Shown: piece after piece, positions 1 to 34,272 of the stretch | How the letters are laid out: every line of letters begins with the position of its first letter | Numbering within the stretch: the stretch's first letter is position 1 | DNA from: a virus | Length of the DNA: 34,272 nt | IMG/VR virus record: IMGVR_UViG_3300009152_000117 | Span: 1 to 34,272 of that record | Reading direction: 5' to 3' (one strand) | Notes under the pieces: generated by a model | Told to the model about the DNA's origin: nothing | The model's database searches: none | What the model saw: the letters and a program-made list of their open reading frames with translations, nothing else | Translations under genes and position numbers: made by a program

Positions 1-1
1 A

Positions 2-1069
2 TATAATACTGATGCTACTAAGCAATATATGGGTTTTGCATTTGCTGGAAATTCAGATGTAATGTCTATTTTAGGAACAGGCAATGTCGGCATCGGTACG
101 ACAACCCCTTCTGCAAAATTGCACGTTATTAGCACCACCGAACAATTTAGGGCAGGATACGATGCTTCAAATTTCCTTTCTACGACAATAGATATAAGTG
201 GTAACGCAACCTTTTCACTGACAGGGACACTCCCAGAATTTAGTTTTACCTCTACATTAGGGGTATTTAAGTCAGGAATTAACGCTCAAGTTAAAATAGG
301 AACATCGGCTTCTATTTACAATACAATATTTTGCAATAGCACAGGAAGGATAACTCACGATATTGTAGGTGGTACAACCGCTCAGTTTCAGTTCAATAAG
401 TATATAGGGGTGATGATAGCACCTACCGCTCAATTAACATTGGGAGCAGGGTTACAAACCGCAGGAGGAGCGCCATTGAAATTCACTTCTCAAGCTTCGC
501 CACTTACAACGGTAGAGCAAGGGACAATGGAACTTGTAGGAAATTCCTTACAGTTCTCACAATTAGCAAAACGTAGAGGAGTGGCAATGTCACAAGACGT
601 AATCATAACCTCTACAACGGTTGGAAACACACTGACAGAATCTGCTACATTTATAACGGCCTCGCATGGTGCAAACTACCTTGAGGTAGGTAAAATGGAA
701 GAGATTAGACTTACAGGAACTTTACAGCAAACATCTTCGGGAGGTGGTATATTAACAATAAGGACGAAATACGCTGGTGCTACCATACTGACAACAGTTA
801 CTGTGACAGGGGATATCGCTGCTGGTACACCATTTGAAATAATCACATTTGCAACGTGCAGAAGTACAGGAGTGACAGGAACATTGCAAGTAAACTCTCG
901 CTTATGGATTGATGGAATTACAAATGCACCAGACGCTCAGGCACTTGTTACAATAGATACAACCACTGCACAAGATACAACGATAACCGCTCAGTGGTCA
1001 GTCGCTAACGCCTCAAACACAATGACCGTACAACAAGGTAGAGTGCTTTGTATAGAACCAAATAGATAA
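2..1069 (+). CDS. Tail fibre / adhesin, C-terminal part (5' end beyond window)
   Basis: This reads as the C-terminal part of a phage tail fibre, the part expected to contact the host surface. The reading frame is open from base 2; the first ATG (base 29) is probably internal. Near the start, GNVGIGTTTPSAKLHV is a signature common in fibre and S74-endosialidase-type proteins just before their C-terminal domains. The unit STTEQF-x2-YDASN...SGNATxxLTGT (about 131-230) recurs in the N-terminal fragment at the right edge of the window, which supports one repeat-containing adhesin. The C-terminal half is Thr/Ser-rich and beta-like. I see no clear S74 autoprotease dyad. The receptor is unknown. Confidence 0.75.
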   Translation, partial: YNTDATKQYMGFAFAGNSDVMSILGTGNVGIGTTTPSAKLHVISTTEQFRAGYDASNFLSTTIDISGNATFSLTGTLPEFSFTSTLGVFKSGINAQVKIGTSASIYNTIFCNSTGRITHDIVGGTTAQFQFNKYIGVMIAPTAQLTLGAGLQTAGGAPLKFTSQASPLTTVEQGTMELVGNSLQFSQLAKRRGVAMSQDVIITSTTVGNTLTESATFITASHGANYLEVGKMEEIRLTGTLQQTSSGGGILTIRTKYAGATILTTVTVTGDIAAGTPFEIITFATCRSTGVTGTLQVNSRLWIDGITNAPDAQALVTIDTTTAQDTTITAQWSVANASNTMTVQQGRVLCIEPNR

Positions 1070-1088
1070 TTTTTATTATATTTACAGT

Positions 1089-1367
1089 ATGGAACTTAAT
1101 TTTTCAGTCTCGAACTTAGACATTAAACAAGTTGAAGCAATGGCAATCATTCACGGATGGAAGCCCACAATCACAGTTGAGGAGGTAGAAACCCCTAACC
1201 CTATTGCAGCGGAAGAAATATTCGCTGAATATTTTAAAACTAAATGGGTAGCTATGCTTATCCATGAACTGACATTCCCTTTGATGGACACATTCGCAAA
1301 AGTGGACTTTGAAACATTGAAAACAACAACAAAAGATTCTTTATTAACAACTTTAACAATTATTTAG
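1089..1367 (+). CDS. Small protein of unknown function (92 aa)
   Basis: I do not recognise this 92-residue protein. It is acidic in the middle (EEVETPNPIAAEEIF) and has no signal peptide or membrane segment. It begins 19 bases after the fibre stop and is followed directly by another small ORF and the tape measure gene. That position is where siphophages often keep fibre-assembly or tail-accessory proteins. A fibre chaperone is a guess from position only. Confidence 0.6.
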   Translation: MELNFSVSNLDIKQVEAMAIIHGWKPTITVEEVETPNPIAAEEIFAEYFKTKWVAMLIHELTFPLMDTFAKVDFETLKTTTKDSLLTTLTII

Positions 1368-1369
1368 TT

Positions 1370-1549
1370 ATGCAACCCAAAACAGAAATCAACTTAGAAC
1401 CTCAAAAAGAGTACACGCTAATTTTAACCGGAAATGACATCGTGGCCTTATCACAAGCCATCCAAGAGTTGCCCGCTAAATTTGCCAATCCGTTAACGGC
1501 AAAGATTACAGAGCAGTTAGAACAAGCAACAAAAGAAGTAGAGAATTAA
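1370..1549 (+). CDS. Small protein of unknown function (59 aa)
   Basis: A short ORF of 59 residues lies between the 92-aa protein and the tape measure gene, beginning MQPKTEINLEPQKEY. It starts two bases after the preceding stop, is mildly amphipathic and ends in a charged helix-like stretch (ITEQLEQATKEVEN). The tight spacing, co-orientation and lack of a competing ORF make it likely to be translated. Similar short proteins before the tape measure are common in Bacteroidota phages. No function can be assigned. Confidence 0.55.
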   Translation: MQPKTEINLEPQKEYTLILTGNDIVALSQAIQELPAKFANPLTAKITEQLEQATKEVEN

Positions 1550-1575
1550 ATTTAATTTTTTAATCCCGTGAAATA

Positions 1576-3330
1576 ATGGCAGAAAAGGTAGATGTAGTAG
1601 TAGATATTAGCGTAAGTGCTAAAGATGCTGGGGCAAGTGTAAAGTCTATTAAGACTGAATTACGTGAAGCCAAGGCAGAAGCCATAGAGATGGCTCGTAG
1701 GTTTGGGGATTCAAGCGTACAAGCTACTAATGCTGCGAAAAAAGTAGCGGGATTAAAAGATGAAATTGAAGATTTAGGAATTAAAATAAAAGGAGTGAAC
1801 CCTGATAAGTTCGCTAGGCTTGCTTCAATGGGGCAAGGAGTCGCTCAAGGTTTCGTGGCTGCTCAAGGGGCTATGGCTCTTTTCGGAGGCGAATCGAAAG
1901 ACCTAGAGAAAACAATGATTAAGCTACAAGGTGCTATTGCATTGTCGCAAGGATTACAAGGACTCAAAGATACTCAACTTGCTTTCGGAGGATTAGGCAC
2001 AACTATAAAAGAGGGAGTTGTTAAGGCTTTCACTACCCTAAAAGGTGCCATTGCTGCCACGGGGATAGGTGTGCTTGTTATCTCGGTCGGTGCATTAGTA
2101 GCTAATTGGAAAGAGTTTTCATCTTACATCGAAAAAACATTCCCATCTCTTAAAAAAATAACTGATTTTTTCAATAACTTCAAGCAAATTGCAGCGGGAA
2201 CATTAGCATCTGTTGTAGAAGGATTTAAAATAATAGGTCAAGTTATTGGCGATATATTCTCAGGTGATTTCAGTAAGGCGATTGAAGATGCTAAAAGTTT
2301 AGGCGAAAGGACATCGGAAGCCTACAATAAAGCATTTGAAGAAAAAGACCGAGAACTTAAAATATTAGCATCGCTAAAAGATAGAAAATTTAAACTTGAC
2401 TTATTAGAAGCAGAAGGAAAGGACGTATCACAAGCAAGATTAAAAATGATGCGGGATGAATTAAGTATTATAGAAAAAGGAAGCGAAGAGTACAATACTA
2501 AACTTATTGAGATTGAAAAATTTAAGACCGACCTAAGAAATAAGGCAAATGAAGCAAAAGTAAAAGCAGATAAAGAAGCATCAGACAAAAAGAAAATAGC
2601 AGACGATAAAGCCCTCCAACTTCAACGGGATCAACTAGCCTTACAAAATGAAATGTTCGCTGCTTCCGACAAAGAGGATAAAGACAGACAGAAAGTAAAA
2701 GAAGATGAATTTGAAGCGAGCCTACTTCATGAATTTGATTTGCTTGAGCAGTCGTATCAAGCAAAGTCCGACCTTCGTAAAAAAGAAAAGAAAGATGAAG
2801 AAGATTTGCAAAAAGCAAAATTTCAATTCGTAAAAGAGTCACTAACTGCCATATCTGATTTAGTTTATATATTCGAGGGTAAAAGTGAAGAACAACATAA
2901 AAGAGCCTTTGAAATTCAAAAAGCATTATCAATAGCTCAGACAATTATAAGCACTATTGAATCGGCTCAGGCGGCTTACAAATCAGGTGTTACGAATCCA
3001 TTAGCATACCTAATACCAGGAGGAGGCCCAGCACTCGGTGCGATACAAGCAGCGATAGCAACAGTAGCAGGACTCGCACGTATCAAACAAATAAAATCTA
3101 CCACTTATCAATCTACCACTACCCCAACAAGCCCATCAATAGGAGGAGGTGTTAATCCTCCAACAACAGCAACGACCCCGCAACAACAAAGGAATATAGT
3201 TGGAAATGCAACGGGAAGCACTGGAACCCAAACTCAAACAAATGATATAAGAGTCTATGTTACTGAGGGTGATATAAGCAGAACTCAAGGGAGGGTTGGA
3301 GATATAAAAAGAAGGGCGGTAGTTCATTAA
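1576..3330 (+). CDS. Tail tape measure protein
   Basis: This sets tail length and is ejected with the DNA in siphophages. Visible features: an N-terminal coiled-coil region (KTELREAKAEAIEMARRFG), a hydrophobic segment near residues 157-178 (GAIAATGIGVLVISVGALVA), a long Lys/Glu-rich coiled coil about 235-420, and a C-terminal hydrophobic helix pair followed by a Thr/Pro/Gln-rich tail. The C-terminal pattern QKALSIAQTIISTIESAQAA...ALGAIQAAIATVAGLARIKQI is typical of Bacteroidota-phage tape measures. At 584 residues it predicts a fairly short tail by the usual length rule. Unusually, it lies just before the head genes rather than after the tail tube. Confidence 0.85.
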   Translation: MAEKVDVVVDISVSAKDAGASVKSIKTELREAKAEAIEMARRFGDSSVQATNAAKKVAGLKDEIEDLGIKIKGVNPDKFARLASMGQGVAQGFVAAQGAMALFGGESKDLEKTMIKLQGAIALSQGLQGLKDTQLAFGGLGTTIKEGVVKAFTTLKGAIAATGIGVLVISVGALVANWKEFSSYIEKTFPSLKKITDFFNNFKQIAAGTLASVVEGFKIIGQVIGDIFSGDFSKAIEDAKSLGERTSEAYNKAFEEKDRELKILASLKDRKFKLDLLEAEGKDVSQARLKMMRDELSIIEKGSEEYNTKLIEIEKFKTDLRNKANEAKVKADKEASDKKKIADDKALQLQRDQLALQNEMFAASDKEDKDRQKVKEDEFEASLLHEFDLLEQSYQAKSDLRKKEKKDEEDLQKAKFQFVKESLTAISDLVYIFEGKSEEQHKRAFEIQKALSIAQTIISTIESAQAAYKSGVTNPLAYLIPGGGPALGAIQAAIATVAGLARIKQIKSTTYQSTTTPTSPSIGGGVNPPTTATTPQQQRNIVGNATGSTGTQTQTNDIRVYVTEGDISRTQGRVGDIKRRAVVH

Positions 3331-3331
3331 A

Positions 3332-3365
3332 TTGCACTTTACACGTAAAAATACTATTATGTAAA
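3332..3365 (+). promoter_or_regulatory. Leader element TTGCAC...TACTATTA before the protease gene
   Basis: The gap before the protease gene holds TTG-N17-TACTATTA-N6-ATG. The gap before the next gene (3955-3987) has the same words at the same spacing, although the intervening bases differ. It could be a weak promoter (TTGCAC / TACTAT) or a shared translation leader. The evidence is only the repeated spacing. Confidence 0.35.
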
Positions 3366-3953
3366 ATGAGAGACTTACCAATTTATAAACTCAATATTTC
3401 AATGACCGATGAATCTTCGGGAGTTGAATTTGTCGCTCTCGTAGATAAGCCCGCTATTGATGAGATAGGATATGGAAGTGGACTATTCCTTAAATTTAGC
3501 GATGAAAAATATACTTTCAAGGCTACGGACGAAGAAAAACAAATTGTGTCGGGGCCTTTATTGGTTCCTGATGCACCCATCTACCGAAATGAAAAAGGGC
3601 AAGAGTTCTATGTAGAGTTTTCTAAAGAGTCAATATACAACATTATTAAAAAGTTCTTCAAGCAGGGTAATACTTCCAACGTTAATAAGATGCACGATGC
3701 TAAACAGATAGCACAAGACGTGTACATGATTGAGTCTTTTATAATTGACAGAAGTAAAATGTCCCCTCCAATAGGATTTGAAGATTTACCAGATGGGGCA
3801 TGGTTCGGTTCATATAAAGTAGATGATGCTACGATATGGAACGAAATTAAAGCGGGAAAATTCAAGGGGTTTTCTGTTGAAGGAATGTTTATCCCCGAAG
3901 GAATGAAAGATGCTGCCTTGATTTCTCAAATAGAGGCTATATTAAGAAGTTAA
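3366..3953 (+). CDS. XkdF-like prohead protease
   Basis: The 195-residue protein matches the XkdF family (putative phage serine protease) through its run of recognisable blocks: FVALVDKPAIDEIG near the start, QIVSGPLLVPDAPIYR about 60-75, a central YNIIKKFFKQGN...MHDA block, ESFIIDRSK, and the C-terminal GKFKGFSVEGMF. In the family it is thought to mature the prohead and usually sits just before scaffold and capsid genes, as here. I did not identify catalytic residues with confidence. The start follows a leader element shared with the next gene. Confidence 0.8.
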   Translation: MRDLPIYKLNISMTDESSGVEFVALVDKPAIDEIGYGSGLFLKFSDEKYTFKATDEEKQIVSGPLLVPDAPIYRNEKGQEFYVEFSKESIYNIIKKFFKQGNTSNVNKMHDAKQIAQDVYMIESFIIDRSKMSPPIGFEDLPDGAWFGSYKVDDATIWNEIKAGKFKGFSVEGMFIPEGMKDAALISQIEAILRS

Positions 3954-3954
3954 T

Positions 3955-3987
3955 TGCACACAACTATAATTTATACTATTACATATT
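3955..3987 (+). promoter_or_regulatory. Leader element TTGCAC...TACTATTA before the scaffold gene
   Basis: Second copy of the arrangement TTG-N17-TACTATTA-N6-ATG found at 3332-3365. Exact conservation of spacing with divergent filler suggests selection on the two boxes. Whether it acts in transcription or translation is not visible. Confidence 0.35.
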
Positions 3988-4575
3988 ATGAACCCATTTA
4001 AAGATAAATTAGACGCTATTAAATTACTTTTAGGAATTAAACTAGCAGAGGTTGATACTTCGGTTGAAGAGCCATCTACAACCACGGAGACAGAACAAAG
4101 CACCGCTACCGCTAAAGATGGAACGATTATAAAGTGGGATGGCGAACTTGCACAGGGGGTAGATATTTTCGTAGTTGGTCATACTGGACAAATGCCCGCA
4201 CCAGATGGAAATATCGAATTTGAAGATGGCACTATTGTCGCAGTTTCAGCGGGAAAAGTAACATCTATCACCGCTTCCGTAGCCCCTGAACAAAGTGTTA
4301 ACGATATGCCCGTGATGGCGAGTGTAGATTTAGAGCCTATCAACGCTGAAATTTTGGAACTGAGGGCTCAAATGGTCATACTTCAAAACAAAGCAAACGA
4401 GGTTAATGAGGCAAACAAATTAAGTTTCTCTAAAATCATTGAGTTGGTGGAACTTATGAACATAACTCCTGAGGTTAAGGCAGAGCCAATAGGAACCAAT
4501 TTTGGTAAGCAAGAGGAAAAACAAAATAGAATAAACGCTTTAGCAGCAGCGATAAAAAGTCTGCCAAAACGATAA
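3988..4575 (+). CDS. Probable capsid scaffolding protein
   Basis: The 195-residue protein lies between the protease and the major capsid gene, the usual scaffold position. It has a helical N-terminus, a Thr/Glu-rich linker, a compact beta-rich middle (TIIKWDGELAQGVDIFVVG, DGTIVAVSAGKVTSI), then a long predicted coiled coil (EILELRAQMVILQNKANEVNEANK) and a basic end (AAAIKSLPKR). A coiled coil ending in a basic helix is the classic capsid-binding layout of scaffold proteins. The beta-rich middle may instead mean a decoration or head-fibre role. Confidence 0.6.
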   Translation: MNPFKDKLDAIKLLLGIKLAEVDTSVEEPSTTTETEQSTATAKDGTIIKWDGELAQGVDIFVVGHTGQMPAPDGNIEFEDGTIVAVSAGKVTSITASVAPEQSVNDMPVMASVDLEPINAEILELRAQMVILQNKANEVNEANKLSFSKIIELVELMNITPEVKAEPIGTNFGKQEEKQNRINALAAAIKSLPKR

Positions 4576-4597
4576 CAAATTAAATCAAATTTAAAAC

Positions 4598-5527
4598 ATG
4601 GCATTTTCATTAGGAGGACTTACCGCTTACGTTAACGAACATAAGCTACCATTAATCACAGCTACCTTATTTGGTAGCAAAACAGGCTCAATTTTCACCC
4701 CTCAAACGGGTATTAAGTCGAGTGCTACAATTAACATCTTAGCTACATCAGCTCAATTCAAGGCGGCATCATGTACCTTCGCTGCTTCGGGAACTACCAC
4801 AGTAACTCAAAGAGTGCTTACTGTTGCCCCTATTCAAGTGATGGAGACATTATGTGTTAAAGACTTGAACGCTTACTATTTCAATACTCAGTTGAAGCCG
4901 GGTAATGACGCTACCGATGTACCATTCGAACAAATGTATTCAGAATTAAAAGCTGATGCGATTGCTAAACAATTAGAGATTGCATACTGGCAAGGAGTTA
5001 CAACATCATGGGACGCAAACTTAAAGCAATTCAACGGTTATATTTCATTGCTTGATACCGCTGCTGCTTCTGTTAACGGAAACCCAACAAACATCACCAC
5101 AGGAACGGGTATTGTTGCTGCAAACGTGATAGGTGTTTTTGATGGAGTATACGGTTTAATTCCCGCTCAAATTTTACGACAATCGGACGTTGCGATATTC
5201 TGCGGTACTGATGTATTCCGTATTTGGGCTGCTAAAATTGTGTCTACAAACTTGTATTCTTACAATGGCCAATCTGATAGCTCATTCGAGCTCACTTTAC
5301 CCGGCACAAACGTGAAGGTAATAGGTCTAGACGGATTGACAGGAACAAGCCGTATTTTCGCTGGACGTAAATCAAACTTCTACATTGGAGTAGATTTACT
5401 TTCTGAAGAAGAGCAATTCATGTTAATGCCTGACCAATACGGATTATCTTTGAATTTCTTAGCAGATTTCAAAGTGGGTGTACAGGTAGCATTCCCAGCA
5501 GAGGTAGTATCTTTTAAATTAGTATAA
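4598..5527 (+). CDS. Major capsid protein
   Basis: The 309-residue product, placed directly after protease and scaffold, is the best major capsid candidate. The N-terminal part has a Thr/Ala-rich beta stretch (FKAASCTFAASGTTTVTQRVLTV), and the central part contains YFNTQLKPGNDATDVPFEQMYSEL, a layout familiar from HK97-fold capsid proteins of Bacteroidota phages. The end (LLSEEEQFMLMPDQYGLSLNF...VAFPAEVVSF) also fits. The gene is followed by a short G5/C5 hairpin and T run, in keeping with a highly expressed structural gene. Confidence 0.85.
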   Translation: MAFSLGGLTAYVNEHKLPLITATLFGSKTGSIFTPQTGIKSSATINILATSAQFKAASCTFAASGTTTVTQRVLTVAPIQVMETLCVKDLNAYYFNTQLKPGNDATDVPFEQMYSELKADAIAKQLEIAYWQGVTTSWDANLKQFNGYISLLDTAAASVNGNPTNITTGTGIVAANVIGVFDGVYGLIPAQILRQSDVAIFCGTDVFRIWAAKIVSTNLYSYNGQSDSSFELTLPGTNVKVIGLDGLTGTSRIFAGRKSNFYIGVDLLSEEEQFMLMPDQYGLSLNFLADFKVGVQVAFPAEVVSFKLV

Positions 5528-5533
5528 ATTAAC

Positions 5534-5555
5534 GGGGGTGTAAAAGCCCCCTTTT
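5534..5555 (+). terminator. Short intrinsic terminator after capsid gene
   Basis: GGGGG (5534-5538) pairs with CCCCC (5547-5551) across an eight-base loop, followed by TTTT. The stem is short and the T run modest, so it may only attenuate read-through from the capsid gene into the tail-tube gene. Confidence 0.55.
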
Positions 5556-5576
5556 AAAAAACCCAAAAATATAAAT

Positions 5577-6092
5577 ATGGCTTGCTTACTGACAACATCA
5601 TTTGCACTCGATTGTAAGGACTCAATCGGAGGTGTGAAAAATATATGGGTTATTGCTAACACACAAAAAGGTACAATAACCAAAAGTGTAAGTGGTACTG
5701 TTACTGCTTGGGCTCCTACGGCAAACTCTATTTTCAAATATGAGTTAATAAAAAACACATCTATGCTTGAGGTTGATGCAACTGCTGACCCAGTAGCAGG
5801 AACGGTACACTATCCGGGAAAGTTGAACATCAAAATGCGTAAGATGGATGTCTACAAAAGAAACGAACTGAAACTACTTGCCCATAACTTACTTATATTC
5901 ATCGTCCTTGACAGGAACGGAGTGTATTATGTAGTAGGAGAAGATAGTGGATGTGATATGGTGATGGGCAAAGGATCAACAGGCACCGCAATGGGCGATT
6001 TTAATGGATATGATTTGGATTTCACCTTTGATGAACCCGATATGCCGTTAGTCCTTGCTGCTGGGGTTGCTGCATCTCTCGGATTAGTATAA
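5577..6092 (+). CDS. Probable major tail tube protein
   Basis: The 171-residue protein starts with LTTSFALDCKDSIGGVKNIWVI, a signature I associate with a family of abundant virion proteins in Bacteroidota phages. It continues with a beta-rich body and KMDVYKRNELKLLAHNLLIFIVLDRNGVYYVVGE. Its position after the capsid gene, its size and its beta content fit a tail tube monomer. A head-decoration or adaptor role is the main alternative. It is closed off by a strong terminator, so capsid and tube form the last part of one transcription unit. Confidence 0.55.
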   Translation: MACLLTTSFALDCKDSIGGVKNIWVIANTQKGTITKSVSGTVTAWAPTANSIFKYELIKNTSMLEVDATADPVAGTVHYPGKLNIKMRKMDVYKRNELKLLAHNLLIFIVLDRNGVYYVVGEDSGCDMVMGKGSTGTAMGDFNGYDLDFTFDEPDMPLVLAAGVAASLGLV

Positions 6093-6114
6093 GGGGTTGG
6101 ATTGATAATGAAAG

Positions 6115-6144
6115 AAGGGGTGCATTCGTGTATCCCTTTTTTTT
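6115..6144 (+). terminator. Strong intrinsic terminator with TTCG tetraloop
   Basis: AAGGGGTGCA (6115-6124) pairs with TGTATCCCTT (6129-6138), including G-T pairs, around a TTCG loop. A T-rich run follows. A ten-pair stem with a stable UUCG-type loop is a convincing rho-independent terminator for the capsid/tail-tube unit. Confidence 0.85.
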
Positions 6145-6145
6145 A

Positions 6146-6177
6146 TTTGTTTTATTGAAAAAAGATAATTAAATTTG
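6146..6177 (+). promoter_or_regulatory. Bacteroidota-type promoter (TTTG-N20-TAAATTTG)
   Basis: The -33 box TTTG (6146-6149) and -7 box TAAATTTG (6170-6177) are 20 bases apart, matching the Bacteroidota consensus TTTG/TAnnTTTG. The site lies directly behind the terminator. The gene's ATG comes five bases after the -7 box, so the transcript may be leaderless. The same geometry recurs at 21383-21414. Confidence 0.65.
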
Positions 6178-6182
6178 TTGAA

Positions 6183-6557
6183 ATGATACTATTAGTAAAA
6201 GGACAATCTAACATAATAACTCTTACCTTGAGTGAGAAATGTAGTTTACAATTACCTAATTTTCTTTTTTGGTTTCGCAATGAAATATCCAATGAAGAAG
6301 TTAGTTTAGTTCTTACCGACACATCTCAATTCACCGATCGTTACAATAGATTTACTTTCGTAGAGCCTACAAACGCATTACTAATGGAGGGCTTTTGGGA
6401 GTATGAAGTATATGAACAAGCGAGTGCAAGTAATACCGATAAGACACTTGCTTCGACGCTTGTAGAGAAAGGGAAAATTAAAGTAATAAACATCAATACT
6501 CCCGCTGCCCAAACGGTATATGATTCACAAACTAAAATTAAAAAAGTTTACGAATGA
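6183..6557 (+). CDS. Virion-associated protein of unknown role (124 aa)
   Basis: The protein begins MILLVKGQSNIITLTLSEK and continues with beta strands, aromatic residues (FLFWFRNE) and WEYEVYEQAS. I recognise this as a family frequent in Bacteroidota-phage structural modules, but its exact role is not established. It looks like an all-beta domain of about 120 residues. Initiation at the ATG five bases after the -7 box gives the full domain, so this start is preferred. It overlaps the following glycosyltransferase by an ATGA junction, so the two are probably coupled. Confidence 0.65.
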   Translation: MILLVKGQSNIITLTLSEKCSLQLPNFLFWFRNEISNEEVSLVLTDTSQFTDRYNRFTFVEPTNALLMEGFWEYEVYEQASASNTDKTLASTLVEKGKIKVININTPAAQTVYDSQTKIKKVYE

Positions 6558-7558
6558 TTTTACACCTAATCCCCGAAAATGTAGATGGCTGTGCATACCA
6601 TCGAATTCAAATACCAATGCACAATCTAAAAGGGTTCGACCTTGCTCAATCTACTGTCCTTGATGGGATAAGTGATGAAGATTTGAAAAAAGTTTCTTTG
6701 GTGATAATGAATAGGGACGGGTGTATCTCCGATATTGATAAGCAAATATCCCGACTGAAAAGATTTAAGATTCCTTTTGTTGTTGATGTAGACGATTTTT
6801 GGGAACTTGACAAACATCATATAATTCACAAAAACTATAAGGAGGTAGTATCATACCGTATCATTAAACTTTTAAAGGCTGCAACCGCAGTAACTACTAC
6901 CCATGCTAGACTTGCACGGAAGATAGACCGGTACAATAAAAATATAGTGATAGCACCTAATGCGCTTGATAAGGCTCAATCACAATGGCATGAAGTATAT
7001 AACGACCATCCTTCGCCCCGTTTCGGATGGGTTGGTGGAATACACCACGTAGAAGACATAAGGCTTCTATTACCTAGTTTTGCGAAGATTCACATGGAAG
7101 ATAAAATACATCTAGCTTTAGGGGGTTTCACCCCTAATGAAGTTTACATGGTTTTCAACTCATGGTTTTCCAACGGTGGGAAATACGGCAAATATAAATG
7201 TATCAATTCACAAGATGTTTACAATTACGGGAATATTTATAATTCTTTAGATGTTTGCCTTGTCCCCCTACTAGATACAAAATTTAACAACTGCAAATCT
7301 AATCTCAAACTACTTGAAGCGGGATTCAAAGGTAAGGCTGCCATAGTGAGTAGATGTGCCCCTTATACAGATGTCTTCACCGATAAAGATGTTTTATTCG
7401 CTGATGACTGGTATTCTGCCATAAATAAGTTGCACGAAAACCCAAATATGACTATTGATTTAAGGGACTCTCTCAATGAGAAGGTAAAAGATTTTGAGAT
7501 TAAAAAAGTAAATATAATTAGAGAGCAACTTTACACCACTATTTTACATGGAAAATAA
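6554..7558 (+). CDS. GT-B fold glycosyltransferase (GT4-like)
   Basis: The 334-residue protein resembles a GT-B glycosyltransferase. It has an N-terminal segment with ENVDGCAYHRIQIP, an inter-domain region (FVVDVDDFWEL, TTTHARLARKI, VIAPNALD), and a C-terminal domain starting at FGWVGGIHHVEDI. The donor-site motif KSNLKLLEAGFKGKAAIVS (about 249-267) corresponds to the conserved Glu region of GT4 enzymes. It sits between a structural gene and the portal, so the acceptor may be a virion protein. Glycosylation of modified DNA or host surface sugars cannot be excluded. It overlaps the portal start by 11 bases. Confidence 0.75.
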   Translation: MILHLIPENVDGCAYHRIQIPMHNLKGFDLAQSTVLDGISDEDLKKVSLVIMNRDGCISDIDKQISRLKRFKIPFVVDVDDFWELDKHHIIHKNYKEVVSYRIIKLLKAATAVTTTHARLARKIDRYNKNIVIAPNALDKAQSQWHEVYNDHPSPRFGWVGGIHHVEDIRLLLPSFAKIHMEDKIHLALGGFTPNEVYMVFNSWFSNGGKYGKYKCINSQDVYNYGNIYNSLDVCLVPLLDTKFNNCKSNLKLLEAGFKGKAAIVSRCAPYTDVFTDKDVLFADDWYSAINKLHENPNMTIDLRDSLNEKVKDFEIKKVNIIREQLYTTILHGK

Positions 7559-9329
7559 ATATCCTTTATTCAAGTTAGAATTTACAGACGATAAACTACC
7601 TAAGTTTATAGAGGTTAATTCACGGGACTATGTGACTAATGGCGAAGAAAACAACTACCCTAATCACTTAATCGACTTACTCAACAGAAGCGGGAAACAC
7701 AATGCTATTGTTACGGGTGTCGCTACCATGATCGTAGGAGGCGGTTTTAAATCTGATGGGGTGATGACTCCAGACCTACTTAGGTTTATGGAGAATCCCA
7801 ATGACTTTGAGAGCTTAAATGATATTTTAGCGAAGTGTGCTTTAGATTTGAAACTTTTTGGGGGTTTTTATTTAGAGAATGTATGGAGCCGTGACGGGCT
7901 TAAAATTGCTTCTATGTATCACGTTCCTTTCCAAGAGGTACGGGTTAACAAAACAGATACGGCATTTTTGAGAAGCGACAAGTGGAGTTTAGGAATGAAT
8001 ACGGGGAGTCTTAAACCTTTCAATAAATTTAACCCTTCAAATCACGTGGGGGGAGAGGCTCAAATTTTCTTCTATAAAGAATACCGACCAGGATTAAAAC
8101 ATTACCCTCTACCTGATTATATCGGAGGTATTCAGCATATCTATACCGATACGGAGATTGCTAACTACCACTATAATAACATTAAGAATGCTTTTTCTAA
8201 TGGGACGATAATCACCTTCACTAATGGAGTTCCGACTCAGGATGAACAAAGATTAATCCAAAGGAAATTAGAGCTGAATAAGGCGGGCACGGACAATGCA
8301 GGAGGCATTACTGTTAATTTTGTGGACAAGGCAGACCAAGCTCCGATAATATCACGCATGCAACCTGACGAAAACGATAAACAATATCTTCAGTTAGAGA
8401 CGGCAACGGCTGATAATATTTTTATATCGCACAGAATTACTAACCCTTCTATTTTCGGGGTAAAAGTAGCGGGACAATTAGGAAGTAGACAAGATTTAAT
8501 AGATTCTAAAGAAGTCTTTTATGTAGATTATATCAAAATAAAAGTCGCTGAGATAGAACGTACTTTCAATTATCTTTTAAAATGGATTTCCCAAGGTTCA
8601 AAATTAATTATTGAAAAGGGAAACTCTACCGATAACTCAGGAGATACCAAGGTAGCAGATACTACGACTGCTATTCCCGTTAAACAATCGGCACAATTAA
8701 ACGAAAGCGATATTTTACTTCTATTTGATGAATGCGGAGAGCCCGCATCGAACTACCGAATTATCAAACAGAAACGATTAAGATTCAACTCAGACATCGA
8801 AGAAGAAGATAAATTCAAAGATGAATGGTTCGCTGATTTTGAATTTGCCGAAGCCTTGAATATCGACATAAGCGTGATTCAATCAAAAGTCTTATCTGTC
8901 ATCAAGGAGAACCCTCAACTGACTACGGCAGATATAGCCACGATTGCTAATATAAGCCCTCAGGAGGCAAATGATGCACTCCAATACTTAAGCGATGAAG
9001 GTGTGATAAATATCGACTCTAAAGCGGGACAAATTAAAATAACAGACAGGGGTTTAAAGACTATTGATGAAGGGAACATTATAAGTACTGAAATTTTCGT
9101 GAAGTATAAATATGACGGCCCCGAAGATTCAAAGAATAGACCTTTTTGCCATCAAGTTCTACAAAAGAATAAATTATTTACCAAGGATGACATAGATATG
9201 GTAAGTCAGAAAGCGGGATATAACGTGTGGACTCAAAGAGGTGGATGGTATCATAATCCTGATGGGGTGAACACTCCTTATTGTCGGCACTGGTGGAGCC
9301 AAGTTTTGGTTAAGAAAAAAGTAAGATAA
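7548..9329 (+). CDS. Portal protein with C-terminal winged-helix-like and CRHxW domains
   Basis: The portal is the DNA entry and exit ring at one capsid vertex. The first ~370 residues look like a Bacteroidota-phage portal: FIEVNSRDYVTNGEENNYPNHL, then KHNAIVTGVATMIVGGGF, and a long helical middle with NYHYNNIKNAFSNG and TNPSIFGV. After an acidic linker, residues about 445-505 look like a winged-helix domain (LTTADIATIANISPQEANDA). The end carries NRPFCHQVL...GGWYHNPDG...YCRHWW, resembling head-morphogenesis (MuF-like) C-termini. At 593 residues it is longer than a plain portal of this type. It lies downstream of the capsid gene. Confidence 0.8.
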   Translation: MENKYPLFKLEFTDDKLPKFIEVNSRDYVTNGEENNYPNHLIDLLNRSGKHNAIVTGVATMIVGGGFKSDGVMTPDLLRFMENPNDFESLNDILAKCALDLKLFGGFYLENVWSRDGLKIASMYHVPFQEVRVNKTDTAFLRSDKWSLGMNTGSLKPFNKFNPSNHVGGEAQIFFYKEYRPGLKHYPLPDYIGGIQHIYTDTEIANYHYNNIKNAFSNGTIITFTNGVPTQDEQRLIQRKLELNKAGTDNAGGITVNFVDKADQAPIISRMQPDENDKQYLQLETATADNIFISHRITNPSIFGVKVAGQLGSRQDLIDSKEVFYVDYIKIKVAEIERTFNYLLKWISQGSKLIIEKGNSTDNSGDTKVADTTTAIPVKQSAQLNESDILLLFDECGEPASNYRIIKQKRLRFNSDIEEEDKFKDEWFADFEFAEALNIDISVIQSKVLSVIKENPQLTTADIATIANISPQEANDALQYLSDEGVINIDSKAGQIKITDRGLKTIDEGNIISTEIFVKYKYDGPEDSKNRPFCHQVLQKNKLFTKDDIDMVSQKAGYNVWTQRGGWYHNPDGVNTPYCRHWWSQVLVKKKVR

Positions 9330-9892
9330 TGAGTATATATTTAATTTCAGAACAAGCCATAAAAGATAATACGATTCTTAATGAGAACGTTGATCCTAAA
9401 TTGATTGCTCCCGCTATTTTAGAAAGCCAAGATATCCACATCCAATCCTTGATAGGTTCGGGAATATATAATAAGATTTTAAGTTTAATTCCTTCCGGTG
9501 CTATTTCTCTCCCGGCAAATATCAATTATAAAACACTTTTAGACTCTTATCTCCAACCTACCTTAAAATACTACGTGCTTAGTGAGTTAGTTCTCCCTAT
9601 GACGATTAAATTAATGAATAAGAGTGTTTCTACTCGTTCTGCTGAAAATTCAAGCCCTATAAGTATTGATGATATGGCCTTAGTTACTGAGTCCTTTAAG
9701 AATAAAGCAGAATGGTATGGACAAAGAATGATTAATTACCTAAAAGATAATTATACTTTATTTCCCGAATACCTTACAATAATTCAGTCGGCTTATTCTA
9801 CTATTATACCCAAACAGAACTCATACACTTGCGGTATGTTCTTAGATAATGTAGATGAAAAATGTAAAATGATATTTCCTATTCAACCATGA
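9329..9892 (+). CDS. Head-tail connector-like protein (DUF6712-like)
   Basis: This 187-residue, largely helical protein follows the portal with a TAATG junction. Blocks such as SQDIHIQSLIGSGIYNKIL, LLDSYLQPTLKYYVLSELVLP and NKAEWYGQRMINYLKDN are the pattern of gp6-like head-tail connectors seen in Bacteroidota phages. In the family such proteins form the ring under the portal. The Cys-containing tail (CGMFLDNVDEKC) is unusual. Position supports the call; no catalytic motif is expected. Confidence 0.65.
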   Translation: MSIYLISEQAIKDNTILNENVDPKLIAPAILESQDIHIQSLIGSGIYNKILSLIPSGAISLPANINYKTLLDSYLQPTLKYYVLSELVLPMTIKLMNKSVSTRSAENSSPISIDDMALVTESFKNKAEWYGQRMINYLKDNYTLFPEYLTIIQSAYSTIIPKQNSYTCGMFLDNVDEKCKMIFPIQP

Positions 9893-10020
9893 TAGTAGCA
9901 GGAAGAAAAAAAGGGACGAGCAATGATAAAAACAAATTATTGCTTTTAGCTTTCATACAAAAAACAGATAAAAAGAAGTATAATGACATCGTTAAACTAC
10001 CTACTAAAAAAAATAAGTGA
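9889..10020 (+). CDS. Very small basic protein (43 aa)
   Basis: A 43-residue ORF starts at an ATGA overlap with the connector gene and overlaps the next gene by 38 bases. It is Lys-rich (KKGTSNDKNK at the front, TDKKKYNDIVK, then LPTKKNK) with a short hydrophobic stretch LLLLAF. The overlap style matches its neighbours and suggests coupled translation. The short length leaves real doubt. Other phages have a small neck protein at this position. Confidence 0.45.
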   Translation: MIVAGRKKGTSNDKNKLLLLAFIQKTDKKKYNDIVKLPTKKNK

Positions 10021-10426
10021 TATTGTCGCTAACCATGCACAGATAAATCACTATGCACAAGGTAATAAATACGATTGGAGTGCTTCTGATGCTTTGACTT
10101 ATCCTTGCTTGTGGGCTATTCCTAACGGGGGTAGCCCTGACATTAAAGGTCATAAGTTCGACTATCGTATAAATTTGTTTATGATGGACTTGGAACTTGC
10201 CGATGGAAGTAACCAAATAGAGATTTTAAGCGATTCTACACTTCAACTTTTTGATGTGATAGCGAAGATTGAGAATGAGGCTAACGAACCTAATGAATGG
10301 GAATTATCAAGCGTGGGAGGTTTTGAGCCCTTCACAGATTCAGGGCTTGATACTGTGAGTGGGCATTCGTGTGAATTAGTATTTAGTGTATTTTACGCTG
10401 GGGATATTTGCAGCGGGATAATTTAA
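9983..10426 (+). CDS. Probable tail terminator / neck protein
   Basis: The 147-residue protein has an alternating alpha/beta look: NYLLKKISDIVANHAQINHY, then YPCLWAIPNG, FDYRINLFMMDL, QIEILSDSTLQLFDVI and FEPFTDSGLDTVSGHSCELVFSVFY. This is like tail-terminator (gpU-like) proteins, which cap the tail tube before it joins the head. The position after portal and connector agrees. I do not recognise a precise family. Confidence 0.5.
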   Translation: MTSLNYLLKKISDIVANHAQINHYAQGNKYDWSASDALTYPCLWAIPNGGSPDIKGHKFDYRINLFMMDLELADGSNQIEILSDSTLQLFDVIAKIENEANEPNEWELSSVGGFEPFTDSGLDTVSGHSCELVFSVFYAGDICSGII

Positions 10427-10437
10427 AACAAACAAAA

Positions 10438-10719
10438 ATGACTACTGAATCGATCGTGAACTTATTAATGTGGCTTACGGGTGGAATGATAGGGGGATTG
10501 ATTTTCCTTCTCACCTTTGCCTTTAAAATTTCAAACTTTATGATAGCAATTAGTTTAAGGGTCGAGCAAGAGGAAGGTTACACCAAGCACTTCATCAAGA
10601 CGGGTGAGAATATAAAAGAACAACTTGCTCAACATAAGTTAATCGTGGCTGATATAAGAAATGACTTAAAATGGCTCAAAGAGTCTCAGGAAAGAATATT
10701 AAAAGCTATTGAAAAATGA
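10438..10719 (+). CDS. Small membrane protein with coiled coil (lysis module)
   Basis: I start this at the ATG at 10438 (93 aa), since an upstream ATG in the same frame would overlap the preceding gene without a better context. One or two membrane segments lie in residues 7-38 (LLMWLTGGMIGGLIFLLTF). A charged helical cytoplasmic tail follows (EQLAQHKLIVADIRNDLKWLKESQERIL). It overlaps the next small membrane protein by ATGA. Together they resemble a holin/antiholin or holin-associated pair. The assignment rests on topology and context. Confidence 0.55.
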   Translation: MTTESIVNLLMWLTGGMIGGLIFLLTFAFKISNFMIAISLRVEQEEGYTKHFIKTGENIKEQLAQHKLIVADIRNDLKWLKESQERILKAIEK

Positions 10720-10955
10720 ACTTCGTGAAATTAACCTTAAAGAGATTAAAAAGTGAAACACCTATTTATTTCGCTCGTATCAGGGTTTTTTGTGCTTGGT
10801 ATGTTGGTAGTGCTGGTGCTTGTTTGGTGGCTAATAATGCTTTATCGCTCCCTACTCCCGAGAAAATAGTTACTATTATAGGCTATTCTATTGTGGCTGC
10901 TACGTTCTTAGGGTTTGGTGCAAGCCTTACGACTACTGACAATTCCTTAAAGTAG
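10716..10955 (+). CDS. Putative holin (79 aa, two membrane segments)
   Basis: This 79-residue protein has a basic N-terminus (KLTLKRLKSETPIYFARIR), then two hydrophobic segments (about 24-44 and 52-70) with a short PTPEK turn. Small size, two membrane helices, a charged N-terminus and a place a little upstream of the muramidase fit a class II-type holin. The holin would open the inner membrane for the lysozyme. Its stop overlaps the beginning of a sigma-54-like promoter element. Confidence 0.55.
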   Translation: MNFVKLTLKRLKSETPIYFARIRVFCAWYVGSAGACLVANNALSLPTPEKIVTIIGYSIVAATFLGFGASLTTTDNSLK

Positions 10956-10973
10956 TTTGGCACGGGTATTGTA
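10956..10973 (+). promoter_or_regulatory. Sigma-54-like element (TTTGGCACG-GGTA-TTGTA)
   Basis: TGGCACG matches the -24 box of the sigma-54 consensus, with TTGTA at the right distance for the -12 box (consensus TTGC). It stands 25 bases before the ATG of the secreted protein. The same element recurs at 14062, 15256 and 19283 with identical spacing. Confidence 0.55.
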
Positions 10974-10998
10974 TGTAAATTGGAAACCAAATAACCAA

Positions 10999-11523
10999 AT
11001 GAAACTAATTACAACCTCAATCTTCCTGCTGATTTTCGCTTTTAGTTATTCTCAACCTAAACGAGATTCTAAAAACTACCACGATTCACCACTTCTTAAC
11101 TTCCGAAGCCAACACGATGAAGTATCCTTCGGTATTCAATGTGCTTTGTTTGGGGTTTCGGGAATCGCCAGGGGAATCAAAGACTTGGCTTCCTTCAACT
11201 ACCCTAAATTAAAAGGTCGGTTTCCTTCGATAAATGACCAATTTTGCAATCCATCTCTATCCTACAAAAACAAGTACAAGGATGGTAATAGGGATTTAGG
11301 GGCGAAGTATCCATTGAGTACGACTGCCTTAGTTCCCTTCACCGACTTGTACCATCTTAGCCAGTTAGTCATTCACACGACCTTGTATGTGAGTGCCGTT
11401 ATTCCCTTGTGTTCTAAGGATGAAAGTCTACCTATTAAGAATGTAGTTGCCCGGTACATAGTCCTTGTAGGCATCAATTCACTTGCTTATCATTTTGCTT
11501 ACGATAAATTATTCAGATTATGA
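10999..11523 (+). CDS. Secreted or periplasmic protein of unknown function
   Basis: I start at the ATG at 10999 (174 aa) because it gives a clean signal peptide, MKLITTSIFLLIFAFSYS, ending before QPKRDSK. The TTG 42 bases upstream lies inside the promoter-like element and would bury that signal. The mature part has CxLFGVSGIARG, NPSLSYKNKYKDGNRDLGAKYPLSTT and a hydrophobic C-terminal third that may hold membrane helices. It sits between the putative holin and the spanin candidate, so a role in envelope disruption or superinfection is possible. The function is unknown. Confidence 0.65.
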   Translation: MKLITTSIFLLIFAFSYSQPKRDSKNYHDSPLLNFRSQHDEVSFGIQCALFGVSGIARGIKDLASFNYPKLKGRFPSINDQFCNPSLSYKNKYKDGNRDLGAKYPLSTTALVPFTDLYHLSQLVIHTTLYVSAVIPLCSKDESLPIKNVVARYIVLVGINSLAYHFAYDKLFRL

Positions 11524-12050
11524 AAAAAATAAAAAATTTAACAATGGTGGATTTATGGATATACGCTTTAATGGGTGCGATAATTTCCTTCTACTTTATG
11601 GGGTGTAAAAATGTGGCTTACAACCGCGTGAGTACTGATACTGAAATTTCAGCGAGAAATAAAAAGGTATTATTGGGTGCTTGTGATAGAAACTTCCCTC
11701 AGCAGTCTATTTTCGTGGAAGGACAAACAATTTACAAAACTGATTCTATCTTCTCTACCGACTCATTCACTATTACCAAAAACGATACAATCATCAAAAC
11801 CATTATCAAGATGCAAAACTACACGGCTACGGCAACAAGACATGATACCATATATAAGACTAACACTTATCACGAGATAGCCTTAAACGACCAAATAAGG
11901 GTAAAAGATAAGGAAATTGATAAACTCACTAACCAAGTTGAAGCGGGAAAAGAAACCATCGCTTCACTACGAATAAAAATGTGGGTTGGATGGATATTCT
12001 TTTTCGTGGGTGTGACTCTGTTAGTGTTAAAGAAAATTTATTTTAAGTAA
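11520..12050 (+). CDS. Candidate unimolecular spanin (lipoprotein plus C-terminal membrane helix)
   Basis: The 176-residue protein has an N-terminal hydrophobic segment (residues 12-28) ending FMGC, a weak lipobox with Cys29. Next comes a Thr/Asn-rich beta-like periplasmic region, a short coiled coil (NDQIRVKDKEIDKLTNQV) and a C-terminal membrane helix (WVGWIFFFVGVTLLVL). A lipid anchor at one end and an inner-membrane anchor at the other is the known layout of u-spanins such as T1 gp11, which fuse inner and outer membranes at lysis. Its place directly before the muramidase supports this. The lipobox is non-canonical, so simple two-helix anchoring is an alternative. Confidence 0.55.
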   Translation: MKKIKNLTMVDLWIYALMGAIISFYFMGCKNVAYNRVSTDTEISARNKKVLLGACDRNFPQQSIFVEGQTIYKTDSIFSTDSFTITKNDTIIKTIIKMQNYTATATRHDTIYKTNTYHEIALNDQIRVKDKEIDKLTNQVEAGKETIASLRIKMWVGWIFFFVGVTLLVLKKIYFK

Positions 12051-12074
12051 CGCATGAAAAACTACTAAAATATT

Positions 12075-12596
12075 ATGGCAGACATTCAAAAGTTAATACC
12101 GTTTATCCTTCGCTGGGAAGGTGGATGTGTTAATGACCCACTAGACAAGGGTGGAGCGACAAATAAAGGTGTCACCATCGCCACTTGGAAGGAAGGAGGC
12201 TACGATATTGACGGTGACGGTGATATAGACGAAAACGATGTGAAGCTAATTAGTGAAGCAGACTTTGGAATAATTCTACGTAAATACTATTGGGACAAAT
12301 GGAAGGCTGATTTAATTATTTCACAGTCTATTGCTAATATCGTGGTGGATTGGACATGGGGGAGTGGTGCTTGGGGTATCAAGATTCCACAAAGGATATT
12401 AGGGGTAAAAGAAGATGGGGTAGTCGGACAAAAGACTATTGATGCAATTAACGAATCCGACCCGTTCTTTCTTTTCTTGAGGCTGAAAGATGAAAGGATA
12501 AGATTCATCGACAATATTATCAAGAACAACCCTAATCAGTTGCGATTCAAAATGGGTTGGTATAATCGAATCAACGCACTAAAATATGCGTATTGA
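12075..12596 (+). CDS. Endolysin, GH108-type muramidase
   Basis: The 173-residue protein cleaves peptidoglycan glycan strands. The WEGG motif (Trp14-Gly17, catalytic Glu15) and NDPLDKGGATNKGVTIATW are diagnostic of GH108 lysozymes. An inserted loop, residues 44-56 (DIDGDGDIDENDV), has the acidic spacing of an EF-hand/dockerin calcium loop. The C-terminal half (RILGVKEDGVVGQKTIDAIN...FKMGWYNRINALK) matches the peptidoglycan-binding part common in this family. No signal peptide is present, so export depends on the holin. Confidence 0.9.
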   Translation: MADIQKLIPFILRWEGGCVNDPLDKGGATNKGVTIATWKEGGYDIDGDGDIDENDVKLISEADFGIILRKYYWDKWKADLIISQSIANIVVDWTWGSGAWGIKIPQRILGVKEDGVVGQKTIDAINESDPFFLFLRLKDERIRFIDNIIKNNPNQLRFKMGWYNRINALKYAY

Positions 12597-12631
12597 TATG
12601 GTAGAATTAACAAACTAAACACAAAACCAAT

Positions 12632-13609
12632 ATGAATAAATCAACAATTGCGAAAGAGTACCGGGCAAAGTATGGAAACGAAATGCCTACCCTAAAACTT
12701 GCACGTATTATGTATGCCGAAAACAAGTTACTTTTTTCTAACTTAGACGCTGCAAGGGAGAAACTACGATACATCGAAGGTAAGGTAGGTGCTAAAAATT
12801 TAACAAGCAAAATGGTTAAAACAGAGGACAGACCTAAAAACCCTTATTCACTCCCTGACTCCGAAAAAGAAACCTTCCCGAATTTCGTTATTAAGGGCCA
12901 TAAGAAGGGGTTAATTCTTAATGATATACATTTCCCCTACCAAGATAACGAAGCACTCACAGCGGCGTTAGATTATGCGAAAAATGAGAAGCCTGACTTT
13001 ATCTTTCTGAATGGGGATATTATAGATGTTCACTCCCTTTCGTATTTCATGAAAGACCCTCGAAAAAAAAGGTTCAGCGAGGAGCTTCAACTACTTGCCG
13101 ACTTCATCGCTACCTTAGATAAGCAGTTTGGGTGTAAAATATACTACAAGTTTGGAAATCACGAAGAGAGATACGATAACTTCCTATTTCAAAAAGCACA
13201 TGAATTGCTAGGGGTAGAGGAGTTCACCCTTGAAGCTATCATAAAAAAACGTATTCCAAATGTTACGATAATAGGGGCAAGGAGAACGGTTATTATAGCG
13301 GGACTACCTTTCCTACACGGCCACGAATACGGAAGGGGTATGATGGCACCGGTGAACGCAGCCAGAGGGTTATTCCTCCAAGCAAAACATTCGGCTGTAA
13401 AGGGTGATTGCCATTCTACAAGTGAACACGTGGAGAAGGATATCATGGATAAGATGATGACAACGTGGTCGGTTGGTTGCCTTTGTGGGCTTACACCTTT
13501 CTTTGCCGTTAAGAACAAGTGGAATCACGGATTTGCAATGATAGATATTGGCGGAGATAAGAAATACAAGTTTCGTAATTTCAGAGTCTTTAATGGGGAG
13601 GTATTGTGA
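12632..13609 (+). CDS. Calcineurin-like metallophosphoesterase
   Basis: The 325-residue protein carries the five metallophosphoesterase metal-site motifs in order: NDIHFPY (about 97-103), NGDIIDVH (about 127-134), GNHEER (about 175-180), FLHGHEYG (about 226-233) and GDCHSTSEH (about 258-266). The enzyme binds two metals and cleaves phosphoester bonds. The N-terminal ~85 residues are helical and charged (STIAKEYRAKYGNEMPTLKLARIMY), perhaps a DNA-binding or localisation segment. It lies between lysis and early genes. The natural substrate cannot be read from the sequence; DNA processing or removal of nucleotide signals are options. Confidence 0.85.
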   Translation: MNKSTIAKEYRAKYGNEMPTLKLARIMYAENKLLFSNLDAAREKLRYIEGKVGAKNLTSKMVKTEDRPKNPYSLPDSEKETFPNFVIKGHKKGLILNDIHFPYQDNEALTAALDYAKNEKPDFIFLNGDIIDVHSLSYFMKDPRKKRFSEELQLLADFIATLDKQFGCKIYYKFGNHEERYDNFLFQKAHELLGVEEFTLEAIIKKRIPNVTIIGARRTVIIAGLPFLHGHEYGRGMMAPVNAARGLFLQAKHSAVKGDCHSTSEHVEKDIMDKMMTTWSVGCLCGLTPFFAVKNKWNHGFAMIDIGGDKKYKFRNFRVFNGEVL

Positions 13610-13878
13610 AAATCAAGGTCGTATATTCGAAACTTGGTAGAGATGGGGTGTGGGGGTATGCTCACGGGGATGATAATTCGATTGAGTTAGATACCAGGCT
13701 AAAAGGGAAAAAGCACCTAGAAATACTTGTACATGAATCATTGCATATTCTTCATCCCGAAATGAGTGAAAGTGAGGTGGAAATAAAAAGTATAGCCCTA
13801 ACTAATTTACTATGGAAGGAAGGATATAGGAGGGTAGATAATTCTAATACTATACCGATGCAAGATGGAAAGAAATAG
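13606..13878 (+). CDS. Small HExxH protein (putative metalloprotease-like)
   Basis: This starts at a GTG in a GTGA overlap with the phosphoesterase gene and has 90 residues. The HESLHILHPEMSESEVE block (from about residue 43) contains HExxH plus a third potential metal ligand and Glu, like small SprT/ImmA-type metalloproteases but much shorter. The rest is alpha/beta and charged. Coupling to the phosphoesterase suggests a shared task. Catalysis is not proved by the motif alone. Confidence 0.6.
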   Translation: MKIKVVYSKLGRDGVWGYAHGDDNSIELDTRLKGKKHLEILVHESLHILHPEMSESEVEIKSIALTNLLWKEGYRRVDNSNTIPMQDGKK

Positions 13879-13908
13879 GGTTTGGTTGCCCTGATATTGA
13901 TTGGTTTT

Positions 13909-13940
13909 GGAGAGGAGGGCTTTGGCTCTCCTTTCTTTTT
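13909..13940 (+). terminator. Intrinsic terminator after the HExxH gene
   Basis: GGAGAG (13909-13914) pairs with CTCTCC (13926-13931), followed by TTTCTTTTT. It closes the lysis/phosphoesterase transcription unit. The 120 bases after it hold no ORF I accept. A small GGCTTTGAGCC hairpin with a following T run lies near 14039-14056. Confidence 0.75.
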
Positions 13941-14061
13941 GTCCTTTTTACTTGAATTTTTGTAATTTAAACTGTACACTTCCTTTTTTCACTCCCGTTG
14001 AAATTTCAATCTGAAATAAATTATACCTATATTCTATTGGCTTTGAGCCTTGTTTTAAAAG

Positions 14062-14079
14062 TTTGGCACGGGAGTTGTA
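14062..14079 (+). promoter_or_regulatory. Sigma-54-like element (TTTGGCACG-GGAG-TTGTA)
   Basis: Second copy of the element. It lies in a non-coding gap behind a terminator and 28 bases before the first gene of the small early-gene operon, which is where a promoter is needed. This makes it the most convincing copy. The -12 box is TTGTA rather than the consensus TTGCA. Confidence 0.6.
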
Positions 14080-14106
14080 ATATAGTTCGTATAAACCAAA
14101 TATAAC

Positions 14107-14310
14107 ATGAGCCAAGCAACAGTAACAATCGAAGGAGTAGAAATGGAAGTAGAGTATGTCTATAATCCAAAAGAAGCCCAAACACTAGAACACGAAGGAT
14201 GCCCAGCATCAATCGAAGTGGAACAAATTTACATAGGGGGAGTTGATGTTTCGGAACTTATTTACCCTTATTATTCAAAAAGAATCATTAACGCTATTTA
14301 TTCGCTATAA
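14107..14310 (+). CDS. Small early protein of unknown function (67 aa)
   Basis: This is the first gene after the 14062 promoter-like element. It begins MSQATVTIEGVEMEVEYVYNP and contains IYIGGVDVSELIYPYYSKRI. It looks like a small beta-rich domain; its form resembles small phage proteins found next to recombination genes, but I do not recognise a named family. It is followed two bases later by another small gene, so the genes to 17061 probably form one operon. Confidence 0.65.
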   Translation: MSQATVTIEGVEMEVEYVYNPKEAQTLEHEGCPASIEVEQIYIGGVDVSELIYPYYSKRIINAIYSL

Positions 14311-14312
14311 TT

Positions 14313-14564
14313 ATGACACCTAACGAACTAATAACTAAAAGCAGAACCTTACAGAATCGCAAACTGATTAAGTACACGGCAACCCCTTATAAATATATTA
14401 AGGGGTACTCATATCAAGGAGTAACCATCTTCTTTGCTAACATCTCCCTGGAAAAATTAAAATGGAGTAAAATGTTTACTAGCGTGAGAGATGCTGCCAT
14501 TGCGGTAGATATGAAGTTCATTGAACATAATTTAAACCCAGTTAATATTTTAAAAAAGAAATGA
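14313..14564 (+). CDS. Small early protein of unknown function (83 aa)
   Basis: The 83-residue basic protein (KSRTLQNRKLIKYTATPYKYIKG...) ends in VDMKFIEHNLNPVNILKKK. The middle (SVRDAAIAVDMKFIEHN) resembles a short helix found in phage proteins that follow plant or DNA-associated repeats, but this is too weak to name. It starts two bases after the preceding gene and overlaps the next ORF by ATGA. Confidence 0.6.
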   Translation: MTPNELITKSRTLQNRKLIKYTATPYKYIKGYSYQGVTIFFANISLEKLKWSKMFTSVRDAAIAVDMKFIEHNLNPVNILKKK

Positions 14565-14704
14565 AAGCACTCAATATACAAAAAGTAGTACACCCCGATA
14601 AAAAACCAAAAACCCTTAACGGGTGGGTGAACTACATCAAGCATACTCACAAGATTCTAATTAGCAGTAAATCAAAGGATTCTCAATACCAACCTAAAAT
14701 ATGA
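14561..14704 (+). CDS. Very small basic protein (47 aa)
   Basis: A 47-residue ORF is linked by ATGA overlaps on both sides to the neighbouring small genes. It is Lys-rich and includes VVHPDKKPKTLNGWVNYIKH and KILISSKSKDS. The twin overlap in a tightly packed operon is the main evidence that it is translated. Function unknown. Confidence 0.55.
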   Translation: MKALNIQKVVHPDKKPKTLNGWVNYIKHTHKILISSKSKDSQYQPKI

Positions 14705-14889
14705 AAACAATGGCAGTGATTAACGAAGTAAGAAGGTTCTACACAGAACTAAGAAGCCATAACGGGAATATTCTCTACGAGGTAGAGTGCCTTGGAATGG
14801 TATGGTACGAAATACATTTTTATAAGAACACGAGAATCCAACGGGATTATAATTATTTCACAGCAATTAAACAATTTAACCAACTTTAA
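14701..14889 (+). CDS. Small early protein of unknown function (62 aa)
   Basis: The 62-residue protein has alternating charged and aromatic residues (EVRRFYTELRSHNGN, ECLGMVWYEIHFYKN, QRDYNYFTAIKQFNQ), suggesting a small alpha/beta fold. It overlaps the gene before it by ATGA and is followed two bases later by the next. I do not recognise a family. Confidence 0.6.
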   Translation: MKTMAVINEVRRFYTELRSHNGNILYEVECLGMVWYEIHFYKNTRIQRDYNYFTAIKQFNQL

Positions 14890-14891
14890 TC

Positions 14892-15158
14892 ATGAAACTC
14901 ATCACACACAAATCAGTACAGGAAGAACACGAAATTGAACTACCTCATTATCGTGTATCAGGTAATCACTTTTTCAGGATTATATCAGAAGAAAGGTCAG
15001 TAATGGTACATCTCGGATGGGATAAGCAAGGTAATGGATGCTCGGTAGGAAACTGCTTTACTGGAACGGCATTCAACGGAACATCAGAATCAAATGAAGA
15101 AGATTTTAACAAAGCCTTCAATACAACATTTTCTAAACTAATCAAACAAGTAAAATGA
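14892..15158 (+). CDS. Small early protein of unknown function (88 aa)
   Basis: The 88-residue protein reads as a beta-sandwich-like domain: EIELPHYRVSGNHFFRIISEER, VMVHLGWD, SVGNCFTGTAFNGTSES, followed by a C-terminal helix FNKAFNTTFSKLIKQ. It overlaps the following gene by ATGA. Its place among recombination genes suggests an early accessory role. No family recognised. Confidence 0.6.
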   Translation: MKLITHKSVQEEHEIELPHYRVSGNHFFRIISEERSVMVHLGWDKQGNGCSVGNCFTGTAFNGTSESNEEDFNKAFNTTFSKLIKQVK

Positions 15159-15340
15159 GTAAAATTGAATTAATCAAAGAAACCTTCCCTGATGGGACTG
15201 AAAAATTTTGGATTTATAAAAATGGATTCCCGGTAGATGGTGCTGAAACGGAAACTATGGCACGTATATTGTATAAGACAATATGCAACCGAGAACATAA
15301 GACCATCGAAGTCCTAGAATCAACAACAATCAAATCATGA
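15155..15340 (+). CDS. Small early protein of unknown function (61 aa)
   Basis: The 61-residue protein starts MSKIELIKETFPDGTEKFWIY and ends in a Thr/Glu-rich segment. Near its end the coding sequence carries a sigma-54-like element that could serve the ERF gene downstream. ATGA overlaps at both ends tie it to the operon. No function assigned. Confidence 0.6.
   Translation: MSKIELIKETFPDGTEKFWIYKNGFPVDGAETETMARILYKTICNREHKTIEVLESTTIKS
15256..15273 (+). promoter_or_regulatory. Sigma-54-like element inside a gene, upstream of ERF
   Basis: TATGGCACG-TATA-TTGTA lies inside the 61-aa gene and 64 bases before the ERF start. From TGGCACG to TTGTA it equals the 19283 copy base for base, but the flanking AGTT of the other three copies is missing. 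It may be an internal promoter or a chance match under codon constraint (Met-Ala-Arg-Ile-Leu-Tyr). Confidence 0.35.
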
Positions 15341-15867
15341 AACAAATATCAAAAGCAATTTTAGAGGCTCAGAAAGAAATGGGCAACGCTACGAAAGGAA
15401 GTTCTAACCCTTTTTTTAGATCCAAGTATGCCGACCTTAATTCTATAAGAGAGGCTTGTATGCCAGCACTACATAACCACGGAATAAGTGTTCTTCAACC
15501 TACCGTATATATCGAAGGTAAGAACTTCATTAAGACTATCTTGCTTCACGAATCAGGCGAAACTTTCGAGGGACTTACCGAGATAATATATGCAAAACAG
15601 AATGATGCACAATCACAAGGAAGTGGTATAACCTATGCCAGAAGATATGGGCTTCAAAGTTTGCTTAATATAGGTGCCGAAGATGATGATGGGAACAAGG
15701 CAAGTGTGAAAGCAGAGTCTAAAAACAACTGGGAACTTCTCGAAAAGGAATTTGACTCAAAAATAAACTCCATGACAGAAAAGGACATCGAAAGGGCAAA
15801 GAGTGTAATCGCATTAAAAGAAGATTCATCGTATTCGAAATTACTAAATTATCTAAAATCACTATAA
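15337..15867 (+). CDS. erf: ERF-family single-strand annealing protein
   Basis: The 176-residue protein shows the ERF signatures SKYADL (29-34), the NHGISVLQP block (47-55) and GSGITYARRYGLQSLL (from about 95), followed by GAEDDDGNKA. ERF proteins form rings that anneal complementary single strands during phage recombination and genome circularisation. The C-terminal ~50 residues are helical and more variable, as in relatives. The next genes are an SSB-like protein and an exonuclease, which completes a classic annealing module. Confidence 0.9.
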   Translation: MKQISKAILEAQKEMGNATKGSSNPFFRSKYADLNSIREACMPALHNHGISVLQPTVYIEGKNFIKTILLHESGETFEGLTEIIYAKQNDAQSQGSGITYARRYGLQSLLNIGAEDDDGNKASVKAESKNNWELLEKEFDSKINSMTEKDIERAKSVIALKEDSSYSKLLNYLKSL

Positions 15868-16193
15868 TGAACACCAAAGGAAAATTAATCAAACACCTTC
15901 CGATTCAAACGGGAGAAGGCAAAAAAGGAACTTGGCAAAAAGGGGGATTCATAATCGAAACCACTTTAGGTAAATTCACAAAGACGATTATGTTCAGCAC
16001 TTGGGGCGAACTTGTGGATAGTACTAAGCAAATTACAACGGGAATAAATGTAAATGTAGAATTTGACTTAGAGAGTCGGGAATACAATGGAAAGTATTTC
16101 ACCGATGCTAAAGCATGGAAGGTGGAAGGGGTAGATTCTACTCCTACTCCCGTTAAAAAATCAAATAATAACTCTGACGATTTACCATTCTAA
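15867..16193 (+). CDS. SSB-like protein (DUF3127 type)
   Basis: The 108-residue protein fits an OB-fold single-strand DNA-binding protein. It has KGKLIKHLPIQTGEGKKGTWQKGGFIIET at the front (each strand short), FDLESREYNGKYFTDAKAWKVE in the middle and a disordered tail ending SDDLPF. That ending is the acidic SSB tip that recruits partner proteins. The pattern is that of DUF3127 proteins of Bacteroidota. It overlaps the ERF stop by one base, in agreement with joint expression. Confidence 0.85.
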   Translation: MNTKGKLIKHLPIQTGEGKKGTWQKGGFIIETTLGKFTKTIMFSTWGELVDSTKQITTGINVNVEFDLESREYNGKYFTDAKAWKVEGVDSTPTPVKKSNNNSDDLPF

Positions 16194-16195
16194 CC

Positions 16196-16915
16196 ATGGA
16201 AATTCAAAATAATAGAGTCGGCAATTTCACATCTTCCGAAATATGGAAACTTACAACCACCGGTAAAATAAAAGGTACATTTGGGGTTCCTTACTATTCC
16301 TACATATCTGATAAGAACCACGAGCGTAGAGCATGTAGGTCGCTTCAATCAAACGCTTTCTCTTACCCTACATCATGGGGTAATATCATCGAAAAATATC
16401 TCTTTAATGAATTAGAACTTGAATATACACTATGCTCGTCTGACGTACTTATACATAAAGATATTCCTTTTTGGAAAGGTACTCCCGACATCACAACAGA
16501 AAACTTGGTAGGTGATATTAAATGCCCATTTACGCTTACTTCATTCTGCGACCTTGTAGATATGATGGAAAGTGGCATCGAAGCATTTAAAAAAGATTAC
16601 AGGGAATATTACTGGCAGTTGGTTAGTAACTCAATTTTGACTGGCAGAGATGAAGCAGAATTAATTATCTTTTGCCCGCTGAAATCTGAGCTCCAAAAGA
16701 TAAGAGATTTTGTAGACGGATACGATAGTTTCGATCCTTTCCAATACAAATGGATAATTGACTCTGACGATAGAAAACTTCCTTACCTTATTGACGGTAA
16801 AGGATATGAACGGATAAACAAATTTAGGTTTGTTGTAAGTAAGGAAGATAAGGACTTATTAACAAGCAGAGTAATTTTAGCGGGAAAAGATTTATGGCAA
16901 AGCAAAAAGAAGTAA
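16196..16915 (+). CDS. YqaJ / lambda-type exonuclease
   Basis: The 239-residue protein is a PD-(D/E)xK nuclease. Visible elements: a helical front with TSSEIWKLTTTGK, SYPTSWGNIIEKYLFNELE carrying the conserved Glu, GTPDITTENLVGDIKCPF with the Asp and the D-x-K pair (about 100-117), and EYYWQLVSNSILTG with the conserved Gln/Tyr helix. Such enzymes resect 5' ends to make 3' tails for the annealase. It directly follows ERF and SSB. The C-terminal half is less typical. Confidence 0.8.
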   Translation: MEIQNNRVGNFTSSEIWKLTTTGKIKGTFGVPYYSYISDKNHERRACRSLQSNAFSYPTSWGNIIEKYLFNELELEYTLCSSDVLIHKDIPFWKGTPDITTENLVGDIKCPFTLTSFCDLVDMMESGIEAFKKDYREYYWQLVSNSILTGRDEAELIIFCPLKSELQKIRDFVDGYDSFDPFQYKWIIDSDDRKLPYLIDGKGYERINKFRFVVSKEDKDLLTSRVILAGKDLWQSKKK

Positions 16916-17061
16916 AACCTAAACCCATCAACTACTCTTTAATGTACGGTGATGTATTTATAATCCGAAACGCTGCATTTATAGTATGCAGAATGAAACA
17001 ATCCGAACTATCAGGGCAAGGGCACGACTGGCAAAAGTTCAATATAATACCGAACTATTAA
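16894..17061 (+). CDS. Small protein of unknown function (55 aa)
   Basis: The 55-residue ORF overlaps the exonuclease gene by 22 bases. It begins MAKQKEVKPKPINYSLMYGD and contains VFIIRNAAFIVCRMKQ. It is the last gene of the early operon before a non-coding gap with a promoter. Its compact, basic, partly hydrophobic make-up gives no family. The overlap style supports translation. Confidence 0.5.
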   Translation: MAKQKEVKPKPINYSLMYGDVFIIRNAAFIVCRMKQSELSGQGHDWQKFNIIPNY

Positions 17062-17078
17062 CCTATAGCTAAAATAAA

Positions 17079-17110
17079 TTTGCACAAGTAAAACTAATTC
17101 ACTACTTTTG
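17079..17110 (+). promoter_or_regulatory. Bacteroidota-type promoter (TTTG-N20-TACTTTTG)
   Basis: TTTG (17079-17082) and TACTTTTG (17103-17110) are 20 bases apart, the same geometry as at 6146 and 21383. It lies in the gap after the recombination genes and would drive the replication genes through a leader of roughly 125 bases. Confidence 0.7.
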
Positions 17111-17145
17111 TTTTTTTTATTGATATTATTACATCATAGGGCATT

Positions 17146-17233
17146 ATGATGGTTCACAAAGTAAGCCGAAAGGATTACATATAAGAATAGCCTCTTTTAG
17201 TCATGCCCGACTATTTGGGGCTATTTCTTTTTT
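17146..17233 (+). promoter_or_regulatory. Possible leader-peptide attenuator before the replication genes
   Basis: Inside the leader lies a 12-codon ORF (17146-17184, MMVHKVSRKDYI). It is followed at once by a hairpin: AATAGCC (17186-17192) pairs with GGCTATT (17219-17225), and TAGTC (17198-17202) pairs with GACTA (17209-17213). A TCTTTTTT run follows and the gene starts ten bases later. This is the shape of an attenuator. It may also be a plain terminator or an operator-like palindrome. Confidence 0.45.
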
Positions 17234-17242
17234 AATTACATT

Positions 17243-17938
17243 ATGGCTAAAGATACATTCTATTTCTCACACGATTATAACGCTAGGCAAGATGAGAAAA
17301 TTAAACGACTTATCCGTAAACACGGGATGTTAGGCTATGGTATTTTTTGGTCAATAATTGAAGATTTGTACAATAATACGAACGTATTACGAACGGATTA
17401 CGAAGGTATAGCTTACGAATTACGAGTTGAAACTAACACCTTAATATCAATAATAAATGACTTCGATTTGTTCTGTTTTGAAGGTGAAATGTTTGGTAGT
17501 GAATCTATCGAAAAGAGGCTAAAGGAACGTAACGAAAAAAGTAAAAAAGCAATAGATTCTATAAATGCTAGATGGGAGAAACATAGACTGAGTAAAGGAA
17601 GTGATACGAACGTATTACAAACGTATTACGATAGTAATACTATAAAGGAAAGGAAAGGAAAGGAAATAAAGGAAAGTATAGATGGGCGAAAATTAAAATT
17701 TTCTTCCACCCTAAAACCTTTTTTAGAAATTTACGGTAAAAAGTTATTGAATGAATTTTACGCCTACTGGACAGAACCAACCCAATCTGGAAATAAATTT
17801 AAAAAAGAACTAGAACGAACTTGGGATGTGAAGCGAAGATTGGATGTATGGAGTAGAAATTCATCTAAATTTGAAAAACCAATAATATCGGCACCATCTT
17901 TGAAGCCATTTATAAAACCTGACCTATCAAACTTTTAA
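17243..17938 (+). CDS. Replication initiator / helicase loader-like protein (DUF4373 type)
   Basis: The 231-residue protein starts with FYFSHDYNARQDEKIKRLIRKHG and YGIFWSIIEDLYNN, the Lin1244/Lin1753-like (DUF4373) N-terminal winged helix found in phage and plasmid replication proteins. A basic hinge (KERKGKEIKES), encoded by a purine-rich AAGG-repeat stretch, precedes a C-terminal block KLLNEFYAYWTEP...TWDVKRRLDVWSR resembling DnaD/DnaB-loader ends. It stands four bases before the DnaB gene, so it probably loads that helicase at the phage origin. The origin itself was not located. Confidence 0.8.
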   Translation: MAKDTFYFSHDYNARQDEKIKRLIRKHGMLGYGIFWSIIEDLYNNTNVLRTDYEGIAYELRVETNTLISIINDFDLFCFEGEMFGSESIEKRLKERNEKSKKAIDSINARWEKHRLSKGSDTNVLQTYYDSNTIKERKGKEIKESIDGRKLKFSSTLKPFLEIYGKKLLNEFYAYWTEPTQSGNKFKKELERTWDVKRRLDVWSRNSSKFEKPIISAPSLKPFIKPDLSNF

Positions 17939-17941
17939 AAA

Positions 17942-19282
17942 ATGGAAGTAGAAAAATCAATAATCGGCTCAATCATTTTAGACAAAAATGCAATGTCGGA
18001 GGTATCAGACTTTTTAAAGCCCGAAATGTTTGTTGATCCCGCTTTAAAAACGATTTATTCAGTTTGTTACAGAATGGCACTTTTAAGCGATCCAATCGAC
18101 TTAGTTACACTAACACACCAACTAAGGGTAGATAGTTCCTTAGAATCGATAGGAGGGGCTTATTTTGTAACATCCTTGACAGATAGATTAGTTTCAGTTG
18201 CGAATATTTCATTTTACGGTAGAATTGTGCAAGAAAGATACCTACTTCGGGAGGTCGCCAAAATTGCTAAATTAACAGAACTTTTAACTTTAGAAACAGA
18301 TGCCGACTGTTTTGAAATTTTAGAGGGATTAGATAGAAAGATTTACGACCTTACAAAAGATAGTTCTACTAGGCAAGTACAATCAATTAATGACCTATAT
18401 CAAAAGCAAATTAAATCGATTGACAATAGGAAGGAAGGCATTTTAAGCGGGATAATGACAGGGCTTAGATGTGTTGACTCTGTTTTGATGGGAATAAAAG
18501 CTCAAAACTTAGTAATAATTGCTGCAAGGCCTGGACAAGGGAAGACGGCTTTCGCTTTATCGGCAGCACGGAATATCTCAATGGGTAATATTCCAGTTGG
18601 TTTTTTGTCGATGGAGATGTCAAGTGAAGAACTATGCAACAGATTCACTGCTTTAAATTCTAGTATCCCGCTGGACTATCTCACAAATAAAACCGTAAAA
18701 GGGGCTTACTTTGACAGAATGATGGAGGCTACTGTGCAAGTAAAGAATACAAAACTATACATTGATGATTCACCTTCCTTGAGTGTGATGCAAGTACGAA
18801 ATAAGGCACGTAAAATGATTATAAAGTACGGGATTAAGTTATTGATAGTTGATTATTTAGGTTTAATGAAGCCTGAAGGAGGTAAGAACAGAACGAAGGA
18901 AAATGAGGTAAGCGAAATTTCAGCGGGGTTAAAATCTATCGCCAAAGAGTTAAATATACCAATTATAGCCCTTTCTCAATTGAGTAGGAAGGTAGAGGAG
19001 CGACCAAGTAAAGAGCCACAACTTAGCGACCTAAGAGATAGCGGAAGTATTGAGCAAGATGCTGATATTGTTATTTTCTTGATGCGACCTGAGTATTATT
19101 CAATGAATGTAGAAGTGCCAGGAGAAACAAACATCTACATTGCTAAGCACCGAAATGGAAGCACTGGAAGTGTAAAGGCAAAGTTCACCCCTGAGCTAAC
19201 TAAATTTTCAGACATCCAAACGGAGTACCAAACTGATTATTCAGTATATGGTAGTGATGTCGAAAATAAAGATTTATTTTAG
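17942..19282 (+). CDS. dnaB: Replicative DNA helicase, DnaB family
   Basis: The 446-residue protein has the DnaB N-terminal domain (EKSIIGSIILDKNAMSEV...DPIDLVTLTHQL) and the RecA-like motor. Walker A is ARPGQGKTAFAL (about 197-208), followed by GFLSMEMSSEEL. Walker B is LLIVDYLGLM (about 300-309), followed by IIALSQLSRKVEERPSKEP and LRDSGSIEQDADIVIFL. It unwinds DNA at the replication fork. Its length matches family members. The TAG stop directly adjoins a sigma-54-like element that begins the first cassette region. Confidence 0.95.
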   Translation: MEVEKSIIGSIILDKNAMSEVSDFLKPEMFVDPALKTIYSVCYRMALLSDPIDLVTLTHQLRVDSSLESIGGAYFVTSLTDRLVSVANISFYGRIVQERYLLREVAKIAKLTELLTLETDADCFEILEGLDRKIYDLTKDSSTRQVQSINDLYQKQIKSIDNRKEGILSGIMTGLRCVDSVLMGIKAQNLVIIAARPGQGKTAFALSAARNISMGNIPVGFLSMEMSSEELCNRFTALNSSIPLDYLTNKTVKGAYFDRMMEATVQVKNTKLYIDDSPSLSVMQVRNKARKMIIKYGIKLLIVDYLGLMKPEGGKNRTKENEVSEISAGLKSIAKELNIPIIALSQLSRKVEERPSKEPQLSDLRDSGSIEQDADIVIFLMRPEYYSMNVEVPGETNIYIAKHRNGSTGSVKAKFTPELTKFSDIQTEYQTDYSVYGSDVENKDLF

Positions 19283-19300
19283 TTTGGCACGTATATTGTA
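19283..19300 (+). promoter_or_regulatory. Sigma-54-like element before the first island
   Basis: TTTGGCACG-TATA-TTGTA follows the dnaB stop. It probably drove the DnaA-C-like gene (20591) before cassettes were inserted, and would now read through island I. Just downstream is a palindrome, ATTCGCGAAT (19312-19321), and a nine-codon ORF (19350-19379) that ends at the first attC-like site. The gap 19301-19492 has no larger gene. Confidence 0.55.
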
Positions 19301-19378
19301 TGATGATAGTCGATTCGCGAATTGCGAAGTAACCATATAACTTGACAAATGGATTTAAAAAGTAAATTTATTACTTGA

Positions 19379-19476
19379 CACTAACGTTTTGCAGCTTTAA
19401 GAAGTGGCTGCCTAAAAATTACTTCATTTGACAAACAATGCTTATGGCAGCCATTTTTTAAAGGTGCTGTTAGCGG
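19379..19476 (+). repeat. attC-like hairpin 1
   Basis: Left arm CACTAAC-GTTTT-GCAGCTTTAAGAAG, right arm TTTTTTAAAGGTGCTGTTAGCGG. The central stem TGGCTGCC (19405-19412) pairs perfectly with GGCAGCCA (19446-19453). The left side carries extra unpaired bases after TAAC, as attC sites do between R and L boxes. There is no gene in the loop. Confidence 0.6.
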
Positions 19477-19492
19477 TAGTTATTTTAAGATT

Positions 19493-19810
19493 ATGGAAAT
19501 AAAAATGCCTTTAAGAAGTGCTTCGATTGATGCAACAATAGAAGATTTTAATGAAAAAGCGGAAGTTTATGTTTTTTCGGACACACACGATTTGTTAGTT
19601 TATAAAAACAATGAAGAAGAAATGGACGATACTACTATTTTTTCAATGTGGATTAATTGCGGAAAAGACAAACAAAAAGCAATAATGTTTGATGTTGAAA
19701 TTGATGAGCTTGAAGAATTTGCAAATGCAATTTTAAAACAAATAGAGATTGTCCGCAAAAACTATTCAGAACAAATTAAATTTCAAACGGATAAAGGGTG
19801 TCGTGTATAA
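19493..19810 (+). CDS. Cassette protein of unknown function (105 aa)
   Basis: The 105-residue acidic protein begins MEIKMPLRSASIDATIEDFNE and contains YVFSDTHDLLVYKNNEEE, TIFSMWINCG and a C-terminal helix VEIDELEEFANAILKQIEIV. It looks like a small alpha/beta protein without membrane segments. It lies wholly between the start box GTTAGCGGT and the end box ACCGCTAAC of one cassette. Cassette genes of this type are mostly orphan proteins. I do not recognise a family. Confidence 0.6.
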   Translation: MEIKMPLRSASIDATIEDFNEKAEVYVFSDTHDLLVYKNNEEEMDDTTIFSMWINCGKDKQKAIMFDVEIDELEEFANAILKQIEIVRKNYSEQIKFQTDKGCRV

Positions 19811-19812
19811 TT

Positions 19813-20191
19813 ACCGCTAACGTTTTGCAAATAGGCTTAGGTTTTTAAACAGTAAATGAATGAACGAATCAATTACAAAGGAAATAGTAAAAGAAGCAAT
19901 GAGAATTACATCAAAAGAAGTAACACCGCCATTGTGTGTAAGGTTAGGATTAGTTAAAAAAGAAAATAAAATGGAAACAATTTTAGATGCTGTAAAAATG
20001 GTAGCCGTTAATTTTGCGGAATGGTTATCAAAAAACGAATGGAAGAAAAAGGCAAAAACTCACCCGAAACATATAGGTAAATATTGGTCGGATATTCATT
20101 GTGAGTATAAGACTATTAATGATTTATACGAAATGTTTTTGGTTGACGAGCGCAGGCGTTTAAAAACTTGAGCCTATTTGCTGTTATAAGC
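19813..20191 (+). repeat. attC-like inverted repeat 2, with an ORF in the loop
   Basis: GCAAATAGGCT (19827-19837) pairs with AGCCTATTTGC (20171-20181), and TTTTTAAA (19842-19849) with TTTAAAAA (20159-20166). The outer boxes are GCTAAC-GTTTT and CTGTTATAAGC as in the other sites. The arms are 375 bases apart and enclose a 103-aa ORF, far larger than ordinary attC loops. It may be a normal site whose loop gained a gene. Confidence 0.6.
19860..20171 (+). CDS. Protein of unknown function inside an attC-like loop (103 aa)
   Basis: The 103-residue basic protein (MNESITKEIVKEAMRITSKE...) contains TPPLCVRLGLVKKENK, NFAEWLSKNEWKKKAKTHP and TINDLYEMFLVDERRRLKT. It looks mostly helical. The ORF fills the loop between two inverted-repeat arms and its last codons lie within the right arm. 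The start at 19860 is the first in frame after the left arm; Met near residue 38 is an alternative. I do not recognise a family. Confidence 0.55.
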   Translation: MNESITKEIVKEAMRITSKEVTPPLCVRLGLVKKENKMETILDAVKMVAVNFAEWLSKNEWKKKAKTHPKHIGKYWSDIHCEYKTINDLYEMFLVDERRRLKT

Positions 20192-20227
20192 TGGGGCTTT
20201 GGCCGTGTGTCGGCTTGTGTGGCACTT

Positions 20228-20365
20228 GCTTATAACGTTTTGGCGGTTGGCGTTCGTTGCCGACTTTGGAACACAAAACTTTAACTTTAAAAATAAATTT
20301 GATATGGAACACAAAACTTCAATTAACCAAGAAAACGGCAATGACGCTAACCGCTTGTTAGCGGC
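20228..20365 (+). repeat. attC-like hairpin 3
   Basis: GCTTATAAC-GTTTT-GGCGGTTGGCGTTCGTTGCCG on the left pairs, with few mismatches, with CGGCAATGACGCTAACCGC (20336-20354) and the GTTAGCGGC end box (20357-20365). The loop contains GGAACACAAAACTT twice (about 20268 and 20306). The second copy includes the start region of the next ORF, so gene and hairpin overlap. Confidence 0.6.
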
Positions 20366-20492
20366 TGCTGCTTCTTGGTGGAACGGATTAAGCGTATTTA
20401 AAAGAGAATTATACATTGGTAGGCATTATGCTGATGACACTCCGACAAATGATAAAATTAATACACTTTACAAAATGTATAATGATTGGTAA
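20304..20492 (+). CDS. Cassette protein of unknown function (62 aa)
   Basis: I choose the ATG at 20304 (62 aa). Longer versions would start inside the left arm of the hairpin and translate it. The protein starts MEHKTSINQENGNDANRLLA, then AAAASWWNGLSVFKRELYIG and TPTNDKINTLYKMYNDW. The SWWNGLS helix followed by a charged C-terminus resembles short phage or cassette proteins of unknown role. Its first 20 codons lie within the hairpin, so gene and recombination site share sequence. Confidence 0.5.
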   Translation: MEHKTSINQENGNDANRLLAAAASWWNGLSVFKRELYIGRHYADDTPTNDKINTLYKMYNDW

Positions 20493-20525
20493 AATGAAGA
20501 TTTGGAGCAGGTCAGCAGTTGCAGC

Positions 20526-20582
20526 TAACACGTGAGTTACGACAATTGCCCAATATAAAAATAGGGGGAAACAAATTAAAAA
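20526..20582 (+). repeat. 57-bp direct repeat, copy 1 (end of island I)
   Basis: It begins TAACACGTGAGTTACG and ends in an A-rich leader just before the ATG of the next phage gene. It differs from copy 2 (26091-26147) at two of 57 positions. It carries the likely ribosome-binding region (AGGGGG about eleven bases into the A-rich part). One frame is open and runs into the downstream gene. Confidence 0.85.
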
Positions 20583-20590
20583 GAAATAAA

Positions 20591-21010
20591 ATGACAGAAA
20601 TATCAATAATAATCGAAGATATACTTTCTCTAGACGTGGCTAAATTCCTTAAAATTAGCGGGTATAATCCAATCGTAAAGCCATTAACCATCACCAAGTC
20701 TCAGATGGTACTTCATGAAGTGTTATCAGTTATATGCCGAAAGTACAATTTCGAGCAAAGTGATATAATGGGATTCTCACACAAAGCAAAACTTGTAAGG
20801 GTGAGATATATTTTCTTTTACGTATACAAGACTCTATACCCTTATACTACATGGGTGCTTCTCGCTGAATACATGAACAAAAGAAACCATGCTACCATCA
20901 TTCACGGGTTCAACTATATTGATGAAAGGATAAACGGGGCATTCTCCCATACCAAAGAGAACAGGGAGTTTAAGGACGAAGTAAATTCAATAATCAATCT
21001 GTTCAAATGA
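20591..21010 (+). CDS. DnaA C-terminal-domain-like protein
   Basis: I start at the ATG at 20591 (139 aa); an in-frame extension would translate the 57-bp repeat. Residues about 45-115 look like DnaA domain IV: VLSVICRKYNFEQSDIMG, then AKLVRVRYIFFYVYKTL, and the signature KRNHATIIHGFNYI, which in DnaA reads DNA through its helix-turn-helix. There is no ATPase part. It may bind DnaA boxes to help phage replication or to control host DnaA. It is the first phage gene after island I and overlaps the next gene by ATGA. Confidence 0.75.
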   Translation: MTEISIIIEDILSLDVAKFLKISGYNPIVKPLTITKSQMVLHEVLSVICRKYNFEQSDIMGFSHKAKLVRVRYIFFYVYKTLYPYTTWVLLAEYMNKRNHATIIHGFNYIDERINGAFSHTKENREFKDEVNSIINLFK

Positions 21011-21381
21011 AGGAAACTAAAGATATAAAAACCTCGGAATTAAAAAAGAATGCACAGGTAGTATTTAATAAGTTCATTCGTGATAGAGATAAGGAATGTC
21101 AATGTATTTCGTGCGGGGCTTCGGTTCAACAAGCGGGACACTTCTACTCTGCTGGGAAACACAACTCAATGAGATTCAACGAGGATAACGTACACGGGCA
21201 ATGTATCAAATGCAACTATTACGAACACGGGAACCTAATCAAGTACAGAATCGGACTAATAGAAAAGATAGGACTTTCAAGGGTTGAAAGGCTTGATTAT
21301 TTAGCAAGTGATAAGTCTGCATCAAAAAACGATAGATTCTTTTATTTAGAGATTTTGGAAAAGTACGGGGTAAAAAAATAA
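21007..21381 (+). CDS. NinG/Rap-like HNH recombination protein
   Basis: The 124-residue protein shows FNKFIRDRDKECQCISCG with a CxxC pair (Cys33/Cys36), QAGHFYSAGKHNSMRF with the conserved His, and NVHGQCIKCNYYEHGN with the second Cys pair. This is the NinG family, the Rap-type nucleases that process recombination branch points. The protein is shorter than lambda NinG but keeps the zinc/HNH core. It probably works with the ERF/exonuclease set. Confidence 0.85.
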   Translation: MKETKDIKTSELKKNAQVVFNKFIRDRDKECQCISCGASVQQAGHFYSAGKHNSMRFNEDNVHGQCIKCNYYEHGNLIKYRIGLIEKIGLSRVERLDYLASDKSASKNDRFFYLEILEKYGVKK

Positions 21382-21382
21382 A

Positions 21383-21414
21383 TTTGGTAATATCAAAACA
21401 GATAACTAATTTTG
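21383..21414 (+). promoter_or_regulatory. Bacteroidota-type promoter (TTTG-N20-TAATTTTG)
   Basis: TTTG (21383-21386) and TAATTTTG (21407-21414) are 20 bases apart. The ATG at 21420 follows after five bases (TTGCA), almost the same as the 6146 site (TTGAA). It begins one base after the NinG stop codon. Confidence 0.65.
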
Positions 21415-21419
21415 TTGCA

Positions 21420-21956
21420 ATGGATAGCTATCAGGTAATAAATGGACTAGCCAATAACAAAAAGCTAAAAGGAATTGCTTATAAAATAGCTGGTCGGCTA
21501 GGTGACGATTTATGGCAGACTTTATTTCTTATTCTGTGCGATATGCCAAAGTTTAGAATAATTGAACTTTATAAAAATAAATCAATCGAATACTACTGCA
21601 TCAATATCCTTTCAAACGAGTTCCATAATAAAAAGTCCTTATTCTCAAAGGAAACAAGACATCAAATGTATGATGAGGATATCGAAGACTATAAACTACC
21701 ATCATGCGATTACGAAATAGAGAGAGAGAACATTGCCAAGATGGAACGGATAGACTTACAAGAGAATCCTATTTATAGGTTCTTCGCTCAGAGGGTTACT
21801 CAGGATAATTTCTATAAAGTGGAGTTGTTGAGAAGGTGGGCAGAAGGAGAAAGTTATAGGCAGATATCAAAAAGAACAAATATTCCGATGCGTTCCATAG
21901 CCCACGAAATACAAAAGACAATAAATGAACTTAAAGAGCAATGCTTATCTATTTAG
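21420..21956 (+). CDS. Helix-turn-helix regulator, sigma-factor-like
   Basis: I start at the ATG at 21420 (178 aa), five bases after a -7 box; a TTG further upstream lies inside the promoter. The N-terminal part has LGDDLWQTLFLILCDMPKF and IEYYCINILSNEFHNKKS, like region 2 of sigma-70-type proteins. The C-terminal part has LLRRWAEGESYRQISKRTNIPMRSIAHEIQKTI, a clear helix-turn-helix like sigma region 4. It may direct late transcription. Promoter recognition is not shown by sequence alone. Confidence 0.6.
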   Translation: MDSYQVINGLANNKKLKGIAYKIAGRLGDDLWQTLFLILCDMPKFRIIELYKNKSIEYYCINILSNEFHNKKSLFSKETRHQMYDEDIEDYKLPSCDYEIERENIAKMERIDLQENPIYRFFAQRVTQDNFYKVELLRRWAEGESYRQISKRTNIPMRSIAHEIQKTINELKEQCLSI

Positions 21957-22165
21957 AAATTATAGGGTTTTGTTTAGGATTGGAAAAATTCATACTCCCA
22001 TTGCTTCGTATTTTGTTTCCTATCTTTAGAAAGTTGGGTAAACCATTTACTTGTGCCCCTTGTCTTTCTTTTTGGGTATGTTTATTTTTCAATCCTTATA
22101 TGGCCTTTTTTTTATATTTTTCAATGTCGATAATTTCACGGGAATATGACCGAAGCAAACTATAA
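21941..22165 (+). CDS. Small membrane protein with CxxC motif (74 aa)
   Basis: The protein is strongly hydrophobic, with segments about 2-28 and 44-64. Between them is KPFTCAPCLSFWVC, carrying Cys38/Cys41 (and Cys46) in a CxxC arrangement typical of small Bacteroidota-phage membrane proteins. It overlaps the regulator gene by 16 bases and the next gene by 20. Function is unknown; redox or metal binding at the membrane is possible. Confidence 0.6.
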   Translation: MLIYLEIIGFCLGLEKFILPLLRILFPIFRKLGKPFTCAPCLSFWVCLFFNPYMAFFLYFSMSIISREYDRSKL

Positions 22166-22370
22166 TACCTTAAAGCATCATAAGCACGTTTACGACTTCT
22201 ATTTACAAGTTCAAACGATTAACACTGCCCATCCATCAATAGGGGCTATCAATGCAGTAATAGTAGATGAAGGAGGGCAAGCGATGAACTTAGGATGCTC
22301 CGGATGTGTGATTGAAGGTCTGAATACTATCTACCAACGATACAAAGAATACGAATCAACCCACTTATAA
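22146..22370 (+). CDS. Small protein of unknown function (74 aa)
   Basis: The 74-residue protein has HHKHVYDFYLQVQTINTAHPS, AVIVDEGGQAMNLGCSGCVIE and a helical end GLNTIYQRYKEYES. The GCSGC motif and the helices suggest a small DNA- or metal-binding protein. It overlaps its upstream neighbour by 20 bases and is one base from the glycosyltransferase. No family recognised. Confidence 0.6.
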   Translation: MTEANYNTLKHHKHVYDFYLQVQTINTAHPSIGAINAVIVDEGGQAMNLGCSGCVIEGLNTIYQRYKEYESTHL

Positions 22371-22371
22371 T

Positions 22372-23157
22372 ATGGCACTAATAGCAATGGCGGTGTATTC
22401 CACCGAAGAAAACAAGAAAGATGATTGTCTCATACGGACACTTGAATCTTTATCAATGACAGTCGATCTTAAAAAGCATCGACTAATTTTATCGATCAAT
22501 GCAGAAACTACCAATACCATGCACTTGGTTAACGACTGGAAAAGACAATGGGGGCATGATGTAGCAATCATTAAAAACTATAAAAATATCGGTACTGCGG
22601 AGGCCATTAACAAATGCTTCAAGTTGCGGGAAGAAAAAGAGAACTGCATCAAAATGGATGATGATGTAGTAATTCATTCAAGCGGATGGATAGAAGTAAT
22701 GGAAGATGCAATAAGGAGAGATTCTACAATAGGAATAATAGGATTAAAAAGAAAGGATTGCATAGAGAATGTGAACCATACGGATAGTTACTACCGATCT
22801 AAACTTATTCAATTACCTCAGGTTCCAGGGGAGAGATGGATTATTGTCGAGGATGTTCACCATGTGATGGGGACTTGCCAAATGTACTCAAGTGCTTTGC
22901 TTGACAAAATAGGCTACCTCTACCAACCCAAGCAGTATGGATGGGACGATGTTCTTGCTTCATCCCGAAGTAGGGCGGTAGGATTTAAAAACTGCTTTCT
23001 GCCTCATGTAGAGATTGACCACATAGATGAAGGGGCTACCCCTTATCAATCGTGGAAGGAGAAACACGCGACACTTGACATTGGCACTATAACCAAACTT
23101 ATGGAAGGATATTCTAGCGGGACAATATCAACCTATTATACACCATTCCATGAATAA
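22372..23157 (+). CDS. GT-A fold glycosyltransferase, family 2-like
   Basis: The 261-residue protein has the GT2 plan: an N-terminal strand-helix with AVYSTEENKKDDCLIRTLES, NYKNIGTAEAINKCFKLREE, and a KMDDDVVIHSSGW block (about 93-105) providing the DxD metal and sugar-nucleotide site. Later come VMGTCQMYSSALLDKIG and YGWDDVLASSRSRA, with an acidic acceptor-side motif (GWDD). It directly precedes a second, different glycosyltransferase. The acceptor could be virion protein, modified DNA or host glycan. Confidence 0.8.
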   Translation: MALIAMAVYSTEENKKDDCLIRTLESLSMTVDLKKHRLILSINAETTNTMHLVNDWKRQWGHDVAIIKNYKNIGTAEAINKCFKLREEKENCIKMDDDVVIHSSGWIEVMEDAIRRDSTIGIIGLKRKDCIENVNHTDSYYRSKLIQLPQVPGERWIIVEDVHHVMGTCQMYSSALLDKIGYLYQPKQYGWDDVLASSRSRAVGFKNCFLPHVEIDHIDEGATPYQSWKEKHATLDIGTITKLMEGYSSGTISTYYTPFHE

Positions 23158-23797
23158 ATTACTAACCACATGCAGTAAAGAAGATTATCACAAGTGTAAA
23201 ATGCTTGAAAAGTCTTTAGAAAAGTATGGATGGGACTTCCACATAATTCTGCATGAGTGGAAAGGGTTTGGTGATAAAATTATTAAAACTTACGAATACC
23301 TAAAAACACATCCTGAGATAACCCATTTCTTTTATACGGATGCTTGGGATAGCCTTGTATTCGATACGATGGAAGCGACTCTTAATAAAATTAAGGATAA
23401 AGATATTATATTGCTGAGTGCAGAAAAGAATTGCTACCCTCACCCATCTAAATCGATACTTTATCCAGAAACAAAAAGCCCGTTTAAATACGTGAATGGG
23501 GGAGGATGGTTTTGTAATTCTTCTATCTTCTGTGCGATGATAGATAAGTACCCTTTAACTTCTATTGATGTAGATCAAGTATGGCTCACTGACTTATATT
23601 TGAATGAACCCGAAATAGTAAGGCTTGACACGGGATGTGAAGTGTTCCAAACTATTGCTTTCTGTGATGAGGATGAGTTTAACTTAGATTCTTTTTCGGG
23701 AAAAGTATGGATAAGAAATAAGGGCACCGATACTTTCCCTACTTTTTTTCACGGCAATGGGCATACACCTATGAATAAATTTAATGAATTAATATGA
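23150..23797 (+). CDS. PLOD-like glycosyltransferase
   Basis: The 215-residue protein resembles the glycosyltransferase domain of PLOD/procollagen-type enzymes. It has FFYTDAWDSLVFD (about 61-73) with the acidic metal site, YVNGGGWFCNSSIF (about 114-127), DVDQVWLTDLYLN and the closing HGNGHTPMN, matching the family's NG/HGN ends. It overlaps the GT2-like gene by eight bases, suggesting that the two act on one product. It is the last gene before island II except for a small, probably hybrid ORF. Confidence 0.75.
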   Translation: MNKLLTTCSKEDYHKCKMLEKSLEKYGWDFHIILHEWKGFGDKIIKTYEYLKTHPEITHFFYTDAWDSLVFDTMEATLNKIKDKDIILLSAEKNCYPHPSKSILYPETKSPFKYVNGGGWFCNSSIFCAMIDKYPLTSIDVDQVWLTDLYLNEPEIVRLDTGCEVFQTIAFCDEDEFNLDSFSGKVWIRNKGTDTFPTFFHGNGHTPMNKFNELI

Positions 23798-24003
23798 CAA
23801 CCGAACACTTTGATGAACACCACAGGCAAGTATTGGATTTATTTGCTGTTAGTAGGCGAAGCGAACAGTTATTTTGCGATTGTGAAATAAAAGGCAGTAT
23901 AATTGCTTATAACGGATTAGAATATGAGAAGTGGCGACCTATAAATTGGCAGCAAACTTCATTAAGTGCCGAAAATTTGAACAAGCGACTAACGATAATA
24001 TGA
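23794..24003 (+). CDS. Small, possibly chimeric protein at the island II border (69 aa)
   Basis: The ORF starts at an ATGA overlap with the glycosyltransferase gene but runs into the first cassette of island II at 23848, where GCTGTTAGTAGGC begins. So roughly the first 18 residues come from phage sequence and the rest (RRSEQLFCDCEIKGSII...) from cassette sequence. The cassette part contains CDCEIKG and NGLEYEKWRPINW. It may be a fusion created by cassette insertion or a cassette gene that lost its own start. No function assigned. Confidence 0.4.
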   Translation: MTTEHFDEHHRQVLDLFAVSRRSEQLFCDCEIKGSIIAYNGLEYEKWRPINWQQTSLSAENLNKRLTII

Positions 24004-24039
24004 ACTCTTAGCCATTTCTTATATTATTTGTTATAAGTC
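23987..24039 (+). repeat. attC-like hairpin 4
   Basis: GACTAAC-G-ATAATAT (to 24001) pairs with ATATTAT (24021-24027) and the end box GTTATAAGTC (24030-24039). At about 53 bases it is one of the shortest sites in the window, and its stem is AT-rich. Confidence 0.45.
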
Positions 24040-24109
24040 TGTTATGTTTTGTAGTAACGAAGTAAGGTTTAAGCTGACAATAATGATACAAAACATAATT
24101 GCGTATAAC
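24030..24109 (+). repeat. ORF-less cassette start with perfect internal hairpin
   Basis: GTTATA...TATAAC boxes enclose TTATGTTTTGTA (24042-24053) and its perfect reverse complement TACAAAACATAA (24087-24098), with a 33-base loop. No ORF of useful length is present. It could be an empty cassette or a regulatory hairpin. Confidence 0.55.
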
Positions 24110-24251
24110 GTTTTGCGGCTTTGTGTCTGTTTGCCCCTTGCACAAAGTTTCAAGTTTTAGATAAATTTATAGGCAAAATAATAGCAGCTACACGATGCCA
24201 GCCTATGCGGTTGCGTTGATTCGCTGGTATTGTGTAGCTGCTGTTATAAGC
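24101..24251 (+). repeat. attC-like hairpin 5
   Basis: It starts GCGTATAAC-GTTTT-GCGGC and ends AGCTGCTGTTATAAGC. Inside, AGCAGCTACAC (24183-24193) pairs perfectly with GTGTAGCTGCT (24232-24242), and TTTGCC with GGCAAA. The internal hairpin is probably part of the loop structure. The gap 24004-24284 (281 bases) holds no gene beyond a 22-codon ORF; it is filled by sites 4 and 5. Confidence 0.55.
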
Positions 24252-24284
24252 TGGTGCGATTAATTAACTAAAAATATAAATATA

Positions 24285-24473
24285 ATGAAAGACGAAAAAG
24301 AATTAACATTGATGCCTTACGGGAACGGAAACGGTTTATTAATTTATTGTAAAAATTGCGGTAGTGAATTTGAAGAAACTGCTGGAGGTTATTATGATCC
24401 AATAAAATACGAAAGCGATAAGTATGACAGAGAGTGTAGAAGATGCTTAACTGAATTAGGAATGTTCTCGTAG
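24285..24473 (+). CDS. Cassette-encoded zinc-ribbon protein (62 aa)
   Basis: The 62-residue protein has two Cys pairs, Cys22-x2-Cys25 (YCKNCG) and Cys51-x2-Cys54 (RECRRC), typical of a small zinc ribbon, in an acidic context (GSEFEETAGG, KYESDKYD). It lies alone inside a cassette whose start and end boxes are perfect complements. Zinc ribbons of this size bind nucleic acid or partner proteins. The precise role is unknown. Confidence 0.65.
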   Translation: MKDEKELTLMPYGNGNGLLIYCKNCGSEFEETAGGYYDPIKYESDKYDRECRRCLTELGMFS

Positions 24474-24478
24474 CACTT

Positions 24479-24551
24479 GCTTATAACGTTTTGCAGATTG
24501 GCGATAGTTGGCTTTTTTCAAGCCAATTTTGCCAATCTGCTGTGTGTAGTC
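24479..24551 (+). repeat. attC-like hairpin 6
   Basis: GCAGATTGGC (24493-24502) pairs perfectly with GCCAATCTGC (24531-24540), and TTGGCTT (24508-24514) with AAGCCAA (24520-24526), with unpaired bases only on the left side. The left box is GCTTATAAC-GTTTT. The right box is degenerate (CTGTGTGTAGTC instead of CTGTTA). Short length and asymmetry match attC sites well. Confidence 0.65.
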
Positions 24552-24611
24552 TGGTTTTATTTAAAGTTTTTTTTTGAGGTGGGGGTGCGTTGGACATTTA
24601 AATTTTAAAAT

Positions 24612-25700
24612 ATGATAGTAGTAAGTTTATTTAATGGAATGAATACAGGCAGACAAGCCTTAGAAAATCGTGGTTACAAGGTTACAAAATACTATTCAAG
24701 TGAATTGAAACCATACGCTATTGAATTAACGCAATTTCATTTTCCTGATACAATACAAGTAGGAGATGTAACGAAGTGGAGAGAATGGGATATTGATTGG
24801 GAAAGTGTTAATATAATTTTAAGCGGAAGCCCTTGCCAAGATTTAAGCATTGCCGGGAAACGAAAAGGAATAAATGGAGCGAAAAGTAGTTTGTTTTGGG
24901 TATTTATTGAAATATTGGAACACGTTAGAAGCCTTAACCCTAATGTAATATTTTTTCAAGAAAATGTTGGAAGTGCAAATAAAAAGGATATTGGAATTAT
25001 GAGCCGTGCAATGGGGCTTTATCCTGTAAGAATTAATAGTAGTTTGGTAACGGCACAATTAAGGGATAGATATTACTGGACAAACATAAGAACGAAGCAA
25101 ACAATGTTTGATGTGGTTACTGATATTCCACAACCAGAGGATAGAAAAATAATGTTTAAAGACATTTTAACCGATGGTTATACGGATCGAGATAAAGCAA
25201 GGGCAATTTTAGAAAGCGAAGAACGATTAAATACCGATTTAGGTAAAATGCACGATAGATATGCGAAGTTTGGAAATGTAGTTTACTTAGAAAAATATAA
25301 GGATTTAATAAGTATTGAAAATGCAAGATTGAAAGTAAAAACCAATACAACCGATGGCTACCAATATGCTACTGAAAATGATTGTTTGAACTTATCATTT
25401 CCTACAAGCAAAACCAGGAGAGGAAGAATAACGAAAGGCAAAACACCTTGTTTATTGCAAGGGAACGAACCACTATTTGCATTTACAGGCGATAATATTA
25501 GACCATTAAATAAAATTGAACTATGCAGATTACAAGGTTTCCCTGATGATTATTGCGATATATTGACAAGGAATAAAGCAGCGAGTTTATTAGGCGATGG
25601 ATGGACTTTACCGATTGTAGAGCATTTTTTTACCTTTTTAACTTTTGAAAAAAGTTTAGAGAGCGTGGGCAAAAAAACTTTAAATAAAACTTGCCACTAA
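24612..25700 (+). CDS. DNA cytosine-5 methyltransferase (DNMT3-like), cassette cargo
   Basis: The 362-residue enzyme transfers a methyl group from SAM to cytosine C5. Motifs in order: I, SLFNGMNTG (5-13); IV, SGSPCQDLS with catalytic Cys about 75; VI, ENVG about 118-121; VIII, QLRDRYYW about 146-153; IX, RPLNKIELCRLQGFP about 297-311; X, LLGDGWTLPIVEHFF near 327-341. The overall look (AGKRKGINGAKSSLFW) is DNMT3-like. The target-recognition region lies between VIII and IX. It is orphan here, without a restriction enzyme, so protection of phage DNA from host restriction is likely. Its stop overlaps attC-like site 7. Confidence 0.9.
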   Translation: MIVVSLFNGMNTGRQALENRGYKVTKYYSSELKPYAIELTQFHFPDTIQVGDVTKWREWDIDWESVNIILSGSPCQDLSIAGKRKGINGAKSSLFWVFIEILEHVRSLNPNVIFFQENVGSANKKDIGIMSRAMGLYPVRINSSLVTAQLRDRYYWTNIRTKQTMFDVVTDIPQPEDRKIMFKDILTDGYTDRDKARAILESEERLNTDLGKMHDRYAKFGNVVYLEKYKDLISIENARLKVKTNTTDGYQYATENDCLNLSFPTSKTRRGRITKGKTPCLLQGNEPLFAFTGDNIRPLNKIELCRLQGFPDDYCDILTRNKAASLLGDGWTLPIVEHFFTFLTFEKSLESVGKKTLNKTCH

Positions 25701-25750
25701 CGGTTGGGTATTTGCGCTCGTTTTAATGGCGCAAATACTGTGTTATGCTC
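25694..25750 (+). repeat. attC-like hairpin 7
   Basis: CCACTAAC-GGTTGG-GTATTTGCGC (stem 25708-25717) pairs with GCGCAAATAC (25729-25738), then TGT and GTTATGCTC (25742-25750). The ten-pair stem is perfect. At 57 bases it is close to the classic 59-base element. The left box overlaps the methyltransferase stop codon. Confidence 0.65.
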
Positions 25751-25802
25751 TCGTTTTGCGTGGGTGGGATTAACGAAATTATTAACTTAAATAAATACTA
25801 AA

Positions 25803-26093
25803 ATGGAAATAGAAGAAGTAATTAAAATTTGTAAAGATAGAAATGAATTAAATTTTCTGTTTTCAATTACAAAACAAATAGCCGAAGCAGATAGCATTGG
25901 AGAATGTTATGGATATTGTAGGGAATACAAAACAGAACAATTTAATAATGCCGAAAAACATATACAAGCAGAGGAATATAAGCTAAGAGGATTCAAAGAT
26001 AAATATTGCCAATGGTTAGAGTATGGAGGCATACCTATTTACGAATTGTATCTTTATCAAATTGGTGCGGTGGTAAAGCAAAATGGAGCATAA
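25803..26093 (+). CDS. Cassette protein of unknown function (96 aa)
   Basis: The 96-residue protein is helical and charged: EVIKICKDRNELNFLFSITK, EADSIGECYGYCREYKTEQF, then YKLRGFKDKYCQWLEYGG. It has several Cys residues but no recognised motif. Its stop TAA is part of the end box GAGCATAAC, which exactly mirrors the cassette start GTTATGCTC. That tight fit is one of the strongest cassette signs. Function unknown. Confidence 0.6.
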   Translation: MEIEEVIKICKDRNELNFLFSITKQIAEADSIGECYGYCREYKTEQFNNAEKHIQAEEYKLRGFKDKYCQWLEYGGIPIYELYLYQIGAVVKQNGA

Positions 26094-26147
26094 CACGTGA
26101 GTTACGGCAATTGCCCATTATAAAAATAGGGGGAAACAAATTAAAAA
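26091..26147 (+). repeat. 57-bp direct repeat, copy 2 (end of island II)
   Basis: It matches copy 1 (20526-20582) at 55 of 57 positions and again lies between the last cassette box and the ATG of a phage gene (26156). The two differences in the open frame are one silent (CGA/CGG) and one Asn/Ile. It includes a GGCAATTGCC palindrome. Confidence 0.85.
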
Positions 26148-26155
26148 TTATTAAT

Positions 26156-26869
26156 ATGACAATAGACGAAGTAAGTTACAATTACGGGTTCCGAGACTAT
26201 CAATCTTGGGTTAACGAGTTATTCACAAAGAATGTCGATTTTACTCCTGAGCTTAAAGAATTAAGGGACTGGGTAGAAAAAAATGTTTTCGGATTTGGTG
26301 AGAGGTCGTTCTATTGGCTATGGAAGTTGATAGTTGACGAGATGCCGGCTAATTTTACCTTTTTAGAAATTGGTGTATTTAGGGGTCAGACTCTTGCGCT
26401 TGTGAAATTACTCGCTAAATTAGCGGGAAAAGAATGTATCTGTTACGGTATCACTCCTTTAGATACTACCGATGGCCATTGGGAAAGTAACTATGCTTCC
26501 GACATAAAACTCATACACGACACTTTCAAACTTCCTCAGCCAAAGATAATAGTGGGACTAAGTACGGACTTAACCATCATTGACGAGGCTAAATATTTAT
26601 CACCGATGGATATTGTCTACATTGACGGTGGACATAGTTACGATGTGGTAAAATCTGACATGAGCAATTATCCCCAGCTATCAAGCAAGTTCTTAGTAGT
26701 GGATGACTGCTGTAACGACATACTTATGCCCTGGGGATATTTCGCGGGAATATCATCAGTAACAAAAGCAGTAAACGAATGGGAATCGGAACAAAAAGAC
26801 TTCAAATTACTATTCAATGTAGTACATAATAAATTATATAAAAGAAATGCACCCGACACGAATATTTAA
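26156..26869 (+). CDS. SAM-dependent methyltransferase-like protein
   Basis: I start at the ATG at 26156 (237 aa), which follows the 57-bp leader. A longer in-frame version would translate that repeat. Class I methyltransferase features are FLEIGVFRGQT (about 69-79, SAM loop), PMDIVYIDGGHSYDVVKSDM (about 150-170) and FLVVDDCCND, the pattern of MT_24/cephalosporin-hydroxylase-like enzymes. Such enzymes often act on sugars, which would fit the glycosyltransferases upstream. It overlaps the small terminase gene by 23 bases. Confidence 0.75.
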   Translation: MTIDEVSYNYGFRDYQSWVNELFTKNVDFTPELKELRDWVEKNVFGFGERSFYWLWKLIVDEMPANFTFLEIGVFRGQTLALVKLLAKLAGKECICYGITPLDTTDGHWESNYASDIKLIHDTFKLPQPKIIVGLSTDLTIIDEAKYLSPMDIVYIDGGHSYDVVKSDMSNYPQLSSKFLVVDDCCNDILMPWGYFAGISSVTKAVNEWESEQKDFKLLFNVVHNKLYKRNAPDTNI

Positions 26870-27278
26870 AAGCGAATCAGAAATGCAAAAAGCATGGGAT
26901 AACTTCAAACTGAACCTAAAAGAACAGTCCAAAGAATGGCTCAAAGTTCAATATGTAGGTAAGGAAGGAGAAAGAGTTGCCGACGGGCAAAAGGTACCAA
27001 TGACCCTTGAGGGATTTAAACGCTATTGTCGTGAGAATCACGGGGAAGTAGAACAGTATTTTAGTAATAAAGATAATATTTATACCGACTTTGTTGGTAT
27101 CTGTTCGCACATAAGAGGTGAGATTAGAGAGAATCAAATAATTGGCGGGTTGCTTGGGTTCTACAACCCTTCCATCACCCAAAGACTGAATGGCTTAGTA
27201 GAAAAGACAAACAACGAGAACACGGGAGAAACAACTATTACAGTAGTATATGCCGAGAAACCTAACGATAACACTTAA
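26847..27278 (+). CDS. Terminase small subunit (gp3-like)
   Basis: The 143-residue protein binds the packaging site in phage DNA. Its blocks WDNFKLNLKEQSKEWLK, PMTLEGFKRYCRENHG, FVGICSHIRGEIRENQIIGG and LGFYNPSITQRLNGLVEK match P22 gp3-like small terminases common in Bacteroidota phages. It overlaps the large-subunit gene by 29 bases, as expected for partners. The C-terminal tail (TTITVVYAEKPN) probably contacts the large subunit. Confidence 0.85.
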   Translation: MHPTRIFKSESEMQKAWDNFKLNLKEQSKEWLKVQYVGKEGERVADGQKVPMTLEGFKRYCRENHGEVEQYFSNKDNIYTDFVGICSHIRGEIRENQIIGGLLGFYNPSITQRLNGLVEKTNNENTGETTITVVYAEKPNDNT

Positions 27279-28422
27279 CAAAGCCCATGAAGGACAACAG
27301 AGTGTATTAAACGAGAAGAAACGTTTTAATGTTTTATGTTGTGGGCGTAGGTGGGGGAAGTCTGCACTTGCTACAAATCTACTTTGCGAGGTTGCCTTAA
27401 ACGGACATCCAGCGGGATACTTCACTCCCACTTACAAACTGCTCGATGGGACATACAAAGAGTGCCTTGCTATTTTAGAACCAATAATCAAAAGGAAAAA
27501 TGAACATCAGTTTATCGAGCTTATCACCGGAGGGGTTATTGACTTTTGGAGTTTGGAAAATGAACTTGCTGGAAGGTCAAGGAAGTACAAGCGTGCTATC
27601 ATTGATGAAGGAGCATTTACTAAAAATCTATGGCAGTTGTGGACAGAGTCAATACGTGCTACCCTTGCCGACCTCAAAGGGGATGCTTGGTTTCTGTCAA
27701 CCCCGAAAGGGAAAAATGACTTTTATAAACTTTACTGTAAAGGTAAGACAGAGGCAAAGTGGATGTCATGGCAGATGTCCACGTACACCAACCCATTTAT
27801 TGATAACGAAGAAATAGACGATGCGAGGGCAGACTTGCCTGAACTTGCTTTCAGTCAAGAGTACATGGCAGAGTTCAATGATAACGTAGCAAATCCTTTC
27901 GGGACGAACTTTATCAAACTTTGTGTTAAACCATTAAGCCACAAGAGTCCCGTGTGTTATGGTATTGACTTAGCGAAGTCTTTTGATTATACTGTCATAA
28001 TAGGACTCGATGAAGATTGCAACGTGTGCTACATGGATAGGTTTCAGAGTGATTGGCAGAATGTAATACAAAGAATAAAAGACTTGAATAATGGAGTCCC
28101 TATTGCCATCGATAGCACGGGAGTAGGTGATCCGATTGGAGAGGAAGTTTCAAGGGGAAGATATGTCAATCTAATAAAGTTCACATCTCAAAGTAAGCAA
28201 CAGATGATGGAAGGATTAGCAATGAAAATACAGAAGTTAGAGATAGGATTTCCTGATGGGATAATCAAAGATGAACTCGATAACTTTGAATATGAATACA
28301 CGAGAACAGGAGTAAAGTATTCAGCACCATCAGGACTGCACGATGACTGTGTTTGTGCGCTAGCTTTAGCGATAACAGAATTTAAGATAGGAAAAACCTA
28401 CGGGAAATATACGATAATATGA
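27250..28422 (+). CDS. terL: Terminase large subunit
   Basis: The 390-residue packaging motor and nuclease has Walker A CCGRRWGKSALA (about 30-41), Walker B RAIIDEGAF (about 115-123), coupling motif FLSTPKGKND (about 150-159), then the RNase H-like nuclease with YGIDLAKSFDYT (first Asp about 238), AIDSTGVGD (about 286-294) and LHDDCVCALALA (final Asp pair, about 363). It converts ATP energy into DNA packaging and cuts the concatemer. It overlaps small terminase and the tail chaperone gene (ATGA). At 390 residues it is compact but complete. Confidence 0.95.
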   Translation: MPRNLTITLNKAHEGQQSVLNEKKRFNVLCCGRRWGKSALATNLLCEVALNGHPAGYFTPTYKLLDGTYKECLAILEPIIKRKNEHQFIELITGGVIDFWSLENELAGRSRKYKRAIIDEGAFTKNLWQLWTESIRATLADLKGDAWFLSTPKGKNDFYKLYCKGKTEAKWMSWQMSTYTNPFIDNEEIDDARADLPELAFSQEYMAEFNDNVANPFGTNFIKLCVKPLSHKSPVCYGIDLAKSFDYTVIIGLDEDCNVCYMDRFQSDWQNVIQRIKDLNNGVPIAIDSTGVGDPIGEEVSRGRYVNLIKFTSQSKQQMMEGLAMKIQKLEIGFPDGIIKDELDNFEYEYTRTGVKYSAPSGLHDDCVCALALAITEFKIGKTYGKYTII

Positions 28423-29021
28423 AAATACCAAAGACATGGAGCGACCTAACCATCGCTCAATTCCAAAGACTTACATCCGTTCAGCATGGGGTTTTTGATT
28501 TCGCAGTAGAGCAAGAGATAGCCGTACTGTCAGTTCTTACCGAACTAACTACCGAGCAACTTGAATCAATGCCTAAGATAAGGCTTGTCGAGATGGCAAG
28601 AGCAACCGACTTTATAAAGCATCCTATAAGCGACAAACTGAACAAAAGATTTAAGATAGGGTCACGGGTATTCGATGTTCTTCTCAAGGCTGAGGAGATA
28701 ACGGCAGAGCAGTTCATAATACTTAATAAGTACACCGAGAATGATGATACCACTACGGATAACTTACATTACATACTTGCGGTACTGACTAATGAACGAG
28801 CTGGAATATGGGGGAGAAAGAAACCTTTTGACTTCGACTTCGAGAACAAGGCTTTACTATTTCAAGAGTTTTTAAGTATTGATAAGGCTTTCGCACCGAG
28901 TGTTTTTTTTTGCGAAGTCTACAAAAGTTGGTTAGGCGTTGGGGAAACCTATTTACTTCAGAGAGCGAAGGAGTTGGAGAAGATGGCGAAGATGGAGCTC
29001 AAGGAATTAGGGAAGAAGTAG
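28419..29021 (+). CDS. Tail assembly chaperone (upstream frame)
   Basis: The 200-residue helical protein (WSDLTIAQFQRLTSVQHG..., IRLVEMARATDFIKHPIS, FIILNKYTENDD) has the size and place, after terminase, of a tail assembly chaperone of the gpG type. At codons for VFF (28902-28910) it contains a run of nine T (28903-28911). A -1 slip there would continue into the 28910 frame and give a gpG-gpGT-type pair. Its own C-terminal 36 codons after the T run are charged and helical (RAKELEKMAKMELKELGKK), so both products look plausible. Confidence 0.65.
   Translation: MKIPKTWSDLTIAQFQRLTSVQHGVFDFAVEQEIAVLSVLTELTTEQLESMPKIRLVEMARATDFIKHPISDKLNKRFKIGSRVFDVLLKAEEITAEQFIILNKYTENDDTTTDNLHYILAVLTNERAGIWGRKKPFDFDFENKALLFQEFLSIDKAFAPSVFFCEVYKSWLGVGETYLLQRAKELEKMAKMELKELGKK
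28903..28911 (+). other. T9 slippery sequence, candidate -1 ribosomal frameshift site
   Basis: In the upstream frame the heptamer is T-TTT-TTT (28904-28910), an ideal -1 slippery sequence. The -1 frame is open from there to 29260 and has no ATG until 29109. Siphophages usually join their two tail chaperones by such a slip. Confidence 0.6.
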
Positions 29022-29260
29022 TAGGGTTTCGGGTTCATTGGGGATGGCTTACCACCATTGACGAACTATCCAACGGGCAACGGAAAGAATGGGAATACTA
29101 TTTAAAAATGAACATCGTGGAGTTTTTCAATTGTATAGCATTTTTAAAAGACAAAAAGGAAGATGAAAGTGATACGATTAGGAAACTTATAAAAGGTAAG
29201 ACAAACGAGGAGGCACAAACGCTACTTTTAGCTCATTTAGTATCAAAGTTAAGTAGTTGA
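28910..29260 (+). CDS. Tail assembly chaperone, -1 frame extension
   Basis: The 116-residue -1 frame begins at the T9 site with no ATG, only a TTG made by the T run. After an acidic linker (SESEGVGEDGEDGAQG) it continues with HWGWLTTIDELSNGQRKEWE and MNIVEFFNCIAFLKDKKEDE, the usual end of the longer tail chaperone in these phages. Most likely it is translated as a fusion of about 280 residues with the upstream ORF. Independent initiation at the TTG is less likely. Confidence 0.6.
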   Translation: MRSLQKLVRRWGNLFTSESEGVGEDGEDGAQGIREEVVGFRVHWGWLTTIDELSNGQRKEWEYYLKMNIVEFFNCIAFLKDKKEDESDTIRKLIKGKTNEEAQTLLLAHLVSKLSS

Positions 29261-29306
29261 TTATCAATATTGAAATAACAATACTCCACCGCACGGAGAC
29301 AAAGAT

Positions 29307-30020
29307 ATGGCAGTAGAGAACATAAGCAAATTACAACGGGCAAATAGCAAGTCTATTAGTGACTTCTTAGACTCTTTAGATTCTAATACTGCGAATAACA
29401 GAGGTGAGAATAATGGAGTCGATTCTAAGATTGAGCAGATACTTTATGACTGGGCTGATAAGTTCATTATTGATGTTAAAGAGTCGTTGGAAAGTAAGGG
29501 TTTCAATACTAAAGGTGAGTTATATGCAGGCATCCAACCTTACGTAGTAGATAGAGCGGGAGTATTAAAAGCCCTTCAAATAGTGATGCCAGATTCGTGG
29601 GTATGGGCTGAGAGAGGAAGAAAGAAAGGTAAGAGGCCACCGGTAGAACCGATTGAAAGATGGATAACTTACAGAGGTATAGACGTAAACAAAGTTAAGA
29701 ATTGGGAACGAAAGATTACAGATAAAGAAGGACATACTAGGCTAATCAAGCCATATAAAAATATTAGCAATACGTTAAAACTAAGGAATATAATGGCAGA
29801 GGCTATGTCTAATTCAATCGGTAAACATGGTACACTAAAGAGATTCGGAGGTAAAGGAAGTAAGTTTTTAAGTGAGGTCGTGAATAAAACAAAGTACGAT
29901 GACCTCTCTAAAGAATTAAGCATCGCTTTAGGATATCAGGTAGCTGTAGGTATGGCACAAAGTATCGAAGAACTAGCACAAGATAAAGCATCTCAAATTT
30001 GGAAATCTCATTACAAATGA
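29307..30020 (+). CDS. HK97 gp10-like tail/neck protein
   Basis: The 237-residue protein has a variable N-terminus, then WVWAERGRKKGKRPPVEPIERWITYRG (near 98-124). This Lys-Pro-Pro-containing block is typical of gp10-like minor tail or neck proteins of Bacteroidota phages. A helical C-terminus follows (NIMAEAMSNSIGKHG...SIEELAQDKASQIWKS). Such proteins join head and tail or finish the tail. It follows the chaperones after 46 bases with a purine-rich CGGAGAC ahead of the start. Confidence 0.65.
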   Translation: MAVENISKLQRANSKSISDFLDSLDSNTANNRGENNGVDSKIEQILYDWADKFIIDVKESLESKGFNTKGELYAGIQPYVVDRAGVLKALQIVMPDSWVWAERGRKKGKRPPVEPIERWITYRGIDVNKVKNWERKITDKEGHTRLIKPYKNISNTLKLRNIMAEAMSNSIGKHGTLKRFGGKGSKFLSEVVNKTKYDDLSKELSIALGYQVAVGMAQSIEELAQDKASQIWKSHYK

Positions 30021-30021
30021 A

Positions 30022-30210
30022 ATGGAAACCGAAGAAAAACCTAGACAAATACATGACAACAACTCCCAAAAAGGTAGTTTTCATAGATTTACAGATTATC
30101 TCATTCAAAGAGAACAAGATAGCAAGGCATCTACGAAGGGAAGATTTGGCAGATTTATTAAGCAGGCCGAAGTTAAATTAAAAACACAAATCATTGATTT
30201 AGACTATTAA
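30022..30210 (+). CDS. Small charged protein (62 aa)
   Basis: The 62-residue ORF starts two bases after the preceding stop and ends five bases before the next gene. The sequence is hydrophilic: METEEKPRQIHDNNSQKGSF, then DYLIQREQDSKASTKGRF and IKQAEVKLKTQIIDLDY. An overlapping ORF of similar length in another frame (29999-30181) fits the spacing less well. Role unknown, possibly a tail accessory protein. Confidence 0.5.
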   Translation: METEEKPRQIHDNNSQKGSFHRFTDYLIQREQDSKASTKGRFGRFIKQAEVKLKTQIIDLDY

Positions 30211-30214
30211 TATC

Positions 30215-31447
30215 ATGTCAATAGGAATTTTACAGATACCTTCCGTTTGTGATCCCGCTTATTCACCTCTTTACTTTCTCGTGAGTGGTTCTATGTCGGC
30301 ACAGAACAACTATAAGATAATTGCTTTAATCAAAGATTTAGGGGGGAACACCTTAGCCAAAGTGAAGCAACCTACTGATTCTGTATATACCACTAAGGCT
30401 GCATTTGACCTTCATAGGATACTAGAGAACTATGTCACCCATACAATTGACATGACAGCAGTACAAGTAACAAAGGCAAATAACAATTACATCGGATTCG
30501 TTGTTGAGTTTGGTGAAGAATACGGAAGCCCTACGACTGCTGAATATTATTACTCAACTCAGACCGCCACTTTGTTATCCCCAAATATAGCATTAAGCCC
30601 AAAAGATTTCTTATCATTCGACTCTAGCACATACTTTTTAGGGTCAGGCACCCGTTTATTTTTAAATAAATTCAAAGGCACTCGAAAAGTTTTTACTACC
30701 ACTAAATCATTTCTTTACTTTATGCAAGAGATGAACTCGGCTACTTCATTAGTTACGGGAATTAAAGTGGTAGCGAAGAACTCAGCAGGTGCGACATTGG
30801 CAACAACGGTAATCGGTCAACCATGGGACGGGACTCAAGACGATATGGTATTCTTGTATTTCCCTTCAGGACCTGCGAATCTTAATTTGATTCCACAGGC
30901 ACAATTAACAAGCGGTACAGAGGGTTCGGTTATTCCCGCTGCGACATCAACCTATTTAATAAATTTAGTGTTCAACTCCGGGCAGAATAGCGAAATTCTA
31001 ACTTTCAGTATCGAGGATTCGTGTTCTAAATACGACAATTACCCTATTTATTTTCTAGGTCAATATGGGCAAGTGGAGACATGGAACTTCAACAAAAAGA
31101 GTTATAAGTCAAGCGACATACAACGTTCTACATTCAAATCTACTTTAGGGGGATTCCTTACGGCTACGACATACGGATTTTCTCAGGGGGAAAGACAAGA
31201 GACACAATATAATACTGAGGTAACGGATTCTATTGTCATTAACACCGACTTACTTAACGATGCTGAATACTTACTTATGAAGGAGTTAATTCAGTCTCCA
31301 CAGGTATGGGTACTCGAAGGGACTACATTAGTGTCTATTGTAATCAAAGAAACCAACTACTTACAGAAAACAAAGGTCAACGATAAGATATTCAACTTTA
31401 CTATCTCGTTCAGTTATTCAAGCACATTAGAACTTCAAAGATATTAA
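30215..31447 (+). CDS. Tail structural protein (410 aa)
   Basis: The 410-residue beta-rich protein starts MSIGILQIPSVCDPAYSPLY and contains QNNYKIIALIKDLGG, KAAFDLHRILENYVTH and later LGQYGQVETWNFNKKSYKS and QGERQETQYNTEVTDS. I recognise this pattern from tail genes of Bacteroidota siphophages, positioned before the large tail-tip protein. The repeated beta content suggests a distal-tail or minor tail role. It overlaps the next gene by one base. The exact function is unassigned. Confidence 0.6.
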   Translation: MSIGILQIPSVCDPAYSPLYFLVSGSMSAQNNYKIIALIKDLGGNTLAKVKQPTDSVYTTKAAFDLHRILENYVTHTIDMTAVQVTKANNNYIGFVVEFGEEYGSPTTAEYYYSTQTATLLSPNIALSPKDFLSFDSSTYFLGSGTRLFLNKFKGTRKVFTTTKSFLYFMQEMNSATSLVTGIKVVAKNSAGATLATTVIGQPWDGTQDDMVFLYFPSGPANLNLIPQAQLTSGTEGSVIPAATSTYLINLVFNSGQNSEILTFSIEDSCSKYDNYPIYFLGQYGQVETWNFNKKSYKSSDIQRSTFKSTLGGFLTATTYGFSQGERQETQYNTEVTDSIVINTDLLNDAEYLLMKELIQSPQVWVLEGTTLVSIVIKETNYLQKTKVNDKIFNFTISFSYSSTLELQRY

Positions 31448-33612
31448 TGGCAACTCAATTATTTATAAATGATGTATTGGTAGACTTAATAGAGTCTGTT
31501 GATATCCCATTGAATAAGCAAATTGCCGATATAGCCACTCCCGAGAATAGAAGTACATCGTTCACTAAGACGGTAAAAATACCTGGCACAAAAGCAAATA
31601 ATAAACTTTTTGGATTCATATTCGATGTTAATTGTTCAATCCAAAATACGAGCAGTACAGTTAATTTCTTTCCTGACTTTAACCCTAATCTGAAGGCTTC
31701 ATGTTCTATATACGTAGACTCAATCCTTCAAATGAAAGGGTATATCCACTTGATACAAGTAAATGTATTAGGAGTTAATAATATAGAATATGAGGTAGCC
31801 ATATATGGTGAGCTTGGAGACTTATTCGGGGCTATTGGTACAAGCAAGCTAATCGACCTTGATCTTTCACAATACAATCACACATGGAACGCTACCAATA
31901 TTACGAATAGTTGGGACACTTCGATAATGGATACTGCTGGGGTTTCGGGAGTTACTTCATTTGCATACGGCACAGGTTATGTTTATCCGTTTATAGACTA
32001 TGGGATTACTGATAACCCCAAGGTTATGCTATCAGAGTATTTCTTTCCCGCTATTTATGTCAAGACTATCGTTGATAAAATCTTTAGTTCAGCGGGATAC
32101 GGATATAGCGCAGGTTCATTTTTTAATACTGCATTTTTCAAGAGGCTGATTATTCCGTTTACGGGTAGCGGGTTCACTTTAAGTTTGGCTGATGTAGGAC
32201 TTAGGACATTTGAAGTATCAACTGCTACAAGTGTAAATACGGTAATCGGAAACCCTATAATATTCGATACTAAGGCAGCAGATACTTATAGCCAGTACGA
32301 CACAGGAACAGGACTATTCACTTTCAACAAAGCGGGCACATACAGTTTTAATATAAGTCTCGTTTGCTTGAATGTTGACGTTCCTTTTGTGGGAAGCGAG
32401 GACTTGCAGATTACAATACTTATAAAAATTAACGGGGCTTTATCAAACACGTTAGTACTTGCAAACTCTGATGTATTACCTTATGTCAATAATCTAAACT
32501 CAGGTAATATACCGCTTAACTATGGTGATATAGTTAAATTTGAATTAGCAAGTGTATTCTCAGACGGAACAGATTACACATCAACTTATTCTATTAATAC
32601 CACAGGTACTATTTTAGTAGAAGCGACAAGCGTTAACGGGATAGGTTCATCGGTAGATATGAACAACGTTCTTCCACCTACTATCCTTCAACGGGACTTC
32701 CTTACTTCTCTAACTAAGATGTTTAATTTATACTGGGATAATACGTCCAATCAAAACGAGATGGTAGTGAACCCACGACAAACATATCTAACGAATAACG
32801 TATTAGATTGGACAAGTAAGATAGATATATCGAAGCCCGTTAATATTATCCCTATGGGAGCTTTAGATGCCAATCCGTATGTTTTTACTTATAAAGAAGA
32901 TAGCGACTTTTATAATGACTCTTATTTTAAGGAGTTCGGCAGAAGTTACGGGGATTTAAAATATTATATTAATAACGACTTTGTAAAGGATGAAAAAAAG
33001 ATAGATTTAATTTTCAGTCCTACGGTGATGGCAAACGAACCCGCATGGAGTACGAACATGGTTCTCCCTTCCATCAAGACGTATGATAGTAGTGGTGTAA
33101 GACAAGCAAAGGCCGCGAACATAAGAATACTTTACTACGGAGGATTCAAGGCTTCCAATGGGTTCTCTTTAGATGGAAACCCTTTGAATTATTTTGTTTA
33201 TCCTTTTGCAGGGCACATGGATGATCCGTATAATTTAACAGTAGATTTAAGTTTTGATGTCCCGCAGAAATTATACTATGGGTCGGTAGGGGGAACGGTG
33301 ATGAACTACCCTTCCAATATCAATTTGTTCGATGACTATTACAAAGTGTTCATTGACGATATTACGAATAAGGATTCAAAGATAGTACGTGCATATTTTA
33401 ATTTGAATGCTCAGGACATTAATCAGATTGATTTCTCGTATTTGTATTTTTTCATGGGTCAGTATTTCAGATTGAATAAAGTGATAGACCATATAATTGG
33501 CGGTAAAAATGTAACTCAATGTGAATTTATCAAAGCCCCACTTTCAGAGACTGGAGATGTAGCAATAGGAATAGGAGTGATGGCAATAGGAACAACATTT
33601 ATAATAGGATAA
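31447..33612 (+). CDS. Large tail-tip / baseplate-like protein (721 aa)
   Basis: The 721-residue protein begins TQLFINDVLVDLIESVDIPL, followed by RSTSFTKTVKIPGTKANNKLFG, GYIHLIQVNVLGVNNIEYEV and FPDFNPNLKASCSIYV. A central beta-sandwich-like insert (TGLFTFNKAGTYSFNISLVC) precedes FLTSLTKMFNLYWDNTSNQNE. The N-terminal half resembles the distal-tail/tail-tip hub (Dit/Tal region) of Bacteroidota siphophages. The C-terminus ends in a hydrophobic Gly/Ile-rich tail. It directly precedes the fibre, which it probably anchors. Confidence 0.65.
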   Translation: MATQLFINDVLVDLIESVDIPLNKQIADIATPENRSTSFTKTVKIPGTKANNKLFGFIFDVNCSIQNTSSTVNFFPDFNPNLKASCSIYVDSILQMKGYIHLIQVNVLGVNNIEYEVAIYGELGDLFGAIGTSKLIDLDLSQYNHTWNATNITNSWDTSIMDTAGVSGVTSFAYGTGYVYPFIDYGITDNPKVMLSEYFFPAIYVKTIVDKIFSSAGYGYSAGSFFNTAFFKRLIIPFTGSGFTLSLADVGLRTFEVSTATSVNTVIGNPIIFDTKAADTYSQYDTGTGLFTFNKAGTYSFNISLVCLNVDVPFVGSEDLQITILIKINGALSNTLVLANSDVLPYVNNLNSGNIPLNYGDIVKFELASVFSDGTDYTSTYSINTTGTILVEATSVNGIGSSVDMNNVLPPTILQRDFLTSLTKMFNLYWDNTSNQNEMVVNPRQTYLTNNVLDWTSKIDISKPVNIIPMGALDANPYVFTYKEDSDFYNDSYFKEFGRSYGDLKYYINNDFVKDEKKIDLIFSPTVMANEPAWSTNMVLPSIKTYDSSGVRQAKAANIRILYYGGFKASNGFSLDGNPLNYFVYPFAGHMDDPYNLTVDLSFDVPQKLYYGSVGGTVMNYPSNINLFDDYYKVFIDDITNKDSKIVRAYFNLNAQDINQIDFSYLYFFMGQYFRLNKVIDHIIGGKNVTQCEFIKAPLSETGDVAIGIGVMAIGTTFIIG

Positions 33613-33616
33613 GACA

Positions 33617-34272
33617 ATGGCAATATCAGATAATACAACATTAAAAACATACTTCCAAACGGGAGATGTTCCAACAGAATTACAATTCATCGACTTAATA
33701 GACACTACCTTACCACAAACGGCAAAGGGTGATTTGGTTACATATAGCACTCTTCCCGCTATTTTATCGGTAGGTGCTAACACTTATATACTCACGGCAG
33801 ATTCAACGACTGCTACGGGCTTAAAATGGGTAGCCCCTGCATCAACGGGAATAACCATCGGGACAACTGCCATCACGGGAGGGGCAACGACACAAGTATT
33901 ATTTAATCTTGCAGGGGTGGTCTCTTCTAATGCAGGAATGACTTATGTAGCGGGAGGCCTATTTAAACTAATTTCCACTACACAGCAGTTTTCGGCTCAG
34001 TACGATGCTAGTAATAGATTAGATTTAACGGTAGGTATTACAGGTAACGCAACACGAAATTTAACCGGTACTAATCCCGTAAATATTTTCAATCAGTCAG
34101 TAGGGATTAATATGACACCTACACAAAAATTATGTGTTGATGGTAACGTTAAAATTCAAAATGGGTATATTACAATTAACCCCTCAACTTCAACGGGTAG
34201 TGATTTCGCCTTAAAAGGTCGCGCACTTGCCTTTCCTGTTCCATATCTAACACCAACATTAAATAACACTTA
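33617..34272 (+). CDS. Tail fibre / adhesin, N-terminal part (3' end beyond window)
   Basis: The ORF starts four bases after the tail-tip gene and runs off the window with 218 complete codons. It begins MAISDNTTLKTYFQTGDVPT and QFIDLIDTTLPQ, the N-terminal tail-attachment part of Bacteroidota-phage fibres. Further on come STTQQF-x2-YDASN and VGINMTPTQKLCVDG, both repeated in the fragment at the left edge. The two parts are in the same frame when the ends are joined. The last two bases plus the first base of the window read TAA, so an exact join would stop there. Confidence 0.75.
   Translation, partial: MAISDNTTLKTYFQTGDVPTELQFIDLIDTTLPQTAKGDLVTYSTLPAILSVGANTYILTADSTTATGLKWVAPASTGITIGTTAITGGATTQVLFNLAGVVSSNAGMTYVAGGLFKLISTTQQFSAQYDASNRLDLTVGITGNATRNLTGTNPVNIFNQSVGINMTPTQKLCVDGNVKIQNGYITINPSTSTGSDFALKGRALAFPVPYLTPTLNNT

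Follow-up and report, generated by a model that had tools for sequence, protein, structure and literature searches.

Genomic context and array features

The window, that is, the whole 34,272-nucleotide stretch of IMG/VR record IMGVR_UViG_3300009152_000117 analysed here, is a Bacteroidota-type tailed-phage contig with genes for portal, terminase, tape-measure, DnaB and endolysin proteins, and it also codes for an Erf-like annealing protein. Two arrays of attC-like hairpins lie on one strand of it, at 19378-20529 and 23906-26094. Seven sites with shared outer boxes, described in a preceding sequence-only reading, were all present, every one on the + strand. AACGTTTTG occurs in five copies on the + strand (19383-24485) and in none on the - strand of the window, and TAACGTTTTGC in four copies against none for a reversed-pattern control. 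A covariance model (R1), built from 31 sites at other loci with the window left out, recovered six of the seven sites on the + strand (E 3e-4 to 2e-13), the remaining match in the window being weak and on the - strand (E 0.85). The seventh site (19816-20191) is a long-loop inverted repeat (I1) whose arms, 19827-19850 and 20158-20181, are 92% complementary and enclose a 307-nt loop with a 103-aa ORF.

Array 1
19378..19477, +: attC-like site 1, left box CACTAAC, right box GTTAGCGGT; array end distal to attI; R1 59.2 bits, E 1.8e-13; DNA fold z -3.5
19469..19821, +: cassette unit 1, GTTAGCGGT...ACCGCTAAC, ends complementary; ORF 19493-19810 (105 aa), function unknown, no Pfam match over cut-off
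19816..20191, +: attC-like site 2, ORF 19860-20171 in the loop; inverted repeat I1; site-finder score 45
20183..20236, +: cassette unit 2, GTTATAAGC...GCTTATAAC; 54 bp, without ORF
20229..20365, +: attC-like site 3, loop containing the start codon of ORF 20304-20492; R1 50.7 bits
20357..20529, +: cassette unit 3, GTTAGCGGC...GCAGCTAAC, ends complementary only in part
20526..20596, +: attI-like end, AAC then ACGTGAGTTACGACAATTGCC; 71-bp repeat D2

Array 2
23906..24038, +: attC-like site 4, degenerate (AATATGAGAAGTGGC / GCCATTTCTTATATT); R1 25.3 bits, E 3e-4; fold z -2.1
24030..24109, +: cassette unit 4, about 80 bp, without ORF
24102..24251, +: attC-like site 5, hybrid hairpin that has a further hairpin inside it; R1 44.8 bits; fold z -5.4
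24243..24487, +: cassette unit 5, GTTATAAGC...GCTTATAAC, ends complementary; ORF 24285-24473 (62 aa)
24480..24550, +: attC-like site 6, right box mutated (GTGTGTAG at 24542); R1 42.2 bits; fold z -6.5
24542..25701, +: cassette unit 6, C5 cytosine DNA methyltransferase 24612-25700 (PF00145, E 2.6e-29; TIGR00675 over cut-off)
25694..25750, +: attC-like site 7; R1 32.5 bits; fold z -3.8
25742..26094, +: cassette unit 7, GTTATGCTC...GAGCATAAC, ends complementary; ORF 25803-26093 (96 aa)
26091..26161, +: attI-like end, AAC then ACGTGAGTTACGGCAATTGCC; 71-bp repeat D2

The earlier description of sites and units stood overall, apart from the mutated right box at 24542 and the 54-bp unit that lacks an ORF, and the extent of the arrays had to be corrected: they run on to 20529 and 26094, at which points AAC precedes the 71-bp repeat. 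The two D2 copies are 92% identical and are its only matches within the window, and the copy at array 1 extends into the 5' region of the phage gene that follows.

No gene for the tyrosine recombinase INT described below was found in the window, no Rfam family matched it and a tRNA search of it returned none. With seven sites, phage genes and no INT, the definition of a CALIN in a phage (at least two attC sites, no integrase) is met. BLASTN of the array region against isolate phages gave no syntenic relative and only short matches, e.g. methyltransferase similarity; the array-end motif ACGTGAGTTACGACAATTGCC was found on no other contig when scanned in IMG/VR, and none came up when relatives of the gene following array 1 were sought.

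Structure and distribution of the site family

Covariation in the inner-stem pairs, together with the six R1 matches in the window, indicates that the attC-like structure is conserved and the sequence is not. Pairing was observed in 96% of cells, against 27–49% in slid controls, and 10 of 11 inner-stem pairs had changed on both sides, which bears out the claim that the stems differ from site to site and still pair; the percentages are inflated, as the R1 training sites had been chosen beforehand by stem score. On folding six window sites as single-stranded DNA, a check that had been proposed with the initial reading, five beat at least 198 of 200 shuffles and the degenerate site was weaker (z -2.1).

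Integron cassettes require complementarity of the ends within a unit and none across a site. Among 85 units, the start box matched the unit's own end box at 0.69–0.86 over positions 5–9, whereas boxes across a site matched as at random (~0.3 at the most variable positions); the permutation gave 410 observed versus 282 ± 10, with 0 of 2000 permutations reaching it. The first bases of these units complement their own attC R'' box, which meets the cassette criterion with circularisation at G-TT, so the proposal that the units once closed as circles at this point has gained statistical support. Within the window, complementary ends were found as described for GTTAGCGGT/ACCGCTAAC, GTTATAAGC/GCTTATAAC (twice) and GTTATGCTC/GAGCATAAC.

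A 16-mer of the site was tried as a probe, and since many of its matches outside Bacteroidota look like chance, a structure-aware finder and the covariance model were used instead; the finder returned 202 sites versus 8 in reversed sequence. The family is present in 82 of 297 Bacteroidota genomes (~28% of the sample) and was found in none of 200 Pseudomonadota genomes, where the lack of a positive control within the phylum points to rarity and not to proven absence.

Cassette-wise variation among relatives

A 96%-identical relative (L228) diverges from the window at 19386, in the left box of site 1, and carries another site there. Whole-cassette inserts distinguish L059 from L040 and L061 from L044, and a further pair (L021/L063) likewise differs by the gain, loss or rearrangement of whole cassettes. 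Breakpoints fall at TAAC in 44 of 113 cases compared with 7.7% expected. Single units are thus present in some relatives and absent from others, with the junctions at the box, and the cassette reading passes the refutation test set for it, namely that relatives might show the same DNA without such variation. Some phage pairs (L005/L007 and L007/L080) have a unit in common and not the hairpin, which a simple cassette scheme does not predict.

Integrase, attI-like sites and array polarity

Next to the chromosomal arrays stand an attI-like site and the gene of a tyrosine recombinase (INT) that is near IntI and lacks its diagnostic insertion, the spacing from the catalytic K motif to HxxRH being 58–65 residues versus 106–107 in IntI. 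The attI-like motif lies 63–233 bp past the INT stop in most chromosomal loci. Sites and INT co-occur across genomes (OR 5.5, p 8e-10), and 33 of the 82 site-positive genomes have no strong INT match. INT often has an extra N-terminal domain; that of chromosomal INT shows no more than a weak likeness to HARP (E 2.5e-4 in one protein, below cut-off), on which no assignment is based.

A compact INT relative is encoded at at least 185 viral loci. Among the viral loci examined, 55 of 72 held 218 R1 sites, all upstream of INT and on the same strand, and the viral attI (AAC, then TATTATATATA) mostly lies 37–94 bp before INT. The array ends in the window (ACGTGAGTTACG) are unlike this commonest viral attI and the window has no INT, and the integrase for the window is therefore not identified. 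The attI criterion for a complete integron is met in the chromosomal and viral relatives, the window having attI-like ends without an integrase; that of an adjacent integrase with the IntI domain is met neither in the window nor in the related systems.

The attC stands at the 3' end of the ORF in all 27 oriented units of chromosomal arrays, and on the 5' side in phage arrays, the window included (50 versus 2), where the 3'-end criterion is consequently not met. In genomes G066 and G224 a third geometry was at first suspected and then abandoned, because their compact recombinases are found close to remnants of arrays in which the ORFs have the chromosomal orientation. The right boxes also depart from GTTRRRY, which only 14 of 184 satisfy, the family consensus being GTTA followed by variable bases. 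These boxes, the partner integrases without the IntI insertion and the reversed attC polarity in phages bear out the suggestion of an off-textbook cassette system.

Proposed mechanism and alternative explanations

The sites, their structure, the box rule, the cassette-wise variation and the attI/integrase linkage in relatives, all of them observed at the sequence level, are best read as a variant integron system, in which recombination itself is inferred. It is highly probable on these grounds that the window holds integron-type arrays in an INT-less, CALIN-like phage contig served by the Bacteroidota INT family. Each cassette would consist of one attC hairpin and one small gene, and an INT-family tyrosine recombinase from the host or a co-infecting virus would cut one strand of the folded attC at G-TT; the single-stranded substrate, the choice of strand and the enzyme serving this phage are inferences. 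Cassettes would be joined either to the attI-like site that precedes a phage gene or to another attC, whereby single genes may be gained, lost and shuffled, and related phages carry the entire device, from cassettes through attI to compact integrase, in one reading direction. We also consider it probable, with less assurance, that this is a second integron lineage common to Bacteroidota and their viruses and devoid of the IntI domain, that many phages have the complete device, and that in attC-reversed cassettes the attC can provide a start codon and N-terminal leader.

The arrays could instead be ordinary CALINs, i.e. standard attC cassettes from canonical integrons moved by classical IntI. 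Qi et al. 2023 (PMC9892861) reported 17 CALINs in phages, and attC2 of Polaribacter phage P12002L recombined with IntI1; R1 gives weak matches to the P12002L sites (23.6 and 25.1 bits), so a canonical IntI is able to act on at least one probable member of the family. We regard this explanation as improbable nonetheless, given that R1 had no match on four canonical integron loci, that so few boxes fit GTTRRRY, that none of 28 array-bearing host genomes has an IntI over the TIGR02249 cut-off, and that the arrays are linked to a different integrase clade. Phage mosaicism, in which small genes are exchanged homologously via similar hairpins by host or phage annealing recombinases without a site-specific enzyme, is compatible with the Erf-like protein, with the pairs sharing units and not hairpins and with the recurrence of a few arm types, yet it seems very improbable, as it would not lead one to expect end complementarity internal to units and absent across sites, box-precise indels or a constant array-attI-integrase geometry. 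Transposon or REP-type palindromes, or transcription terminators beside genes, would suit hairpins dispersed in intergenic Bacteroidota DNA, some of them terminator-like, and can nevertheless be rejected with near certainty, the refuting case named in the sequence-only reading among them, since stems differ between sites with strong covariation, ends are not fixed, no Rfam family matches, and the sites have constant outer boxes, stand in tandem and are linked to an integrase.

If the variant systems do recombine, standard tools miss an integron lineage with sites in ~28% of sampled Bacteroidota genomes and an integrase at at least 185 viral loci. Phages would then trade accessory genes one by one, cassette by cassette, among them DNA methyltransferases with a possible role in protection against restriction, a benefit that is inferred, and the need for the IntI domain in hairpin recombination becomes directly testable.

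Comparison with known systems

Cassettes in phages, a Bacteroidota phage included, are not new as such: Qi et al. 2023 (PMC9892861) surveyed 10,705 isolate genomes, using the standard models for attC and IntI, and found such carriers, Polaribacter phage P12002L among them, and their complete phage integrons are in temperate phages with canonical IntI. Those phage CALINs, P12002L included, resemble the window in attC hairpins, DNA methyltransferase cargo and the lack of an integrase, and the P12002L sites weakly match the window site family; the systems described here differ in that their viral loci encode a separate integrase lineage, which has an attI of its own. No published account of the INT lineage, the virus-encoded systems or the reversed polarity was found in the open-access literature without preprints. 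Integrons were thought near-absent from Bacteroidota, with IntegronFinder 2.0 reporting Salinibacter ruber as the sole case of a complete one (PMC9024848). Treponema chromosomal integrons (PMC3607928) differ in having canonical IntI, and a Treponema genome exceeded the TIGR02249 cut-off.

IntI4 of Vibrio cholerae (PDB 2A3V) is the best PDB sequence match of INT and, with XerA, among its top fold matches, sharing a C-terminal IYTHV..SPLD region, but it has the longer K motif-HxxRH distance and the insertion that INT lacks. XerC/XerD and archaeal XerA possess the same simple tyrosine-recombinase core (NF040815, 208–239 bits, cut-off 220), yet Xer forms a separate clade (100/99), whereas INT has cassette arrays linked to it. 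An extra domain is what defines IntI (PMC9668308), and INT, without this domain that normally serves to recognise integrons, could belong to a cassette device of Bacteroidota and their viruses that has so far been overlooked.

Arrays in the window

The 34,272-base contig, which is a virus record, carries phage genes for a portal, a terminase, a tape-measure protein, a DnaB-type helicase, an Erf-like annealing protein and an endolysin, together with two arrays of attC-like hairpin sites, both located in the interval from the helicase gene to the terminase:

19378-20529, + strand, array 1
23906-26094, + strand, array 2, separated from array 1 by phage genes

Both arrays repeat the scheme TAAC-GTTTT-GC, a stem that varies between sites, GC-T-GTTA, unit (the cassette between two sites) and next TAAC, with every site and every array ORF on the + strand. 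The units mostly carry one small ORF; a C5 cytosine methyltransferase is the cargo of one cassette, and no confident family assignment was obtained for the remaining window cassette ORFs. Each array is closed by an attI-like end, a 71-bp repeat (20526-20596 and 26091-26161, 92% identical) which extends into the beginning of the phage gene that follows and may be a duplicated phage leader serving as landing site. An exact copy of its 21-base core is absent from all other IMG/VR contigs. The tyrosine recombinase of this cassette system (INT) is not encoded in the window and, as arrays with attI-like ends are present without it, the window is a phage CALIN (an attC array without integrase) of this site family. 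The integrase serving it was not identified, the candidates being the host, a co-infecting phage or a gene outside the contig.

Directly before array 2 lies a solitary right half-site (23840-23855, TATTTGCTGTTAGTAG); no left half can be recognised, and it is probably the remnant of a cassette that has decayed. At 19816-20191 a 103-aa ORF sits within an attC-like hairpin loop whose arms are 307 nt apart, so that cargo is found both within and between sites. Site 5 (24101-24251) is a hybrid hairpin, its left arm coming from one common site type and its right arm from a second strong hairpin. Of the genes that separate the arrays, two (22372-23157 and 23150-23797) resemble glycosyltransferase-type proteins, judged by eye only.

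Hairpin sites and the cassette box rule

A covariance model of the sites (R1), trained on 31 short-loop sites from loci other than the window, matches six window sites, on the + strand only (best E 1.8e-13). In its training alignment standard pairs fill 96% of pair cells, against 27-49% in a slid-partner control, and both partners have changed in 10 of the 11 inner-stem pairs. The pairing percentage is biased upward because stem score was one criterion in selecting the training sites; neither the box rule nor integrase linkage was selected for in choosing sites. A structure-aware finder returned 202 sites in loci fetched with a 16-mer from a window site, against 8 in the same sequences reversed.

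In integron arrays a cassette begins with bases complementary to the R'' box that ends it, since the two meet in the circle, and the boxes flanking one hairpin derive from different cassettes. Within a unit, the start box and the end box show an agreement of 0.69-0.86 at positions 5-9 (85 units, taken from virus and Bacteroidota loci); for the two boxes that flank a site, agreement does not exceed that of random pairs (permutation test: 410 observed against 282+-10, 0/2000). This pattern fits the integron cassette rule.

Unit-wise variation among relatives

The window's nearest relative is L228 (IMG/VR contig 3300027899_000610), with 95.8% identity over 17679-19386; it diverges at ...ACTTGACACTAACG, where it has another hairpin and right box. 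Among virus pairs (97-100% identical), L040/L059 and L044/L061 are distinguished by an insert, comprising a complete hairpin and unit, that lies between two boxes, L021/L063 have their units reordered, and further pairs have one unit in common at different places. Altogether 44 of 113 distinct breakpoints fall at TAAC in both sequences (7.7% expected). In the virus pairs L005/L007 and L007/L080 a unit is shared at 98% identity with the hairpin on neither side shared; hairpin and unit are therefore exchangeable separately, which suggests additional exchange at the box on the right, or conversion of one hairpin by another.

Integrases and their arrays

Recombinases matching TIGR02249, the model for integron integrases, below cut-off were found in 28/28 Bacteroidota-type genomes reached via the 16-mer, the best as a two-piece match missing about positions 180-238, and in many of these genomes the gene is on the array's contig. 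The chromosomal array lies past the integrase gene's 3' end with sites on the opposite strand. In most chromosomal loci an attI-like motif, AAC then TAGTATATACC or TTGTTTATATC, follows 63-233 bp past the INT stop, and the cassette closest to it has an end box that fits its start box, usually perfectly. R1 sites occur in 82 of 297 Bacteroidota genomes and in 0/200 Pseudomonadota genomes; 49 of the 297 hold both sites and strong INT matches (OR 5.5, p 8e-10; stricter INT cut, OR 11.8, p 2e-11). A KSB1 genome carries one INT, so the family is not strictly limited to Bacteroidota.

INT proteins retain the residues R-K-H-R-H-Y, and their K motif is separated from HxxRH by 58-65 residues (Xer 72, IntI 106-107); the IntI insertion is therefore absent. 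A tree of 56 sequences recovers IntI (100/99), Xer (100/99) and the viral integrases (98/92) as clades; chromosomal and viral integrases stand apart from Xer, and IntI forms another branch of unresolved exact placement. Chromosomal INTs (L217, L215, L221) bear 1-3 copies of a ~70-aa N-terminal domain (ARWSxTLKxWHIP) weakly like the HARP domain, which viral INTs lack.

Four compact INTs, used as queries against IMG/VR, gave at least 185 relatives, on contigs of up to 349 kb. Among loci from the best 80 of 185, 55/72 contain R1 sites, and 218/218 sites lie upstream of INT on its strand. Most viral loci have AAC|TATTATATATA or a near variant 37-94 bp ahead of the INT start codon, and the boxes of the last cassette match. 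The 22 larger viral arrays hold 192 sense ORFs against 0 non-overlapping antisense ORFs; the cargo is mainly small unknown proteins, and named families include DNA methyltransferases, RNA ligase and exonuclease.

Cassette polarity and possible attC-borne start codons

ORF direction equals INT direction in chromosomal and phage systems alike. Chromosomal ORFs oppose the TAACGTTTTGC strand and point away from attI (27/27 oriented units), which places attC at the ORF 3' end; phage ORFs run with the TAACGTTTTGC strand (50 vs 2), which places attC upstream of the gene. About one fifth of phage sites (42/216; opposite-strand control 3/214) hold an ATG in a reading frame that continues along the right arm and past the recombination point to enter the cassette, as in window ORF 20304-20492. 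Because of these frames, and inferred from them only, attC may provide the start and N-terminus of a gene. Leader peptides such as MNDNLTTNVSNEAESPAFLVGAV, encoded in phage attC loops (viral loci L011, L016, L039, L040, L299, L316 and others), are in frame with various cassette genes beyond the recombination point.

Comparison with known systems

Evidence for the whole system is from sequence alone; the presumed recombination reaction, single-strand use and benefit to the phage are all inferred from the integron model. No description of the INT lineage and its arrays was found in the literature searched, which left out preprints and most papers behind subscription. That a Bacteroidota phage can carry cassettes is already known: Qi et al. 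2023 (PMC9892861) reported on phages with 17 CALINs and with 3 complete integrons, and showed IntI1 to be able to recombine a site of Polaribacter phage P12002L, which R1 matches weakly. The sole complete Bacteroidetes integron of IntegronFinder 2.0 (PMC9024848) is in Salinibacter. The tyrosine recombinase classification (PMC8138268), where the IntI insertion is incompletely conserved in an integron-like subgroup, leaves room for relatives without it and does not describe the system itself.

The top PDB match of INT by sequence is IntI4, and by fold XerA and IntI4. The integrase-toward-attI layout is common to the Bacteroidota system and Treponema integrons (PMC3607928), and attC at the ORF 3' end to its chromosomal arrays and known integrons. 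The chromosomal array beside INT in Bacteroidota genome G085 (L378/L379; at least 12 sites, >30 kb) resembles a superintegron.
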